Positions 1 through 64,000 of a DNA stretch of 64,000 bases are shown here, piece after piece; within the stretch, counting starts at the first letter, position 1; each line of letters starts with the position of its first letter. The DNA lies in the NCBI GenBank assembly GCA_016223135.1, contig JACRPQ010000004.1, positions 496,001-560,000 on the forward strand, read 5' to 3'. Under the pieces are notes generated by a model. The model saw only the letters and a program-made list of their open reading frames with translations, was not told the DNA's origin and did no database searches. This DNA is from Chloroflexota bacterium. Its GTDB lineage: Bacteria; Chloroflexota; Anaerolineae; Anaerolineales; Villigracilaceae. Both the position numbers and the translations under genes were made by a program.

Positions 1-557
1 AGATTATCTACGATGAAGCGCGCCGTCTGCACCGCATGGCGCTCGACCTGCTCGACCTTGCCCGTCTCGAGGCGGGCGCCGCCGACCTGAAAATATCTCC
101 GCTGGAGACCAGCCTGTTGCTGCACGGCATCGTGGAGAGATTCACGCCGCGGGCGCAGGCGGCAGGCATCGCCTTGCGCTTGGACGTTCCGCCTCACCTG
201 CCCCCCCTGCTCGGAGATGGCGACCGTCTGGCGCAAGTCTTTACCAACCTGCTGGATAATGCCCTCAAATTTACACCGCCCGGCGGCGAGATTCTCATTT
301 CGGCAAAAAAGGCTGAGGCGGAGATCGAACTCTCGGTGGCAGATACCGGCTCCGGCGTCCCAAAAGAAGCGCTGCCTCATCTGTTTGAGCGTTTCTATCA
401 AGCCGATCCCTCCCGTGCGGGCGGCGCTCAGCGCGGCGCAGGTCTGGGGCTGGCAATCGTCAAAGAAATCATCGAAGCGCATGGTGGTACAATTGGCGTC
501 CGCAGTCAGGAGGGGCATGGGACGACCTTCACGATCCGCCTCCCGCTGGCAAAATGA
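1..557 (+). CDS. Sensor histidine kinase, C-terminal part (cut by window edge)
   Basis: The reading frame is open from base 3, so the gene starts outside the window. The first residues visible (EARRLHRMALDLLDLARLEAG) are the end of a dimerisation/phosphoacceptor helix pair. They are followed by a complete HATPase_c domain: N-box FTNLLDNALKFTPPGG, G1 box DTGSGVP, F-box LFERFYQAD and G2 box GAGLGLAIVKEI. Proteins of this class autophosphorylate a histidine, here upstream of the window, and signal to a response regulator that is not visible. The stop overlaps the next start as ATGA, so it is probably translationally coupled to the glycosyltransferase gene. The signal sensed cannot be told. Confidence 0.9.
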   Translation, partial: IIYDEARRLHRMALDLLDLARLEAGAADLKISPLETSLLLHGIVERFTPRAQAAGIALRLDVPPHLPPLLGDGDRLAQVFTNLLDNALKFTPPGGEILISAKKAEAEIELSVADTGSGVPKEALPHLFERFYQADPSRAGGAQRGAGLGLAIVKEIIEAHGGTIGVRSQEGHGTTFTIRLPLAK

Positions 558-1561
558 ACATGCCCAAAGTTTCTGTCATTGTTCCCTGCTACAATGAGCA
601 AGCCACTATTCGTCTGCTGCTGGAGTCGATCCGGCGGCAGACTTTTCCGCTTGCCGACCTGGAAGTTATCATTGCCGACGGCATGTCCACCGACGGCACG
701 CGGGAAGCAATTGCCGCTTTCCAAAGAGACTTCCCCGACCTCTCGCTGCGCGTGGTGGATAACCCGCTTCGGACCATCCCCTCGGGCTTGAATCGCGCCA
801 TTGAGGCTTCGCGCGGCTCCATCCTTGTGCGCCTCGATGCCCACTCTCAGCCTTACCCCGATTACGTGGAACGCTGTGTGCAGGCGCTGGAAGAGGGGCG
901 CGGCGACAACGTGGGCGGTGTGTGGGAGATTCGCCCCGGCGCCGCCACGTGGATTGCCCAAGTCATTGCGGCGGCGGCGGCTCACCCGCTGGGCGTCGGC
1001 GATGCCCTCTACCGTCATGCCCGCCAAGCCGCGTATGTGGATACCGTCCCCTTCGGCTCATTCAAAAGGGACTTGCTCGAACGCATCGGCTGGTTCGATG
1101 AAACCCTGCTCACAAACGAAGACTACGAATTCAATGCGCGCCTTCGCAAGGCGGGTGGTAGAATTTGGCTCGACCCGTCCATACGCTCGGTCTATTTTGC
1201 GCGCGCCACCCTGAAGGAACTGGCGCACCAATACTGGCGTTATGGATATTGGAAATGGCGTATGCTTCGGCGTTACCCCGATACCATACGATGGAGGCAG
1301 GCTCTGCCTCCGTTGTTTGTCTCCAGCCTGATTGCGCTGGCGCTCTTTTCCCCTTGGATGCCGTTTTCGGCATCCGTGCTGGCGGTGGAACTGCTGGCAT
1401 ATTTTTTGGTCATGCTTATGGCGGGGGCGCACTCTGCAGTGCGGCGAGGGAACTTCTCTTTGCTGATTGGCTTACCCCTTGTTATTCCTGTCATGCACCT
1501 CTCATGGGGAAGCGGTTTTTTGTGGAGTATCCTTAGGTCAGGTATGAAGCGGAATGGCTGA
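554..1561 (+). CDS. Family 2 glycosyltransferase with C-terminal membrane segments
   Basis: 335 residues. The N-terminus (VSVIVPCYNEQATIRLLLESI) is a typical GT-A nucleotide-sugar fold, with IIADGMSTDGT and an aspartate-containing DAHSQP motif around residue 95 in place of the usual DxD. LTNEDYEFNARL matches the acceptor/catalytic region of ExoA-like succinoglycan transferases. Two or three hydrophobic segments near residues 250-325 anchor it to the inner membrane. It overlaps the kinase upstream by 4 bases and the next gene by 8 bases, so it is part of a polysaccharide operon. It probably adds a sugar to a polyprenyl-linked oligosaccharide; the sugar is unknown. Confidence 0.9.
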   Translation: MNMPKVSVIVPCYNEQATIRLLLESIRRQTFPLADLEVIIADGMSTDGTREAIAAFQRDFPDLSLRVVDNPLRTIPSGLNRAIEASRGSILVRLDAHSQPYPDYVERCVQALEEGRGDNVGGVWEIRPGAATWIAQVIAAAAAHPLGVGDALYRHARQAAYVDTVPFGSFKRDLLERIGWFDETLLTNEDYEFNARLRKAGGRIWLDPSIRSVYFARATLKELAHQYWRYGYWKWRMLRRYPDTIRWRQALPPLFVSSLIALALFSPWMPFSASVLAVELLAYFLVMLMAGAHSAVRRGNFSLLIGLPLVIPVMHLSWGSGFLWSILRSGMKRNG

Positions 1562-3020
1562 AAACATCCGAACCACCCCTTTGCGTCTGCGTCCCAACGA
1601 GCATCGCATGATTCTCTTTGTTGGCGATCTCATCATGGCGTTCGCCTCGGTCTTTGCATCCATCGAGACGTGGAGAAGGTACAACATCACTGTTGAGGTT
1701 GCCAGGCTGGTCGAGCGGGGCATTGCATTGAGGCGGGCGCAGCAGCTTGTTGAAGAATTCTTTGTCATCAACGTTCCCTTTTGGTTTTATCTTTTGCCCA
1801 TTGCCTGGACCATCCTGCTTGTGGAGTTATATGAGCCGCACATTGCCGGCAGCACCCGCAAAACGCTGCGCGGCATTGCCGTCGCCGCTTTCATCGGTTT
1901 GATTGCGTTTTCCCTGCTCTTTGTCACCAAGCAGGATACCAATCTGCCGCGCGTGGGCGTCGGCTCTTTTCTCTTCTTCGCTTCGCTCCTGACCCTGGGC
2001 TGGCGTCTGATCTTCATCCGCCTCTACAAACGGACCGGTCAGATGCGCCGCATCCTGATCGTCGGCGCGGGCAAAGCCGGGCAAACGCTCGCCGAAGTGT
2101 ACAATTCCATCGAGCCGCGCTCATTCCACATTGTCGGCTTTGTGGATGACGACACTGCCAAAGTGGGCGAAATCTTTCACGATGTTCCCGTACTTGGCAC
2201 CAGCGAGCAATTGCTCGAACTCATCGAAGACAACCGCATCTCCGACCTCGTCGTCGCCATCAACGGCGAAATCCGCGGCAAGACCTTTCAAACCATTCTC
2301 GACGCGCAGGAACGAGGCGTGGACGTGACCCGTATGCCCATCCTCTACGAAGAGATGACCGGGCGCGTCCCCATTCACCACCTCGAATCGGATTGGATTA
2401 TCCGTTCCTTCGTGGACGGACTGCCCACCAGCGGTTTTTACGAACTCTTCAAACGCCTAATGGATATTGCCGGTGCGCTGGTTGGGATGGTCATCCTGGC
2501 GATTGTTTTCCCCTTCATTGCGCTTGCCATTTACGTTGACTCCGGTCTGCCCATCTTCTATTCCCAGGCTCGCCTCGGGCGCGGACGTAAAGTATTCACC
2601 ATCTACAAATTCCGCAGTATGCGCCGCAAAAATGACGCGCCGAACGACATGCGCGTCACCACTGAAAACGATCCGCGCGTCACCCGCGTGGGCAAATTCC
2701 TGCGCAAGACCCGCCTCGACGAACTGCCTCAGTTTTGGAACGTCCTGCGCGGCGACATGAGCCTGGTCGGTCCGCGCGCCGAAGTTCCCCGCCTGGTGGA
2801 TGAATACCAGAAACAGATTCCGTTTTACCGCGCCCGTCTCTTGGTCAAACCGGGCTTGACCGGCTGGGCGCAAATCAACTACGGTTACGTGGCAACCGTC
2901 GAAGAAACTTCCATCAAACTGGAATACGACTTGTACTACATCAAACACCGCACCCTTGCCATGGACTTCCAAATCATCCTGCGCACCATCGGCACGGTCT
3001 TTCGCCGTACCGGGCGCTGA
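1554..3020 (+). CDS. Polyprenyl-phosphate sugar-1-phosphate transferase (exopolysaccharide initiation)
   Basis: 488 residues. Four or five N-terminal membrane segments are followed by a CoA_binding_3/Rossmann-like region (ILIVGAGKAGQTLAEVY, about residues 165-250). The C-terminal bacterial sugar transferase domain starts with FKRLMDIAGALVGMVI and carries YKFRSMR, RLDELPQFWNVLRGDMSLVGPR and PGLTGWAQI. Enzymes of this WbaP/EpsE-like family move a sugar phosphate from a UDP-sugar to undecaprenyl phosphate, the first membrane step of capsule or exopolysaccharide synthesis. The length fits the family. It overlaps the glycosyltransferase upstream and is followed 20 bases later by the CapD-type gene. 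Confidence 0.93.
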   Translation: MAENIRTTPLRLRPNEHRMILFVGDLIMAFASVFASIETWRRYNITVEVARLVERGIALRRAQQLVEEFFVINVPFWFYLLPIAWTILLVELYEPHIAGSTRKTLRGIAVAAFIGLIAFSLLFVTKQDTNLPRVGVGSFLFFASLLTLGWRLIFIRLYKRTGQMRRILIVGAGKAGQTLAEVYNSIEPRSFHIVGFVDDDTAKVGEIFHDVPVLGTSEQLLELIEDNRISDLVVAINGEIRGKTFQTILDAQERGVDVTRMPILYEEMTGRVPIHHLESDWIIRSFVDGLPTSGFYELFKRLMDIAGALVGMVILAIVFPFIALAIYVDSGLPIFYSQARLGRGRKVFTIYKFRSMRRKNDAPNDMRVTTENDPRVTRVGKFLRKTRLDELPQFWNVLRGDMSLVGPRAEVPRLVDEYQKQIPFYRARLLVKPGLTGWAQINYGYVATVEETSIKLEYDLYYIKHRTLAMDFQIILRTIGTVFRRTGR

Positions 3021-3040
3021 CGCCTCTCCTCCCTCTGCTC

Positions 3041-4948
3041 ATGACGCGTTCCCACTTTCACATCCGTAACCGCTTTGTCCTCATCGGCGACATTGCCCTC
3101 ATTATCATTTCTGTGTTGGGCAGTTTTGCCCTGCGGCTGGACGCCGGCGAACTGACCTTTTATTTTCCCGCCGCCCTGCTGATGTGCGCGGTGGCGCTGG
3201 CGGTCAAACTCCCCACCTACTTCTTCTTCGGTCTTTACCGCCGCCTGTGGATGTACGCCAGCACAGGCGAACTGCGCTTGATCACCGCCGCCGTCACCGC
3301 CGCCTCCGTTCTGACCTCGGGTGTGATGTTGTTGCTCATCGGCGCGGGCATGGTCCAACCCGGCATGCCCCGCTCCGCTCTTGGCATTGACTGGCTGCTC
3401 TCCCTCATCCTGATTGGCGGCTCGCGCTTCGCCCTGCGCATCCTTGCCGAGCAATCCACGCTGGCGCGCGCCGCTGGAAAATCCAAACGCGCCCTCATCA
3501 TCGGCGCCGGAGACGCCGGCGCGCTGGTGGTGCGCGAACTGCAAAGGACCTCCCAACTCAATCTCATCCCCATCGGCTTTCTCGATGACGATCCTGCCAA
3601 ACAACAGCATGTCATTCACGGCGTCACCGTCATCGGCACAGTCTCCGACCTGCCCGCCGCCATCGAACAACATGACATAGACGAAGTTATCATCGCCATC
3701 CCTTCCGCGCCCGGGCAATTGGTGCGCATGGTCAACGATGTCTGCCGGCTGAAAGGCATCCCCTCGCGCACCATGCCCGGCATCTACGAACTCATCGGCG
3801 GGCGGGTGAGCGTTTCCCGCCTGCGCGAAGTGGACATCACCGACCTCCTGCGCCGCGAACCGGTCCGCGTCAACGATGAAGCGGTGGGGGCGGCGCTCGC
3901 CGGCAAACGCATCCTCGTCACCGGCGCAGGCGGCTCCATCGGGCGCGAACTCTGCCGTCAAATCGCCCGCCGCAGCCCCGCCGAACTCGTCCTGCTGGGT
4001 CACGGCGAAAACAGCATCTTCGAAATCCTGCTCGAACTGCAAAACGACTATCCCGCCCTCAAACTGCATCCCGTCATTGCCGACATCCGCAATGCCGAGC
4101 GTCTCGATCAAGTCTTCACCGCGCACCAGCCTCACATCGTCTTCCACGCCGCCGCGCACAAGCACGTCCCCCTCATGGAAATCAACGTGACGGAGGCTGT
4201 CACCAACAATGTCCTCGGCACACGGGTTGTCGTGCAGACCGCGCTGGCGCATCACACCGAACGCTTCGTCCTCATCTCCACCGACAAAGCCGTGCGCCCC
4301 TCCTCCGTCTATGGCGCCACCAAACGCCTCGCCGAACTAATCGTCCTCGATGCCGCACGGACGGCACGCCGCGCCTTCACCGTCGTCCGCTTTGGCAACG
4401 TCCTCGGCTCGCGCGGCTCCATCATCCCCATCTTCAAACAACAAATCGCCAGCGGCGGACCCGTCACCATTACCCACCCCGACATGTACCGCTACTTCAT
4501 GACCATTCCTGAAGCGGTCTATCTTGTCCTGCAAGCCGCCTCCATGGAAAACGGCGGCGAGACCTTCGTCCTCAACATGGGCGCGCCCGTCCGCATCCTC
4601 GACCTTGCCGAAGACCTCATCCGCCTCTCCGGGCTCGAACCTCACCGCGACATCGAAATCGCCTACACCGGCATCCGTCCCGGCGAAAAACTGACTGAAG
4701 AACTTTGGGAAGAAGGGACGCCCCTCGCGCCGACCCTCCACCCCGACATCTTCCGCCTCGAAGACAGCGCTTCTTTTTCGACCCTCAACCTGCCTCACGC
4801 CATTGACTCTCTCTCCCGCCTCTGCCGCGCCAACGACACCGCCGCCCTGCTTGACCTGCTGGACGAACTCATCCCCAACTCGACCATCCGCCGCGCATCC
4901 GAATCAAACGTCAAAGGTCAAGCGTCATTGTTGACTTTCGACCTTTGA
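3041..4948 (+). CDS. Membrane-anchored nucleotide-sugar epimerase/dehydratase (CapD/WbpM family)
   Basis: 635 residues, full length for the family. About four membrane segments occupy residues 10-120. A first Rossmann unit (RALIIGAGDAGALVVREL) follows, then the catalytic SDR domain with ILVTGAGGSIGRELCRQI and an STDK...YGATK signature. This family makes modified UDP-sugars (4,6-dehydratase or epimerase chemistry on UDP-GlcNAc type substrates) for surface polysaccharide. The last 15 residues (ESNVKGQASLLTFDL) are encoded by a GTCAAAGGTCAA-like short repeat that continues into the spacer, so the C-terminus has probably been rewritten by a repeat. Confidence 0.92.
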   Translation: MTRSHFHIRNRFVLIGDIALIIISVLGSFALRLDAGELTFYFPAALLMCAVALAVKLPTYFFFGLYRRLWMYASTGELRLITAAVTAASVLTSGVMLLLIGAGMVQPGMPRSALGIDWLLSLILIGGSRFALRILAEQSTLARAAGKSKRALIIGAGDAGALVVRELQRTSQLNLIPIGFLDDDPAKQQHVIHGVTVIGTVSDLPAAIEQHDIDEVIIAIPSAPGQLVRMVNDVCRLKGIPSRTMPGIYELIGGRVSVSRLREVDITDLLRREPVRVNDEAVGAALAGKRILVTGAGGSIGRELCRQIARRSPAELVLLGHGENSIFEILLELQNDYPALKLHPVIADIRNAERLDQVFTAHQPHIVFHAAAHKHVPLMEINVTEAVTNNVLGTRVVVQTALAHHTERFVLISTDKAVRPSSVYGATKRLAELIVLDAARTARRAFTVVRFGNVLGSRGSIIPIFKQQIASGGPVTITHPDMYRYFMTIPEAVYLVLQAASMENGGETFVLNMGAPVRILDLAEDLIRLSGLEPHRDIEIAYTGIRPGEKLTEELWEEGTPLAPTLHPDIFRLEDSASFSTLNLPHAIDSLSRLCRANDTAALLDLLDELIPNSTIRRASESNVKGQASLLTFDL

Positions 4949-4967
4949 TTTGCGACCTTCAACTTTC

Positions 4968-5933
4968 ATGATTGTCTCCCTCTCCGACTGGAATCGCTTC
5001 ATCCTTTCGCATCACCCCAACGCCCACCTCCTGCAAACGGGAGAATGGGGAGAATTAAAGAGGGGCTTTGGCTGGGAGCCGGTGCGTGTTGTCAGCGGCG
5101 ATAACGGCGTGCAAATTCTTTTCCGCAAATTGCCCCTGGGCTTTACCATCGGCTACATCCCCAAAGCCAATGTCGCTGCGTCCCTTTGGAATGAAATTGA
5201 TTCTGTCTGCAAACAGAACCGTGCCATCTTTCTTAAACTCGAACCCGACCAATGGGAAGGCACTCAACCAATTACCAATTACCAATTACTACTCTCCCCT
5301 CACAACATCCAGCCTCCCCGCACCCTCATCGTGGATTTGCGTGGCAGCGAGGAAGAAATCCTTGCCCGCATGAAACAAAAGACCCGTTACAACATCCGCC
5401 TCGCCGAAAAAAAAGGCGTGACCGTTCGTGCCTGGGATGACCTCGCAGCCTTCCACAAGATGATGCTTCTCACCGGCGGGCGCGATGGTTTCGGGGTGCA
5501 TTCGCTGGAATATTATCGCCGCGCATACGAGTTGCTCCATCCAAAAGACATGTGTGAATTGCTGGTTGCCGAATACGAAGGCAAACCCCTCGCCGCCTTG
5601 TTCGTTGCCCGCCACGGCAACCGCGCCTGCTACCTCTACGGCGCCTCCACCGACGAGGAACGCAACCGCATGCCCACGTACCTCCTGCAATGGGAAGCCA
5701 TGAAATGGGCAAAAGCGCGCGGCTGTGAAGAGTATGACTTGTGGGGCGTCCCCGACGAGGACGAAGCGACCCTCGAAGCCAATTTCGAGTCGCGCCGCGA
5801 TGGCTTGTGGGGCGTCTATCGCTTCAAACGCGGCTTCGGAGGTCAACTCAAACGCGCTGCGCAGGCGATGGACCGGGTCTATAATCCGCTGTTGTATTGG
5901 GCGTATTTACGGTTTATCGGGAACAGGGAATAG
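4968..5933 (+). CDS. FemABX-family aminoacyl/peptidoglycan-bridge transferase, copy 1
   Basis: 321 residues from the ATG at 4968; an in-frame TTG at 4950 lies inside repeat-derived sequence and is less likely. The two-part GNAT-like FemABX fold shows in ARMKQKTRYNIRLAEKKGV (middle) and LYGASTDEERNRMPTYLLQWEAMKWA followed by YDLWGVPD. Known members use aminoacyl-tRNA to add amino acids to lipid II peptide stems; some act on other acceptors. A run of ATTACCA repeats (5265-5290) is read in frame as TQPITNYQL near residue 100. It is followed within 4 bases by a second copy, suggesting sequential addition of bridge residues (inference). Confidence 0.88.
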   Translation: MIVSLSDWNRFILSHHPNAHLLQTGEWGELKRGFGWEPVRVVSGDNGVQILFRKLPLGFTIGYIPKANVAASLWNEIDSVCKQNRAIFLKLEPDQWEGTQPITNYQLLLSPHNIQPPRTLIVDLRGSEEEILARMKQKTRYNIRLAEKKGVTVRAWDDLAAFHKMMLLTGGRDGFGVHSLEYYRRAYELLHPKDMCELLVAEYEGKPLAALFVARHGNRACYLYGASTDEERNRMPTYLLQWEAMKWAKARGCEEYDLWGVPDEDEATLEANFESRRDGLWGVYRFKRGFGGQLKRAAQAMDRVYNPLLYWAYLRFIGNRE

Positions 5934-5936
5934 TAA

Positions 5937-7106
5937 ATGGTGAGTAGTAATTGGAATTCCATTATCTCGAAATTGCCCAACCCTCACTTCCTCCAAACCT
6001 ATGAATGGGGACAGGTGAAAGCGAAGTATGGGTGGCAGCCGCTGTATGCGGTGTGGGATGAAAAGAAGTTATCAGTGATCAGTAATCAGTTCACTGATAA
6101 CTGGTCACTGAACACTGATCACTGCGTTGCTGCCGCCCTCATCCTCAAACGTCAGGTCATTCGCAGCGGCTTTGCCGCCCGCCTCTCCGTTCTGTACTCG
6201 CCGAAGGGTCCCCTCCTTGATTGGACGAATGAACCCCTGCGCAAGCGCGTGCTGAATGATTTACAGTCCTTTGCCAAAAAGCAGGGCGCCATCTTCCTCA
6301 AAATAGACCCCGATGTGAGGCTGGGGACGGGAGTCCCTGGCAGCGGGGAGGAGGCTCAGGATTCCACCGGGCAGGCTCTCGTCGCGGAGTTGAAGCGCAG
6401 AGGGTGGGAATATTCGTCGGATCAGATTCAATTTCGGAATACCGTCCTCATTGACTTGAATCCGTCAGAAGAAGAATTGCTTGCCCGCATGAAGCAGAAG
6501 ACGCGTTACAACATCCGCATCGCCGAAAAGAAGGGTGTCTCTCTGCGCGTAGGCAAACTGGAAGATTTGCCCATGCTTTACAAAATGTACGCCGAAACTT
6601 CCGTGCGTGATGGTTTTGTCATCCGCGACGAGGGATATTACAAGACCGTTTGGGAATTGTTCATGGCAAATCAAGCGCCAATTACCACTTACCAATTCCC
6701 TCATGCTGAGCCTCTTATTGCTGAGGTCAACCATGAACCCGTCGCCGCCATCTTCGTCTTCTATTTCGCCGGGCGTGCTTATTATGTCTATGGCATGTCG
6801 CGGGAGGCGCATCGGGAAAAAATGCCGAATTATCTCCTGCAATGGGAAGCGATAAAACGCGCCAAGGCAAAAGGCTGCAGTGTGTATGATTTGTGGGGCG
6901 CGCCGGAGGTCTTCGACGAAAGCGATTCGATGTGGGGCGTCTATCGCTTCAAGGAGGGACTTGGCGGACGGGTCGTGCGCACCCTCGGCGCCTGGGACTT
7001 TGCTCCCAGCCCGCTCTGGTATAAGATGTATTCGGAAGTCATCCCGCGCGTGCTGGATGTGATGAGAGCGCGTGGGAAGGCAAGAACCCGACAGGCTTTG
7101 GATTAG
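5937..7106 (+). CDS. FemABX-family transferase, copy 2
   Basis: 389 residues, clearly a paralogue of the preceding gene: ARMKQKTRYNIRIAEKKGV and YVYGMSREAHREKMPNYLLQWEAIKRA then YDLWGAPE. It starts 4 bases after the stop of copy 1. It is longer partly because two short-repeat tracts have been accepted in frame, at about 6069-6124 (a TCAGTGATCAGTAATCAG-type palindromic tract, read VISNQFTDNWSLNTDHC) and 6677-6698 (ATTACCACTTACCAATT). It ends the polysaccharide/cell-wall block. Whether it acts on lipid II or on another acceptor cannot be said. Confidence 0.88.
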   Translation: MVSSNWNSIISKLPNPHFLQTYEWGQVKAKYGWQPLYAVWDEKKLSVISNQFTDNWSLNTDHCVAAALILKRQVIRSGFAARLSVLYSPKGPLLDWTNEPLRKRVLNDLQSFAKKQGAIFLKIDPDVRLGTGVPGSGEEAQDSTGQALVAELKRRGWEYSSDQIQFRNTVLIDLNPSEEELLARMKQKTRYNIRIAEKKGVSLRVGKLEDLPMLYKMYAETSVRDGFVIRDEGYYKTVWELFMANQAPITTYQFPHAEPLIAEVNHEPVAAIFVFYFAGRAYYVYGMSREAHREKMPNYLLQWEAIKRAKAKGCSVYDLWGAPEVFDESDSMWGVYRFKEGLGGRVVRTLGAWDFAPSPLWYKMYSEVIPRVLDVMRARGKARTRQALD

Positions 7107-7143
7107 TATTCACGAAGGGCGCGGATATTTTTATGGAGGCGTG

Positions 7144-7521
7144 ATGGCTGAATTGATCTACAAAGATGAAGTGTTCGCCATCGTAGGTGCGGCAATGGAA
7201 GTGCATACGGTCCTCGGTTCTGGATTTCTTGAGCCAGTGTATCAAGAAGCATTGGAGATCGAATCAAGGTCGCGCGACCTTCCCTTTGTGTCGCAAAAGA
7301 TTTTGCAAATTCGTTATAAGGAGCATATCCTCAAAAAGGAATACATCGCGGATTTGATTTACTTTGATAAGATCGTGGTCGAATTGAAGGCGCTGGACCG
7401 TCTTTCGGGCAGGGAAGAATCTCAACTGCTCAACTATCTCAAAGCCACTGGCATGAAGGTCGGCGTCCTTATCAATTTCGGCAGTCACCCCAAATTGGAA
7501 TGGAAACGCCTCGTCTTGTAA
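7144..7521 (+). CDS. GxxExxY protein (PD-(D/E)XK-like small protein)
   Basis: 125 residues from the ATG at 7144, preceded by GGAGG at 7134; a longer frame reaches back to 7072 but overlaps the upstream gene. The hallmark GSGFLEPVYQEAL (GxxExxY) is present near residue 27, with KKEYIADLIYFDKIVVELKA, the E-x-K strand of a PD-(D/E)XK fold, and a conserved LNYLKATG...LINFG end. The family is widespread in environmental genomes; its biological role is not established. Its 3' end is tandemly duplicated just downstream, with a period of 83 bases. Confidence 0.85.
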   Translation: MAELIYKDEVFAIVGAAMEVHTVLGSGFLEPVYQEALEIESRSRDLPFVSQKILQIRYKEHILKKEYIADLIYFDKIVVELKALDRLSGREESQLLNYLKATGMKVGVLINFGSHPKLEWKRLVL

Positions 7522-7640
7522 ATCTTCGTGCTCTTCGTGTCCTTCGTGGATGAAAGACATCTCACAGTCACCCCAAAACTGGAATGGAAACGCCTCGTCT
7601 TTTAAATCTTCGTGCTCTTCGTGTCCTTCGTGGATGAAAG
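7482..7640 (+). repeat. Direct tandem duplication, two units with 83-base period
   Basis: Bases 7482-7556 and 7565-7640 are nearly identical. Each holds CAGTCACCCCAAA, the codons for LEWKRLV, a stop region and CTTCGTGCTCTTCGTG followed by TCCTTCGTGGATGAAAG. The first copy is the natural 3' end of the GxxExxY gene; the second is untranslated debris in front of the desulfhydrase gene. The CTTCGTGTCCTTCGTGGAT part resembles a common intergenic repeat. Confidence 0.85.
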
Positions 7641-7647
7641 GAACTGT

Positions 7648-8637
7648 ATGATCCCTCGCTTACACTTTGCCCACCTCCCCACCCCCATCGAAGAATTGCC
7701 GCGTCTTTCTGAAGCCCTGGGCGGACCTCGTCTCCTCGTCAAGCGCGACGACCAGACCGGTCTCGCCTTTGGCGGCAACAAGACCCGCAAACTGGAGTTC
7801 CTCGTCGCCGAAGCGATGGAGCAGGGCGCACGGACTCTCATCTCCGGCGGCGCGATCCAATCCAATCACTGCCGCCAGACGGCTGCCGCCGCGGCGCGCT
7901 TTGGTTTCGAGTGTATTTTGGTTTTGACGGGAGAAATGCCGCCCAAGCCTTCTGCCAACCTTCTGCTCGATGAACTGTTCGGCGCGAAGATTGTCCACGT
8001 GCCGGATCGCAAAGACCGCGACCGCATTCTGCGGGAGACCTTTGAGCGCGCCGCTGCCGAAGGGAAGAAGCCGTACCTCGTCCCCTATGGCGGCTCCAGC
8101 CCGACGGGCGCGTTGGGATACGCTTTTGCGATGGAAGAGTTGATGAAGCAAATAAAAGACTTCCGAAGTCTGCGAGACTTCGGAAGTCTGGATTACATTG
8201 TCTTTGGCACCTCCTCCGGTGGGACGCACGCCGGGCTGGTGCTGGGTCAGCGCTTGTTTGGGTTCAAGGGCAGGGTGTTGGGAATCAGCATTGACGAGTC
8301 GGAGGAATGGCTGAAGAGTCACGTTTCCAGGCTGGCTTCGGAGGCAAGCGAGAAGTTGGGGGAGCGGATCGAGTTCACGCCGGCTGAGGTGTTGGCAAAC
8401 GCCGATTATTGCGGCGCAGGCTACGGGGTCCTGACCGACGCGGAGCGCGAAGCGGTCAAGTTGTTTGCAAAGTATGAAGGTCTTCTGCTTGATCCCGTCT
8501 ACACCGGGCGCGCCGCGGCAGGGATGATTGACCTCATCCGCAAGGGATATTTCAGGAAGGGCGAAACTGTGCTGTTCTGGCACACGGGCGGGCAGCCCGC
8601 GCTGTTTGCGGAGAAATACGCCAACAAGATGATATAA
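7648..8637 (+). CDS. dcyD: D-cysteine desulfhydrase / ACC-deaminase family PLP enzyme
   Basis: 329 residues from the ATG at 7648 (MIPRLHFAHLPTPIEEL), the usual length; the longer frame from 7612 reads through repeat debris. The PLP lysine lies in AFGGNKTRKLEFL (about residue 50), followed by SGGAIQSNHCRQTAAAAA and the phosphate-binding loop GTSSGGTHAGL. The family breaks D-cysteine to pyruvate, sulfide and ammonia, or deaminates 1-aminocyclopropane-1-carboxylate; D-cysteine desulfhydrase is favoured. A perfect inverted repeat at 8157-8189 is translated in frame as DFRSLRDFGSLD just before the phosphate loop, lengthening a surface linker. Confidence 0.85.
   Translation: MIPRLHFAHLPTPIEELPRLSEALGGPRLLVKRDDQTGLAFGGNKTRKLEFLVAEAMEQGARTLISGGAIQSNHCRQTAAAAARFGFECILVLTGEMPPKPSANLLLDELFGAKIVHVPDRKDRDRILRETFERAAAEGKKPYLVPYGGSSPTGALGYAFAMEELMKQIKDFRSLRDFGSLDYIVFGTSSGGTHAGLVLGQRLFGFKGRVLGISIDESEEWLKSHVSRLASEASEKLGERIEFTPAEVLANADYCGAGYGVLTDAEREAVKLFAKYEGLLLDPVYTGRAAAGMIDLIRKGYFRKGETVLFWHTGGQPALFAEKYANKMI
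8157..8189. repeat. Perfect 15-bp inverted repeat inside dcyD
   Basis: Left arm AGACTTCCGAAGTCT (8157-8171), GCG spacer, right arm AGACTTCGGAAGTCT (8175-8189). The arms are exact reverse complements and each is nearly palindromic itself. The same core reappears in the palindrome at 14742-14880. It sits within an intact reading frame. Confidence 0.9.
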
Positions 8638-8640
8638 ATG

Positions 8641-8673
8641 AACGTCCCGAAGGCTCTGAACCTTCGGGACGTT
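8641..8673. terminator. Bidirectional terminator between dcyD and the VIT gene
   Basis: Hairpin AACGTCCCGAAGG / CCTTCGGGACGTT with a 7-base loop, followed by GTTTTA on the plus strand. It lies between two convergent stops (8637 and 8677) and can serve both genes. Confidence 0.75.
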
Positions 8674-8676
8674 GTT

Positions 8677-9804
8677 TTATCCAACCGAAACGCCGATCAA
8701 TTTACCAACGCCATACGTGAGCGCCGCGGCGGCGATGCCGACCAATACTTGACGTGTGCCGGAGAACCAAACACTTTTGCCCGTCATCAAGGTGATTGCC
8801 GCGCCGATGATGAACAAGCCGCTGGCGCTGACCACCAGGCTGAGAAGGATGGCTTGCGTTCCGCCGATGAAGAAGTAGGGGAGCATCGGGAAGAGCGCGC
8901 CGAATGCAAACAGGAAGAACGACGTGAACGCCGCTTCGTATGCGGAGCCGCCGAGCTCTTCGGGGTCAATGCCCAGTTCCTCGCGCGCGAGCGTGTCGAG
9001 GATATTCGCCGTGTCTGCCATCATGTGCGCCGCCATCTCTCTGGCGCGGTCTTCGGGCAGACCTTTGGACTGGTAGATGAGCGCCAGTTCCTCCTGCTCC
9101 TCCTCGGGGCTTACTGCGATCTCTTCGGCTTCGATCTTGATCTGGTGTTCGTAGAGTTCACGCGAACTTTGCACCGAGAGCCATTCGCCCAACGCCATGG
9201 AGCCGGCGCCCGCCAGCACGCCAGCCAGACCTGCGATCAGAATGTCTGTTCGTGAGTTGGTTGCGCCTGCCACGCCCATGGTGAGACTGAGAATCGAGAC
9301 GAGTCCATCGTTTGCGCCGAGGACTGCCGCACGCAGGGCATTGCCGCCGCCTGCTTTGTGACGTCCTTCCAGTTGTGCAACGGTTCCGCCGGACATGCCG
9401 CCGGTTGAATTGGACGCGACCAAGAGCATGCGCGCGTGCGATTTTTCTTCCAGCGAAAATTCCTGCGCCTCTTCATCGGGCTGACCGTCGTATGCCTGGC
9501 TGTCGGCTTTTTCGTTGCCGGCAATGGTGGGCAGGACAAATTGCGGACCGAACCGCTTTGCCAGCCAGATCATGGTCGCGGCGCGCCAGGTCGGCTTGCG
9601 CGGAGGGATGGGAACTTTGAGCTCCTCCAGTTTCTTCTCCCAAGCCGCGGCGTGTTTCTCCTCGCTCGCCGCCAGTTTGCGATAGACCTGCGCCATTTGC
9701 GGTTGTTTTTCTGTTTCCGCCAGCACTTGATACAATGCCGCCCCGTCAATTTCCTTTTGCCGATTGGCAAGATAACGTTCGATGTCTTGTTTATTGCCTG
9801 TCAT
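8677..9804 (-). CDS. Ferritin-like domain fused to VIT1/CCC1 metal transporter
   Basis: 375 residues from the ATG at 9804, preceded by GGAAGGAAC; the open frame extends to 9918 but that part is translated repeat. The N-terminal 140 residues are a four-helix ferritin/rubrerythrin-like domain with ligand-type residues (LAETEKQ, SEEKHAAAWEKK, EEKSHARML). The C-terminal 200 residues are a VIT1/CCC1 domain (NALRAAVLGANDGLVSILSL) with about five membrane helices. Related fusions move Fe2+ or Mn2+ and are thought to sense or store the metal with the ferritin-like part. Direction of transport and metal are not deducible here. Confidence 0.88.
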   Translation of the reverse strand: MTGNKQDIERYLANRQKEIDGAALYQVLAETEKQPQMAQVYRKLAASEEKHAAAWEKKLEELKVPIPPRKPTWRAATMIWLAKRFGPQFVLPTIAGNEKADSQAYDGQPDEEAQEFSLEEKSHARMLLVASNSTGGMSGGTVAQLEGRHKAGGGNALRAAVLGANDGLVSILSLTMGVAGATNSRTDILIAGLAGVLAGAGSMALGEWLSVQSSRELYEHQIKIEAEEIAVSPEEEQEELALIYQSKGLPEDRAREMAAHMMADTANILDTLAREELGIDPEELGGSAYEAAFTSFFLFAFGALFPMLPYFFIGGTQAILLSLVVSASGLFIIGAAITLMTGKSVWFSGTRQVLVGIAAAALTYGVGKLIGVSVG

Positions 9805-9826
9805 GTTCCTTCCCCAAAATAAGACT

Positions 9827-9922
9827 GTCATTGCGAGGAGCGAACGATAGTGAGCGACGAAGCAATCCCCAAAACCCATGAGGGAGATTGCTTCGTCGGG
9901 CGATCGCCCTCCTCGCAATGAC
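9827..9922. repeat. Long imperfect palindrome, GTCATTGCGAGGA type
   Basis: Outer arms GTCATTGCGAGGA (9827-9839) and TCCTCGCAATGAC (9910-9922), inner arms GAAGCAATC and GATTGCTTC. It fills the space between the VIT gene start and the enolase stop. This kind of element is common in environmental bacterial genomes. It may also terminate enolase transcription. Confidence 0.85.
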
Positions 9923-9933
9923 GGAGGCTTCCT

Positions 9934-11253
<1,320 letters not shown>

Positions 11254-11408
11254 TCAAGCGCACCGCTGCGATGCGCTGATTTGTCCATGACGCCGGCAAG
11301 TATAACCCACTTTACCGGCGGGACTTCGCGCTCGCTTCTTTCCCCGCCTCAGCCTGTATCGCCTCCCCCTGCTTTTTACTCCCTCCTTTCACTTTCCACT
11401 CCCTCCCC

Positions 11409-14400
11409 TTACGGCACCGGCAGTCCCTCGCACAACACCCGATACGCCTCCCCGCTAAACAGGCTGCTCCACTGCGCCTGCGAAAGATTTGCCGTCAGCC
11501 TCGTACATGCCGCGGCGGTCAAATCCTGCGAAGCGATAACGGGAATGGAAGCAGTTTCCCAAAACTGAACCGCGCGCTGAGAAGCCGTTGCCAGCAGGCT
11601 GCCATCGGTGGAGTAGGCGAGACTGCCCACATCACCCCCCAGCGGCACGCGCGAGGTTTCCTTCATCGTAAGCGGATCGAGCAGGAACACACTGTCACGC
11701 GACCCAACCGCCAGCGCATCGCCTGCCGGGCTGAACGCCAGTGAACTGACAAACTCCTTGCGGAGTTCGCCTGTTTCTCGAAACGTCTTTCCATCCACCT
11801 GCCAAACCTTCACCAGCCCCGCCGAATTGCTCGCCGCAAACAGGGAACCGTCTGCGCTGAAGGCAAGCAGAGTCTGAACGCCGGGCGCCTCGATTTCCGC
11901 AATCAAATTGCCGTCGGCGTCCATCACCTGAATTTTGTCCGCCATGCCCAGCGCAATGTAATTTGGACCAGCCGCCACCGCCACAACCCCCGACCCTTCC
12001 GCCGCCAGATCCGCCGTCTTGCGGAAGGACTCCAGACTCCACGATTCCACGGCGCCGCTCTCACCCGCAACAATCAGATGGGCGCTGTCGGGCGTGAAAG
12101 CGATGTGATGCGCCAACGCCGTTTGAAACAAAGTGCGGGGCTGGCGGCTTTGCATGTTATAAACGAGCACCTGTCCGTTGGCGGTGGAAGCGCCCAGCCA
12201 GACGGAATCCGGGCTGAAGAGCAGTTCGGTCACATCGCCGTTGAGGGTGAGAAGGGATGGGTCGAGGGAACCAGCCTTCAGCGTGGAGAGACGCGAGGTT
12301 CCCAGCAGCCAGATTTTAGGTCCGCTGGAAGCGGCGACCCATTCGCCGGAGGGGCTGAAGTGCACATCCCCTGCCAGGTCGTTAAATTGAAGGTAGTTTG
12401 CCGGAGCGGGCAGGGCGGCAATATCCCACAAATTGATTTCACCGCTGGCATCGCCTGCCATCAGCCGCGTGCCGTCGGCATTGAAGGCGAGGACGTTCCC
12501 CGTCCCTTTGAGCGGCATTTCGAAAACCTGAGTGCCGGTGGAGGCGTTCCAGACGCGCACGGTGCGGTCGGCGCCTGTGGTGGCAAGCCATTGACCGCTA
12601 GTGCTGATTTCCACTGCGTTGATTTGTCCATCCTGCGCCATGCGCAGACGCTCCTCGCCGTTGAGGGTATTCCACAGGCGGATGCGTTTATCGGCGGAGA
12701 CGGTGGCGAACCACGAGCCGTCCTTTGGGTTGAAGGCAATGTCGGTCACGCGGTCTTCGTGCAGGTGGCGGTAGAGTTCCCGCCAATCGCTGACGCGCAC
12801 GGCGATGGCATAGCCGTCCGCTCCGCCGCTGACGAGATAACGGCTGTCGGGGCTGAAGGCAAGGGCAAGCACTTCGCCGCGGTGCTGTCCGCTGGAAATG
12901 GGGGCGCCGCCGGCGATGATGTCCCATACGGTGATATTCCCGCTGAGGGAACCGGCGGCAATGTAACGCCCGTCGGGGCTGAATGCCGCAACGCGCAGCC
13001 GCCCCACCGCTTGCAGATCATATTTCCGTTTGCCGGTTTGCATTTCCACCAGCGTAATCCGCCCGTCGTCGAACGTCACCGCCACTTGGTCGCCGCTGTT
13101 GCGAACGTCCAAATCGCGCACGATGCCCCCCGCCCGATCCTGATACGAGTACAGCGCTTCCCCGTCTTTTGCGCGGATGAATTGGACCAGCCCCGATTCG
13201 TCGCCCGTGACGAGCAATTCACCGTTGGGACTGAAGACCGCATCGTTCACCGACTTGGGGCTGGTGCGGCAAAAGAGCAGTTCCCCATCCGAAGCCTTCC
13301 ACACGCAGGCGTTGCCGTCTGCCCCGGCGGTGACGAAGACATCCCCTTGGGCATTGAACGTCAGAGCATTGATGCTCCCCGTCCGCTGTGTCTGACGCAG
13401 GGGAATGGGCAGCAGGCTGATGTTTTTGCGCAGAATCTCCTCGGCTTCTTCGGAGGGCGCGGTTGTCCATGAAGCGATTGCCAGCAGGGTGCTGGTGTAG
13501 AGTTCGCCGGGCTGTGATTGGTAAATCTGCGCCCGTGCCGCGCTTTGCTGCGCGAGGGCAAAGCGGGCGCGTTCCTCGGCGCGTTCGCGTTCCGCCTCGG
13601 CAATGGTGCGCTGTATCTCCGCCTCTTCCTTTGCGGCAAGCGCCTCTTCAGCGTTTCGGATTGCCAGCGCCTCGTTTGTCTCCGCCTTGAGTCTCTGCTC
13701 GTTGGCGAGTTCGGCGTTCAGGTTTGCACGTTGCTCGTTGAGAATAGCGAGACTGCGCTGATACAGGGCAAATGTGGTCAATACTGCCAGGATGATGATG
13801 ATTGCCGAAACAACTGACCAGAAAACGCGCCGGCGCTTCTCGTTCTTGACGCTATATTCCAGAAACATTTTCTGGAGGGGAATCAGTGCGGGTTCCTTGT
13901 CCTTTGCCGCCTCCACCTGTTGCAGAACGCGGCGCAGTTCATTCCCATGCAGGAGCAGGCTGGCTTCCTTGCCGTGATGCCATTCAAGCGCTTTTCCCAG
14001 CAAACGGTTGTGGCGGGCGACCCACTCGAAGTCGAGTTCCACCGCATCGCGGAAACGCTTCAGCCCCGCTTCGAGATCGTCCTCCTCGCGAATGTTGATC
14101 CAGTTGAACCGGCGGATGACCGGATTCACATCTTTGGCTGGCGTATCGCGCAGGACGATGGGGATGATGCGCTTGTTGTACTTGGCGGCGTGGTTGACTT
14201 CGATGTTGCAGACTTCGGAGACAGCCGAATCGGGGCTGAGGAAGAAGACAAACGAATCCGCGCTCTCGATGCCGCGTTTGATTTGGTCGAGCCAGTCGGT
14301 GGCAGGGGGGATGTCATCCCAATCCACCCACACTTCATAGCCCATCTTTTCGAAAGCGGGGACGAGGAGGCGGACACGTTCCTTGTCTTTTCGGGAATAC

Positions 14401-14423
14401 GAGACAAAAATTTTGGCATTCAT
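11409..14423 (-). CDS. TIR domain - transmembrane - coiled coil - WD40 receptor-like protein
   Basis: 1004 residues. Residues 1-140 form a TIR domain (KIFVSYSRKDKERV, WVDWDDIPPATDW, FFLSPDSAVSEVCNIEV, whose glutamate is in the place of the catalytic glutamate of NADase TIRs). A single membrane helix lies near 203-225 (VFWSVVSAIIIILAVLTTFAL). Then comes a charged coiled coil rich in EEAEIQRTIAEAERERAEE, and from about residue 340 to the end a long series of WD40 repeats ending in motifs such as ACVWKASDG, ITVWDIIAG and VRVWNASTG. The plan is that of a sensor: WD40 for binding, TIR as effector. Similar proteins act in defence or signalling; no partner gene is adjacent. Confidence 0.87.
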   Translation of the reverse strand: MNAKIFVSYSRKDKERVRLLVPAFEKMGYEVWVDWDDIPPATDWLDQIKRGIESADSFVFFLSPDSAVSEVCNIEVNHAAKYNKRIIPIVLRDTPAKDVNPVIRRFNWINIREEDDLEAGLKRFRDAVELDFEWVARHNRLLGKALEWHHGKEASLLLHGNELRRVLQQVEAAKDKEPALIPLQKMFLEYSVKNEKRRRVFWSVVSAIIIILAVLTTFALYQRSLAILNEQRANLNAELANEQRLKAETNEALAIRNAEEALAAKEEAEIQRTIAEAERERAEERARFALAQQSAARAQIYQSQPGELYTSTLLAIASWTTAPSEEAEEILRKNISLLPIPLRQTQRTGSINALTFNAQGDVFVTAGADGNACVWKASDGELLFCRTSPKSVNDAVFSPNGELLVTGDESGLVQFIRAKDGEALYSYQDRAGGIVRDLDVRNSGDQVAVTFDDGRITLVEMQTGKRKYDLQAVGRLRVAAFSPDGRYIAAGSLSGNITVWDIIAGGAPISSGQHRGEVLALAFSPDSRYLVSGGADGYAIAVRVSDWRELYRHLHEDRVTDIAFNPKDGSWFATVSADKRIRLWNTLNGEERLRMAQDGQINAVEISTSGQWLATTGADRTVRVWNASTGTQVFEMPLKGTGNVLAFNADGTRLMAGDASGEINLWDIAALPAPANYLQFNDLAGDVHFSPSGEWVAASSGPKIWLLGTSRLSTLKAGSLDPSLLTLNGDVTELLFSPDSVWLGASTANGQVLVYNMQSRQPRTLFQTALAHHIAFTPDSAHLIVAGESGAVESWSLESFRKTADLAAEGSGVVAVAAGPNYIALGMADKIQVMDADGNLIAEIEAPGVQTLLAFSADGSLFAASNSAGLVKVWQVDGKTFRETGELRKEFVSSLAFSPAGDALAVGSRDSVFLLDPLTMKETSRVPLGGDVGSLAYSTDGSLLATASQRAVQFWETASIPVIASQDLTAAACTRLTANLSQAQWSSLFSGEAYRVLCEGLPVP

Positions 14424-14509
14424 GGCTGCCTCTTCTCACTCTAAAATTTGCAAGCGCATTTAACCGCATCCTGCCGACAGCTCCTCATGCGCCTGATGAG
14501 AATGATTTT

Positions 14510-14624
14510 CTATTCGCCACCCGACACTTTTGTTTTGGGACGCAGATGAACGCTGATTTAAGTTGTTTTTTTCTGCGTTTATCTGCGTTTTTCAGCGCCC
14601 CATTTGAAACTGTCAGGTCGCTAG
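14510..14624 (-). repeat. Family A MITE-like element, copy A1
   Basis: The sequence is the reverse complement of the copies at 24.8, 31.9 and 58.9 kb. It runs from CGCCACCCGACACTTTTG to GAAACTGTCAGGTCGCTAG. Internal landmarks are GACGCAGATGAACGCTGA and CTGCGTTTATCTGCGTTT. Flanks GATTTT / ATTTTTT may be remains of a target duplication. Confidence 0.85.
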
Positions 14625-14888
14625 ATTTTTTACTAAATTTGTCCAAATTCTACCTGATAAAGGCTTCGCGTTACATGACGCCTTCGTTTTCAAAAGGTCT
14701 CGCCCTTGTGGACAGATGAAACCAGGAGGAGAAAAGCAGATTTCCGAAGTCTCTACCGAACATTTCTCTTGTGAAAAACCCTAAAGGTCTTTTGGGAAAT
14801 TCTCAAATTCATGAGGAAAAGCAGACCTTTAGGGTTTCTGTGTACGGTTCCGAATTCTTTCTTATGGGCTTCGGAAGTCTTGTTGCCG
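14625..14888. repeat. Non-coding stretch with a nested palindrome (14742-14880)
   Basis: No gene is seen. Outer arms TTCCGAAGTCT (14742) and CTTCGGAAGTCT (about 14869-14880) enclose inner arms AAACCCTAAAGGTCT (14776-14790) and AGACCTTTAGGGTTT (14823-14837). The outer arm is the same sequence as in the palindrome inside dcyD. It could fold downstream of the speE gene at 14889. Confidence 0.7.
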
Positions 14889-15719
14889 CTAGCGATATAA
14901 ATCTTTCCTGAAAAACTCCGGCAAGGCAAATGCCGCCTTGTGAATTTCAGGGTTGAGGTACTTGTTTTCGCCGGGCGGGTAGGGCGTCTTCAAGCCGTTC
15001 TGCCAGGGCGTATCCGAGACGTACATGAAGCCGATGCCGCCGCCGGGATAGGTGGGGATGTTGGCGTAGTAATACGCCGGGTTTTTGACCAGCGCTTTCG
15101 CCGATTTGTAGATTTGCTTGATCAGGTCAGTGTCGAAGAAAGGCTGTTCGCACTGAGTCGCTGCCGCGCCGCCGGGGACGAGCGCCCGCACCATCAACTT
15201 GTAGAACTCATCCGAAAACAACCGCTCCGCCATTCCGATGGGGTCAGTGGTGTCGGAGATGATCACGTCGAATTGAGCGGGGTTTTCCTCGAGGTAGCCA
15301 AAGGCGTCCCGAATGAGGAGTTTGGCGCGTGGATCCGCCCAGGGGTCCCCAAAAGAGGCGTCGAAATGTTCACGAGATAACTCCACCACGCGCTGATCCA
15401 ATTCGCAGACCACCGCCTCTTCTACAGACGGGTATCTCAATACTTGCTGCAGTGACCCGCCATCGCCGCCGCCGACGATGAGCACGCGTTTCGGCTCTCC
15501 CACTGCCAGCATCGGCACATGGACAATCATCTCGTGGTAGCCCATGTTATCGCGCTCGGTCAATTGGATGATGCCGTCGAGAATCATTGCCTTGCCGAAG
15601 AATTCGGTTTCAATGACCTGAACATGTTGAAAGGGAGTTTGTTCATCGGCAAGGATGCGTTTGACGCGCAAGCCTTTGCGGTAATAGGGATGTAATTCCT
15701 CGGTAAACCAGATGCTCAT
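14889..15719 (-). CDS. speE: Spermidine synthase (polyamine aminopropyltransferase)
   Basis: 276 residues, usual length. It transfers the aminopropyl group of decarboxylated SAM to putrescine. Motifs are WFTEELHPYYRKGLRVKRILADEQTPFQ, the SAM-binding VLIVGGGDGGSLQQVLRY, the acidic VVCELDQRVVELSREHF and the catalytic DVIISDTTDPIG. AAGGAA precedes the ATG. It lies in the same direction as a second synthase-like gene and speD, but is separated from them by a family B element and a terminator, so it is probably transcribed separately. Confidence 0.95.
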   Translation of the reverse strand: MSIWFTEELHPYYRKGLRVKRILADEQTPFQHVQVIETEFFGKAMILDGIIQLTERDNMGYHEMIVHVPMLAVGEPKRVLIVGGGDGGSLQQVLRYPSVEEAVVCELDQRVVELSREHFDASFGDPWADPRAKLLIRDAFGYLEENPAQFDVIISDTTDPIGMAERLFSDEFYKLMVRALVPGGAAATQCEQPFFDTDLIKQIYKSAKALVKNPAYYYANIPTYPGGGIGFMYVSDTPWQNGLKTPYPPGENKYLNPEIHKAAFALPEFFRKDLYR

Positions 15720-15735
15720 TCAAATTCCTTTGATT

Positions 15736-15856
15736 CTTGACGTACGCAAAACCTGAATTTAATCCACCAATCTTCACTAATCTGCGCTAATTTGTTCAAA
15801 ATTCGCGAAGATTGGCGCAGATTAGCGGATAAGAAAGCAATTTTGCGTCAGTTCAG
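15736..15856. repeat. Family B MITE-like element, copy B1
   Basis: 121 bp. It starts CTTGACGTACGCAAAACC and ends TTTTGCGTCAGTTCAG, with internal AATCTTCACTAATCTGCGC and AAATTCGCGAAGATTGG. The ends are slightly diverged inverted repeats. No target duplication is visible for this copy. Confidence 0.85.
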
Positions 15857-15880
15857 CTCCTTTTATTTTTGCTTTTGCAG

Positions 15881-15907
15881 AAAAAAGGCGGTCTATGACC
15901 GCCTTTG
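15881..15907 (-). terminator. Rho-independent terminator of the second aminopropyltransferase
   Basis: Read on the minus strand, the stem AAAGGCGGTC / GACCGCCTTT is followed by a run of six T. It starts 18 bases after the stop at 15925. Confidence 0.85.
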
Positions 15908-15924
15908 AAATTTTGGAGTAGATT

Positions 15925-16863
15925 TTAGTGAGGCAGTTCCTGGGTGCTGAATACGGGCGGATGTTCCAGCGTGTACACGGTGGTTTCCTTCGCAATCGCC
16001 TCGCGGATATGCTTGGGTGAATTCATCAATCCCAGCAGGGTGACGCCGTCGAACATCTTGAACGCGCCGTTGGTATTTTTCGCAAGCAGGGCGTCCACCT
16101 CTTCGGGATTGGGGCGGGTATTGATGGGTGAGTCGCTGGCGAGGATGAAACCCCACGGATGCCCAAGCATCGGCACGTGGATGTGATACGAATGCGCGTA
16201 TTTGAACACCGCTCGGAGCGTGGAAACGAGACGGATGTGCATCGCCATCGAAGGCGGCGAAACGGGACCCGCCTGCAGGAGGAAACACCCGCCGGGGCGG
16301 AGTGCCCTTTGCGCCTTGGCGAAATACTCTTTGGTGAACAGTTTGAACGACGGTCCGTGCTCGGTGGGATCGGTGAGATCGGAGATGATGACATCCCATT
16401 GAGAGGGGGAGGCGTCCAGGTAGGCGACTGCGTCCTGAATCACCAGTTCCACGCGCGGATCATCGAACGCGCCCTGGTGCATTTCGGGGAAATGTTCCTT
16501 GCAGGCTTCCACCACCTCGCCGTCGAGGTCCACCATCACCACCCGCTCCATGTTCTTCCACTTGAGCAATTCGCGGATGGTTGCGCCCTCCCCGCCGCCC
16601 AGCACCAGCCCGCGCTTCGGGTCGCCGTGATGGACGCAGGCTGGCTGAACCAGCGCTTCGTGATACAAAAAGTCGTCCCCGGTGGAGGACTGCCAGATGC
16701 CGTCGAGTATCAACCCCTTGCCATAGGTGCCGCAGTCCACAATCCACATTTCCTGATATTGGGTGTGTTTGTGCAAAATGACCTTATGCACCGCATGATT
16801 CAGAACGTCATCCGGCGTTAAATAGTCGGAAATCCAGTAAATGGGCGGTTTGGCTTGAGACAT
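15925..16863 (-). CDS. Second aminopropyltransferase (spermine/thermospermine synthase-like)
   Basis: 312 residues with AAGGAGG before the ATG. It has the same fold as SpeE: RGLVLGGGEGATIRELLKW, VVMVDLDGEVVEACKEHF and DVIISDLTDPTEHGPS. The N-terminus (YWISDYLTPDDVLNHAVHKVI) is longer and differs from classical SpeE, as in the thermospermine/agmatine-type branch. Ten bases separate it from speD upstream. The likely job is a second aminopropyl transfer, or use of another acceptor such as agmatine; the sequence alone does not fix the product. Confidence 0.85.
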   Translation of the reverse strand: MSQAKPPIYWISDYLTPDDVLNHAVHKVILHKHTQYQEMWIVDCGTYGKGLILDGIWQSSTGDDFLYHEALVQPACVHHGDPKRGLVLGGGEGATIRELLKWKNMERVVMVDLDGEVVEACKEHFPEMHQGAFDDPRVELVIQDAVAYLDASPSQWDVIISDLTDPTEHGPSFKLFTKEYFAKAQRALRPGGCFLLQAGPVSPPSMAMHIRLVSTLRAVFKYAHSYHIHVPMLGHPWGFILASDSPINTRPNPEEVDALLAKNTNGAFKMFDGVTLLGLMNSPKHIREAIAKETTVYTLEHPPVFSTQELPH

Positions 16864-16872
16864 GCGCCCTCC

Positions 16873-17256
16873 TTACACCGCAATGGGGATTTCGGTCTCT
16901 ACCGACGCATCGCGGTCAATCTTGCGCAAGGAGAAATTGTCCGCGCCAAACGCCGCCTTGATGCGCATCAGCAGGGGCATCATGTCCATGCCGATGGCGC
17001 AGGTAAAAATGTCAATGGCACAATAGCCGTATTCGGGCCAGGCATGCAAACTTGCATGCGACTCTGCGAGGAGCAGAAAACAAGTAAAGCCATGCGGACT
17101 GAACTTGTAAAAGCCCTCGTCCACAACCGTCAAGCCGCTTTCACGCACGGCTTGCGCAAACAGCGAGTATGACCGCTCGCTATCCAGGAGAATTTCCTGG
17201 TTGCAGTTGGAGAGATCGAAAATATAGTGCTCTCCGAGTTTCAAAGTCGCGTTCAC
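16873..17256 (-). CDS. speD: S-adenosylmethionine decarboxylase proenzyme
   Basis: 127 residues. The start is GTG at 17256 with GGAGG 6 bases upstream. The self-cleavage site ESHASLHAWPEYGY is intact; cleavage before the serine makes the pyruvoyl group. CAIDIFTCA carries the conserved cysteine. The enzyme makes decarboxylated SAM, the aminopropyl donor for the two synthases downstream. Gene order speD then synthase implies an operon. Confidence 0.96.
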   Translation of the reverse strand: MNATLKLGEHYIFDLSNCNQEILLDSERSYSLFAQAVRESGLTVVDEGFYKFSPHGFTCFLLLAESHASLHAWPEYGYCAIDIFTCAIGMDMMPLLMRIKAAFGADNFSLRKIDRDASVETEIPIAV

Positions 17257-17556
17257 TCACACCTCCGGTGTTAAAAAGATAAAGAACCCGCCCGAAAGCA
17301 CGAACTTTTTACTTCAAAACGATCCGCAGGATGTTCGCCCTGTGTAACGAATGAAGCGCCTTCGAACAGACTCCAGTGGCGCATTTATACTACGTCTGGC
17401 CGGATTGTCAATCTTTAAATTGTCACGCATTTTGTCACTCGCTCTGGCAGACGGTCTGTATGGTATTGGTCTTAAAAACTACGCCGATCGCGAAGATTCT
17501 GTACCGCGACATTTTGCAGATTAACAATTTAACCCGACAATCCCCTGCTCTTGGCG

Positions 17557-17664
17557 CCGCACGGGGATTAACCCCCGTGCTATTCCTACCAAGTCCGCTC
17601 AAGCGGACTAGTCCCGCCTTGGCGGGGCTTTGTACGAATAGCACGGACGTTCACGTCCGTGCGG
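17557..17664. repeat. Cluster of palindromes in the speD-hemW intergenic region
   Basis: The 473-base spacer 17257-17729 holds no gene that I can support. Within it lie GCACGGGG/CCCCGTGC (17559-17580), AGTCCGCT/AGCGGACT (17592-17609), CCCGCC/GGCGGG (17612-17626) and GCACGGACG/CGTCCGTGC (17641-17662). Together they form a composite intergenic repeat of a type seen across Chloroflexota-like genomes (from memory). Confidence 0.75.
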
Positions 17665-17716
17665 GCTTGGAAGTCGCGTTACGGTGCCTTGCGCGATATT
17701 TTTGCGTTCCACCGGC

Positions 17717-17722
17717 TATAAT
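17717..17722 (+). promoter_or_regulatory. TATAAT -10 element placed for leaderless hemW transcription
   Basis: TATAAT ends 7 bases before the ATG at 17730, so transcription would begin at or next to the start codon. No Shine-Dalgarno sequence is present. A clear -35 box is not seen. Confidence 0.55.
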
Positions 17723-17729
17723 CCCACCG

Positions 17730-18992
17730 ATGGAGCATTCCCTCTACATTCACATCCCTTTTTGCACGCACCGCTGCGCCTACTGCGACTTCAACACCTA
17801 CGCCGGGCAAGAGACCCTGATGCCCGCCTACGTTAACGCGCTGATTCGCGAGATTCAATTCATTCAACAACGACTTGACCAGGAAACCAGCAGACTATCT
17901 GACCATCCGACTATTAAGACTGTCTTCTTCGGCGGCGGGACGCCCTCGCTTCTCTCCCCGCCTCAGTTTGAAGCCATCCTCTCGAGCATTCGCTCCGCCT
18001 TTGCCTTGACCCCCAACGCCGAAATCACCATCGAGGCAAACCCCGGCACGGTCACTTACGAAGACCTGCGGCGATTACGCGAGATAGGCATCAACCGCAT
18101 CTCCTTTGGCGTGCAATCTGCCAATCCCTTCGAACTGCGGATGCTCGAACGGGCACACACCTTCTTCGATGTCATCCAGGCAGTGACCTCCGCCCGCAAG
18201 GCAGGCTTCGACAACCTGAACCTCGACCTCATCTACGGCTTGCCCGAACAGACTCTCGCCTCCTGGCAGACTACCGTCCGCCGCATCCTCGACCTGCATC
18301 CGGAGCATATCTCCGCTTACGCCCTCACGCTCGAACACGGCACGCCTTTTGGACGCTGGGCATCGAAGGGACTGCTGCCTCTTCCCGACCCCGACCTCGC
18401 CGCCGAAATGTACGAATGGGCAAGCGAGGCACTGGAAGCAAATGGTTATGTTCAATATGAGATTTCCAATTGGGCAAAAGATGACCGTAGACCGCAGACC
18501 GTAGACGATAATCCATCGTCCATTGTCCACCGTCCACCGTCTACCGTCTATCCTCCACCCTCCTTTGCTTGTAAACACAACCTCCAATACTGGCGCTCTC
18601 TTCCCTATCTCGGCTTGGGCGCCGGCGCACATGGATATGCGGGCGGCTACCGCTACTCCAACGTCCTGCGCATCAAAACCTATATTGAACGCCTCACCAA
18701 TTACCAATCCACCAATTACCCGTTTCCCTTCTCTCCCGCCGCCGTCAACCGCCACCGCCAAACGCTGGAAGACGATATGTCCGAGTACATGCTGAACAAT
18801 CTCAGGTTGGTCAAGGCTGGGGTTGCCGAATCCGATTTCAGGTCCAGGTTTGGACGCGGACTGTTGGAAGTCTATGGCAGGGAGGTGGAGGAGCTCCTCC
18901 AGAGCGGTCTGCTGGAATATCAAGAGGGAACGTATCGCCTCACCCGGCGCGGAAGATTGCTTGGCAATCGAGTCTTTGTGCGGTTTGTTTGA
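17730..18992 (+). CDS. hemW: HemW-like radical SAM protein (coproporphyrinogen III oxidase-like)
   Basis: 420 residues from the ATG at 17730, chosen because MEHSLYIHIPFC is the family N-terminus and a -10 box sits 7 bases upstream; the open frame back to 17376 is repeat sequence. The [4Fe-4S]/SAM motif is CTHRCAYCDFNTYAG, and FFGGGTPSLL follows. HemW proteins bind heme and are proposed heme chaperones, distinct from HemN oxidase. It is longer than usual because two short-repeat tracts were accepted in frame: 18482-18560 (GTAGACCGT/GTCCACCGT units, read DDRRPQTVDDNPSS and on) and 18692-18720 (ACCAATTACCAATCC). Confidence 0.88.
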   Translation: MEHSLYIHIPFCTHRCAYCDFNTYAGQETLMPAYVNALIREIQFIQQRLDQETSRLSDHPTIKTVFFGGGTPSLLSPPQFEAILSSIRSAFALTPNAEITIEANPGTVTYEDLRRLREIGINRISFGVQSANPFELRMLERAHTFFDVIQAVTSARKAGFDNLNLDLIYGLPEQTLASWQTTVRRILDLHPEHISAYALTLEHGTPFGRWASKGLLPLPDPDLAAEMYEWASEALEANGYVQYEISNWAKDDRRPQTVDDNPSSIVHRPPSTVYPPPSFACKHNLQYWRSLPYLGLGAGAHGYAGGYRYSNVLRIKTYIERLTNYQSTNYPFPFSPAAVNRHRQTLEDDMSEYMLNNLRLVKAGVAESDFRSRFGRGLLEVYGREVEELLQSGLLEYQEGTYRLTRRGRLLGNRVFVRFV

Positions 18993-19024
18993 GGGGGCAA
19001 GTCCTAATCCTGCATTTATCCTGT

Positions 19025-19068
19025 TCCAACAAAAAATTAACAGCGGCGGCATATATATTTTTGTTGGA
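19025..19068 (+). terminator. Probable terminator after hemW
   Basis: Inverted repeat TCCAACAAAAAAT ... ATTTTTGTTGGA, 33 bases after the hemW stop and before the NEW3 gene. The T-rich arm may act as the U-run. Confidence 0.5.
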
Positions 19069-19139
19069 CTTCGATCAGCAGGCGGATTCTGACTGATCAA
19101 AACCATAACTCACAAATTCATACCAGGAGGTTTGCGTCT

Positions 19140-20303
19140 ATGCTGCGCATTCGCTTTGCATTGCTCTTCGTGTTGCTGTTTGGGCTTTTGTTCAATGCGG
19201 CTGCCCCCGTCCGCGCCCAGGAAGCGAGCGGGCTGACCATCAGCACTGCCTACCCCAGCATGGTGGTGGGCATCGGCGAAACCGTTACCCTGAACATGGA
19301 TATTCGCTCGCCCGTCTCCCAGCGGGTGAATTTATCTGTTTCGAACCTGCCTGCCGATTGGACGGCTGAATTTCGCGGCGGCGGGCGGATCATCAGCTCG
19401 GTGTATGTGACCGAAGGAAATGCCTCTAAAGTGGAACTGCGCGTCACTACTCCCAAAACGGCGTCGGCGGGACAGTATTCATTCAAGGTGGTTGCCCAGG
19501 GGCAGAACGAACGCGCTGAGTTTCCGTTGGAATTTACCATCAAGGAAAAGGCTCCTGCCCGCCTGTCGTTTGAGACGGAATTCCCCACCATTCGCGGCGG
19601 TTCGGAAGCCGCTTTTAACTTCAGCCTGACTCTCAAAAACGAAGGCGATGACGACCTCACGGTCAGTCTGCTGGCGGATGCGCCGCGTGAACTGGCTGTC
19701 ACCTTCAAGTCCGCCGGCAAGGACATCACCAACCTGCCCACCGACGTGAAGGCTGGCAGTTCCGTGCGGATTGACATCACTGCCACGCCGCTCACCTCCC
19801 TCGCAGTGGGGAAGTATCCCTTCACCGTGACCGCGCAAAGCGACACGGTCACAACCGCCATTGAGTTGACTGCCGAAGTGGTCGGTCAGCCTCAGTTGAG
19901 CATCACCACACCGGACGGGCGTCTCTCCGGCACGGCGTACATCAACCGTGACAATCAAATCAAACTGATTCTGCGCAATGCCGGTAACTCTCCGGCGGCA
20001 GGCGTGAAATTGACCGCCTCTGCTCCCACCGGCTGGACGGTCACCCTCAACCCTGAAACCGTCGTTGAAGTGCCGGCTGGCGGCGAAGTGGAAGTGATCG
20101 CCAACATCAAGCCCTCCGACAAAGCCATCTCCGGCGATTACATCGTCACCTTCCGCGCTCAGCCCAACCAGAGCGCCAGCAAGTCTGCCGACTTCCGCAT
20201 CACCGTGCAGACCTCCACGCTGTGGGGCGCGGTGGGGATCGGCTTGATTGCTGTGGCGGTGGCAATTGTGGGCATGGCTGTCTCGCGCTTCGGACGCCGC
20301 TAA
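19140..20303 (+). CDS. Exported NEW3-domain protein with C-terminal membrane anchor
   Basis: 387 residues, with AGGAGG upstream. A signal peptide ([27 protein letters not shown]) is followed by three Ig-like NEW3/APHP-type modules with repeated motifs such as [26 protein letters not shown] and [14 protein letters not shown] final membrane helix ([21 protein letters not shown]) is followed by RFGRR. The protein faces outwards and is anchored at its C-terminus. It precedes an ABC ATPase by 28 bases and a permease, an arrangement seen for NEW3/ABC-2 operons; it is probably the extracellular partner of that transporter. Confidence 0.85.
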
Positions 20304-20331
20304 TCTCCTGCACCCGTCAAAGGAGGCAGGG

Positions 20332-21279
20332 ATGAACGACCTTGTACTCGAAACCAAAGGGCTGACCAAACGCTACGGCGATTTCACTGCCGTGGACCAC
20401 CTCGACCTCAGCGTCCGCCGCGGCGAAGTGTTCGGTCTGCTGGGTCCCAACGGCGCGGGCAAAACCACCACCATCCTCATGCTGCTGGGCTTGACCGAAC
20501 CCAGCGAAGGCAAAGTCAACGTGTTGGGGTTCGACCCGGCGCGCCAGCCCTTGAGCCTCAAAAAGCGCGTCGGCTATATGCCCGACCAGGTCGGCTTTTA
20601 CGATGACCTGACCGCCCGCGAAAACCTCTTCTACATTGCCAAACTCAACGGCATCCCGCGCGACCAAATCAAGCGCCGCGTTGAGGAAGCCATCGAACGC
20701 GTCCGCCTGACCGATGTGATTGACAAACGAGTCGGCGCCTTTTCACGAGGGATGCGTCAGCGCCTCGGGCTGGCAGATGTGCTGATTAAGAACCCCCAAC
20801 TCATCATCATGGACGAACCGACTCAAGGCTTGGACCCGGAACTGGCGCACGAATTCCTGAGCCTCATCCACAGCCTGAAAGAAGAGGGGACGACCATCCT
20901 GCTCTCCTCGCATCTGCTGCATCAGGTGCAGGCAATCTGTGACCGGGTGGGGCTGTTCAGCCGCGGGCGCATGGTACTGCAGGGAACCGTGCCGGAACTG
21001 GCGCGCAAAGTGCTCGGCGGCGCCTACCGCATTCAAATCGAAACCGAAGGCTCGGCGGCAAAATTCCGCAAGGCGTTGGAAGGGCTGCGGGATGTCAACG
21101 CCGTTACCGTGAATGACGGCAGGATTATCCTCGAAGCCCAAAAAGACATCCGCGCCGACGCGGCGGAGGCGGTGGTTCGAGCCGGCGGCAGACTCCGAGG
21201 TCTGAGCGTGGAATCGCAAAGTCTGGATGACATTTACACGCGCTACTTTGAGGAGGCAAAACATGAAACCGTCAACTAG
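20332..21279 (+). CDS. ABC transporter ATP-binding protein (ABC-2 type exporter)
   Basis: 315 residues from the ATG at 20332 with AGGAGG at 20321. Walker [11 protein letters not shown], signature [16 protein letters not shown], Walker [14 protein letters not shown] and switch histidine SSHLLHQ are all intact. The C-terminal 90 residues are the usual accessory domain of CcmA/NatA-like ATPases. It energises the permease encoded immediately downstream (overlapping by 17 bases). Confidence 0.95.
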
Positions 21280-22243
21280 AAGAATGGCGGCGCGCGGCGA
21301 ACGCGAAGGCTCTCCGTGGACGGGACTGGGCGCGGTGCTGACCAAAGAGATGGCAGACCATCTGACCGGCGTGCGGATGTTGATTCTCGAATTGCTTGTT
21401 TTGCTCACGGCGGTTGGCACCCTCTATACCGCTCTGCAAACCATTCGCCCCGGCAGCAACAACGAGTTCCTATACCTCAGGTTATTTACCACCGCGCAAG
21501 AACCCTTGCCCGCCTTTGTGTTCTTCCTGGCGATCCTTGTGCCGCTGATTGCCATTGCCTTGAGTTTTGACTCCATTAACGGAGAGTTCAACCGCCGCAC
21601 CCTCTCGCGCATCCTAGCTCAGCCGGTTTACCGCGATGCTCTGCTGATGGGCAAATTCCTTGGCGGTTTGTTTACGCTGACGATGGTCTTCTCTGCCATC
21701 TGGCTGTTGATTTTCGGCGTCGGCATTCTGCGGCTGGGCGTTCCGCCCACAACGGAAGAGACCGGGCGTGCCCTGTGGTTCCTGCTGGGGACGATTTTCT
21801 ACGGCGGCATCTGGATGGCGCTGGCGTTGTTGTTTTCCACCGTCTTCCGCTCGCCTGCCACTGCTGCGCTGGCTTCCATTGCCGTGTGGGCGTTCTTCAT
21901 CTTCTTCTGGAATATCGTAGTGGGAGTCGTCGCCCCTCTGCTTGGACCTCAGCAAATCACCACCCTTGAGCAATTGGTGGCGGCGGGACAGTTACAGATG
22001 ATTCTGACCCGCATCTCGCCCATCACGCTCTATGCCGATATTGCCACCATCATGCTCCAGCCGACCGAACGTTTCCTCGGCTTTGTCCTGCCGGTGCAAT
22101 TGGATCGCGCCATTCAAGCGCCGCTGCCGTTGGCGCAAAGCCTGCTGGTCATCTGGCCCCAACTCACCGGTCTCATCGCCGCCACGATTCTGCTCTTTGC
22201 GTTGACGTATGTCCTCTTTCAGCGGCAGGAGATTCGAGCGTAG
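21263..22243 (+). CDS. ABC-2 type permease
   Basis: 326 residues from the ATG at 21263, preceded by GAGGAGG and overlapping the ATPase stop. Six hydrophobic helices are visible; the motif [34 protein letters not shown] is typical of NosY-like ABC-2 permeases. With the ATPase and the NEW3 protein it forms a three-gene export or membrane-remodelling unit. Substrate unknown. Confidence 0.92.
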
Positions 22244-22265
22244 GACGAGATTAATCTCGTCCTAC
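22240..22265. terminator. Perfect 26-bp palindrome holding both convergent stop codons
   Basis: GTAGGACGAGATT / AATCTCGTCCTAC, no loop needed. It contains the TAG of the permease (22241-22243) and the TAA of the opposing phosphatase-like gene (22251-22253). It may act as a shared transcription end. Confidence 0.65.
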
Positions 22266-23171
22266 CAGTCTCCAAATTGCCGGCGCGATTTGCGTCAAAT
22301 CGGTCATCCCGCGCGTGAACTCCTCACGCGCGGGTTTGCTTCCAATCACCAGCGCAGGGACGGGCGCGCCGGTATGCTTTCTGGTTGAGAGGTCTTCCAT
22401 GTTCCCGTGATCCGACGTCACCACAACCAACATCTTATTCCACTTGCCGCTTTCCACTATCCCCCCCAGCACGCCGTCGAATGTCTCCATCAACTTTACC
22501 GCCGTATCCATCTGTTGTTTGTGACCGGCGTAATCGCTCGCCCAATATTCGAACATCGCAAAATCGTATTCCAACGTCAGCGAAACCAGTTTCCGCCCTG
22601 CCTCGTGCGGCGGTATCAGCGGCGCATCGGCGAAACCGAGCATCGTCCGCCAGCCTTCGCCGGTGAAATCCGCTGAAAGGGCGCGCCCTTCGTATAAATC
22701 CTTTTCGGTAAACAGCCGCAAGCCTGCGTTCGTCACCGCCAGCGGAATGGACGAATACAAGCGCCTGCCCGAATCAATGCCGTGAAAATAACGCGGCGGG
22801 TAGGCGTTCAACAAGGCGGCTTTTTTGCCGTGCGCGACACATTGCGAGAACAGCGTCTCCCCGTTCAGATATGCGGCGACCTCAGGGTTGGGTTTCGGTC
22901 CGTAGTGATAGCCCAGTTCGCGCGGAATATTCCTCCCCGTCAGCAGAACCGCCTGCCCGGTGGCGGATTGCGGCAAACCATCCACGCCGAGGGCGGGGTC
23001 AATTGCCAGCAGGGTGGCGTGTTCTCCGTGAAACGGCGCACTGCCGGCGGTCAGACGCCTGCCTTCGAGGAGGCGGGACAAATTCGGCATCTCCGTCCGT
23101 GCCAGCGGATTGACCTGCGGATCGTCCACGCCTAATCCGATGCCATCCAGGAAGATGAAAAGGACGTGCAT
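22251..23171 (-). CDS. Alkaline-phosphatase-superfamily metalloenzyme (phosphoglycerate/phosphopentomutase-like)
   Basis: 306 residues. FLDGIGLG at the N-terminus and TSDHGNMEDLS near the C-terminus are the metal-binding motifs of the superfamily that includes cofactor-independent phosphoglycerate mutase and phosphopentomutase; LPQSATGQAVLLTG carries the candidate nucleophile. A histidine after the DHG motif (TRKHTG) completes the metal site. It is shorter than iPGM (about 510) and lacks the inserted domain, so the substrate is open. It starts from a promoter shared with the divergent gene at 23194. Confidence 0.8.
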   Translation of the reverse strand: MHVLFIFLDGIGLGVDDPQVNPLARTEMPNLSRLLEGRRLTAGSAPFHGEHATLLAIDPALGVDGLPQSATGQAVLLTGRNIPRELGYHYGPKPNPEVAAYLNGETLFSQCVAHGKKAALLNAYPPRYFHGIDSGRRLYSSIPLAVTNAGLRLFTEKDLYEGRALSADFTGEGWRTMLGFADAPLIPPHEAGRKLVSLTLEYDFAMFEYWASDYAGHKQQMDTAVKLMETFDGVLGGIVESGKWNKMLVVVTSDHGNMEDLSTRKHTGAPVPALVIGSKPAREEFTRGMTDLTQIAPAIWRLVGRD

Positions 23172-23193
23172 GGCGGAGGATTATAATGCACGC
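23172..23193. promoter_or_regulatory. Divergent leaderless promoter with palindromic -10
   Basis: The only DNA between two divergent start codons (23171 minus, 23194 plus) contains ATTATAAT at 23180-23187. It reads as TATAAT in both directions: 6 bases before the plus ATG and 8 before the minus ATG. Both mRNAs would start at or within a few bases of their start codons. Confidence 0.6.
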
Positions 23194-24072
23194 ATGCCCA
23201 TGATTGACTTGAAAAAACTGAATACGCATCGTGCGCGGACCTTTCGACTCGCTCAAGCCAACGGACTTAACCTGCCTCCCGCCAAGCCGCTTGCCACTCC
23301 AGCCCAGGCTTTACGCTTCGTCAACGAACGCGGCTTCATTTACTTCTGGCCCATCAAGGGCATTGATCTCCCCAGCCTGTGGACTGCCGTTGCCGGCGAC
23401 CGTCCCGTCGCCGACGCGCACGACGACCCCGCTCACATCACCTGGCGCTGGAAGGACGAGGCGCTCGGAAAGAAAATCTGGTATTACGCCAAGGTGCTGC
23501 GCCGCAAAGCGACGATGATTTCGCTGGAGGTTGCCCCTTATTTCTACGCCCTGTCCGAAAACTACGGTTCACCCGAGGAGGATTACCTCGTCGCTTACGA
23601 GGAGGGACGCCTGCCGCAAGCCGCGAAGCAGGTTTACGAGGTGCTGCTCAAAGAAGGCGCGCTCAACACCATTGACCTGCGCCGCGCCGCAAAACTGACG
23701 AACGCAAAAGAATCCGAGTTCAACAAGGCGCTCGAAATTCTGCAAGCCGATTTCAAAATCCTGCCGGTGGGCGTGGCGGAGGCGGGCGCGTGGAAATATT
23801 CCTTTGTCTATGAAATCGTCCCGCGTCATTACCCGGAACTGCCGGAGAAGGCGCGCCGCATTGGCGAAGGCGAAGCGCGGATGAAACTGCTCGAGTTGTA
23901 TTTTGAATCGGTCGGCGCGGCGCAGGAACGGGATGCGGTCAAATTGTTCGGGTGGCAAAAGGACCTCGTGACAAGAACAATTACCGGCTTGGTCGCGAAG
24001 CGGAAATTGGTCGAGTGCGAACATCCAAAGGAAAAAGGGGAGTGGTTCGCGCTGCCGAAGTTGGTCAAATGA
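23194..24072 (+). CDS. AlkZ/YcaQ-like winged-helix protein
   Basis: 292 residues. The ATG at 23194 is chosen because the -10 box ends 6 bases before it; a second ATG at 23200 is possible. NTHRARTFRLAQANGL, the region FVNERGFIYFWPIKG and the C-terminal winged-helix segments resemble the AlkZ/YcaQ (HTH_42) group of DNA glycosylases that act on alkylated or cross-linked bases. The catalytic QxQ/QxD pair of true AlkZ is not obvious, so it may be a related non-enzymatic family member. It stands alone. Confidence 0.55.
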   Translation: MPMIDLKKLNTHRARTFRLAQANGLNLPPAKPLATPAQALRFVNERGFIYFWPIKGIDLPSLWTAVAGDRPVADAHDDPAHITWRWKDEALGKKIWYYAKVLRRKATMISLEVAPYFYALSENYGSPEEDYLVAYEEGRLPQAAKQVYEVLLKEGALNTIDLRRAAKLTNAKESEFNKALEILQADFKILPVGVAEAGAWKYSFVYEIVPRHYPELPEKARRIGEGEARMKLLELYFESVGAAQERDAVKLFGWQKDLVTRTITGLVAKRKLVECEHPKEKGEWFALPKLVK

Positions 24073-24093
24073 AACTTCATGTTCCATTTTCCG

Positions 24094-24129
24094 TATAATG
24101 GTATTGAACTTTCACGCCTTTAAAAGGAG
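24094..24129 (+). promoter_or_regulatory. Promoter -10 and RBS of the small membrane protein gene
   Basis: TATAAT at 24094-24099, then a leader with AAAAGGAG at 24122-24129 and the ATG at 24138. It contrasts with the leaderless neighbours. Confidence 0.5.
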
Positions 24130-24137
24130 AATCCCCC

Positions 24138-24668
24138 ATGAGACAAAACCGTACTAATCTTGCCCTCGGGCTGGTCCTGCTGCTCCTCGGCGGCTGGCTG
24201 TTGGTCGCTCAGCAAGTTCCGGCGCTCCGTGAACTTGCCGAAAACATGACCGGTGCAACGTGGACCATCGCCGCCGGCGTGCTGGTGCTCCTCATCGGCT
24301 TGCTTAGCGGCGCGCCCGGTATGGCAGTGCCTGCTTCCATCATTGCCGGCATCGGCGGCATCCTTTATTATCAGGAACAAACCAACAACTTCGCCTCCTG
24401 GTCTTACATGTGGACGCTCATCCCCGGCTTTGTCGGCGTTGGCTCCATTCTGGCGGGACTGCTCGGCGAAAACACCCGCCGCAGTATCGCACACGGATTG
24501 CGGCTCATCGTCGCCAGCGCCGTTTTGTTCCTCGTCTTTGCCACGTTCTTTGGCGGGCTTTCCCTTTTGGGCGATTATGGACTGCCCATCCTGCTCATCC
24601 TGCTCGGGCTGTATATCCTTGCCCGCGGTTTCATACGCGGCGGAAGGAAAGACCCCAACGAGGCGTAG
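24138..24668 (+). CDS. Small multi-pass membrane protein of unknown function
   Basis: 176 residues with about six hydrophobic helices arranged as pairs (LALGLVLLLLGGWLLVAQQ, TWTIAAGVLVLLIGLLSG, LPILLILLGLYILARG). The first and last segments resemble the LiaF/DUF5668 type of transmembrane region found in stress-response membrane proteins. No catalytic residue is recognisable. It is monocistronic, followed by repeat-filled DNA. Confidence 0.7.
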   Translation: MRQNRTNLALGLVLLLLGGWLLVAQQVPALRELAENMTGATWTIAAGVLVLLIGLLSGAPGMAVPASIIAGIGGILYYQEQTNNFASWSYMWTLIPGFVGVGSILAGLLGENTRRSIAHGLRLIVASAVLFLVFATFFGGLSLLGDYGLPILLILLGLYILARGFIRGGRKDPNEA

Positions 24669-24672
24669 AATA

Positions 24673-24760
24673 GACCTCTTGCAAAAGTGCGCTAGAGAGC
24701 GCACAATACGCCTTTGCGTAAGAGACGTTCTCTAACGTCGGCTGACTTATGCAAGAGGTC
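24673..24760. repeat. 88-bp inverted-repeat element (GACCTCTTGCA ends)
   Basis: Ends GACCTCTTGCAAAAGT and ACTTATGCAAGAGGTC are inverted repeats with one mismatch. The core (GCGCTAGAGAGCGCAC ... GACGTTCTCTAACGTCGGCTG) is partly matched at 33435-33500 near fdhD. Flanks GAATA / AAATA may be a diverged target duplication. Confidence 0.75.
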
Positions 24761-24823
24761 AAATATCTTGTGGGGAAGCGCCCTCATCTCCTGTTCGACG
24801 CGTACTTCGTCTTTTGGTTTTTC

Positions 24824-25070
24824 CTAGCGACCTGACAGTTTCAAACGGGACGCTGAAAAACGCAGATAAACGCAGATAAAACAACTTCTGGACTTACGCA
24901 AAATGGCTTTCTTGTCCGCTAAGCTACGCCAATCTTCGCGAATTTTGAACGAATTAGCGCAGACCAGCCAAGCTTGGTGGATTGAATTCAGGTTTTGCGT
25001 AAGTCAAGAACTTAAATCAGTGTAAGTCAGCGTTCATCTGCGTCCTAAACCAAAAGTGTCGGGTGGCTAG
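24824..25070 (+). repeat. Family A MITE-like element A2, interrupted by element B2
   Basis: It begins CTAGCGACCTGACAGTTTC and ends GTGTCGGGTGGCTAG. A perfect 8-bp direct repeat GGTTTTTC flanks it (24816-24823 and 25071-25078). Removing B2 and its 5-bp duplication leaves 121 bp. Confidence 0.9.
24888..25008 (-). repeat. Family B element B2 inserted in A2
   Basis: 121 bp with terminal inverted repeats CTGGACTTACGCAAAA and TTTTGCGTAAGTCAAG. The 5-bp direct repeat AACTT flanks it (24883-24887, 25009-25013), and uninterrupted A copies have a single AACTT here. Confidence 0.9.
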
Positions 25071-25097
25071 GGTTTTTCAAACCCGCGGAATAAAAAA

Positions 25098-25130
25098 ACC
25101 GGGAGCGCGACAACGCTCCCGGTCATTTTT
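25098..25130. terminator. Terminator of the cyclic-nucleotide-binding protein gene
   Basis: Stem ACCGGGAGCG / CGCTCCCGGT with A-run and T-run on either side; it works on both strands, and lies 10 bases beyond the minus-strand stop at 25141. Confidence 0.85.
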
Positions 25131-25140
25131 TTCTGTGCGG

Positions 25141-25599
25141 TCAGCCGTCTATTCCGCTCTTAATCACAGCGCGGATCTGCTGGTGCGCGTCCTTCCAGCG
25201 GGTGGACACGGCATCTGCCAGTCTGTCCAAAATAGCCACGCCAGCCTCAGGGTGCTTCAGACACAAACGGCGCAAATCGCTTCCGCGTACACGCAGCGCC
25301 TTCACCTCTTCGACGGCAACTCCCGAGGATGTGTAGTGTGGGCTTCCCACCACCGCCGACCACCCAAACAAACCGCCCGCCTCCACATGGGTAATCGTAA
25401 TGGACTCGCCGTCATACGGCTTGTAACAAATCGCAATCCTCCCCTCCTCGATGAGATATAAATACTCCGCCGCCTCTCCCTGTTCCACCACTGTTGCGCC
25501 GGCGGCAAACCTCACCCGCTCGAACAGCGGGCGCAGCAGCGCAAGGTGTTTCGCTTCCAAACCGCGAAAGAGAGGCAGCAACTCCAAATCGGGAACCAT
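25141..25599 (-). CDS. Cyclic nucleotide-binding domain protein (Crp/Fnr-like sensor, no HTH)
   Basis: 152 residues from the ATG at 25599; a TTG at 25644 would add 15 residues. FAAGATVVEQGEAAEYLYLIEEGRIAI and the phosphate-binding-cassette region AGGLFGWSAVVGSPHYT are a clear cNMP-binding fold. The protein ends after one helical region (AILDRLADAVSTRWKDAHQQIRAV) with no winged helix, so it is not a classical transcription factor. It might bind a nucleotide and act on a partner. Ligand unknown. Confidence 0.85.
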   Translation of the reverse strand: MVPDLELLPLFRGLEAKHLALLRPLFERVRFAAGATVVEQGEAAEYLYLIEEGRIAICYKPYDGESITITHVEAGGLFGWSAVVGSPHYTSSGVAVEEVKALRVRGSDLRRLCLKHPEAGVAILDRLADAVSTRWKDAHQQIRAVIKSGIDG

Positions 25600-25706
25600 T
25601 TGAACGCATGATAGCCCCGCTGCAAACCCCCATTCTAGTGGCAAACATCATCTTTTCAAAGACGTTTATCCTAACTTAATCATGACCGCAGCGCGCCGGG
25701 GTATAC

Positions 25707-25740
25707 TTTGTAACGCAAGTCTATAGACTTGCGTTACAAA
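25707..25740. repeat. Perfect 34-bp palindrome upstream of tlpA
   Basis: TTTGTAACGCAAGTCTA / TAGACTTGCGTTACAAA, exact with no loop. It contains one candidate TTG start of the downstream frame (25729), which is why the later TTG is preferred. Confidence 0.9.
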
Positions 25741-25758
25741 ACCAAAAAGGGTAAAGAT

Positions 25759-26304
25759 TTGCGAAAAACGATTCCCTATTTTCTGCTTGGATTGGGACTG
25801 GCGCTGATCGCCGCCTCTGCCTTCATCATTCTGCGGAACGCCCCGCCTCCAGCCGACCTCGAGGTGGTTCCCGTCCAAACAGCCTTTCCCTCCCCTGAAC
25901 TGACTCTCACCGACCTTGAGGGCGTCACGCGTTCCCTTGCCGATTATCGCGGACAGGTGGTGCTGGTCAACCTGTGGGCGACGTGGTGCCCGCCCTGCAA
26001 AGCGGAGATGCCCACCCTGCAGGCATATCACGACAAATACGCCGGGAACGGGTTCACCGTCATCGCCATCAACGACGGCGATCCGACCGCCGACGTGGTT
26101 CAATTCGTGCAGGATTATCGCCTCACCTTTCCCGTCTGGCTCGACCCAACCTACATTGCCACCGAAAAAGCCTTCAAGACCATGAACCTGCCCAGTTCCT
26201 TCGTCATTGACCGGAGCGGCACTGTCCGTCTGTTTTGGATTGGAAAAATCAGCGCCAAAATGCTCGAAAAATATGTCACCCCCATCATCAAGGAGTCTTC
26301 GTGA
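25759..26304 (+). CDS. TlpA/ResA-like membrane-anchored thiol-disulfide oxidoreductase
   Basis: 181 residues from the TTG at 25759, with AAGGGT upstream. An N-terminal membrane anchor (IPYFLLGLGLALIAASAFIIL) is followed by a thioredoxin fold: VVLVNLWATWCPPCKAEMPTL carries the WCPPC active site, and NLPSSFVID the cis-proline region. Such proteins reduce disulfides outside the membrane, for instance in cytochrome c maturation. Its stop overlaps the OsmC gene start (GTGA), so the two are coupled: a redox/peroxide pair. Confidence 0.9.
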   Translation: MRKTIPYFLLGLGLALIAASAFIILRNAPPPADLEVVPVQTAFPSPELTLTDLEGVTRSLADYRGQVVLVNLWATWCPPCKAEMPTLQAYHDKYAGNGFTVIAINDGDPTADVVQFVQDYRLTFPVWLDPTYIATEKAFKTMNLPSSFVIDRSGTVRLFWIGKISAKMLEKYVTPIIKESS

Positions 26305-26771
26305 AAGCGACAGTTGTTTGGAAAGAAAACCTGGCATTCGCCGGAGAGACCAATTCCGGCTTTCCCATTCCGCTCGATGCCGACCCTGAAGTTGGCGGAA
26401 CAAACAGCGGACCCCGCCCGATGGAATTGATTGCCCTCGGGCTGGCGGGTTGTACGGCAATGGACGTCATTTCGATTCTGCGAAAGAAACGTCAGGATGT
26501 GAAGCGCTTCGAGGTGCGTGTGGATGCGGAGCGCGCGAGTGAACATCCCAAAGTATTCACCCATGCGGTCATCACTTATGTCGTTTCAGGCAAGGGCGTG
26601 GAGGAAGCGGCGGTGTTGCGCGCCATCGAACTTTCCGCCACGCGCTACTGCCCGGCGCAAGCCATGCTTGGCTCTGTTGTGCCGATGGACTTGCGCTATG
26701 AGATTTACGAAGAGGAAGATGGAACAGAACGCCTAACCGCCCAGGGAGTTTGGCAGGAAGCGGCGGGATAA
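26301..26771 (+). CDS. OsmC/Ohr family protein
   Basis: 156 residues from the GTG at 26301 with AAGGAG at 26290. GRPMELIALGLAGCTAMDVISIL contains the first conserved cysteine and ELSATRYCPAQAML the second, as in OsmC-type thiol peroxidases that reduce organic hydroperoxides. Acidic and arginine residues of the active site are plausible but were not modelled. It follows the TlpA-like gene in the same transcript. Confidence 0.9.
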   Translation: MKATVVWKENLAFAGETNSGFPIPLDADPEVGGTNSGPRPMELIALGLAGCTAMDVISILRKKRQDVKRFEVRVDAERASEHPKVFTHAVITYVVSGKGVEEAAVLRAIELSATRYCPAQAMLGSVVPMDLRYEIYEEEDGTERLTAQGVWQEAAG

Positions 26772-26775
26772 GGAC

Positions 26776-26856
26776 TTTCTCACCGCAAAGGCGCAGAGAA
26801 CGCTGAGACAACCCTAAAAAATCTCTGCGAACTCAGCGTTTCGGCGGTGAATTTTC
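26776..26856. repeat. Inverted repeat of the CACCGCAAAGGCGCAGAG type
   Basis: Arms CACCGCAAAGGCGCAGAG...CGCTGAG and CTCTGCG...CTCAGCG...CGGCGGTG follow the osmC stop. The 298-base spacer to 27069 holds only this, element C1 and the palindrome at 27021. Confidence 0.7.
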
Positions 26857-26895
26857 AGACGCGAGCGTTTATCCCGAATTGAGGTTATCTATCTT

Positions 26896-26998
26896 AACGT
26901 CAGTTCGGGATAATCGTCCCGAAGGCTGATTCTGCTCTCGAACCCGCTGCGTCAAAAGCCTTCGGGACGATTCAAAAGCCTTATCCCGAATTCAGGTT
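26896..26998 (-). repeat. Family C MITE-like element, copy C1
   Basis: 103 bp, starting AACGTCAGTTCGGGATAA and ending TTATCCCGAATTCAGGTT, flanked by the 5-bp duplication ATCTT (26891-26895, 26999-27003). It is nearly identical to the reverse complement of copy C2 at 58795. A lone end fragment (TTATCCCGAATTGAGGTT) lies just upstream at about 26868. Confidence 0.9.
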
Positions 26999-27020
26999 AT
27001 CTTATTTGACACGGCAGGCA

Positions 27021-27050
27021 TTGTAGCGCGACATTAATGTCGCGCTACAA
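27021..27050. repeat. Perfect 30-bp palindrome
   Basis: TTGTAGCGCGACATT / AATGTCGCGCTACAA, 20 bases downstream of the minus-strand stop at 27070. A relative, GGGCGACATTCATGTCGCCC, is at 37804-37823. It may end transcription of the LysM/M23 genes. Confidence 0.85.
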
Positions 27051-27069
27051 TCAAGGCAGTTACAAAAGG

Positions 27070-28545
27070 TCAGGGAAGTTCCGATTGTATCCGAGTGGTC
27101 TCATCGGCGCACTCGCAGGCGGTCACAGTGAGCGGACCGCGTGTGAGTGTGCCTTTGTATGCTGCGACGCCGTTATGCGCCACCCAGCCTTCAAGGTTAA
27201 ACGCCAACGGTCCGTCGGCAAGCATCCATTCGCCGTTGTATTTGCGCGCCACGTGGACGTGCGTCCCTGTGGAGGAGCCGCCTTCGCAGGAGGGATAACC
27301 GATGGGGTCGCCGGCGTGAAGTTCCTGCCCTGCAGTAGCGCGCCCTTCGGCGGCAAGATGCAGGTAGAAAAGTACCCAGCCGGTGCGTTCATCGCCGTCT
27401 TTGTCGAGGTCAAGGATAATGCCATCCACATCGGAGCGTACGACCAGCCCATCTGCCATGGCGATGGCGAAGACATCGCGCGGGACGATGTAACAGCCGG
27501 TGGTATCGGAGGCGGGAGCAAAGTCCAATGCGGCGAGAGGTTCGCCCCTGCCCCAGCCGGTGTGTGGTCCGCCGGTGAGCGCCCATGCATATCCGGCGCG
27601 GAAGGGGAGACGCAGAGGCGGTTGCTGAAGGCTGCCGGGGGTGGCGAAGTTGGCAGAATCCAGCCAGGGGTCGCCGAAGAGGCTTTGGTAGGTGCGCGCC
27701 AAGCCGTCGGGTCCGATGGAAGCGTAATAGTCTTCCCCTGAGTAGATGCGTGAGAAGTAGTATTGGAGCGCCACCGAGCCGGCGTTCTGCCAGGGGTCGG
27801 GACGGGTGAGGGTGCCATCGGGGAGTTCGAATTCGGTCAGCGTGCCTCTGCGCCAGCTGTAGTAGCCGTTGTTGAGGGTATTGGCAGCGAGGACGAGTTG
27901 CAGGTAGGGGGTGTCGTAGAAGTTGCGGCGGAAGCCGAGCAGAAATTTACCTTCGGGCGGTTCGGGCTGTGTGAGGGCGCCCGCCTGATATTCGAGGAGC
28001 GCCAGAAGCAGGCGCGGGCTGATGCTGTACGTGGTGGCAACATAGTCCACCATTTCGGCGCCGCTGCGGATTTTTTCGCCGGCGTAGGTGCGATAGGTTT
28101 TGAGCCAGCCGCTGGATGAGGCAACAAAGGCGGATGTGTTGAAGCCCACCTGCGCCGGTCCGTTGACGAAAGCGCTGTCGGGGATGCTTTGGAAATCGGT
28201 GCCCCATAACGGCAGGTAGTAGATGGGGATTTGCATGGGGAGACCGGGCGGCATGGTGGTGGCATCGCGCGGGATGATGGGGTTGGCTTGCAGGATTTCG
28301 GCAACGCTGGTGTTGAAGCGCGCGGCGAGGGCGGGCAGGGTGTCTCCGCTTTGGGCGGTGTAGGCGACGAGTTCGCCGGGGTTGTAATGCGGACGTCCCG
28401 AAGTCGGCGCGGGGAGAGGCGTCGGCGCGAGGGGGGTGATCATGCTCTGGAGCACGGTGGTTGAACCGGGCGGCGCGCAGGAGGCGGTGAAGGTCAGGAG
28501 AATGACGAGCGCGGCGAACACCCGGCGGGCGGGGTTAGTTGTCAT
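27070..28545 (-). CDS. LysM / M23-peptidase-like lipoprotein, paralogue 1
   Basis: 491 residues from the ATG at 28545, which overlaps the stop of paralogue 2 by 11 bases. A lipobox (LLTFTASC) gives membrane anchoring. A LysM module (YTAQSGDTLPALAARFNTS) follows, then a helical middle region with ISPRLLLALLEYQAGA that recalls lytic-transglycosylase-like domains. The C-terminal M23-like domain has GPHTGWGRG...ALDFAP and the second metal motif HVHVARKYNGEW. The role is probably cell-wall binding and remodelling at the surface. It is the third gene of a tandem set in transcription order. Confidence 0.87.
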   Translation of the reverse strand: MTTNPARRVFAALVILLTFTASCAPPGSTTVLQSMITPLAPTPLPAPTSGRPHYNPGELVAYTAQSGDTLPALAARFNTSVAEILQANPIIPRDATTMPPGLPMQIPIYYLPLWGTDFQSIPDSAFVNGPAQVGFNTSAFVASSSGWLKTYRTYAGEKIRSGAEMVDYVATTYSISPRLLLALLEYQAGALTQPEPPEGKFLLGFRRNFYDTPYLQLVLAANTLNNGYYSWRRGTLTEFELPDGTLTRPDPWQNAGSVALQYYFSRIYSGEDYYASIGPDGLARTYQSLFGDPWLDSANFATPGSLQQPPLRLPFRAGYAWALTGGPHTGWGRGEPLAALDFAPASDTTGCYIVPRDVFAIAMADGLVVRSDVDGIILDLDKDGDERTGWVLFYLHLAAEGRATAGQELHAGDPIGYPSCEGGSSTGTHVHVARKYNGEWMLADGPLAFNLEGWVAHNGVAAYKGTLTRGPLTVTACECADETTRIQSELP

Positions 28546-30142
28546 TATCTTCACGGGTGATAAGCGACCAGGATTGTCCGTACACATCGGCAATGACGGC
28601 TTTATCGCCGTTGATTAGTTTGCCCAAGTAGGGTTGACTGCCGGCAACGACTCGCCAGCCATCCAGAACAAAGGGAATGGGACCGTCCGCCGGCATCCAT
28701 TCGCCGTTGTATTTGCGGGCAATGTGGACATGCGTGCCGGTCGCCATGCCGCCTTCGCAGGAGGGATGTCCGATGAGGTCGCCTTGATCCACCCATTGAC
28801 CGAGCGCCACGCGATTGCGGTTGGCGATGTGCAGGTACATGATGTTCCAGCCGGTTTGTTCGGAGCCGTCGCCGTCCATATCCACCATGACCACGCCGTT
28901 TGTCGAACGGATGACGAGCCCAGGCGCGATTGCCGTCACCCATTGGTCGGTGACAAAACAGCCGGGTTTTTCGTTGCGAGGGGCAAAATCCACCGCTGCC
29001 AGAGGATCGCTGTTGATGCCCCAGGCGCTGTGCGGTCCGCCGGTGTAAGCCCAGGTGGCGCCCGGCTCAAACGGCAGAGAGAAGGCAGGCTGTTGAAAAC
29101 CAGGCGGGAAGAAGTTCCCCAGCGCATCGGCGCGCGCCGCGGGGTCGCCGAACATGTCGCGGTAGAAGGCGGGGAAGCCGCTGTTGACGTCCATGATGCG
29201 CAGCCATTCGTTCAGTGTGTGATGGCGCGAGAAGAGGGTCATCACTGCCACCGTGCCGGCGTTGAGCGTCGGGTCGAGGCGGAGCGAGACGCCGTCTTGA
29301 AAGGTCAGGTAGGTCAGGCTGCCGTTGCGCCAGCCGTAGTAGCCGGCATATAGCTGGCTTATTCCCCACGTCAATTGGGCGAATAAGCCCTTGTGACGGT
29401 AATCTTCCTGCCCCAGCGGATAATCAATGCGGAATTGATTTTCCGGTCTGCCGCGCACCCAGCGCGCTTCGTAATCAAGCAATGCCAGCAGGAGCCGCGG
29501 GTTGACCGAATTTTCGTGTGCCAGTCGTTCGATTTCCTTTGCGCCGCTGGTCCATGCGGTGGTGCCAAGCCATTCGCGGTAGTTGGCAAGGTAGCCGCCG
29601 GCGTTTTGGGTGTATGCTTCGATGTCGAAGCCTGCCGAGGTCGCCGAGAACACCACTTCGCTGTCGGGCATGAAGCGCAGGGCAGGCGTGTATTGGATGG
29701 TCTTGTCGAGACGGTCGGGGATGATAAGCAGCGTGCCGGGGTCGAGGAAGCCCTCTTCCGAGATTGTCTTGGGGGATTTGATTTCGTTCGCGCTGACCTC
29801 AAACCTGCGCGCCACCGCCGGGAGCCAATCTCCGCTTTGGGCGTAATACAGAATTGTCTCGCTGGAGGCGGTGGGGGCAGTCTCCGCTGTGGGCTGTGTG
29901 GGGACTTCGCGGGTGATGAAGTTTGCCAGCGGCGTGGGCGTGAAGGTGGGAAACGGCGTCACGGTGGGGTAGGGCAACAGGTCTGGAGCAGAGCCGCCGC
30001 CATAATAGACTTCCGGCACAGGAGTATCGGTCACCCAGCCGAAGGGCGTGGGCGTGAGGTATTGTCCCCACAGCGAAGTATTCCCTATGCAGGCAGATAG
30101 CAAAAAAGAAAAGACAGTTAGAAGAACGATCGACTTTTTCAC
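28535..30142 (-). CDS. LysM / M23-peptidase-like lipoprotein, paralogue 2
   Basis: 535 residues, GTG start at 30142 (VKKSIVLLTVFSFLLSAC is a typical lipoprotein signal). A TATAAT box lies at 30160-30165, giving a leader of only about ten bases. Same architecture as its neighbours: LysM-like YYAQSGDWLPAVARRFEVS, helical NPRLLLALLDYEARW, then GPHSAWGINSDPLAAVDFAP and HVHIARKYNGEW. Length and order are conserved between the three copies, while sequence outside the motifs has diverged strongly. Confidence 0.87.
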   Translation of the reverse strand: MKKSIVLLTVFSFLLSACIGNTSLWGQYLTPTPFGWVTDTPVPEVYYGGGSAPDLLPYPTVTPFPTFTPTPLANFITREVPTQPTAETAPTASSETILYYAQSGDWLPAVARRFEVSANEIKSPKTISEEGFLDPGTLLIIPDRLDKTIQYTPALRFMPDSEVVFSATSAGFDIEAYTQNAGGYLANYREWLGTTAWTSGAKEIERLAHENSVNPRLLLALLDYEARWVRGRPENQFRIDYPLGQEDYRHKGLFAQLTWGISQLYAGYYGWRNGSLTYLTFQDGVSLRLDPTLNAGTVAVMTLFSRHHTLNEWLRIMDVNSGFPAFYRDMFGDPAARADALGNFFPPGFQQPAFSLPFEPGATWAYTGGPHSAWGINSDPLAAVDFAPRNEKPGCFVTDQWVTAIAPGLVIRSTNGVVMVDMDGDGSEQTGWNIMYLHIANRNRVALGQWVDQGDLIGHPSCEGGMATGTHVHIARKYNGEWMPADGPIPFVLDGWRVVAGSQPYLGKLINGDKAVIADVYGQSWSLITREDNDN

Positions 30143-30214
30143 GCAGACATCCGCTCGAAATTATACCTGCATTGATGAGCGGAGACTGAATTGCCGCTTG
30201 TCCTGCAATGGACA

Positions 30215-31783
30215 TTATCGGGTAATCAAGTTGACGCCGTCGAAGACGCCTTCTTCGGAGTGCAGGACGATGGAGTTGCGCGTCAGGTAACCGTCGTAGT
30301 AGATACCCTCGCCGCTGGAGACCCAGCCGTCCATCACAAAGGGCAGGCTGCCGTCGGCGGGAATCCATTCACCGTTGTAGCGGCGGGCAATGTGCAGGTG
30401 AGTGGCGTTCGAGACGCCGCCCTCGCAGGAGGGATGCCCGATGCGCTCGCCGGCATAGAGGTACGTCCCTGCGGCGATGCGTTCGTTCGAGTCAACGTGC
30501 ATGTAGAGCACGGTCCAGCCGGTTTGTTCGTAGCCGTCGTTGTCGAGGTCTTGAACGACGGCGCCATTTTCTGCGCGGACGATGTAGCCGTCGGCGACCG
30601 CTGTCACCCACAGGTCGCTGGGGGAACAGCCAAGTCCCTCGAGAGGCGGGGCGAAGTCGAGCGCCGCCCAGGCGGAACCGTCGTCCCAGCCGCCATGCGG
30701 TCCGCCGGTGAACGCCCAGGTCACGCCCGGTTCGAAGGGTAACTGCATGGGCGGTTGAGTCAGGCTGCGGGGCAGGAGGGAGGCGAGTTCGTAATCGAAG
30801 GGGTAGCCGAAGAGTTGGTTGTAGGTTTGGAAGAATCCCTGCACACTTACGTCGAAGTCCCATGTGGTGCGGTCATTGAAGAGCGAGAAGAAGTATTGCA
30901 CGCCCAGCGTGCCGGCGTTGACGGTGGGAGAGAGAGGCACGTAGGTTCCGTCGCCGAGCGGAAGGGCGCCAATGGCGTTGGCGCGCCACAGGTAGTAACC
31001 GCGGTTGAGGGTATCTGCCGCCCAGGCGAGTTGACGGTAGAGCCCCGCGTAGTAGGCGTTGTAATTGCCGAGGGGATAGTCAATGTTGGAGGGGTAGGGG
31101 TTGGTCAGCCAGCCGCTGCGATACTCGAGCAATGCCAACAGCAGGCGCGGGTTGACGGAGTAGTTTTCTGCGATGCGCTGGACGATTTGCGCTCCGCTCA
31201 AGTTTTCGCCGTTCACGTCCTGCCAATAGCCGGCAAGGTAGCCGCCCTGCGATTGGATGAATGCCTGAACGTCGAAGCCAACGCTGGACGGGCTGTACAC
31301 CAGTTCGGAATCGGGGATGATTTTGAACGATGAGCCGGGGGCGGCATCAGCAGTGACGGGCGGGATATTCAACACCAGTCCGACCGGGATGATGCTGGAT
31401 TCGTTCAAGCCGTTTGCCTGCAGGAGCGCCTCCAAACTGACCCCGTACTGCTGTGCGATGCTCCCCAGCGTATCCCCCGCCTGAACCGTGTACTGGTCCA
31501 CGTAATCGCGCGGCGGTGGCAGGAGGTGAGGCGCATCGGGCGTGGGCGTGGTGAGAGCGAGGGCGGGGTTGCGCGGCGGCAGGGTCACGGAAAGAGGCGC
31601 GCGGGTGGGAGTGGGCGCGCCGGGAGGAGGGCGGTTTCCCCCGTTTGACGCGCCGGGGACGGAGGTCACAGCGCCCAGCGGCGCGAAGGGATCGTAGGTA
31701 GGGATGGCTTGCGAAGACTCGGGAGTGCAGGCGGCGGCGATGAGCGTCAGCAGGAGAAAAAAGAAAAAGGCGCGGAACGACAT
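30215..31783 (-). CDS. LysM / M23-peptidase-like lipoprotein, paralogue 3
   Basis: 522 residues from the ATG at 31783; this start is preferred over 31792 because TAGAAT lies 7 bases upstream, a leaderless arrangement. Lipobox LIAAAC, a proline/threonine-rich linker, LysM YTVQAGDTLGSIAQQYGVS, helical NPRLLLALLEYRSGW, then GPHGGWDDGSAWAALDFAP and HLHIARRYNGEW. First gene of the tandem set in transcription order; a 72-base gap with its own promoter separates it from paralogue 2. Confidence 0.87.
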   Translation of the reverse strand: MSFRAFFFFLLLTLIAAACTPESSQAIPTYDPFAPLGAVTSVPGASNGGNRPPPGAPTPTRAPLSVTLPPRNPALALTTPTPDAPHLLPPPRDYVDQYTVQAGDTLGSIAQQYGVSLEALLQANGLNESSIIPVGLVLNIPPVTADAAPGSSFKIIPDSELVYSPSSVGFDVQAFIQSQGGYLAGYWQDVNGENLSGAQIVQRIAENYSVNPRLLLALLEYRSGWLTNPYPSNIDYPLGNYNAYYAGLYRQLAWAADTLNRGYYLWRANAIGALPLGDGTYVPLSPTVNAGTLGVQYFFSLFNDRTTWDFDVSVQGFFQTYNQLFGYPFDYELASLLPRSLTQPPMQLPFEPGVTWAFTGGPHGGWDDGSAWAALDFAPPLEGLGCSPSDLWVTAVADGYIVRAENGAVVQDLDNDGYEQTGWTVLYMHVDSNERIAAGTYLYAGERIGHPSCEGGVSNATHLHIARRYNGEWIPADGSLPFVMDGWVSSGEGIYYDGYLTRNSIVLHSEEGVFDGVNLITR

Positions 31784-31822
31784 GCAGGACATTCTACCAA
31801 ACGCTTCCTGCCGCGTTCATGC

Positions 31823-32073
31823 GCCTTAAGGGGCAATGCTTGAATTTCATTCACCAATCTTCGCTAATCTGCACTAATTCGTTCAAAATTCGTGAAGAGT
31901 GATGCAGATCTAGTGACCTGACAGTTTCAAATGGGACGCTGAAAAACGCAGATAAACGCAGAAAAAAAACAACTTAAATCAGCGTAAATCAGCGTTCATC
32001 TGCGTCCCAAAACAAAAGTGTCGGGTGGGTGATGCAGAGTAGCGGATAAGAAAGCAATTTTGCGTAAGTCCAG
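31823..32073 (+). repeat. Family B element B3, interrupted by element A3
   Basis: Right end TTTTGCGTAAGTCCAG is intact; the left end is diverged but aligned in register (GAATTTCATTCACCAATC). Removing A3 and one 9-bp duplication gives the 121 bp of the family. The element abuts the stop of the CBS gene. The 31793-32078 spacer holds nothing else. Confidence 0.8.
31909..32029 (+). repeat. Family A element A3 inserted in B3
   Basis: 121 bp from CTAGTGACCTGACAG to GTGTCGGGTGGG, flanked by the perfect 9-bp direct repeat TGATGCAGA (31900-31908, 32030-32038). Uninterrupted B copies have one such site (TGGTGCAGA or TGGCGCAGA). Confidence 0.9.
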
Positions 32074-32078
32074 CATTG

Positions 32079-32525
32079 CTAACTGGCAAAGCCGGATGCC
32101 AGGATGTAATTTTCCAGACCCTTGATTTCGCTCTCGCGATTTTCCAGCACAGCGCTCATCACATCGCGGATGGAGACCATGCCCATCAACTGGTCGTTTT
32201 CCACCACCGGCAAATGGCGGATGTGATGCGCCTCCATCAGCGCCATGCACTGTTCCACCGACGTATCGGTGGTGACGGTGTACATGCTGGCGGTCATCAC
32301 ATCGCGGAGCAGCGTGGAATCGGCTTTGCGTCCCTGCAGTTCGCCTTTTTGTACATAGTCGCGTTCGGTGTAGATGCCGACGATCTTTCCCCCTTCGGTG
32401 ACCAGCACAGCGCCGATATGTTTTTCCGCCATGAGTTTCAAGGCAGTCAGCACTGTATCATTGGCGGAGACGGAGTAGTTACTGGCGTCTCCTTTGGCTT
32501 CAAGAATTTCTCGAACGGTGAACAT
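32079..32525 (-). CDS. Two-CBS-domain protein
   Basis: 148 residues made of a CBS pair: residues 8-65 (SVSANDTVLTALKLMAEKHIGAVLVTEGGKIVGIYTERDY) and 75-135 (TVTTDTSVEQCMALMEAHHIRHLPVVENDQLMGMVSIRDVM). Such stand-alone modules bind adenine nucleotides and regulate partner proteins. No partner is adjacent; fdhD lies 71 bases upstream in the same direction. Confidence 0.93.
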   Translation of the reverse strand: MFTVREILEAKGDASNYSVSANDTVLTALKLMAEKHIGAVLVTEGGKIVGIYTERDYVQKGELQGRKADSTLLRDVMTASMYTVTTDTSVEQCMALMEAHHIRHLPVVENDQLMGMVSIRDVMSAVLENRESEIKGLENYILASGFAS

Positions 32526-32596
32526 GGTAACCTCCTTTGTCTTTGGCAGATATTCCCATTATTCGGATTGCCGTTCGGCGGGGTTAGTCTCTTTTC

Positions 32597-33412
32597 TCAT
32601 GTTTCCTGCGGATGTTCGTCACGGATTTCATGTTCGGGCAGAAGCCCCAGCCGCTGCGGATTCGAGTATACATTAAAGCGGTGCCGCCGTGCATATCCGA
32701 TGAGCGTGATGCCATACCGTTCCGCCATTTCGATGGAGAGCGAACTCGGCGAGGTGCGCGAGATGAGGATTGGCGCCTGCATGTGGGCGGCTTTTTGCAG
32801 CATTTCCGAACTGATGCGCCCGGTGGTAATCAGAATGCGGGTTTCGGGAAAGATGCCCCGCCGCAGGCACAGTCCGGCAATCTTATCGAGCGTGTTATGT
32901 CTGCCGATGTCCTCCGCCGCGACGACAATCTTCTTCCCGTCGCTCAGGGCGGAGGTGTGGACTCCGCCCGTCTCGCGATAGAGGGATTGCGCCTCGAAGA
33001 GATGCTCGACCAATTCGCCAATCGCTTCGGGCTCGACCGTGAGCCTGTTCCCGTCAAAATGAACATTTGGTTTCGCTAACAGGTCAACCGCCGTGAGTCC
33101 GCCTGTGCAGCCGGAGGTGCGCCGCCAGGATATGGGCTGTTCCACACTGCGGTTCAGCCAAACGTCCACGTTGTCGCCGTGTTCGCACAGGCGCACATCT
33201 GCCACGTCTTCCATTGAGTTGATGATGCCTTCGTTGTAAAGGAAGCCCAGCGCCAGTTCCTCGAGGTGAAGCGGCGTGCACATGAACGTCAGCCAGACCT
33301 TGCCGTTGACGGTCAGCGAGACGGGCGTCTCGACGATGGTTTCTGCGTCGTGGTGTTCCCATTTCTTGAATTCGTAGCGTTGATATTGAATCGTTTTTTG
33401 AGGGGTAAGCAT
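32597..33412 (-). CDS. fdhD: Formate dehydrogenase accessory sulfurtransferase FdhD
   Basis: 271 residues. ETPVSLTVNGKVWLTFMCTP and LGFLYNEGII are typical, as are GVHTSAL and AEDIGRHNTLDKIAG and the C-terminal ISRTSPSSLSIEMAERYGITLIGYAR. In E. coli the protein moves sulfur from IscS to the molybdenum cofactor of formate dehydrogenase through a CxxC pair. Here the equivalent site reads RRTSGCTGGLTAV with one cysteine only. No formate dehydrogenase gene is in the window. Confidence 0.92.
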   Translation of the reverse strand: MLTPQKTIQYQRYEFKKWEHHDAETIVETPVSLTVNGKVWLTFMCTPLHLEELALGFLYNEGIINSMEDVADVRLCEHGDNVDVWLNRSVEQPISWRRTSGCTGGLTAVDLLAKPNVHFDGNRLTVEPEAIGELVEHLFEAQSLYRETGGVHTSALSDGKKIVVAAEDIGRHNTLDKIAGLCLRRGIFPETRILITTGRISSEMLQKAAHMQAPILISRTSPSSLSIEMAERYGITLIGYARRHRFNVYSNPQRLGLLPEHEIRDEHPQET

Positions 33413-33488
33413 GGTTGCTCCAACCGATAAGATGAGCGCGTTAGAGAAGGCACATTACGCGTCGTTTTCTTTGCGCAGCAGACGTTCT

Positions 33489-33701
33489 CTACCGTCCGCT
33501 GGGACGAGTTGATGTCTCTGCATTGCGATGGGTTTTGTAGAAAACCTGCGGGTCGGCGAGGAACGCTCCCAGGCAGGACTCGGTGCAGAAGAAGATGGTG
33601 CGTCCGCGATATTGGGCGCGGGGGAAGTAGGCAGGGTCGGCGTTGCGGAAGATGCGTCCGCACAGGGCGACGAACTGCGGAGGCTTATTTTGCTTCTGCA
33701 A
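33489..33701 (-). CDS. Small YHS-domain protein
   Basis: 70 residues, TTG start at 33701 overlapping the 3' end of the glucosidase gene, with GAGGTG upstream. CGRIFRNADPAYFPRAQYRGRTIFFCTESC is a YHS-type metal-binding motif (cysteines at both ends, aromatic core), followed by FLADPQVFY. YHS domains are found in copper/heavy-metal and membrane-protein partners. The start codon is weak and the gene short, but motif conservation supports it. Confidence 0.7.
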   Translation of the reverse strand: MQKQNKPPQFVALCGRIFRNADPAYFPRAQYRGRTIFFCTESCLGAFLADPQVFYKTHRNAETSTRPSGR

Positions 33702-35436
33702 TCAACACCTCGAATGCGCCGAGCGACAGCGCTTTGGGGCTGAGGTCGGTGCGGGAGTGGATGGCGCTGGAGAAGAGCAGGCGCAGGGATTTGTCTTTGA
33801 GCGCGGCTGTGCGCGAAAAACTCAATTCCAGTTTGCGGCTGGAAAAATTGAGGATGACGAGGACAGTCTGTGCGCTGGTTTGGCGCAGGAAGGCGAAATA
33901 ATCCTTTGCGCGGGGGTGAAGCGGGACGTATTCGCCTTCCATCAATGCGGGTGTGTTCCTGCGAACGCGCAGGAGATGTTTGTAGTAGTTCAACAGAGAG
34001 TTGGGGTTGTGCAGTTGGTCGCGGACGTTGATGCCTTCTTTGTAGTTTGGGTTGACGGGCAGCCAGGTCTGCACGCCGGGCGGGGAGAAGCCGCCGTTGG
34101 GGGCGTTGTTCCACTGCATGGGCGTGCGGTTTTTGTCGCGGCTCATTTCGCCGGCGCGCAGGGCGGCTTCGGCGGGGTCCACGCCCAGGTCGTTGACGAG
34201 GCTGTGATAATACCAGATTGCCATCGTGTCGCGCAGTTTGGATGGGTCGGTGATGATGAGGTCGGTCATGCCGATTTCTTCGCCGTTGTAGAGGAAGGGC
34301 GTGCCTTTGAGGGTCAGCACGAGGGCGGCATGCAGACGGGCAAGGCTGGAGTCGTGCTGGCGGTCGCCGTAGCGGGTGAAGAGGCGGGAGGTGTCGTGAT
34401 TGCCGAGGGTGTTGCACGCCCAGCCTTTAATGGGAAGCGCTTCCAGACGAGACAAACGCTCTTTTTGGTTGCGCCGGATATGGTCGGGGGTGATGCGTTC
34501 TGTCCGCATGAGGGGGAAGTTGAAGACGAGATGCAGTTCGTCGTCGCCGTTGCCCATGTAGTCTATGTTGTCGTCCTCGCCGACGAGCATGCGGTCGCCG
34601 TCGTATTCGTCGAGGATGGCGCGGAGTTCCTTCATCAGGTCGTGGAGACCGGGTCCGCCCCACTGGTGTTTGAACATGTCATACCAGTATTTTTCGATTT
34701 GTTTTTTTTCGGCGGGAGTGTGCGCCAGTTCGGAGGCGCGGCGCAGTTGGGCGAGGTTCATGGGGACGTTGTGCGGCGTGAGGTTGGGGTCTTCGTAGAT
34801 GGTGCCGATGGCATCGAGGCGAAAGCCGTCCACGCCGAGGTCGAGCCAGAAGCGGACGACGTTCCACATGGCTTGTTTGACTTCGGGGTTGCGCCAGTTG
34901 AGGTCGGGCTGTTGTTTCATGAAGTAGTGGTAATAGTATTGACCGCGTTCGGGGACGTAGGTCCAGGCGTCGCCATCGAAGCAGGATTGCCAGTTGTTGG
35001 GAGGGACCCTCACCCCTGTCCCCTCTCCCGCAGGGAGAGGGGAATCGAGCCAGACATACCAATCGGCTTTGGGGTTGTCGCGGCTGGATTTGGATTCGAG
35101 GAACCAGGGATGTTCGTCGGAGGTGTGATTCAGCACGAGGTCCAGAATGACGCGAATGCCGCGTTTGTGAGATTCGGCGAGGAAGGTTTTGAAGTCGTCG
35201 AGCGTGCCGTATTCGGGGGCGACGTTGCAGTAATCGGAGATGTCGTAGCCGCAGTCCCAGTTGGGGGAGGGGTAGTGAGGCGAAAGCCAGAGGGCATCCA
35301 CGCCGAGGTCTTTGAGGTAATCGAGTTTTTCGATGATGCCTTTGAAGTCGCCAATGCCGTCGCCGTTGCCGTCGGCGAAGGAGCGAGGGTAGATTTGATA
35401 GAAGACTGCGGTTTGCCACCATTTGAGAGGGGTCAT
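33685..35436 (-). CDS. GH13 alpha-glucosidase (oligo-1,6-glucosidase/trehalose-hydrolase type)
   Basis: 583 residues. WWQTAVFYQIYPRSFADGNGDGIGDF is the standard start. GFRLDAIG carries the nucleophile, LVGEDDN the acid/base glutamate, NTLGNHDTSR the transition-state aspartate, and TPMQWNN is typical of the oligo-1,6-glucosidase subgroup. It acts on short alpha-glucosides in the cytosol (no signal peptide). An in-frame insert DSPLPAGEGTGVRVPP (bases about 35004-35045) is a translated repeat of the CCCTCTCCCGCAGGGAGAGG type. Confidence 0.94.
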   Translation of the reverse strand: MTPLKWWQTAVFYQIYPRSFADGNGDGIGDFKGIIEKLDYLKDLGVDALWLSPHYPSPNWDCGYDISDYCNVAPEYGTLDDFKTFLAESHKRGIRVILDLVLNHTSDEHPWFLESKSSRDNPKADWYVWLDSPLPAGEGTGVRVPPNNWQSCFDGDAWTYVPERGQYYYHYFMKQQPDLNWRNPEVKQAMWNVVRFWLDLGVDGFRLDAIGTIYEDPNLTPHNVPMNLAQLRRASELAHTPAEKKQIEKYWYDMFKHQWGGPGLHDLMKELRAILDEYDGDRMLVGEDDNIDYMGNGDDELHLVFNFPLMRTERITPDHIRRNQKERLSRLEALPIKGWACNTLGNHDTSRLFTRYGDRQHDSSLARLHAALVLTLKGTPFLYNGEEIGMTDLIITDPSKLRDTMAIWYYHSLVNDLGVDPAEAALRAGEMSRDKNRTPMQWNNAPNGGFSPPGVQTWLPVNPNYKEGINVRDQLHNPNSLLNYYKHLLRVRRNTPALMEGEYVPLHPRAKDYFAFLRQTSAQTVLVILNFSSRKLELSFSRTAALKDKSLRLLFSSAIHSRTDLSPKALSLGAFEVLIAEAK

Positions 35437-35488
35437 GGGTGCGGAGGTCCTTATGAGGGATTGAAAGTTACAAGGCTTTTAATACATT

Positions 35489-35609
35489 CTTGACTTACGC
35501 AAAACCTGAATTTAATCCACCAGTCTTCGCTAATCTGCGCTAATTCGTTCAAAATTCGCGAAGATTGGTGCAGAGTAGCGGACAAGAAGGCAATTTTGTG
35601 TAAGTCCAG
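35489..35609 (+). repeat. Family B MITE-like element, copy B4
   Basis: 121 bp, ends CTTGACTTACGCAAAACC and TTTTGTGTAAGTCCAG, flanked by the perfect 5-bp duplication ACATT (35484-35488, 35610-35614). It lies between the glucosidase start and the cytochrome b5-like gene stop. Confidence 0.92.
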
Positions 35610-35625
35610 ACATTGTGAATATCGC

Positions 35626-35877
35626 TTAACTTGCCAGCCTTCCGACGATTTTGACGCACGGACGGGAGAAGACTTCTTCGGCGTGCGGGGCGTCGGGGAG
35701 TTCGGAGGTGAGGTCCTGCCCGGGGAAGTGCAGGTTTTCGTGCAGGTCTTGCCTCCATTTGGGGCAATCGGTCACATCATAGACGATGCCGTTGTGGGCG
35801 ATGTACTTACGGGAGCCGCGCTCACCGTTATTGCGGCGGAGTTCCGCAGGGGTGACGATGCGGTCTGGGACGGTCAT
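35626..35877 (-). CDS. Cytochrome b5-like heme-binding protein
   Basis: 83 residues from the ATG at 35877. TPAELRRNNGERGSRKYIAHNGIVYDVTDCPKW, then HFPGQDLTSELPDAPHAEEVF, follow the b5/steroid-binding pattern in which two histidines bind heme; HENLHFPGQD and APHAEE supply candidate histidines. ATTATA at 35885-35890 is a minus-strand TATAAT ending 7 bases before the ATG, so translation is probably leaderless. Confidence 0.78.
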   Translation of the reverse strand: MTVPDRIVTPAELRRNNGERGSRKYIAHNGIVYDVTDCPKWRQDLHENLHFPGQDLTSELPDAPHAEEVFSRPCVKIVGRLAS

Positions 35878-35942
35878 GGGAGGAATTATACAGGGGATTA
35901 AGCAGAACGCTGACGTTGGAGAACGTTGCAAAAGGGGAAAAG

Positions 35943-35978
35943 AAAAAGGACACGCTTTTTGGGAAGCATGTCCTTTTT
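35943..35978 (-). terminator. Terminator of the LysM protein gene
   Basis: AAAAAGGACA / TGTCCTTTTT hairpin with long A and T tracts, 16 bases after the minus-strand stop at 35994. Confidence 0.8.
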
Positions 35979-35993
35979 AGGGGTGGGTCGGCA

Positions 35994-36746
35994 TTATTTG
36001 ACCTTGATGACCTGCCCGACGTAAATCAGGTTGGGATTTTTGATGGTGGGGTTGAGTTTGAGCAGGGCGTTCACGGTGGTTCCGTATTTAGCGGCGATGA
36101 TGCGGAGCGTATCGCCTTTCTGGACGATGTAACTGGTTCCGTCAGACGGGACTTTGAGCGCCTGCCCGACATAGATGATGTTGGGGTTCTTGATGCTGGG
36201 GTTGAGTTTGAGCAGGTTATCCACTGTGGTGCCGAATGCCTCAGCAATCTTGCGCAGGGTGTCGCCTTTTTTCACGTAGTAGGTCTGGGTGGAAGCGGGG
36301 GGCGGGGTGACAGGCGGCGGCGTGGTTGGAGCGGCATAGACTGTGAGCCGCTGCCCTTCATAGATCAGGTTGGGGTTGGTGATCTCCGGGTTTGCCTTGA
36401 GCAGGGCGTCGGTGGTGGTGCTGAAGCGGGCTGCCAGTTTTTTGAGGGTGTCGCCGCGAGCGATGATGTAGATAAAGTAGCCGCCATCCGTGCCAAGGAT
36501 GGCGCCCGGCAATTGCAGGACTTGTCCGGGGTAAATCAGATTGCCGGAGCCGATTTCAGGGTTTGCCCGCCGCAGGGCGGAGACGGTGGTTCCGCAGCGC
36601 TCGGCAATCTTGCGCAGCGTGTCGCCTTTGACGATGGTGACGCTGGTGCCGCAACTGCCTGCCGCCAAGGCGGAGGGAGCGACTGCAAAGGTTGTGATAA
36701 GCAGCGCGGTGAGCAGAGCAAACATTAAGATTCTTTTGGTAGTCAT
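35994..36746 (-). CDS. Exported protein with four LysM modules
   Basis: 250 residues from the ATG at 36746, GGAGG upstream. Signal peptide [30 protein letters not shown] is followed by LysM units [57 protein letters not shown] and [19 protein letters not shown], each ending NPNLIYVGQ-like. A proline linker separates units 2 and 3. It has no catalytic domain, so it is a peptidoglycan-binding protein, free in the envelope or medium. Confidence 0.93.
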
Positions 36747-36841
36747 CGAAACCTCCATTTCGTTTCACAAAGAGAAGATGCTTTTCAACTCTGAAAAGTT
36801 CCTGTTTTTTTGTGTTCCTCTGGCAAAGTTGTGGCGGAATG

Positions 36842-36877
36842 AAAAATGGGAGCCGGCTGAAACCGGCTCCCATTTTT
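36842..36877 (-). terminator. Terminator of terC
   Basis: AAAAATGGGAGCCGG / CCGGCTCCCATTTTT with a short loop, 9 bases past the minus-strand stop at 36886. The A/T tails on both sides make it usable in either direction. Confidence 0.88.
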
Positions 36878-36885
36878 CCATCGTG

Positions 36886-37722
36886 TTATCGTCTTTTGTT
36901 CCTGCTCTTGGCAGAACGGCGGACGCCGCGCGGTATGACCGTCGAGTCTGCGTTGACTGCCACGTATGCCGCCCGCAAGGCGACGGGCTTTTCCGCCCGC
37001 GCCCGCAGGCGCAGGTTGAGCATTTCCACAAAGATCGAGAAGCCCATGGCAAAGTAGATGTATCCCTTGGGGATGTGTTGGTGGAGTCCATCCACAAGGA
37101 GGGTGAAGCCGATAAGCAGCAGAAACGCCAGCGCCAGCATCTTGATGGTGGGATGCTCTTCCACAAACCTGCCGACAGGACCCGATGCGAAGATCATCAC
37201 GCCCGCTGCGACAACGACAGCGATAATCATAATCATCAACTCGTTTGCCATGCCCACCGCCGTGATGACGGAATCGAGCGAGAAGACGATGTCCAGCAGC
37301 ATGATTTGGACGATGACGCTCCAAAAGGCGGCGTGGACTTTGGCAGAGGCATGTCCCTCCACGCCTTCGAGTTTGTCGTGAATTTCATGCACGCTTTTCC
37401 ACAGCAGGAAGAGCCCGCCGGCGATTAGGATTAAGTCGTGCCCGGAAATTCCCAGGTCTTCTCCAAACCACGGCAGGAAAAAGAGCGGTTCTTCCAGGCT
37501 GATGATCCAGGAAAGGGAGAGCAGGAGCAGGATGCGTGTAAGCACCGCCATCGCAATGCCGGTCATGCGGGCGCGGTCGCGTTGATTTGGCGGTAATTTG
37601 CCCGCCAGGATCGAGATAAAGATGATGTTGTCCACGCCGAGCACGAGTTCGAGCACGACCAGTGTGATCAGCGCGATCCATGCTTCAGGTTGAGAAGCCC
37701 AGTTGAAGTGAAGCCATTCCAT
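36886..37722 (-). CDS. TerC-family integral membrane protein
   Basis: 278 residues with about eight helices. The two family motifs are ELVLGVDNIIFISIL near the start and DIVFSLDSVITAVGM in the middle, each with the conserved aspartate/asparagine in the membrane. TerC/Alx/YkoY proteins are linked to tellurite resistance and, better established, to Mn2+ export. Some homologues are controlled by the yybP-ykoY riboswitch; I do not recognise one in the upstream DNA. Monocistronic. Confidence 0.9.
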   Translation of the reverse strand: MEWLHFNWASQPEAWIALITLVVLELVLGVDNIIFISILAGKLPPNQRDRARMTGIAMAVLTRILLLLSLSWIISLEEPLFFLPWFGEDLGISGHDLILIAGGLFLLWKSVHEIHDKLEGVEGHASAKVHAAFWSVIVQIMLLDIVFSLDSVITAVGMANELMIMIIAVVVAAGVMIFASGPVGRFVEEHPTIKMLALAFLLLIGFTLLVDGLHQHIPKGYIYFAMGFSIFVEMLNLRLRARAEKPVALRAAYVAVNADSTVIPRGVRRSAKSRNKRR

Positions 37723-37803
37723 AGATGTTATAAGTAATCTCCTTTCGAATCAACGTGATTGCGTGCTGGTGAGGTCTTAACTCACCTTACCCAATTTCTT
37801 CGT

Positions 37804-37823
37804 AGGGCGACATTCATGTCGCC
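37804..37823. repeat. Short palindrome GGGCGACATTCATGTCGCCC
   Basis: Near-perfect 20-bp palindrome related to the one at 27021-27050. It lies in the 558-base spacer 37723-38280, which otherwise holds only the LuxR relic. Confidence 0.7.
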
Positions 37824-37916
37824 CAAAAACGCGAGATAAATCTCGCACCATCGCGTAACATGAGGTCTTAAGTCAGTAGATGATGAGAAAATTGTACTGC
37901 GGAATGCCAAAATTTG

Positions 37917-38073
37917 GTGTTCAAAACTTTGGAAGGCATGACCAACGTCGGGATTGCCGCCGCACTTTACCCTTCCATAGTCGCCGTGCGCAATCACGTC
38001 AGCGCGATTTTGGAAAAGTTGGGAGGATAGAACCCAGGCGGCGGTGATTGCCATTCAACACGGGCTGGAGGCG
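37917..38073 (+). pseudogene. Relic of a LuxR-type DNA-binding domain
   Basis: Frame from 37917 reads VFKTLEGMTNVGIAAALYP, then SIVAVRNHVSAILEKLGG and a stop. This matches the LuxR helix-turn-helix pattern (LAxGxTNxEIAxxLxIS-xxTVKNHVSxILxKLGV). In the neighbouring frame the sequence goes on as DRTQAAVIAIQHGLEAR, the normal continuation. A frameshift plus loss of the receiver domain has killed it. It lies immediately in front of an intact kinase/LuxR regulator pair, and its relation to the live regulator suggests an old duplicated system. Confidence 0.75.
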
Positions 38074-38280
38074 CGCTGTTTTGTTCAGCAGGGGGCGTTG
38101 GCAAAAATCAGCCTGCCTGCCCGAACCGCACCAGTGTACATACCTCCTTGCAGTGGAACACTTGTAACTAAAAAACACCAATTTCGTCATATTTATGGAT
38201 GGATGCAAATGCCCAAACTCGCTATTCCAAAAAATGAATAGACGATTGGGGATGTATTAAGGTATGATGTTTACACACGC

Positions 38281-39657
38281 ATGAAAACATTTCGGGAAAA
38301 ACGCAGACAGGTCATAAAGCATCTGGCAGAGGCGCTTGAAAAGTGGCGTTGGTTGATTCTTGCCTTGATTGCTCTTTCCCTTCTCTGGGTGGAAGTGCAA
38401 GAGTTTCTCGTTTTGCGCATCTTGAACCAGGCGTTTCACTATTTTGAGGTGTTTCAATATGCGGTTTTGCTGACATCTACCAGCTTATTGATTGAACTGT
38501 TTGCAAGATCCAACCGCGCTCATAAACAAGCTGCCAAAATTCTGGAGTATAAGCATCGCCTCAGCCAGGAATTGACCTCCAATGAGGATTGGGAGACGCT
38601 CATCAAGAAGGTGGCGGAAATTCCCAGCACTATCATGCCGGTGGCTGAAGCCTACCTGCTCGTAAACAATCCCATAACGGGGCAATTTGAGAAGGCGAGT
38701 CATTGGATTGATAAAGACGCCGCCGCCCAACCTTACACTTGGGATCCTTTGGTTTCCTGTAAAAAGTGTCTCGAAAAGCAATCCAACGGAAGATTGATCT
38801 TTCATCTTTGTTGTGACTCGGAGGATGACCCCTCGTCGCCCCAAATTTACAGCCTGGCGCTGTTTACTCAAAATTTTGTCACAGCGGTATTGAAATTCAA
38901 ACTCAAGCCAGGCGTTCGGCTGTTAAAGGAAGAAGAAGAGGTCTTTCGCAATATCGGAGATGAGATCGTTGCGGTTTTGCAGACAAGCCAGGACCGCAAA
39001 AGGCTGTCCGAGATGCAATCTGCCCAGGTGGCAATGGCGGAGAGACGTCTGGTCTCGTCCTTTGTTCACGATCAATTAGGTCAGAATTTGGGATATATCC
39101 ATCTGAAATTGGATCAACTCACGTCGGACGTCAGCCTCCAAAAAATGACGCGCCTTCGCGCCGAATTGGAACGATTGCGGGAAGTGGCGAATGAGTCTTA
39201 TGAAATTGTCCGCGATATTCTCAAAAAGATTCAACCGCAAACCATCCCTCACCTGACCAATTTGCTGCAGGAACATGCAAAAACCGTTTCCCGCAGGGCA
39301 AAATTCGATCTCGAATTCAAATCCATTGGCAAGGTTTCCTATCTGTCCACCCATGCCCAGCAGATGATCTTCTTTGCCTTTCGTGAGGTTCTCAGTAACA
39401 TCGAGAAACATGCCAACGCCCAAAAGGTTCAAATCCTTGTGACCTGGAGCGAACATTTTCTCGATATTTCTGTCGCCGATGACGGACGAGGCTTCGAACC
39501 GGGCGGCGTGAACACCAGCGAACACTTCGGTCTGGAAATCATGCGCGAGCGAATCGCCAGTATCAATGGTCAACTTTCGGTGGATTCCTCCACAAATTCT
39601 GGCACGGTCGTGTCTCTTTCCATTCCATTGGAAACAGCGAAAAAGGTGGTGGTATGA
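38281..39657 (+). CDS. Sensor histidine kinase (HisKA_3/NarX-like)
   Basis: 458 residues. Two membrane helices (about 20-37 and 57-75) have almost no extracellular loop, then a GAF-like region to about 235. The phosphoacceptor is in SFVHDQLGQNLGYIHLKLDQL; the HATPase domain has FREVLSNIEKHANAQ, DDGRGFEPGG and FGLEIMRERIASINGQL. The small loop suggests an intramembrane or cytosolic signal. TATGAT at 38263-38268 could start a very short leader. The ATGA overlap with the next gene identifies its regulator. Confidence 0.93.
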   Translation: MKTFREKRRQVIKHLAEALEKWRWLILALIALSLLWVEVQEFLVLRILNQAFHYFEVFQYAVLLTSTSLLIELFARSNRAHKQAAKILEYKHRLSQELTSNEDWETLIKKVAEIPSTIMPVAEAYLLVNNPITGQFEKASHWIDKDAAAQPYTWDPLVSCKKCLEKQSNGRLIFHLCCDSEDDPSSPQIYSLALFTQNFVTAVLKFKLKPGVRLLKEEEEVFRNIGDEIVAVLQTSQDRKRLSEMQSAQVAMAERRLVSSFVHDQLGQNLGYIHLKLDQLTSDVSLQKMTRLRAELERLREVANESYEIVRDILKKIQPQTIPHLTNLLQEHAKTVSRRAKFDLEFKSIGKVSYLSTHAQQMIFFAFREVLSNIEKHANAQKVQILVTWSEHFLDISVADDGRGFEPGGVNTSEHFGLEIMRERIASINGQLSVDSSTNSGTVVSLSIPLETAKKVVV

Positions 39658-40340
39658 ACGATCAAAAAAGCGCTCCTCAGAGCGTACTCGTGATTGACGA
39701 TCACGTCCTGTTCCGGGATGGCTTGATCAGTCTTCTTGAGTCTACAGCCGATTTTCATGTGGTGGATCAAGCGGGGACGGTCAGCGAGGGCATCGAAAAA
39801 GCATTTCATCACCGTCCGGATATCATCCTGATGGATTTTTCGCTCCCCGATGGTACCGGCTTGGATGCCACTAAAATCATCCTGGATGAAATCCCCGAGT
39901 GCAAAATTGTTTTTCTCACAGTTTTTGAAACGGACGAGAACCTGTTGAAAGCCATTCGGTTGGGCGCGAAGGGCTACATGCTCAAGAATATTTCCAGTTC
40001 CTCTCTGCTTGCCAGCCTGCGCGCGCTTGCCAAAGGCGAAATCGCCATGTCGCGCAAAATGATGAGCCGCGTGGTCGAATATTCGCGCGCCATGCCCGTT
40101 CCTCCCTCTGAAGATTTGCTTGCAAAGTTAAGCCCGCGCGAACTGGATATCCTTTCTGCTTTGCAGGACGGCGCATCCAACACGCAAATTGCCCGCCAGC
40201 TATATCTCTCTGAAAATACAGTAAAGCATCATATCCATAATATTCTCGAAAAACTTGGCGTGGAAAACCGCCGTCAGGCGAGTGTTCTGGCGAAGCAAAT
40301 GGGGTTAAAACGAGGCGCTTCGCCGTCTGCTTCAAAATAG
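39654..40340 (+). CDS. NarL/LuxR-family response regulator
   Basis: 228 residues. The receiver domain has VLVIDDHVLFRDGL, phosphoacceptor aspartate in DIILMDFSLPDGTG, and switch threonine/lysine in VFLTVFE and GAKGYMLKN. The LuxR HTH is LSPRELDILSALQDGASNTQIARQLYLSENTVKHHIHNILEKLGV. It is cotranscribed with the kinase. Two hairpins follow (40361-40384 and 40392-40422). The genes downstream, including the exported-protein island, are plausible but unproven targets. Confidence 0.95.
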   Translation: MNDQKSAPQSVLVIDDHVLFRDGLISLLESTADFHVVDQAGTVSEGIEKAFHHRPDIILMDFSLPDGTGLDATKIILDEIPECKIVFLTVFETDENLLKAIRLGAKGYMLKNISSSSLLASLRALAKGEIAMSRKMMSRVVEYSRAMPVPPSEDLLAKLSPRELDILSALQDGASNTQIARQLYLSENTVKHHIHNILEKLGVENRRQASVLAKQMGLKRGASPSASK

Positions 40341-40360
40341 TCAGGCTTGCAGCGAAAAAA

Positions 40361-40422
40361 GGGTTAACCCGTTTGGGTTAACCCCCTCGATAAAAAAGGA
40401 TCATTCAAAATGATCCTTTTTT
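40361..40422 (+). terminator. Two hairpins ending the two-component operon
   Basis: GGGTTAACCC / GGGTTAACCC (40361-40384), then AAAAAAGGATCAT / ATGATCCTTTTTT (40392-40422). The second is a standard terminator. Confidence 0.88.
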
Positions 40423-40511
40423 GATTCCCCATTTCACTAACGGGCAATCGACTTTCCCATTGTATACATGTATCCTAATATGGAGAAAAATCCCCTATTA
40501 GGTGCATTACA

Positions 40512-40895
40512 GTGAATAAACGTTGTTTTCTCGTGGGACGAAAGGACTCTCTGTTCAAACAACTTGTGGCAAGTTTGCTTGTTGACATGATGGACGACCT
40601 TGACCTCTATGAAAACAAGGCTGTTGAATTCGACGCTCTGCTGGAGGAGATCAAGATTGCCTCACCTCACTTGCTTTTGCTCGAGGAAGCGTCGCCTTTT
40701 TCTGAAAACTCTTTGATGACTCGTTTTCTGGCAAACCTGCCCGCTTTGCCCGTTGTTGTCATCAGCGAAGATTCCAACTTGATATATGTTGTTCGCTGCA
40801 ATGCCCGCTTACTCAGTTCTTCCAGAGATTTGATCGAAGCCATCCACCTTACCTTTGATCATCACTTCAATCCAAACAAGGAGAATGTTTTATGA
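40512..40895 (+). CDS. Small receiver-like protein of unknown function
   Basis: 127 residues with a GTG start at 40512. CFLVGRKDSLFKQLVASLLV, then SPHLLLLEEASPF and LPVVVISEDSNLIYVVRCNARLLSSSRDLIEAI, follow the beta-alpha rhythm of a response-regulator receiver domain. The phosphoacceptor aspartate is replaced (LLLEEAS), so it would be a pseudo-receiver. It lies between the two-component genes and the giant exported protein. Function unknown. Confidence 0.6.
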   Translation: MNKRCFLVGRKDSLFKQLVASLLVDMMDDLDLYENKAVEFDALLEEIKIASPHLLLLEEASPFSENSLMTRFLANLPALPVVVISEDSNLIYVVRCNARLLSSSRDLIEAIHLTFDHHFNPNKENVL

Positions 40896-40968
40896 GAAGG
40901 TCTGCCGCCCGAGTTCACATGTTGTATTTCGAATGTTTTGTATTGCCGTATCCCCAAGGAGGTTAAGG

Positions 40969-43900
40969 ATGACTCAAATGTCCCAAAATGAAACGATTGG
41001 CAATGGCGGGAACGTGTGGCGGCGAAGACTCTCCGCCCTTATGATTCTCATCATCCTGATGGGAACATTTGCCCCCTTCACCATTGCTTCCCAGGTTCTG
41101 GCGGAGCCGCAAGCCGCTCCCACCACCAACCACCTCACCCTCAAAGTGGTGAATGCCGATGACGCCTCCATGATTTCCGAGTTCAAATACCTGATCAACA
41201 TTGACAATACCGGAAATCCCTTCCAGCCCAGAAATGCGGGCTGTTCTCCCGAAGATGCAGGCTACCCCGATTCCTGCGACTGGCCCTCCATTCGCGAAGT
41301 CCCTGCCGCCGCGCCCATCTACACCCAGGGAAATCAGGATGACTTCAACGGGAACATCCTGAACGGTCTCGATCTGCCGGATGGCAAATACCTTATCAGC
41401 GTGATGGCGAACGGCTACAAGATGGGCGGCGCTCATTTCACTGTTCCGCTGCAAGGTTCGGGAGAAGTGACAGTCTCGTTGGCGCCCAACCCTCTGCCTG
41501 CCGCCACCATGCGCATCAAGGTCTTCGAAGACAATGCCTCCGTCAACGGACAGTTCGACACGGATGAGCATGGTCTCGAAGGCTTCCGCGTCATCATCAA
41601 CGACATCGCCGGGCAGGTCTCTACGGATGTCTTTGGCAACCCGCTTTGCACCACCTATGACGCGAATGGGAATCCCACCGGCATCAACACCTATGGCTGT
41701 ACCATCAGCGATGCCAACGGCGACATGGCAATTCCCAACCTCGGTCCTAACCGTTACGATGTGCTTGTCGCGCCGCCGCCCGGCACCGACTGGACTGAAA
41801 CCACCACCCTCGAAGGTTCCCCCAGTTGGGATACTTGGCTGCAGGAAGGGAGTACAGGTCTGGATAACGAATTCGTCGTCGCGGCAGAACCGTTCCCGTG
41901 GACGATGTTCGGCTTTGTACGCCCGATGGATAACCTCAATAATTCCAGCGCCACAGGCGGCATCAGCGGCACACTCGTTGCCGCCTCGGTGTACCTGCCC
42001 CAGCAGGGCGCCCTGCCCTACTTTGGCGATATTTGGACCGGCTTCACCGGCACCAAGGTCACAGGTCCCATCACCGATGGGTGGGTGGCGCTCTCCGATT
42101 TGCAAAACGGCGACCAGGCGGTCTATGTAGGGCGGGCAAACCCCGACGGCACCTTTGCCATCACCAACGTTCCAGACGGCAACTACCTCTTCACCTGGTG
42201 GGATAACAACCTGCACTACATTCTCGACTGGATGCAGGTCACCGTCTCCGACGGGCAAATGACCGACATCGGCACGCCCATGCTGACCGGCTGGTTCACC
42301 AAGGTCGAAGGGTACGTCTTCAACGACGTCAACAGCAACGGCAAACGCGATCCCGGCGAGCCGGGCATTTCCGATTATCTCGTCGTGCTGAAAGATCGCG
42401 ATAACAGCGAAATTGACCGCATGTCCATTGCAGCCATCACCGATGCAACCGGCTACTACGTCTTCGAAAAAGCCTACCCGATGGGCTCGTGGATGGTTCT
42501 CGAAGCCTACTCCGACCGCTACTACACCACCGGCGTGACCTATCAAGTGGAAAACCAGCCGGAGCCGACCACCGTACTCGGTTCGGGCGTGGACGTGGGC
42601 TTCCTGCCCATGCTCGGTCAATCCGGACGTTTGGACTGGGGCGTGCGCCCGTATGCCCGCGGCACCAACGGCGGCATCGTCGGCACGGTCTTCTACGATG
42701 TCACCCGCAACGAACTCGACGCGCGCTATCAGGCGGTGGAAGCCTGGGCGCCTGGCATTCCTGGTTTGCTCGTTACGCTTTCCAAACCTGTGTACTGCGG
42801 CACCAATGTTGGCGTGCCCTGCGACCCCACCGATACCTTTGAACTGGCTCCCGACGGCTCCATCGCCAAGGACCCAGCCGCTGGCGGCGTTGCCTGCGGA
42901 ACCAATCCCGGCGAGCCTTGCGATCCCACCGGCACATGGGAACTGGACAGCAGCGGCAACTACAAGGTTGGTCCCATCATCAGCACGGCGATTACCGAAA
43001 CATGGGAACAGCCCACCGACTGTATCGCCCGCGACGCTCACGGCAACCCGCTCGTTTACCCCACCGATCAGGCTGTCCTGCCGCCCGACCCGACCGGCAA
43101 GCGCTGCCTTGAAGGACCTCTCATGGGGACCCAGTTCCAGAATGGCTTCGCCACCCTCGACGGCAACTACGGTTTCGACACGGTGTACTCCGGCTTTGGC
43201 TCGGCTGCCGACCCTGTGGGCGTTGGCATTCCCGCCGGCGACTATCTCGTCGAAGTGGTTGTTCCCCACGACAGCCTCGGCAGACCCATGTACCAGGTTG
43301 TGCGCGAAGAGGACATCAACATCTTCGGCGGCGACGAATTCACGCCGGCCGTTCCGCCTCCGCCCTGCGCAGGTCCCATGCACGTTGTGGATGTGGCAGG
43401 CGTCGGCGCGGATGGACCGAACGCTGTGGATAACCCCTCCTTTGCCGAGGCTGGCGGCAGTGTCTTTGAAGGCACGCAAAAACCCCTCTGCAACGTCAAA
43501 CTGGTTACGCTCAACAACGGCAAGTCCGTCGCTCCAGCCTTTACGTTCTTCACCGAGGTCCCGATCCCCGGCAAATGGAAGGGCTACATCATTGACGATC
43601 TGACCGTTTCAACCAATCCGCAGGATTTGATGTTCGGCGAAAAGGCAGGCGCGCCTCTCATGCCCATCGGCATCTACGACTTCAAGAACCGCCTCGTCGC
43701 CACCATGACCTCTGACCCGAACGGCGTGTTCGAAATCCTCCTGCCCTCTACAAATACAGTCAACTGTCCCTCGCCCTCCGGTGTCTGTCCGAACGTGTAT
43801 TACATGCTGGGCAACGACCCCAGCCTGCCCGGTTACAACCCGCAATATCGCACCATCGGCGCCAGTTTCGAAATTTACTCCGGTTTGATCATCCCCTCCG

Positions 43901-46900
43901 ACCTTGCGCCGACGCAAATCGTACCTGGCGTGCTGGCTGGCGGCTCGCTCTTCAGCAGCCCGCCGCAGTGCCAGTTGGATGACGCCACGCCGCAGCTGTT
44001 CCGCGTTTCGCAGCCCTACGGACCGCGAAACTCCACATTCACCATCACAGGGCTGGGCTTTGGCGCCTCTGTGGGGCGCGCCACCCTCGATGGAATTCCG
44101 TTGGTCATCTCCTCCTGGAGCGATACCAGCATTACCGCTAGGGTTCCAAGCAACGTACCGTTTGGTCCGCATCAATTGACCATCACCGCTCTCAACGGCA
44201 AGTCAACCGTCAACGGACTCAAATTCCACGTCACCGGCACGAGTTACAACCCGCTCATCTTTGAGGTCGGTCCCGGCAAACCCTATGCCACCATTCAGGC
44301 GGCGGTGGATGCAGCCTCAGCCTCCCCCAGCGCTCGCCCGAAACTGGTCGTGGTATATCCATCCGCGACGGGCATGTATCTGGAGAACATTGTTATGTAC
44401 TCCAAGATCAGCCTGCAGGGCGTGGGACCCGGCGGCAGGTACGCCGATAACACCGTCGTCCCCGGTTCCGTCATTGACGGACGAGGCGTTGCCGGCGACA
44501 CCCCCTATTCCCAGACATGGAAAACCTTCATCTCAGGTCTGACGTGGAGCGGCAACCAAGCCATCTTTGAAGGACCCGTCGTTTATGTCGTTGCAGAGGA
44601 TGGCGAATTTACCAGCGCCAACCCCGCCAGCATTGACGGCTTCGTCATCCAGGGCGGCGATCAGCAGGGCTTCCCCAACCAGCGCGTGCCCAACACTGAC
44701 CCGAGCGTTCACGAACTCTCCGGCGTTCAGGGCGGCGGCATCTACGTCAACGGCTATGCCCGCTATCTGCAGATTACCAACAACATCCTGCAGAGCAACG
44801 GCGGCGCATACGGCGGCGCAATCCGCCTCGGCACGCCGCACCTGCCGGGCGAATACAACGACAGCCAAAACGATTTCATCCGTATCGCCCACAACCGCAT
44901 CCTCGCCAACGGCGGCACGAACCTGGCTGGCGCAGTGGCAATCTTCTCCGGCGCCGAAGGTTACGAAGTGACCGCCAACGACGTTTGCGGAAACTTCTCG
45001 GCGGAATACGGCGGCGGCATCAGCCATTACGGCTTGAGCCCCAACGGCAGCATTCACCACAACCGCATCTACTTCAATCGCTCCTACGATGAAGGCGGCG
45101 GCATCATGATTGCCGGCGAACTGCCCGCTGACCCGAACCTGCTTACCCCCGGCGCAGGTGCGGTGGACGTGTACGCCAACCTGATTCAAAACAACCTGGC
45201 GAACGACGACGGTGGTGGTCTGCGCTTCCTCATGGCGGGCAACTTTCCGTACAACGTCTATAACAACATCATCGTCAACAACATCTCCACCCACGAAGGC
45301 GGCGGCGTCTCGCTCAACGATGCTCCCGACGTGCGCTTCTTCAACAACACGGTGATGAAGAACATCACCACCGCCACCGCCATGACCAGCAACGGTCAGC
45401 CCGCCCCGGCAGGACTCTCCACCTCCCGCAACAGCAACCTGCTGCAAGCCACCCTGCCCGCCGGCTCGCCCATCTTTAGCGAACCGTTGTTGTTCAACAA
45501 CATCTTTTGGGATAACCGTGCCGGTACATTCGTCGGCAGCACAGTGGCGGGCATTGGTCTGACCGGCGACCCGCACCCCATCAACCAATGGGACCTCGGC
45601 GTCTCCGACGGCATCGGTCTGCTCTCGCCGACCAACTCCATCCTGCAAGTCACCACCGGCACCGTTCCCGATGCATCCAACCTCGTCGGCGCTGACCCGT
45701 TGGTGGTCTCCACCTACGATACCAGCGTGCGCGCACTGCCCTGGCGCGGCAACCCCCGCTTCGTGGACATCCTGATGATTACCACGGATGCCACTCCCAA
45801 CCTGCTCGGCGATTATCACCTTGCCGATGGTTCCCCCGCCATTGACGCCGGCGCCGCCTCCAAGAACGGAGTCAACGCTCCCTCGCAGGACTTTGACCGC
45901 GGGCTTCGCCCCTCCGAAGCGGGCTACGAAATCGGCGCAGACGAGACCCCGGTCATCGCCGACCTCTCCATCACCAAGACCGACAACCTGACCACCGTCT
46001 CCCCCGGCGACCAAGTGCTTTACACCATCACGGCGACGAATAATGGTCCCTCGGCAGTCAACGGCGCGGTCATCCGCGATGTCTTCCCGACGCCATCACC
46101 GCTCAGCGGTCCCATCATCTGGACCTGCACCACGACCGGCGGCGCGACCTGCGGCGGCAGCGGCACCGGCAGCGGCAACATCAACCGCACCGTCAACATG
46201 CCTGTCGGCAGCACCGTTACCTTCACCACCACCAGCGGCACCGTCGCCGCCAGCGCCTCCGGGCAACTCTCCAACACCGCCACCGTGGACGCACCGCTTG
46301 GCGTGCTCGAATCCGATCTCGCCAACAACACCGCCACCGACACCGACACCATCGTCACCATCTCCGACCTCTCCGTCACCAAGACCGACAATCTCTATGC
46401 GGCGCTGCCCGGCGGCACGGTCAAGTACACCATCGTCGTCACCAATAACGGACCTCATGCGGTTGCCGGCGCCACGGTAACGGACAACTTCTCCGCCGAC
46501 TTCACCAGCGTCAGTTGGACCTGCTCCGCAACCAACGGCTCATCCTGTGCGGCGGTCATCAACAGCGGCAACTCGCTCAGCGCCTCGCTCAACTTGGCAA
46601 ACGGCGGCAAAGCCACACTGACCGCCATCGCAGCCGTCTCGCCCAGCGTTTCGGGCAGCATCTCCAACACCGCATCGGTGACTGTACCGGCGAACACGGT
46701 GGACCCGAATCCGGCAAACGATTCCGCCACCGACACCGACATCATCCCCGGTCCCTTCCCAACGCTCGGCATCCTCGACGACTTCAACCGCGCCAACGGA
46801 CCGCTGGGCGTCAACTGGTCGGGCTGCACTGGCACAAACGTGTACCGCATTGACGGCAATAACGTTCAGGTGCGCACGAACGGCTTCGTCTATTGGAATG

Positions 46901-47400
46901 CCGACACCTTCGGCGCCAATCAGGAAGCGTACCTCACGTTCAACAAAGTCGTCCCGTCTGCCACCGAGCATGACATCCTGCTCAAAGTGCGCAACTTCCC
47001 GACCACCTGCACCAACCCGGACGGCACTGCCAGCGCCATCGAGATCCTCTACGATCCCAACCCGAACCCGCTCAACAGCCGCGTGCAAGTGTGGACTCTA
47101 ACCCCCGCTGCCTTCGCCAGCCCTGGCTGGAGACTGCGCGCCACCTTCAACGGAGTCAACTTCGCCAATGGCGACGTGCTGGGCGCCCGCACCTACGAAG
47201 ACGGCACGGTCATCGTGTACAAGAACGGCGTGCCCATCGGTATCGTCAACGTCACCCTGCCAAACGGCTCAGTGGCTGGCTGGCCCGCCTCCCTGGCGGC
47301 AGACGGCGGTCAACTCGGCGTCTGGTTCCTGCGCAGCACCGGCTTTGCTGTCCCCAACGATGCCCGCTTCGACGACTTCGGCGGCGGCACACTGCCCTAA
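40969..47400 (+). CDS. Giant exported adhesin-like protein: SdrD-type, IPT, beta-helix and DUF11 modules
   Basis: 2143 residues from the ATG at 40969 with AAGGAGG 6 bases upstream; the open frame back to 40855 has no start support. A signal segment (RRLSALMILIILMGTFAPFTIAS) is followed by Cna-B/SdrD-like modules (EGYVFNDVNSNGKRDPGEPG near residue 447, GTVFYDVTRNELDAR near 569). An IPT/TIG domain lies at about 1010-1090. A right-handed beta-helix with many NNxF/GGGI turns covers about 1100-1660, then two DUF11 repeats (DLSITKTDNLTTVSPGDQV, DLSVTKTDNLYAALPGG) and a C-terminal jelly-roll-like region with FDDFGGG. No LPXTG or C-terminal helix is seen. It is probably a surface-layer or matrix protein. 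Confidence 0.88.
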   Translation: MTQMSQNETIGNGGNVWRRRLSALMILIILMGTFAPFTIASQVLAEPQAAPTTNHLTLKVVNADDASMISEFKYLINIDNTGNPFQPRNAGCSPEDAGYPDSCDWPSIREVPAAAPIYTQGNQDDFNGNILNGLDLPDGKYLISVMANGYKMGGAHFTVPLQGSGEVTVSLAPNPLPAATMRIKVFEDNASVNGQFDTDEHGLEGFRVIINDIAGQVSTDVFGNPLCTTYDANGNPTGINTYGCTISDANGDMAIPNLGPNRYDVLVAPPPGTDWTETTTLEGSPSWDTWLQEGSTGLDNEFVVAAEPFPWTMFGFVRPMDNLNNSSATGGISGTLVAASVYLPQQGALPYFGDIWTGFTGTKVTGPITDGWVALSDLQNGDQAVYVGRANPDGTFAITNVPDGNYLFTWWDNNLHYILDWMQVTVSDGQMTDIGTPMLTGWFTKVEGYVFNDVNSNGKRDPGEPGISDYLVVLKDRDNSEIDRMSIAAITDATGYYVFEKAYPMGSWMVLEAYSDRYYTTGVTYQVENQPEPTTVLGSGVDVGFLPMLGQSGRLDWGVRPYARGTNGGIVGTVFYDVTRNELDARYQAVEAWAPGIPGLLVTLSKPVYCGTNVGVPCDPTDTFELAPDGSIAKDPAAGGVACGTNPGEPCDPTGTWELDSSGNYKVGPIISTAITETWEQPTDCIARDAHGNPLVYPTDQAVLPPDPTGKRCLEGPLMGTQFQNGFATLDGNYGFDTVYSGFGSAADPVGVGIPAGDYLVEVVVPHDSLGRPMYQVVREEDINIFGGDEFTPAVPPPPCAGPMHVVDVAGVGADGPNAVDNPSFAEAGGSVFEGTQKPLCNVKLVTLNNGKSVAPAFTFFTEVPIPGKWKGYIIDDLTVSTNPQDLMFGEKAGAPLMPIGIYDFKNRLVATMTSDPNGVFEILLPSTNTVNCPSPSGVCPNVYYMLGNDPSLPGYNPQYRTIGASFEIYSGLIIPSDLAPTQIVPGVLAGGSLFSSPPQCQLDDATPQLFRVSQPYGPRNSTFTITGLGFGASVGRATLDGIPLVISSWSDTSITARVPSNVPFGPHQLTITALNGKSTVNGLKFHVTGTSYNPLIFEVGPGKPYATIQAAVDAASASPSARPKLVVVYPSATGMYLENIVMYSKISLQGVGPGGRYADNTVVPGSVIDGRGVAGDTPYSQTWKTFISGLTWSGNQAIFEGPVVYVVAEDGEFTSANPASIDGFVIQGGDQQGFPNQRVPNTDPSVHELSGVQGGGIYVNGYARYLQITNNILQSNGGAYGGAIRLGTPHLPGEYNDSQNDFIRIAHNRILANGGTNLAGAVAIFSGAEGYEVTANDVCGNFSAEYGGGISHYGLSPNGSIHHNRIYFNRSYDEGGGIMIAGELPADPNLLTPGAGAVDVYANLIQNNLANDDGGGLRFLMAGNFPYNVYNNIIVNNISTHEGGGVSLNDAPDVRFFNNTVMKNITTATAMTSNGQPAPAGLSTSRNSNLLQATLPAGSPIFSEPLLFNNIFWDNRAGTFVGSTVAGIGLTGDPHPINQWDLGVSDGIGLLSPTNSILQVTTGTVPDASNLVGADPLVVSTYDTSVRALPWRGNPRFVDILMITTDATPNLLGDYHLADGSPAIDAGAASKNGVNAPSQDFDRGLRPSEAGYEIGADETPVIADLSITKTDNLTTVSPGDQVLYTITATNNGPSAVNGAVIRDVFPTPSPLSGPIIWTCTTTGGATCGGSGTGSGNINRTVNMPVGSTVTFTTTSGTVAASASGQLSNTATVDAPLGVLESDLANNTATDTDTIVTISDLSVTKTDNLYAALPGGTVKYTIVVTNNGPHAVAGATVTDNFSADFTSVSWTCSATNGSSCAAVINSGNSLSASLNLANGGKATLTAIAAVSPSVSGSISNTASVTVPANTVDPNPANDSATDTDIIPGPFPTLGILDDFNRANGPLGVNWSGCTGTNVYRIDGNNVQVRTNGFVYWNADTFGANQEAYLTFNKVVPSATEHDILLKVRNFPTTCTNPDGTASAIEILYDPNPNPLNSRVQVWTLTPAAFASPGWRLRATFNGVNFANGDVLGARTYEDGTVIVYKNGVPIGIVNVTLPNGSVAGWPASLAADGGQLGVWFLRSTGFAVPNDARFDDFGGGTLP

Positions 47401-47410
47401 CCTACCGTAA

Positions 47411-47445
47411 ATTCTGGAGGAGGCGCGCCGCGTCTCCTCCAGAAT
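47411..47445 (+). terminator. Hairpin between the giant gene and the first oxidase
   Basis: ATTCTGGAGGAG / CTCCTCCAGAAT, 12-bp stem, followed by GACCAACA without a U-run. It may be an mRNA-stabilising or attenuating hairpin rather than a full terminator. Confidence 0.55.
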
Positions 47446-47463
47446 GACCAACAGGAGCAACCT

Positions 47464-48756
47464 ATGAAATCCAACACCTTCAACAACCGCATCAGCCGCC
47501 GGGATTTTCTCAAACTGGCAGGCGGTGGTTTGCTGGCAGCCGGCGGCATGGGACTTTTGAAGAAATACCTTGCCCCCGACTTGGTGGCGCTCGCCCAGAT
47601 GGAAGCGCCGGACAAAATCTTTGCCGCCACCGACGGCTGGATTTACCTCCCGCCTCTCCCCACGCCTTCGCCTTATCACCCCGACGACCTTTCCCCCGAT
47701 CCCAGCCTGTTTACCACCTACATGTTTGGTTTTCGTGATGTAACCGGCATGACCGATGAGCAAATCCTCAACCAGAAGATGAAGGCTCAGCATTCCGCCC
47801 CCATGTTCTGGCTCGACCAGGACCAGCAATTCCGCATCGAAATCCGCAACCTCGGTTTGCAAATGCGCCCCGACCTGGTGGATGCTCACACCCTGCACTT
47901 TCACGGTTTCAAAAACGCCATCCCCTTCTTCGACGGCGAACCCTCCTCCTCCGTCTCCGTGCCAATCAACCGTTCCTTCACCTACGTCTATCGTCCGCAC
48001 GACCCCGGCACCTACATGTTCCACTGCCACGTCGAAGACACCGAACACGTCCACATGGGCATGACCGGGCTGGTCTTCATCCGGCCGGCGCAAAACGGCA
48101 ACACATCCCTCTACCCCAGCGGCAAATTCGTCTTCAACGACGGCGACGGCTCCACCGGCTACGACCGCGAGTTCGGCATGCTGCTGAGCGAAATGTGGGT
48201 GGACTCGCACTGGGCGGACTCTCACATCCAACTGCCCGAATGGAGCGACTACAAGCCCGACTTCTCCATGATCAACGGGCGCGTTTACCCCGACACGCTC
48301 GCCCCCAACGGGCAGGGCTTCGACGCCAACGGCGACCTCATCCCTCCCGACGGCTTCCCCCAGCTGCAATATCAGCCGATTAGTTCCCTTGTGCAGTGCA
48401 ACGAAGGCGAGCGCGTCCTGCTGCGTTTTGCCAACCTCGGCTTCATGCAGGCATCCATGACGCTCGAAGGCATCCCCATGCGTGTGGTCGGCAAAGACGC
48501 CACCTACTTGAACAACGGCGGCGTTGACCTGAGTTACCTCACCAACACCATCAACATCAGCCCGGGCGAAAGCTTCGATGCCATCTTCAATGCCCCGCCG
48601 CATTCCGGCGCAAGCGGACCCGACGTATACCTGCTCTACAACCGCAACTTTGCCATGTCCCATTCCCTTGGCGGCTTTGGCGTGGGAAAGCAGATGACTG
48701 AAATCCGCGTTTACCCGGCCGGAACCCTGCCCGCTCAGACGCAGCCGAACACCTAG
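47464..48756 (+). CDS. Tat-exported two-domain multicopper-oxidase-like protein (copper set in domain 1)
   Basis: 430 residues. The twin-arginine signal ISRRDFLKLAGGGLLAAGG implies folding before export. Domain 1 carries DAHTLHFHGF (H142, H145, H147) and PGTYMFHCHVEDTEHVHMGM (H187, C188, H189, H195, M200), the full type 1 and type 2/3 ligand set that one cupredoxin domain can offer. In domain 2 the place of the second HxH motif reads MTLEGIPMRVVG with no histidine. The next gene has the opposite distribution. On its own it would lack half of the trinuclear site. Confidence 0.87.
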   Translation: MKSNTFNNRISRRDFLKLAGGGLLAAGGMGLLKKYLAPDLVALAQMEAPDKIFAATDGWIYLPPLPTPSPYHPDDLSPDPSLFTTYMFGFRDVTGMTDEQILNQKMKAQHSAPMFWLDQDQQFRIEIRNLGLQMRPDLVDAHTLHFHGFKNAIPFFDGEPSSSVSVPINRSFTYVYRPHDPGTYMFHCHVEDTEHVHMGMTGLVFIRPAQNGNTSLYPSGKFVFNDGDGSTGYDREFGMLLSEMWVDSHWADSHIQLPEWSDYKPDFSMINGRVYPDTLAPNGQGFDANGDLIPPDGFPQLQYQPISSLVQCNEGERVLLRFANLGFMQASMTLEGIPMRVVGKDATYLNNGGVDLSYLTNTINISPGESFDAIFNAPPHSGASGPDVYLLYNRNFAMSHSLGGFGVGKQMTEIRVYPAGTLPAQTQPNT

Positions 48757-48773
48757 GGAAAAAGGAGTAAACC

Positions 48774-50051
48774 ATGCACAAGCATCTTTCCATCAAACCG
48801 CAAAAGATTCTGGCTGCTCTCTTTGTGCTGGCGTTGATGGCTTCCCTGACGTCTTTCGGAAAGGGAACCGCCAGCGCCCAAACGCCTCAGAGCGACGGCA
48901 TCGTCTGCACCTACGGACCTTCCTTCACCCTCACCACCAACGACGGTTACATTGGCACGCCCGACGGCAACGTGGTGTACATGTGGGGTCTCTCCGCCGG
49001 ATCCGACCCGTTCCAATATCCCGGTCCGGTCTTATGCGTCACCCAGGGCGACACGGTAACCATCGTCCTGCACAACACCTTGAACCGCAAGACCTCCCTC
49101 ATCTTCCCGGGGCAGGAAAATGTCCTTGCCGATGGTCAGCCCGACGGTCCCGAATTTAGCGGCACGACGTTGACCTCCCTCGCCAAGACTGCCGCGGCAA
49201 ATGGCGGTTCCGTCACCTACAGTTTCGTGGTGCAGCGTCCCGGCACCTACATCTACCAAAGCGGCACGGAGACCGACATCCAGGTTCCCATGGGGCTGTT
49301 TGGCGCGCTCGTCGTGCGCCCGGTCGGTCACCCCGACTGGCTCTACGACGATCCCAGCACGGCGTTCAATCCCACTCACGAATACATCTCCCTGTTCTCC
49401 GAAGTGGACCCGGAACTCAGCAGCGCCATGGAACTCAACCGCCCATTCAACCCGCGCAATTACCACCCGCGCTACTGGTTCATCAACGGACGCGGCTTGC
49501 CCGATACGCTGGCGCCCAATTTTGCCTCCTGGCTGCCGGGTCAACCTTATGGCGCGCTCGTCCGCATCACCCCTTACCATCCGGTATTGAACCCGCTCCC
49601 GGCGGCGGTGCGTTACTTGAGCGTAGGCAGTATGGACTATCCCTTCCATCCGCACGGCAACAATGTGCGCGTGGTGGGGCGTGACGGTAACCTGCTGGAG
49701 AGTTCCACCTTCGAAGACCTGGCATACGACAAATTCTCCATCCCCGTCGGTCCCGGACAGACTTGGGATACGCTCTTCACCTGGCAGGATGCTGAAGCCT
49801 ATAGCGAAAGCAACCCGGTACCAGTGACCGTTCCCAACATCCTGGATATGGTCTTCGGCACGTTCTTCAGCGGAAGCCCCTACCTCGGCTCGCAGGGACA
49901 AATTCCCGTCGGAACGACCGTTCAGAATCAGTGCGGAGAGTATTATCACATCGCCCACAACCATGCGCTCTATCAACTCACATCCTGGGGCGTAGTCATG
50001 ACCGGTATGGGCACTTATACCCGCATTGACCCGCCCACGGGTTGTCCGTAA
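48774..50051 (+). CDS. Exported multicopper-oxidase-like protein (histidines in domain 2)
   Basis: 425 residues with a Sec signal (ILAALFVLALMASLTSFGKGTASAQ). Domain 1 has lost the ligands: SLIFPGQE in the HxHG place and PGTYIYQSGTET in the HCH place. Domain 2 has YPFHPHGNNVRVVG (H292, H294) and CGEYYHIAHNHALYQLTSWGVVMTGM (C387, H392, H395, H397), but no cysteine between the histidines, so a type 1 site is unlikely there. It starts 17 bases after the first oxidase gene; the two are surely one operon. Confidence 0.85.
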   Translation: MHKHLSIKPQKILAALFVLALMASLTSFGKGTASAQTPQSDGIVCTYGPSFTLTTNDGYIGTPDGNVVYMWGLSAGSDPFQYPGPVLCVTQGDTVTIVLHNTLNRKTSLIFPGQENVLADGQPDGPEFSGTTLTSLAKTAAANGGSVTYSFVVQRPGTYIYQSGTETDIQVPMGLFGALVVRPVGHPDWLYDDPSTAFNPTHEYISLFSEVDPELSSAMELNRPFNPRNYHPRYWFINGRGLPDTLAPNFASWLPGQPYGALVRITPYHPVLNPLPAAVRYLSVGSMDYPFHPHGNNVRVVGRDGNLLESSTFEDLAYDKFSIPVGPGQTWDTLFTWQDAEAYSESNPVPVTVPNILDMVFGTFFSGSPYLGSQGQIPVGTTVQNQCGEYYHIAHNHALYQLTSWGVVMTGMGTYTRIDPPTGCP

Positions 50052-50079
50052 CGGGCAGGAAAGCAACGAGGAAAATCTC

Positions 50080-53000
50080 ATGAAAACATTCACTTTCCAC
50101 CAAACGCGGGCAGGCTTGCTCCTCCTAAGCCTGATCCTTGCCATGCTTGTTTCCGCCTTTCCCGTGCCAGCGCAAGCCGCGGTATTGCCCGCTTCCACCT
50201 GCGCGGAATCGGGCGGCGTGCGCACCTGCGATCTGTGGGCAACCACCGGCACACTCACCCTGCCCGGCAGCGTCAGTGTCACCATCTGGGGTTACGCGGC
50301 AGATAATCTCAGCCCGGCCGGGCTGCCCGGTCCCCTGCTGATTGCCAATGCCGGCGAGACGCTGGTAATCAACCTATATAACAACCTGGGCGAAGCCACA
50401 TCGCTCTCCATCCCCGGCTTGCCCGGCAAATCGGACACAGTCGGAGCGCCCAGCGGCGGAACCGTGACTTACACCTATGCCAATCTTCAGCCCGGCACCT
50501 ACATCTACCAGGCAGGTCCCACCGCCAACGGAGAACGGCAGGTGGCAATGGGCATGTATGGCGTGCTGATTGTCCGCCCGGCAGGCGCGCCGCAGGAGGC
50601 ATACGGACCCGCCTCTGCCTTCAACGACGAGGCAGTGCTTGTTATGAGCGAAATTGACCCGCTCCTGCATGCCAGCCCCACCACCTACGACATGCGCAAC
50701 TATACCCCGCGCTACTTCCTCTTCAACGGCAAGGCATATCCCAATACCGACCCCATTGACACAGCGGCCGGCAATACGCTGCTCCTGCGCCTGGTAAACG
50801 CCGGCATACACAGCCGCTCTTTGGGCGTGCTGGGATTGCGCTACTCCGTCCTCTCGATGGATGGCAAAGCGTTCTCCCGCCCTCATTTTGCTGTTGCCGA
50901 AACGCTGGGCGCCGGTCAGACTGCGGATGTGCTTATCTCCATCCCTGCTGGCGCGGCGGCGAATCAGAAATACGCCGTCTATGACACCAGCCTGCGGCTG
51001 ATCAACAACGGCTCGCGCTTTGGCGGTATGCTTACCTTCATTCAGGTTGGCGGCGCGCCCGCGGTGGGCGATTCCGGCGGTCCCGCCTCCAGCAGCGCGT
51101 GGCTTGTGCCTAATCCCTCCAACGGCGCCAGCCTTGTCACCCTCACCGCCACCGTGAGTGACATTTCCAGCGGCGGCAGCAACGTGGATCAGGCGGAATA
51201 CTTCATCGGTTCGACCGGCGCCGCCGGCACGGGCATTCCGCTCAGCGCAGCAGACAGCGCCTTCGATTCGGTCACCGAAGCGGTCACGGCGGTGATTGAC
51301 CCGTCTCCGTTGCCTTCCGGCAGTCACACCATTTACATTCACGGGCGTGATGCCGCGGGCAACTGGGGCGCCTTCACCTCCGTCATCCTCGTGTTGGATA
51401 AAGCCGGTCCAGCCATGACCGGGTTGACCGCCACACCCAACCCCACCTTCGGGACATCCAACGTTGCCCTGAGCGCCACCGCCAACGACAGCGCCTCCGG
51501 CAACAGCAACGTGACCGACGCCGAATACTTCATTGACGCCCCCGGCGCCGACGGCTTTGGCACTGCCATGACCGTCAGCCAGAACGCGCCTGTCACGGCG
51601 GTCACTGCCACCATTCCCGCGGCGACCATGAACGGCTTATCCGAAGGCTCGCACTGGGTCTATATTCACAGCCGCGACGCCTACGGCAACTGGGGCGCGT
51701 TTGCCTCCCTCGAACTCAAGATTGACAAGACGGGTCCCGCCGCCAGCGCCCTGCAGCTGCGCCCGAACCCGAACAACGGCGCGCTGCCCTATGCGCCCTC
51801 CTTCCAGTCCGTCCGCCTCGACGCAACCTTCACCGAACCCGGTGCCGGTCCCACCACCTCCAACATCGCCAACGCCGAATTCTTCATTGACACCATCGGC
51901 GCAAACGGAACCGGCATCCTCATCACCCCCAGCGACGGCTTGTTCAACTCGCCTTCCGAAAACGGTTACTCCTACATCCCGCTCATCACGGTGAACACGC
52001 TCTCCGAAGGTCCGCACGTCATCAGCGTTCACGCCAAGGATGCGGTGGGGAACTGGGGTCCGTTCAGCGCCATCACGCTGATGATTGACAAGACCGCTCC
52101 CTCCGTCAGCGGATTGACGCTGACTCCCTCCACCACGAGCGGTTCAGCGGTTTCCATCAACGCCGTGGCTGACGATACCGCCTCAGGCGGAAGCAACATC
52201 ACCACTGCCGAATACTTCATTGACACCGTCGGCGCACCCGGCGCGGGGACCCTCATGACGCTTGCCTCCGTTTCGCCCAGCGCCTCCCTCAGCGCAACCA
52301 TCCCGGCGTCAAGGATCGCCACCCTTGCAATCGGCAACCACACTGTTTACGTCCGCGCCAAGGATGCGGCGGGCAACTGGAGCGCCCTCGCCAGCGCCAC
52401 ATTGACGGTTCAAACTGCCAGCCCGACGTTGTACTTCTCCACGCTCGGCAACACCAACCCGCCCGGCGTGACCGGCACCGCCGATAACGCCGACATCTAC
52501 GCCTGGAACGGTACTGCCTTCAGCCGCGTCTTCGACGCCACCACTGCCGGCGTACCAGACATTGCCAACGTGGACGGCTTGGAAGTGGTGGATGCCACGC
52601 ACTTCTACCTCTCCTTTGTGGCAGATACCACCATCGCGGGCTTCGGCACGGTTCAGGATGAAGACATCGTGTACTACGACGCCGGCACCTGGTCGGTCTA
52701 TTTCGACGGCACGGCTCAGGGCTTGACGGCGGACAACCTTGATATTGACGCCTTCACCATTAACGGCGGCACGCTGTACTTCTCCACGCTCGGCAACACC
52801 AACCCGCCCGGCGTGACCGGCACCGCCGACAACGCCGACATCTACGCCTGGAACGGTACCGCCTTCAGCCGCGTCTTCGACGCCACTACTGCCGGCGTGC
52901 CGGGCGCCGCCAACGTGGACGGTATGGAAGTGGTGGATGCCACGCACTTCTACCTCTCCTTTGTGGCAGACACCACCATCACAGGCTTCGGCACGGTTCA

Positions 53001-53112
53001 GGATGAAGACATCGTGTACTACAACGCCGGCGCCTGGTCGGTGCATTTTGACGGCACGGCGCGAGGTCTGACCGCCGCCAACCACGACATTGACGCCTTC
53101 GACGTTCCGTAA
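50080..53112 (+). CDS. Exported cupredoxin-fold protein without copper ligands, with Ig-like and tandem repeats
   Basis: 1010 residues from the ATG at 50080 (signal AGLLLLSLILAMLVSAFPVPAQA). The first 330 residues align by motif with the two genes upstream (PGTYIYQAGPTAN for HCH, LSIPGLPG for HxHG, no HxH in domain 2), so all ligands are gone. About four Ig-like modules follow, each with AEYFID and GNWG motifs (near residues 360, 480, 600, 710). The last 230 residues are two almost identical 115-residue units starting LYFSTLGNTNPPGVTGTAD. Probably a structural partner of the oxidases. Confidence 0.82.
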   Translation: MKTFTFHQTRAGLLLLSLILAMLVSAFPVPAQAAVLPASTCAESGGVRTCDLWATTGTLTLPGSVSVTIWGYAADNLSPAGLPGPLLIANAGETLVINLYNNLGEATSLSIPGLPGKSDTVGAPSGGTVTYTYANLQPGTYIYQAGPTANGERQVAMGMYGVLIVRPAGAPQEAYGPASAFNDEAVLVMSEIDPLLHASPTTYDMRNYTPRYFLFNGKAYPNTDPIDTAAGNTLLLRLVNAGIHSRSLGVLGLRYSVLSMDGKAFSRPHFAVAETLGAGQTADVLISIPAGAAANQKYAVYDTSLRLINNGSRFGGMLTFIQVGGAPAVGDSGGPASSSAWLVPNPSNGASLVTLTATVSDISSGGSNVDQAEYFIGSTGAAGTGIPLSAADSAFDSVTEAVTAVIDPSPLPSGSHTIYIHGRDAAGNWGAFTSVILVLDKAGPAMTGLTATPNPTFGTSNVALSATANDSASGNSNVTDAEYFIDAPGADGFGTAMTVSQNAPVTAVTATIPAATMNGLSEGSHWVYIHSRDAYGNWGAFASLELKIDKTGPAASALQLRPNPNNGALPYAPSFQSVRLDATFTEPGAGPTTSNIANAEFFIDTIGANGTGILITPSDGLFNSPSENGYSYIPLITVNTLSEGPHVISVHAKDAVGNWGPFSAITLMIDKTAPSVSGLTLTPSTTSGSAVSINAVADDTASGGSNITTAEYFIDTVGAPGAGTLMTLASVSPSASLSATIPASRIATLAIGNHTVYVRAKDAAGNWSALASATLTVQTASPTLYFSTLGNTNPPGVTGTADNADIYAWNGTAFSRVFDATTAGVPDIANVDGLEVVDATHFYLSFVADTTIAGFGTVQDEDIVYYDAGTWSVYFDGTAQGLTADNLDIDAFTINGGTLYFSTLGNTNPPGVTGTADNADIYAWNGTAFSRVFDATTAGVPGAANVDGMEVVDATHFYLSFVADTTITGFGTVQDEDIVYYNAGAWSVHFDGTARGLTAANHDIDAFDVP
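52426..53110 (+). repeat. Two near-identical 345-base tandem units inside the third cupredoxin gene
   Basis: Unit 1 runs from 52426 and unit 2 from 52771. Long stretches are identical at DNA level, including CTGTACTTCTCCACGCTCGG and GATGCCACGCACTTCTACCT, so the duplication or a gene-conversion event is recent. Confidence 0.88.
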
Positions 53113-53126
53113 GTTATTCCTCAACG

Positions 53127-53158
53127 CTGGAGGCTCCGGGAACTCCCGGAGCCTCCAG
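53127..53158. terminator. Strong hairpin after the third cupredoxin gene
   Basis: CTGGAGGCTCCGGG / CCCGGAGCCTCCAG with a 4-base loop. No U-run on the plus strand, so termination is uncertain. Confidence 0.55.
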
Positions 53159-53201
53159 AAAACCCTTGCCCCGTAATTTTCGCGCCATGCGGAGACCTGC
53201 C

Positions 53202-54503
53202 ATGAAAAACAAACTGCTTCACTGGTCAGCCATTTTGCTTATCCTTGCCACCGGCTTCCTGCATTACATCACCGCGGCGGAGGAATACAGCCAAGCCCGT
53301 TACATGGGCGTGTTGTTCCTCGCCAACTTCCTCGGCTCGCTGGCTGCCGCCTTTGGCATTGCCCGCCGCAAACTGGGCTGGGGCTGGCTGTTGGGAGTTG
53401 TCATTGCCGCAGGCTCCATCCTCGGTTATATCCAGAGCCGCACGGTGGGCATGCCGGGCATGGAAGTGGAAGCCTGGTATAACCCCATCGGCATTTCCGC
53501 TCTGATTGTCGAAGCCCTGTTTTTGGCTGTCTTCGCTCTTGCCCGTCCCTGGGCTTTGGGTGAGCAGGCAGAAACGTTTGCTCCGCCGCGCGCCGCCCAG
53601 CCTTCGGTCTATCGAAGCGCGGCAGGATTGCTCGGAGGCATCAGCCTTTTCGTTCTTATTCAATTGGCACAGGTATATCAGGCGGGAAAGGACGTGTGCG
53701 GGCTTACGTTTGCCCATCCCCAAGTGTTGTTCCAATCACCGGCCGGCTTGAAGATATTCTTCATCGGCACACTATTCTTTGTGGTCTTTTTATCATTCTC
53801 TTTTGCCGCCTACGGCGTTTGGCGTCAGAGATTTTGGGCAGGCTGGGCGGTTGGCTTGTTTGCCGTTGCGGCTTTGCTCTTTGGAATTTATCAAAGCCGA
53901 ATCGCCGGCGTTCCCGAAATTGCCATCCTCCAATGGCGCTCCCCGGCCGGCATCGCCGCCCTGCTGGGAATGGGATTCCTGGGCGTCTTCTTCTGGTCGA
54001 ACGCCTGGGCGCTGGGGTTGGAAGAACTCTCGCCGATGCTGCAGGATAAAAGCCGTCAGCCGGTTTTCATTCTTTCCCTGGCGCTGGTGATTGTATCCGT
54101 TGGTTTTATTTCCTATCAATTGGGCGCAGTCAACAACCATGCCGAACACCCTCTGCCGGCAACCGTCATCTCCAATGACACGCTCGAACAGGAATACGGC
54201 ATCCGCCTGACGCTGGTGGGCGTGACCGCCGCCGGCGGCATGGTGGACGTGCGCTACCGCGTCATTGACCCGCTCAAAGCTGCCAAACTGATTGACGAAG
54301 AGGAAGGCGGCATCATGCCGATGGTCTATGTGAGCAACGGCGATGTTATGCTCATGCCCGATATGCACATGCGCGAACAAAAACTGGTTGCCGGGCGCGT
54401 GTATTTTGTCCTCATCCCCAACTCGCAAAACGCCGTCAAACGCGGCACGGTCGTCACTGTGGTGTTTGGCGATGTGGCGGTCGAACCCACCCTGGCGCAA
54501 TAA
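53202..54503 (+). CDS. Integral membrane protein with internal duplication and C-terminal outer domain
   Basis: 433 residues from the ATG at 53202, with GGAGA upstream. Eight or nine hydrophobic helices are visible. The two halves are related: GYIQSRTVGMPGMEVEAWYNPIGISALI...FALARPWALG and GIYQSRIAGVPEIAILQWRSPAGIAALL...FFWSNAWALG. The last 120 residues after FILSLALVIVSVGFISYQLG form a soluble domain ending VVTVVFGDVAVEPTLAQ. I do not recognise the family. Its position between oxidase-like genes and a protease suggests a role with the exported proteins, perhaps as a membrane partner. Confidence 0.75.
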   Translation: MKNKLLHWSAILLILATGFLHYITAAEEYSQARYMGVLFLANFLGSLAAAFGIARRKLGWGWLLGVVIAAGSILGYIQSRTVGMPGMEVEAWYNPIGISALIVEALFLAVFALARPWALGEQAETFAPPRAAQPSVYRSAAGLLGGISLFVLIQLAQVYQAGKDVCGLTFAHPQVLFQSPAGLKIFFIGTLFFVVFLSFSFAAYGVWRQRFWAGWAVGLFAVAALLFGIYQSRIAGVPEIAILQWRSPAGIAALLGMGFLGVFFWSNAWALGLEELSPMLQDKSRQPVFILSLALVIVSVGFISYQLGAVNNHAEHPLPATVISNDTLEQEYGIRLTLVGVTAAGGMVDVRYRVIDPLKAAKLIDEEEGGIMPMVYVSNGDVMLMPDMHMREQKLVAGRVYFVLIPNSQNAVKRGTVVTVVFGDVAVEPTLAQ

Positions 54504-54515
54504 CTTGAGACACCC

Positions 54516-57284
54516 ATGAAGACACGTCTTGTTTCTTTTGCGGTCTTGCTCGTCCTTTTCAGCCTGCTCGTCTCGCCGGCATTCAGCGTGCCGGCAGGCA
54601 GCGACTCATCCCTCTGGCGCGTGGCAGAGGCGCCCGCCGTCAAAATTGCCCCTGCCGTGCAAGCGCGCCTCGCAGACCTTCAGCAGGGCGAAACCATCAC
54701 CGTCATCGTGCAGCTGCGCCAGCAGGCAAAACTTCCGGCGGGGAAAAACATCGGGCGTGGGGAGCAGGCTTTCGCGGTGATGAATGCGCTGAAAGTGACG
54801 GCGGAAAAGACCCAACGGGGAGTCAAAAAATTACTCGATGTGGAAAAGTCGAACGGCAGAGTCCAATCCTATGTCCCCTTCTGGGTTTTCAACGGCTTCT
54901 CCGTCACCGCCACAGCCGATGTCATTCAGGAACTCGCCTCACACCCCGACGTTCTTTCCATCACCCCCGACCAATTGGACATCGTCCCCGCCGCGCTTCC
55001 CGCCGCGCTCACCAATCCCGAACCGAACATCACCCTCATCAACGCGCCGGCGCTGTGGAACCTGGGCTACACCGGGCAGGGCGTGGTGGTGGCTTCGATG
55101 GACAGCGGCGTGAACCTTTCGCACGCCGGGCTTGCCAGCCGCTGGCGCGGCGGCTCGAACAGTTGGTATGACCCTTACGGTCAGCACCCCGCCTCGCCGG
55201 CTGACCTCAGCGGTCACGGCACTTGGACGATGGGCATCATGGTTGGCGGCGACGAAGGCGGCACCTCCATCGGCGTTGCCCCCGGCGCACAATGGATCGC
55301 CGTCAAAATGTTCAACGACGCCGGCACCTCCACCGCCACCGCCATCCATCAGGGCTATCAATGGCTGCTCGACCCCGACGGCAACCCCGCCACCGACGAC
55401 GCGCCGCATGTCGTCAACAACTCATGGTCTTTCGCCTCCCCCGGCTGCAACCTCGATTTCGAACCCGACCTGCAGGCGCTGCGCGCCGCCGGCATCCTTC
55501 CCATCTTTGCGGCGGGCAACGGCGGTCCGGGCAGCGGCACCAGTTACAGCCCCGCCAACAACCCCTCGGCGTTTGCCGTGGGCGCCATTGACAACAACGG
55601 CATTATCTACGGTTTGAGCAGCCGCGGACCCACCACCTGCGGCGGTTCCAGCGGCGTATTCCCCGAACTGACCGCCCCCGGCGTGAACGTTTATACGACC
55701 GACCTGGCTGGCTTCTACACCACCGCCTCCGGCACCTCCCTCGCCGCTCCGCACGTGACGGGAGGACTGGCTCTGCTTCTTTCGGCTTTTCCCACGCTGA
55801 CGGTTTCTCAGCAGGAAAGCGCCCTGCTCTCCTCCGCAGTTGACCTCGGCGCGGCAGGACCCGACGATGTGTACGGCTACGGACGTTTCGACGTGCTCGC
55901 CGCCTACAACCTGCTCGCGCCGCCGCCCCCGCCTCCCTCTCTGACGCCTCTTCAGCCCTCCGGCGCGCTCGCCGATTGGAACTACACCTTCACCTGGCAG
56001 GGACTTCCCAACGCCACCTGGTATCTTCTGGAAGTGCAAACATCCGGTGGGGCGCTGGTGTATCGCAAGTGGTTCACCTCCACACAAACGGCATGCGCCG
56101 GCGGAGTAAATTGCTCGATTTCCCTCACAGGACTCAACCTGCCGAACGGCGACTATAAGTGGCGCATCATGGACTATGGCGCCTACGGTTATGGCAGTAA
56201 CACTGCCTTCCTCAACTTTACCCTCAACGCCTCCTGCTTTACCCTCACCATCAATGCCAATCCTGCCGGCGGCGGCATTGTCAATGCGCCGGCGCAGACC
56301 TGCCCGGGCGGTTACACCGCAGGTTCCAGCGTCCTCCTGACCGCCGTTCCCAATGCCGGCTATCTCTTCAAAGATTGGGGCGGAGATGCGGCGGGCGCTT
56401 CCAACCCCGTCTCGGTGATCATGAACGGCAATAAAACGGTTGCCGTCAACTTCAAAGCGGTGACTCTTCCTCTCTCGCCTGCCGGCAGTCTGACCGCGTG
56501 GGATGGTACCTTTACCTGGAACGGCTTGACCGATGCCACGTGGTATTTGCTGGAAGTGCAAACATCCACAGGCACGCTGGTATATCGCAAATGGTTTACC
56601 TCAACGCAAACAGGATGTGCGGGCGGAGTCAACTGCTCAATTGCTCCCGCCGACATCGGTCTGCCCAACGGCGATTACAAGTGGCGCATCCTCGATTATG
56701 GCGCCTATGGTTATGGAACGCTTTCTGTCTTCCAGTCATTCACTTTGAATCTGCCCGTTGCCTGCCATGCTTTGACCATTAACATCATCCCCGCTACCGG
56801 CGGAACGGTGACTGCCACCCCGCAAAATTGTCCGGGCGGTTATACCACCGGCACTGCAATTCAACTTACAGCAATGCCCGGCACAGGATATCTCTTCAAA
56901 AACTGGAGCGGAGATGCCTCCGGTACCGCCAGCACACTGACCATTGTGATGAAAGCGGATAAAGTCATCAATGCTGAATTCAAAGCGGTCGCCGTCCCAA
57001 CCGCCCCTAGCGGTACGTTGACCGCATGGGACAATACCTTCACCTGGAACGGTTTGAGCGGCGCCACCTGGTATCTTCTGGAAGTGTACACGCCGGAAGG
57101 GACGATGCTCTTCCGCAAATGGTACACCGCCGCACAAACCAACTGCGCCGGCGGAACCGCCTGCACGCTCACGCCCAGCGGACTCAACCTGCCCAACGGC
57201 GGCTACAAATGGCGCATTCTCGATTACGGTCCCTACGGCTACGGCGTCTTCACCCCCTACGTCACCTTCACCCTCAACCGATAA
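54516..57284 (+). CDS. Exported subtilisin-like serine protease with C-terminal repeat modules
   Basis: 922 residues with a Sec signal. A propeptide (VIVQLRQQAKLPAG to about 150) is followed by the S8 catalytic domain: VVASMDSGVN (Asp near 195), DLSGHGTWTMG (His near 234), FAAGNGGPG (Asn near 333) and SGTSLAAPHVTGG (Ser near 405). After a proline hinge come three TWYLLEV...YKWRI(L/M)DYGxYGYG modules (about 485, 656 and 831), with two InlB/SpaA-like Gly-rich modules (CPGGYT...GYLFK(D/N)W) between them. It may process or degrade surface proteins of the same island. Confidence 0.92.
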   Translation: MKTRLVSFAVLLVLFSLLVSPAFSVPAGSDSSLWRVAEAPAVKIAPAVQARLADLQQGETITVIVQLRQQAKLPAGKNIGRGEQAFAVMNALKVTAEKTQRGVKKLLDVEKSNGRVQSYVPFWVFNGFSVTATADVIQELASHPDVLSITPDQLDIVPAALPAALTNPEPNITLINAPALWNLGYTGQGVVVASMDSGVNLSHAGLASRWRGGSNSWYDPYGQHPASPADLSGHGTWTMGIMVGGDEGGTSIGVAPGAQWIAVKMFNDAGTSTATAIHQGYQWLLDPDGNPATDDAPHVVNNSWSFASPGCNLDFEPDLQALRAAGILPIFAAGNGGPGSGTSYSPANNPSAFAVGAIDNNGIIYGLSSRGPTTCGGSSGVFPELTAPGVNVYTTDLAGFYTTASGTSLAAPHVTGGLALLLSAFPTLTVSQQESALLSSAVDLGAAGPDDVYGYGRFDVLAAYNLLAPPPPPPSLTPLQPSGALADWNYTFTWQGLPNATWYLLEVQTSGGALVYRKWFTSTQTACAGGVNCSISLTGLNLPNGDYKWRIMDYGAYGYGSNTAFLNFTLNASCFTLTINANPAGGGIVNAPAQTCPGGYTAGSSVLLTAVPNAGYLFKDWGGDAAGASNPVSVIMNGNKTVAVNFKAVTLPLSPAGSLTAWDGTFTWNGLTDATWYLLEVQTSTGTLVYRKWFTSTQTGCAGGVNCSIAPADIGLPNGDYKWRILDYGAYGYGTLSVFQSFTLNLPVACHALTINIIPATGGTVTATPQNCPGGYTTGTAIQLTAMPGTGYLFKNWSGDASGTASTLTIVMKADKVINAEFKAVAVPTAPSGTLTAWDNTFTWNGLSGATWYLLEVYTPEGTMLFRKWYTAAQTNCAGGTACTLTPSGLNLPNGGYKWRILDYGPYGYGVFTPYVTFTLNR

Positions 57285-57289
57285 CCTTC

Positions 57290-58726
57290 ATGAAAACAAC
57301 CCCCGCTCTCCTTCTCGTGCTGATATTGCTGCTTGGCGTTTTCCCCGTCCACGCGGCAGGGACGATCACCGTCAACACCGTCATAGACCAGATTGCCGAT
57401 GACGGTCAATGTTCACTGCGCGAAGCGGTCATCGCGGCAAATACCGATACCGCCACAGGCGGATGCCCAGCCGGCAGCGGCGCCGATACCATCGTCTTCG
57501 ACCCGTCCCTCCCTTCGCCTGCGACCTTTACCCTCATCCTGACCGGCGCCAATGAAGACGCTTCCGCTTCCGGCGACCTCGACTTGAGCGGCTCCCTCAC
57601 CATTCAGGGCGGCGACGCCAGCCGCATCATCCTCGACGGAAGCGGCGCGGACCGAGTCTTCGACATTCGCCCCGGCGCGACCGTCACCATTTCGGGCGTG
57701 ACCGTTCAAAACGGAGACCCCGGCAGCGGGGCGGGCGGAGGCGGGATTATCGTCCGCGGCGTCGCCCCCGGCGCAAAGTTGACGCTTCTCAACAGTATCA
57801 TCACGAACAACCGCGCGCCCCTCGGCGGCGGCATCTACAGTGACGGCAACGGCGCGACCGTCCTCATTCAGGACGCGCAAATCCTCGCCAACACTGCCCA
57901 AACCTCCGGCGGCGGCATCGCCAACAGCGGTAATCTCACCCTGCTCAACAGCCTCCTTGCCCAAAATCAGGCGAAAAGCGGCGGCGGCATCGAGCATTTC
58001 GGTTTTTCCCTGAAACTCACCAACAGCACGATCAGCGGCAACCGCGCCAGCGACAACGGCGGCGGTCTCTACAATCGCGGCGATACGCTCATTCTGAACG
58101 TCACCTTCAGCGGCAACACCGCCAGCGGACCCGGCACCGGCGGCAACATTTTTCAGGATACCGCCTCCCTCGCCATCAAGAATTCCATCGTCGCCAATTC
58201 CGACGCGGACGGTAACTGCGCTGTGAACGAAGGTTTCCTCACCTCGCAGGGAAACAACCTCGACAGCGGCAGTACCTGCGGATTCAACGCGAGCGGCGAC
58301 CGCTCCAACACCGACCCGCTGCTGGGTCCCCTCCAAAATAACGGCGGCTTCACCTCCACCCATGCCCTGCTGCCCGGCAGTCCCGCCATTGACGCGGGCA
58401 ACAACGCCGGCTGTCCCACTGCCGATCAGCGCGGGCTTCCCCGACCCGCAGATGGCGATTTGAACGGGACGGCAGTATGCGATATGGGCGCGTATGAAGC
58501 GCAGGTTGTCTCTTCCTCCGTTACGCCCTCCGTCACTCCGCCTCCCACCGAAACGTCCACGCCCTCTCCACAGCCTCCCACGCTTACGCCTTCTTCGCCG
58601 CCTCCCGTCATCACTCCCACCTTCACCCCTGCTCCGCCCACGCCCACGCCGCCTCCCGCCGCGCCTTGCGCTGCCGCCGCAATGCTGTTGGCGCTGCTGG
58701 CTTTCTTCTTCCGCCGCATGGGGTAG
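57290..58726 (+). CDS. Exported CSLREA-domain beta-helix protein with C-terminal anchor
   Basis: 478 residues from the ATG at 57290 (6 bases after the protease stop). Signal MKTTPALLLVLILLLGVFPVHAA, then the CSLREA motif (DGQCSLREAVIAANTD), then a right-handed beta-helix with GGGI(A/Y)/NSTISGN turns. DMGAYE ends the folded part. The tail is a Pro/Thr-rich linker, a short hydrophobic helix (AAAMLLALLAFFF) and RRMG, a sorting or anchoring signal. Last gene of the exported-protein island. Confidence 0.9.
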   Translation: MKTTPALLLVLILLLGVFPVHAAGTITVNTVIDQIADDGQCSLREAVIAANTDTATGGCPAGSGADTIVFDPSLPSPATFTLILTGANEDASASGDLDLSGSLTIQGGDASRIILDGSGADRVFDIRPGATVTISGVTVQNGDPGSGAGGGGIIVRGVAPGAKLTLLNSIITNNRAPLGGGIYSDGNGATVLIQDAQILANTAQTSGGGIANSGNLTLLNSLLAQNQAKSGGGIEHFGFSLKLTNSTISGNRASDNGGGLYNRGDTLILNVTFSGNTASGPGTGGNIFQDTASLAIKNSIVANSDADGNCAVNEGFLTSQGNNLDSGSTCGFNASGDRSNTDPLLGPLQNNGGFTSTHALLPGSPAIDAGNNAGCPTADQRGLPRPADGDLNGTAVCDMGAYEAQVVSSSVTPSVTPPPTETSTPSPQPPTLTPSSPPPVITPTFTPAPPTPTPPPAAPCAAAAMLLALLAFFFRRMG

Positions 58727-58794
58727 AACGCCTTGCACGCTGACATGGGTTGAGCGCGCCCCATACCCCGCTGAACAGGGATTGAATTTAACCT

Positions 58795-58897
58795 AACCTG
58801 AATTCGGGATAAGGCTTTTAAATCGTTCCGAAGGCTTTTGACGCAGCGGGTTCGAGAGCCGAATCAGCCTTCGGGATGCTTATCCCGAACTGACGTT
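58795..58897 (+). repeat. Family C MITE-like element, copy C2
   Basis: 103 bp, AACCTGAATTCGGGATAAGG to TTATCCCGAACTGACGTT, flanked by the 5-bp duplication AACCT (58790-58794, 58898-58902). The 506-base stretch 58727-59232 holds only this, A4 and the 204-bp element; no gene is seen. Confidence 0.92.
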
Positions 58898-58900
58898 AAC

Positions 58901-59022
58901 CTAGCGACCTGACAGTTTCAAATGGGACGCTGAAAAACGCAGATAAACGCAGAAAAAAAACAACTTAAATCAGCGTAAATCAGCGTTCCTCTGCGTCTCA
59001 AAACAAAAGTGTCGGGCGGCTA
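58901..59022 (+). repeat. Family A MITE-like element, copy A4
   Basis: Starts CTAGCGACCTGACAGTTTC and ends GTGTCGGGCGGCTA. Its first two bases are shared with the target duplication of C2, so it landed at the edge of that element. No clean duplication of its own is visible. Confidence 0.88.
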
Positions 59023-59030
59023 AAATTTAA

Positions 59031-59234
59031 CAACAGACTGCCGGGTTCTCCAGGAACTATGGCTTTCTCAAAGTTTGGATGCGAGCCTTCTTTGTACACG
59101 GATTTCGCGGAATGAACGGATTCCTTTCCGTTTTTCACGGAGAATTCCATATCATCCGTGCGATCCGCGTACAAAAATTGCTTCCGTCGAGCGATAATGA
59201 GAAAGTCATACTCCAAGAACCCGGCAGTCTTCTG
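59031..59234. repeat. 204-bp inverted-repeat element at the leader-distal end of the CRISPR array
   Basis: Imperfect inverted ends of about 35 bp: left CAACAGACTGCCGGGTTCT...GGCTTTCTC, right GAGAAAGTC...AGAACCCGGCAGTCTTCTG. The 5-bp duplication TTTAA flanks it (59026-59030, 59235-59239). A second pair of arms (TACACGGATTTCGCGG / CCGTGCGATCCGCGTAC) lies inside. Its right flank is the truncated terminal CRISPR repeat. Confidence 0.8.
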
Positions 59235-61113
59235 TTTAATGCCCTTGCGGGCATTTATTGATTCTGACCTGCAAAAGAAGAAGCAGAAGCCCGCGAGAAA
59301 GCGTGGTCTTAATGCCCTTGCGGGCATTTATTGATTCTGACCTGAACGCGCAAGCGAAAATGACGTTATCACCGTCATTAGTCTTAATGCCCTTGAGGGC
59401 ATTTATTGATTCTGACCTTGACTGGCGATGATATTTACACCTACGCGTTACAGTCTTAATGCCCTTGCGGGCATTTATTGATTCTGACCCAGCACAGAGG
59501 CGCGTTCACGCCCGCCGCTGGTCGGGTCTTAATGCCCTTGCGGGCATTTATTGATTCTGACTGAAAGTTGTCGAATATATCACGCTAATCGCTCTCGGGT
59601 CTTAATGCCCTTGCGGGCATTTATTGATTCTGACCTATATCGGAAGCGATATTTTCGCTAAGTTCCTGACGTAGTCTTAATGCCCTTGCGGGCATTTATT
59701 GATTCTGATACTCAAAAAACATTCGCGATCTCGTGAAAGTTTCAGGGGTCTTAATGCCCTTGCGGGCATTTATTGATTCTGACAAATTTCCTCCGGTATC
59801 TCAATGCTGAGAGCAACGATATGTCTTAATGCCCTTGCGGGCATTTATTGATTCTGACATATGTTGGTGAAATTGACGTTTGGAATGAACAATTAGGGTC
59901 TTAATGCCCTTGCGGGCATTTATTGATTCTGACAATCGAGGGAAGAGACGCGACCTCGGCGTCTGATGATGAGTCTTAATGCCCTTGCGGGCATTTATTG
60001 ATTCTGACTATAACGAAGTCAATTAAAGCCCTCGTGAAAGTTGAGTCTTAATGCCCTTGCGGGCATTTATTGATTCTGACATACTGCATCAACTCCACCT
60101 CGCCCATGTCCGGGTTGGGTCTTAATGCCCTTGCGGGCATTTATTGATTCTGACTCTAAAGAGGAACTATGAAAATTATAATAACGAAACGTCTTAATGC
60201 CCTTGCGGGCATTTATTGATTCTGACGCTCGCAGGCAAACTCATTTTCGCCGTCACTGGATTGGAGTCTTAATGCCCTTGCGGGCATTTATTGATTCTGA
60301 CTGTTTTGAGATGGTGACGGTCAAGATCGCGTGAGTCATGGTCTTAATGCCCTTGCGGGCATTTATTGATTCTGACCTAATTCCCCACATCCGCCCACCA
60401 GCAAAAGTTGGTGGGCGTCTTAATGCCCTTGCGGGCATTTATTGATTCTGACTGTAAGTTGATTATCAATATTGCCAACACAAAGCGCCGTGTCTTAATG
60501 CCCTTGCGGGCATTTATTGATTCTGACACAGAAGTTTGCGTTCCCTCTTGCGTTCGCGGTCGCGGGTCTTAATGCCCTTGCGGGCATTTATTGATTCTGA
60601 CCCAAAATGCAGTCCTGAGTGGATCGTGCTACGTTGTGGTCTTAATGCCCTTGCGGGCATTTATTGATTCTGACCGGAGCTCGCGCGTGACTGTGCAGGC
60701 TTGCCAGTAGTCTTAATGCCCTTGCGGGCATTTATTGATTCTGACTCCATCTTCAAAAGAATAAGTGACAGCACGACGCTTGCGTCTTAATGCCCTTGCG
60801 GGCATTTATTGATTCTGACAATAATGGTAGCACCCAGTACGTGCGCGTCCCGTTTGGGTCTTAATGCCCTTGCGGGCATTTATTGATTCTGACCCTGTTT
60901 GAAGCGCGAATGAAGCGCCGCGAGTTATCGCGTCTTAATGCCCTTGCGGGCATTTATTGATTCTGACGAAATTGAGGCGAGTTCGCGCGGCGTCGTGGGC
61001 GAAGTCTTAATGCCCTTGCGGGCATTTATTGATTCTGACTATCACGCTATGCAACGAGTGCTGGATGAAGGCACTCAGTCTTAATGCCCTTGCGGGCATT
61101 TATTGATTCTGAC
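59233..61113 (-). CRISPR. CRISPR array, 26 repeats and 25 spacers
   Basis: The 36-bp repeat on the plus strand begins GTCTTAATGCCC, has the stem AATGCCC/GGGCATT and ends GATTCTGAC. Repeat starts: 59233 (degenerate), 59306, 59381, 59453, 59526, 59599, 59674, 59748, 59823, 59898, 59973, 60045, 60119, 60191, 60266, 60341, 60417, 60492, 60566, 60639, 60710, 60784, 60858, 60932, 61004, 61078. Spacers are 35-40 bases. Variants are an A in the third repeat loop (CCTTGAGGGC) and a T as last base of the seventh. Minus-strand reading is favoured: the repeat then ends ATTAAGAC, like the usual crRNA handle; the degenerate repeat is at the far end; and cas genes and a promoter lie at the high-coordinate end. 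Confidence 0.97.
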
Positions 61114-61200
61114 CCCTGTTTTTCGTCCGCAAAAAACAGGCAGATGGATGAACAGAACCTTCCGCATTATACTGCACAAATTCCGAATTTTCATCCAAAA
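61114..61200 (-). promoter_or_regulatory. CRISPR leader with candidate promoter
   Basis: On the minus strand TATAAT (61171-61166) lies about 53 bases before the first repeat. An A/T-rich TGAAAA-like hexamer is near the -35 position. The stretch to 61113 contains GTTTTTTGCGGACGAAAAAC-like inverted sequence adjacent to the repeat. Confidence 0.6.
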
Positions 61201-61239
61201 CATTCCTGCTTTGCTGAATTGACAACCCAAATTCGGGGC

Positions 61240-61297
61240 TGCGTACCCCCCTCCCTAAAAAGGTCAAAACCAGGCGAATCTGGCGGGGGGGTACGCA
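61240..61297. repeat. 12-bp inverted repeat between the cas remnant and the leader
   Basis: TGCGTACCCCCC (61240-61251) and GGGGGGTACGCA (61286-61297) are perfect reverse complements 34 bases apart. The pair directly follows the minus-strand stop at 61306 and may separate cas transcripts from the array. Confidence 0.7.
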
Positions 61298-61305
61298 AAT
61301 ATGCG

Positions 61306-61554
61306 TCAGACAATCATCGTGCTGGGCGGCGGGGTGAGATGCCCCTGTCCAAGCACGCGTAAACGTCCGCGGCAGGCGGCGCACAAGGCATACAAGCGCA
61401 GGCTGTCTTCCTCTTCCTGTAAGATTTTTCGGACTTTGTTGAGCAGCTTCTCCAATTCCGCCTCGTTTAAGTACGCCTCGAAGACCGAATCCTGCACGCG
61501 GCGGTTGCGAATGCGAATTTTGGTCTGTTGCTCCACAAGATATAAGGCTGGCAT
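61306..61554 (-). pseudogene. Deletion fusion: Cas1 N-terminus joined in frame to Cas2 C-terminus
   Basis: 82 codons, still open, with GGGAGG before the ATG. Residues 1-19 (MPALYLVEQQTKIRIRNRR) read like the first strands of a Cas1 protein. From about residue 20 the sequence is the second half of Cas2: VQDSVFEAYLNEAELEKLL, then EEEDSLRLYALCAACRGRLRVLG. The Cas2 first strand with its catalytic aspartate, the whole Cas1 catalytic domain and the Cas1 stop are missing. A single in-frame deletion between adjacent cas1 and cas2 genes explains this. The product could not integrate spacers. Alternative reading: a diverged short Cas2, less likely because the N-terminal YDIxxDxxR part is absent. Confidence 0.75.
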
Positions 61555-61589
61555 ACAAACCTCCCTGCAGCGTTGTTAAGGTTCAGATT

Positions 61590-61650
61590 GAAGATTGTAG
61601 ATTGTAGATTGAAGATTGTGGATTGAAGATTGTGGATTGAAGGTTTAGCG
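61590..61650. repeat. GATTGAAGATTGTGG simple-repeat tract
   Basis: Irregular tandem units of 10-15 bases (GATTGAAGATTGTAG, GATTGAAGATTGTGG) between the cas remnant and the four-helix gene. Similar tracts lie at 62035-62100, 62945-63093 and 63480-63520. Confidence 0.8.
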
Positions 61651-62010
61651 TTTGGTGTGCAAGTTACGAGTAACGGTTTTTCGGGAGGAGACGAAGATGG
61701 CAGTCAATTCATCGGCTTCTTTGCGAAGGTCGCTGAGGCGTTCTTTGGGCAGCAAGCCGCTCTCTTCGATGACTTCCAGCCAAAACGCACTTTCGTCCAC
61801 TTCTTCGATGACGATTTGCAATTTGGCAGAAAACTCGGCTTGCGAGCGCGCCCGGCAAGCGGCGCGATAGTTTGCTCCCACCGAAGTGGCTGAACGCAGC
61901 GCCTGCTTGCCCATCACCTCGCCAATGTAATTCTTTGGCAAATCCTGGCACATTCGAATCGTGCGCAACGCAAATGTCTTCGTCCTCTCCTTCAACTCCT
62001 CTGCATCCAT
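61645..62010 (-). CDS. Four-helix-bundle (S23/IVP-like) protein inside the cas operon
   Basis: 121 residues. LKERTKTFALRTIRMCQDLP, GKQALRSATSVGANYRAACRARSQAEF and KLQIVIEEVDESAFWLEVIEESGLL are typical of the family first found in 23S rRNA intervening sequences. These proteins form pentameric four-helix bundles with a basic cavity; their role is unknown. AAGGAG precedes the ATG. It lies between cas6 and the cas1-cas2 remnant, in the same direction. Confidence 0.88.
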   Translation of the reverse strand: MDAEELKERTKTFALRTIRMCQDLPKNYIGEVMGKQALRSATSVGANYRAACRARSQAEFSAKLQIVIEEVDESAFWLEVIEESGLLPKERLSDLRKEADELTAIFVSSRKTVTRNLHTKR

Positions 62011-62080
62011 CTTCTTCTCCTTCCTATCTACTCAATCATCAATCTGCAATCATCAATCTGCAATCATCAATCTGCAATCA

Positions 62081-62944
62081 TCAATCTGCAATCATCAATC
62101 TCACCTGCCCCAACCCTTGCGTCGTCCCCGCGCCAATGCCGGAAAAGAACGCAAACGCCGCCAGCGCGTGAATCTGCCCCATCCAAAAGCGGTCAAAATT
62201 GGTCGTCGTGAACGTAATCTGACCCACCGCGCCAATGCGCAGTCCGCCATCCTTGAGCGGCACGGAGCGGCTTTCCAGGTCGAAGCGGCTCACCGCCAAA
62301 CACTCCTCCGCATAGCGGCGCAATTCGGGCATCAACGCCAGCGGCGCAAACGCATTCCACTTCTCGATGAGACTATTGAAGACCAGCGAGGCAGTCGGCA
62401 AAGGATGAGAAAGACCGCCGCTTTTGAAGACAACCGGACTGGTGAACTGGAACGACACCCGGCGCGGAATCTCCACCCCCGGCAGGAATCGGCTTCCCAG
62501 CGCGGCGTACGCATCCTGCCCCGCCCAAGCCTGCGTGCCTGAACAATCAGCCGCTGCCACGCTGAAAGGGACGTGGTCCAACTCCAGCGTACTGCCCGCT
62601 GCGGTCTGGCAAAACGCCAGCAAGAGCGCGGTCAGATCCGCCGAGAGCGAAGTCCAGCGTAAGGTATAGGTCTCGCCGGGCAAAGGCGCGCCCGTCTGAC
62701 GGTCAAACTTCCCCATCAGCGTCGAGACGGTGTAGGGGCGGAGGGAATTGTGGATTGCTGATTGCTGATTGGAGATTGTAGATTGGGGCGAAGCGTGCAG
62801 CCGTTCCGCCAGCGCCGGGTCCGCTTGCCGGACGACATCGAGCAGCGCCGCCTGCGAAGCGCGTCCCCACCAGCGGGGGAAGTCTGTCCGTTGGGCGGGA
62901 ATTTCCAACGGTCGAAGCGTGAGAACGAGAGAAAGAAGGTCCAT
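62081..62944 (-). CDS. cas6: Cas6 pre-crRNA endoribonuclease
   Basis: 287 residues. It shows a RAMP double-ferredoxin plan: RPYTVSTLMGKF, YTLRWTSLSADLTALLL, VSFQFTSPVVFKSGG and the C-terminal glycine-rich loop GAGTTQGLGQVRLM. Cas6 cuts the repeat hairpin to give crRNAs with an 8-nt handle. A short-repeat tract (62745-62786) is translated in frame as STISNQQSAIHN near residue 55, and the stop lies at the edge of another tract. The catalytic histidine cannot be assigned by eye. It is separated from csx15 by 150 bases of simple repeats. Confidence 0.87.
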   Translation of the reverse strand: MDLLSLVLTLRPLEIPAQRTDFPRWWGRASQAALLDVVRQADPALAERLHASPQSTISNQQSAIHNSLRPYTVSTLMGKFDRQTGAPLPGETYTLRWTSLSADLTALLLAFCQTAAGSTLELDHVPFSVAAADCSGTQAWAGQDAYAALGSRFLPGVEIPRRVSFQFTSPVVFKSGGLSHPLPTASLVFNSLIEKWNAFAPLALMPELRRYAEECLAVSRFDLESRSVPLKDGGLRIGAVGQITFTTTNFDRFWMGQIHALAAFAFFSGIGAGTTQGLGQVRLMIAD

Positions 62945-63093
62945 GATTTAGATTTGCGATTGACGATTGACGATTTGACGATTTGTGATTGCAGATTTGC
63001 GATCGCAGATTTACGATTTCAGATTTGCGATAGCAGATTTACGATTTACGATTTCAGATTTGCGATTTGCGATTGGAAATCCAAAATCCAAAA
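62945..63093. repeat. GATTTGCGATT / GATTTACGATT simple-repeat tract
   Basis: About 13 irregular units of 9-12 bases between csx15 and cas6, ending GGAAATCCAAAATCCAAAAT. No gene. Confidence 0.85.
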
Positions 63094-63094
63094 T

Positions 63095-63478
63095 CTAAAA
63101 TCGAAACTGCCTCGCCTCGTCGCGCACGGCTTGCAGGTTAATCACCTCCGCCACCTCAAAGCGCGGCGGAATAGCGCCCTCCACCGGCTTGAGCCGCAAA
63201 ATGGGGGGGAAGTAGCCCATACGTCCGTGCAATTCAGCCAGCACGAGGGCAGCAATGTAATTGTAGGACGGCAGGTTGACGATGATGGGCGCGGTCTGCC
63301 ACTCTTGGGGCGTGAAGGTCACGGCTTTGAGAATCTCGCGCAATTGGAGCAAAAAGGGCTGCTCGTGGTCGAAGTGAATCGGCAGGGCGATGACCTGCTC
63401 CAGCGGGTTTTTGGTGAGGAATTCAATTTGTTCCCGTTGTTCAGGGGTGAGGGGATGGGAGAAGTTCAATAATATCAT
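63095..63478 (-). CDS. csx15: CRISPR-associated protein Csx15
   Basis: 127 residues. LLNFSHPLTPEQREQIEFL, then VIALPIHFDHEQPF, WQTAPIIVNLPSYNYIAALVLAELHGRMGYFPPILRL and FEVAEVINLQAVRDEAR, match Csx15 as I remember it: a small accessory protein of type III loci, reported to bind cyclic tetra-adenylate and damp the signal. The ATG overlaps the upstream stop as ATGA, so it is coupled to the nuclease gene that would answer that signal. Confidence 0.8.
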   Translation of the reverse strand: MILLNFSHPLTPEQREQIEFLTKNPLEQVIALPIHFDHEQPFLLQLREILKAVTFTPQEWQTAPIIVNLPSYNYIAALVLAELHGRMGYFPPILRLKPVEGAIPPRFEVAEVINLQAVRDEARQFRF

Positions 63479-64000
63479 TTGCGATTTCCGATTTGAGGAT
63501 TTTGGATTTGCGATTTTGGATTTGCGCCGAGGGTTTCATCGAGGGCGGCTCGCAAGCGGGCTTGACTGGCGTCATCCAGCCGCCATCTTCCCGGCGCGGC
63601 TTCGCGGATTTGCACCAGCACAACGTGAATGCCGTAGGCTTTTGCCAAGTCTTGCAATTGTTTGCCAGGCAGGGCGGCTACCACCCAAATGCGCCCGGTG
63701 TAGGTCCCCAGGTATTCGCGCCCGGTGATAGTGGTCAGTTGGTCAAGTCCGTCGCGTTTTCGTTTATGTTTGCTCAAACCGCTCTTGGCTTCAATGATGG
63801 CAATCTGATTGCCGCGCTGAACGAGGAAATCAATTTCAAAGGCAGGATATTGCAGGTTATGACGCACTTCGTCCGCTTGTTTGCCAAGAAACATCAACAA
63901 GGCGGTTTCCTGATGATTGGTTAAGGGCGTGGAAGGGACTGGCGGCAAGCCGTGCGCCTGCAAGTAGTCTTCCGGCGAAATCAAACGCGGCAGCACGTCA
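63475..64000 (-). CDS. PD-(D/E)XK nuclease end of a Can1/Can2/Card1-like protein (cut by window edge)
   Basis: The frame is open to the end of the window; a GTG at 63996 exists but codons continue beyond it, so the N-terminus, expected to be a CARF domain, lies outside. Visible: a helical lead (TNHQETALLMFLGKQADEVRHNL), then FEIDFLVQRGNQIAIIEAKSGLSKH, with D and E-x-K of the PD-(D/E)XK site, and TGRIWVVAALPGKQLQDLAKAYGIHVVLV. This is the layout of DUF1887/Can-type nucleases activated by cyclic oligoadenylate. The last 15 residues (NPKSQIQNPQIGNRK) are translated simple repeat. Confidence 0.65.
   Translation of the reverse strand, partial: DVLPRLISPEDYLQAHGLPPVPSTPLTNHQETALLMFLGKQADEVRHNLQYPAFEIDFLVQRGNQIAIIEAKSGLSKHKRKRDGLDQLTTITGREYLGTYTGRIWVVAALPGKQLQDLAKAYGIHVVLVQIREAAPGRWRLDDASQARLRAALDETLGANPKSQIQNPQIGNRK

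Follow-up and report, generated by a model that had tools for sequence, protein, structure and literature searches.

The 82-codon frame beside the CRISPR array of the window (the whole analysed stretch of 64,000 nucleotides) is very probably a cas1-cas2 deletion fusion, a reading to which we give a probability of about 0.93. It would have arisen when one deletion, some 1.2 kb long, took place at a 10-bp word common to both genes. Spacer uptake was probably lost in this event, and the interference genes are kept. The parent genes are known from related species and not from the own species before the deletion.

The remnant and its parent genes

The remnant is on the minus strand at 61306..61554. 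Its ATG is at 61554-61552, its stop codon ends at 61306, and it encodes 82 amino acids. The original prediction was a frame made of a Cas1 start and the C-terminal part of Cas2, and both profiles indeed match this one ORF. Residues 18-63 correspond to the Pfam family PF09827 (Cas2, profile positions 27-72 of 74, E 6.3e-12), and TIGR01573 of NCBIfam also gives the Cas2 identity. Residues 1-21 searched alone had no match in Pfam or NCBIfam. The Cas1 half was therefore tested with profiles from relatives. We built Cas1 and Cas2 profiles from the same six genomes with intact pairs. The custom Cas1 profile matched residues 1-22 (positions 1-22 of 336, E 1.5e-6), and the custom Cas2 profile matched residues 17-82 of the same ORF (positions 30-95 of 95, E 4.5e-30). 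As predicted, a good ribosome-binding site is likely present: GGGAGG, read from the sequence at 61560..61565 (minus strand), lies 5 nt upstream of the ATG.

Relatives were sought in 101 genomes around the window. The genus-mate G008 keeps full cas1 and cas2 side by side in the translated stretches, and the remnant has two separate matches there. One is Cas2 (C20:2738-2935, 82% over remnant residues 17-82). The other is the start of full cas1 (C20:4119-4184, 95% to remnant residues 1-22). The cas1-derived start comprises codons 1-21 (61492..61554, minus strand), and its protein is identical to the first 21 residues of G008 Cas1. The cas2-derived end runs from cas2 codon 32 in G008 numbering and includes the stop (61306..61500, minus strand); residues 19-82 are 84% identical to G008 Cas2. 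Likewise, G030 has an intact cas1 and cas2, with separate matches to the remnant. So, the comparison with sister genomes shows both parents of the fusion.

A sister genome with a full-length Cas2 beginning with LYLVEQQTKIRIRNRR had been named as the finding that would count against the fusion. We found the opposite. LYLVEQQTKIRIRNRR opens the full-length Cas1 in G008 and G030, and their Cas2 proteins start with MSDRTFYLLTYD and MPERLFYLLTYD, respectively. A natural gene with a Cas1-like start peptide is ruled out, because the full Cas1 of both genomes carries that start.

Junction, fold and age of the remnant

At the junction site, G008 cas1 reads AACCGCCGCGTGCAGGTGGAG and G008 cas2 reads GGCGAGCGCGTGCAGGATTCG. 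The window reads AACCGCCGCGTGCAGGATTCG across the junction. The sister genes have in common the 10-bp repeat CGCGTGCAGG (61491..61500 in the window, minus strand), the only exact match of at least 10 bp between G008 cas1 and cas2. This agrees with the proposal of a short homology at Arg-Val codons, which here extends to Arg-Val-Gln. The word starts on a codon boundary (frame 0) in both G008 genes. The remnant is in frame because the repeat used stands in the same frame in both. About 1,201 bp (G008 coordinates) are missing from the window.

One deletion between adjacent cas1 and cas2, as first suggested, gives the remnant, and the parents are seen in the sister loci. In a complete type III-A locus, this single ~1.2-kb deletion would have taken cas1 beyond its first 21 codons, the intergenic space, and the first 31 cas2 codons. 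Recombination between the two copies of CGCGTGCAGG, by slippage or by the joining of ends at this short homology, could account for it.

A junction at a repeated word might also arise if the assembler had wrongly joined a complete cas1 and cas2 present in the genome. However, the common word is 10 bp only, and the overlaps normally used by assemblers are longer. No cas1 piece was found elsewhere in the genome, and a remnant of the same kind with a different junction is present in G041. An assembly error is thus highly improbable.

We compared the substitutions in both parts of the remnant. Between the window and G008, there are 14.5 synonymous and 10.5 amino-acid changes in the Cas2 part (dS 0.415, dN 0.075). 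Polarised with G030, these are 5 synonymous and 2 amino-acid changes on the window branch, and 6 and 4 on the sister branch, with 8 unassigned. The Cas1 part presents 4 synonymous changes and no amino-acid change. The Cas2 part looks still constrained, which fits a recent deletion and also a remnant under selection. This is not the pattern expected of a relic after long drift, and the deletion is therefore probably recent.

The predicted fold of the remnant is poor. Its AlphaFold2 mean pLDDT is 62.6, compared with 92.8 for the intact G008 Cas2 with the same 17 sequences as alignment; the remnant value is partly lowered because none of these sequences resembles the Cas1-derived start. Cas2 has lost its first strand and first helix, and Cas1 is gone past its first 22 profile positions. 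A Cas1 integrase has a domain with a catalytic C-terminal part, and the remnant retains 22 of 336 positions. Similarly, Cas2 has a complete ferredoxin-like fold with first strand and helix, and here the PF09827 match starts at position 27 of 74. Given the poor fold and the missing parts, a working integrase or Cas2 hub is very unlikely. A functional mini-Cas2 is likewise not supported by the predicted fold. Translation is possible, as the remnant retains its ribosome-binding site. The remnant would then be a relic without integrase function, probably recent, that may be translated.

Interference module, arrays and loss of spacer uptake

The original prediction held that cas6, csx15, and a nuclease remain at the locus. 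Their profile matches agree, and the nuclease is of the CARF-PDDEXK kind. All are on the minus strand. The cas6 gene is at 62081..62944 (PF10040 above cut-off; TIGR01877 with 50.9 bits, under its cut-off of 58.65), and csx15 is at 63095..63478 (NCBIfam). Csx15 is described as a ring nuclease in a 2026 report (PMC13148439). The nuclease gene (Card1/Can2-like) is cut by the window end at 63475..64000. The whole gene, at L002:6475-7374, was identified with profiles beyond the window. Past the window end, the same strand carries the rest of this gene, Csm6 (CARF-HEPN), csm5, csm4, csm3, csm2, cas10 with HD and palm domains, and a CARF-HTH gene. The set that defines type III-A, cas10/csm1 with csm2-csm5, is complete, with TIGR02578, TIGR01870, TIGR02582, TIGR01903, and TIGR01899 all above their cut-offs. 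The array and its processing enzyme Cas6 are present too.

Between cas6 and the remnant lies a gene for a four-helix bundle protein of the 23S rRNA IVP family (61645..62010, minus strand; Pfam, NCBIfam). Relatives are also found at the corresponding loci: in G008 the gene stands between cas6 and cas1, in G030 between csx15 and cas6. GATT-rich short tandem repeats, with units of 7-8 or 14 bp, lie between the cas genes at 61586-61655, 62019-62102, and 62937-63091. Similar repeats are in frame inside cas1 of G008 (L066:4017-4291) and G030 (L067:1492-1565), at about codon 30-50.

The CRISPR array beside the remnant (59233..61113, minus strand) consists of 26 repeats, of which 23 are identical, and the 25 spacers counted in the prediction. 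Its leader is probably on the remnant side, as judged from the shared leader and from a degenerate repeat at the opposite end. Since array, leader, and interference genes are retained, the locus should still be able to use its stored spacers.

The genome also has an orphan array far from cas genes, with 25 identical repeats (G000:C12:259638-261437; L104:8613-10436). Visual inspection of the listed ORFs around it (120 aa or longer, L104:5000-14000) revealed no recognisable cas gene. Its repeat is that of the G008 array beside cas2, two bases off the main-array repeat of the window. Among the 25 spacers of the main array and the 24 of the orphan array, there was no 12-base match to the cas1-cas2 stretches of either G008 or G030. 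The same 49 spacers gave no 18-base match in the part of their own genome, outside the arrays, that was compared. One spacer pair between the two arrays has a common 14-mer. No spacer is common to these arrays and the G008 array in L066, one of two in that genome. A comparison of the spacers with phage records yielded a single weak match (34 bases, 91%, E 0.01), present in two Caulobacter phage CcrBL9 records and taken as chance.

The claim that uptake in cis is impossible is supported, and the genome-wide search for another cas1 extends it beyond cis. No second Cas1 was detected in the window's genome (98.4% complete, 19 contigs), with no PF01867 match at E <= 1. Cas1 was found by this search in 10 of 14 control genomes. 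In a further search, it was present in six of eight genomes; the two without it are the window's genome (G000) and G041. The lack of cas1 in a genome is one mark of an adaptation-deficient CRISPR-Cas locus, and G000 shows it at 98.4% completeness. Spacer uptake in trans via the Cas1 of another system is known (PMC8092290). Here, Cas1 supplied in trans was rejected, as no other Cas1 was detected and this route has no visible source. So, adaptation seems lost for the whole cell, and the cell can probably no longer add new spacers. At this completeness, in 19 contigs, a cas1 in the missing part is conceivable.

The leader contains a 56-bp inverted repeat just past the remnant stop (61241..61296), found by pattern search and locus comparison. 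Another precedes the orphan array (G000:C12:259430-259485). The pattern GCGYACCCC-N15-45-GGGGTRCGC occurs at 11 places in seven of eight genomes, one or two in each and none in G030. A reversed control pattern gave 0 in all eight. All 11 places precede a CRISPR array; in G038, the stretch ends so early that it shows no more of the array than an incomplete repeat. With a looser pattern, the palindrome is present in 15 of 16 loci, spanning 55-57 bp with a variable centre. This set includes two repeat rows (L040 = G499, L038 = G500) and is without G039 (a diverged copy), G089, and G539 (the stretch ends too early). The looser pattern does not match in G086, yet a diverged copy is readable there. 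The arms covary, with GCGCAC/GTGCGC in G041, G499, and L035 and GCGTAC/GTACGC elsewhere; they are uneven in G029, G030, and L036. A terminator tied to cas2 is unlikely, since the palindrome also precedes the orphan array, where inspection of the listed ORFs of 120 aa or longer showed no recognisable cas gene. It is possibly a leader recognition or regulatory site, judging from sequence comparison, and it offers a testable candidate for the former.

A second remnant and comparison with known systems

G041, from another genus of the same family, presents a 49-codon in-frame cas1-cas2 remnant. It consists of the Cas1 start to about codon 25 (compared with G499) and the last 24 Cas2 positions. The two remnants are alike: each joins a cas1 start to a cas2 end in frame, lies in the interval between cas6 and the array, and belongs to a genome with no Cas1 detected. 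Unlike the window's, the G041 remnant has more cas1, less cas2, and another junction, and a search of G041 for a Cas10 relative and a RAMP found neither. The system seems further decayed than that of the window, or its effector has diverged beyond the reach of these searches. The G041 locus (L070, G041:C126) keeps cas6, csx15, a CARF-type gene (Cas_APE2256), the array, and the leader palindrome.

The same gene order and the similar left breakpoint might suggest that both genomes inherited one ancestral event. The csx15 tree, which leaves G000, G008, G030, G041, and G539 in one open group, is compatible with this. However, G041 has cas1 codons missing in G000, and G000 has cas2 codons missing in G041. 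The cas6 tree separates G041 from a group that joins G000 with G008 and G030, both of which have intact genes (100/100; G000 with G008, 88/88). From the junctions and this tree, one ancestral fusion is extremely unlikely. Given the cas6 grouping, the two events were most likely independent.

Selection could have kept the remnant, either for its small protein product or because a stretch ahead of the leader is translated. In favour of this are two independent remnants, both in frame and both retaining cas1 codons 1-21 or more. The ratio of synonymous to amino-acid changes in the Cas1 part is 4/0 between the window and G008 and 13/0 between G041 and G499, and the Cas2 part shows no relaxation. 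Nevertheless, the frame and place of the window's remnant follow from one common 10-bp word, and most counted changes may be older than the deletions. If frames were random, both cases would be in frame with a chance of one in nine, and the predicted fold is poor. We consider this explanation improbable. Equally doubtful is a broader form, in which in-frame cas1-cas2 remnants recur in these III-A loci, kept since translation up to the leader, or the peptide, aids the array or the interference complex after uptake is lost.

We surveyed Cas1 starts of this type (E <= 1e-6) in sets of 396, 152, 400, and 147 genomes that partly overlap; the survey is blind to fusions without a cas1 start or in more distant Cas1 types. 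Such a start was found in 31 genomes: in 29 the frame is 329 aa or longer, and in two, G000 and G041, it is short. Weaker matches, some in short frames, were taken as noise and left out of this count (for example G775, 43 aa, E 0.007; G700, 141 aa, E 0.015; G395, G392, and G382). The second independent case suggests that uptake was lost more than once in this group.

The window offers a clean example from nature of a type III-A system that lost uptake and has been frozen since; the deletion is traced to a 10-bp word, and a genus-mate with intact genes is available for comparison. With pairs of remnant and intact loci, one can ask for how long a CRISPR memory remains of use when it is no longer updated.

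The intact csx15-bearing III-A loci of Anaerolineales (G008, G030) have the same interference genes as the window, and a related repeat and leader palindrome. In contrast, their cas1 and cas2 are complete, and the four-helix gene is placed elsewhere in G030. Type III systems without adaptation genes have been reviewed (PMC8616872). III-A loci without cas1 and cas2 are described in the M. tuberculosis complex, in Beijing RD207 and others (PMC5310062). As in the window, the adaptation genes of a III-A locus were lost there by deletion. However, that report describes these genes as completely deleted, with further cas genes or the array hit, whereas the window has an in-frame remnant and keeps the array and the interference genes. 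An in-frame cas1-cas2 remnant is not reported in the titles or abstract openings among the matches listed. The loss of cas1-cas2 from type III-A loci is already known; the present case is a further example of it, with a well-resolved junction and an independent parallel.
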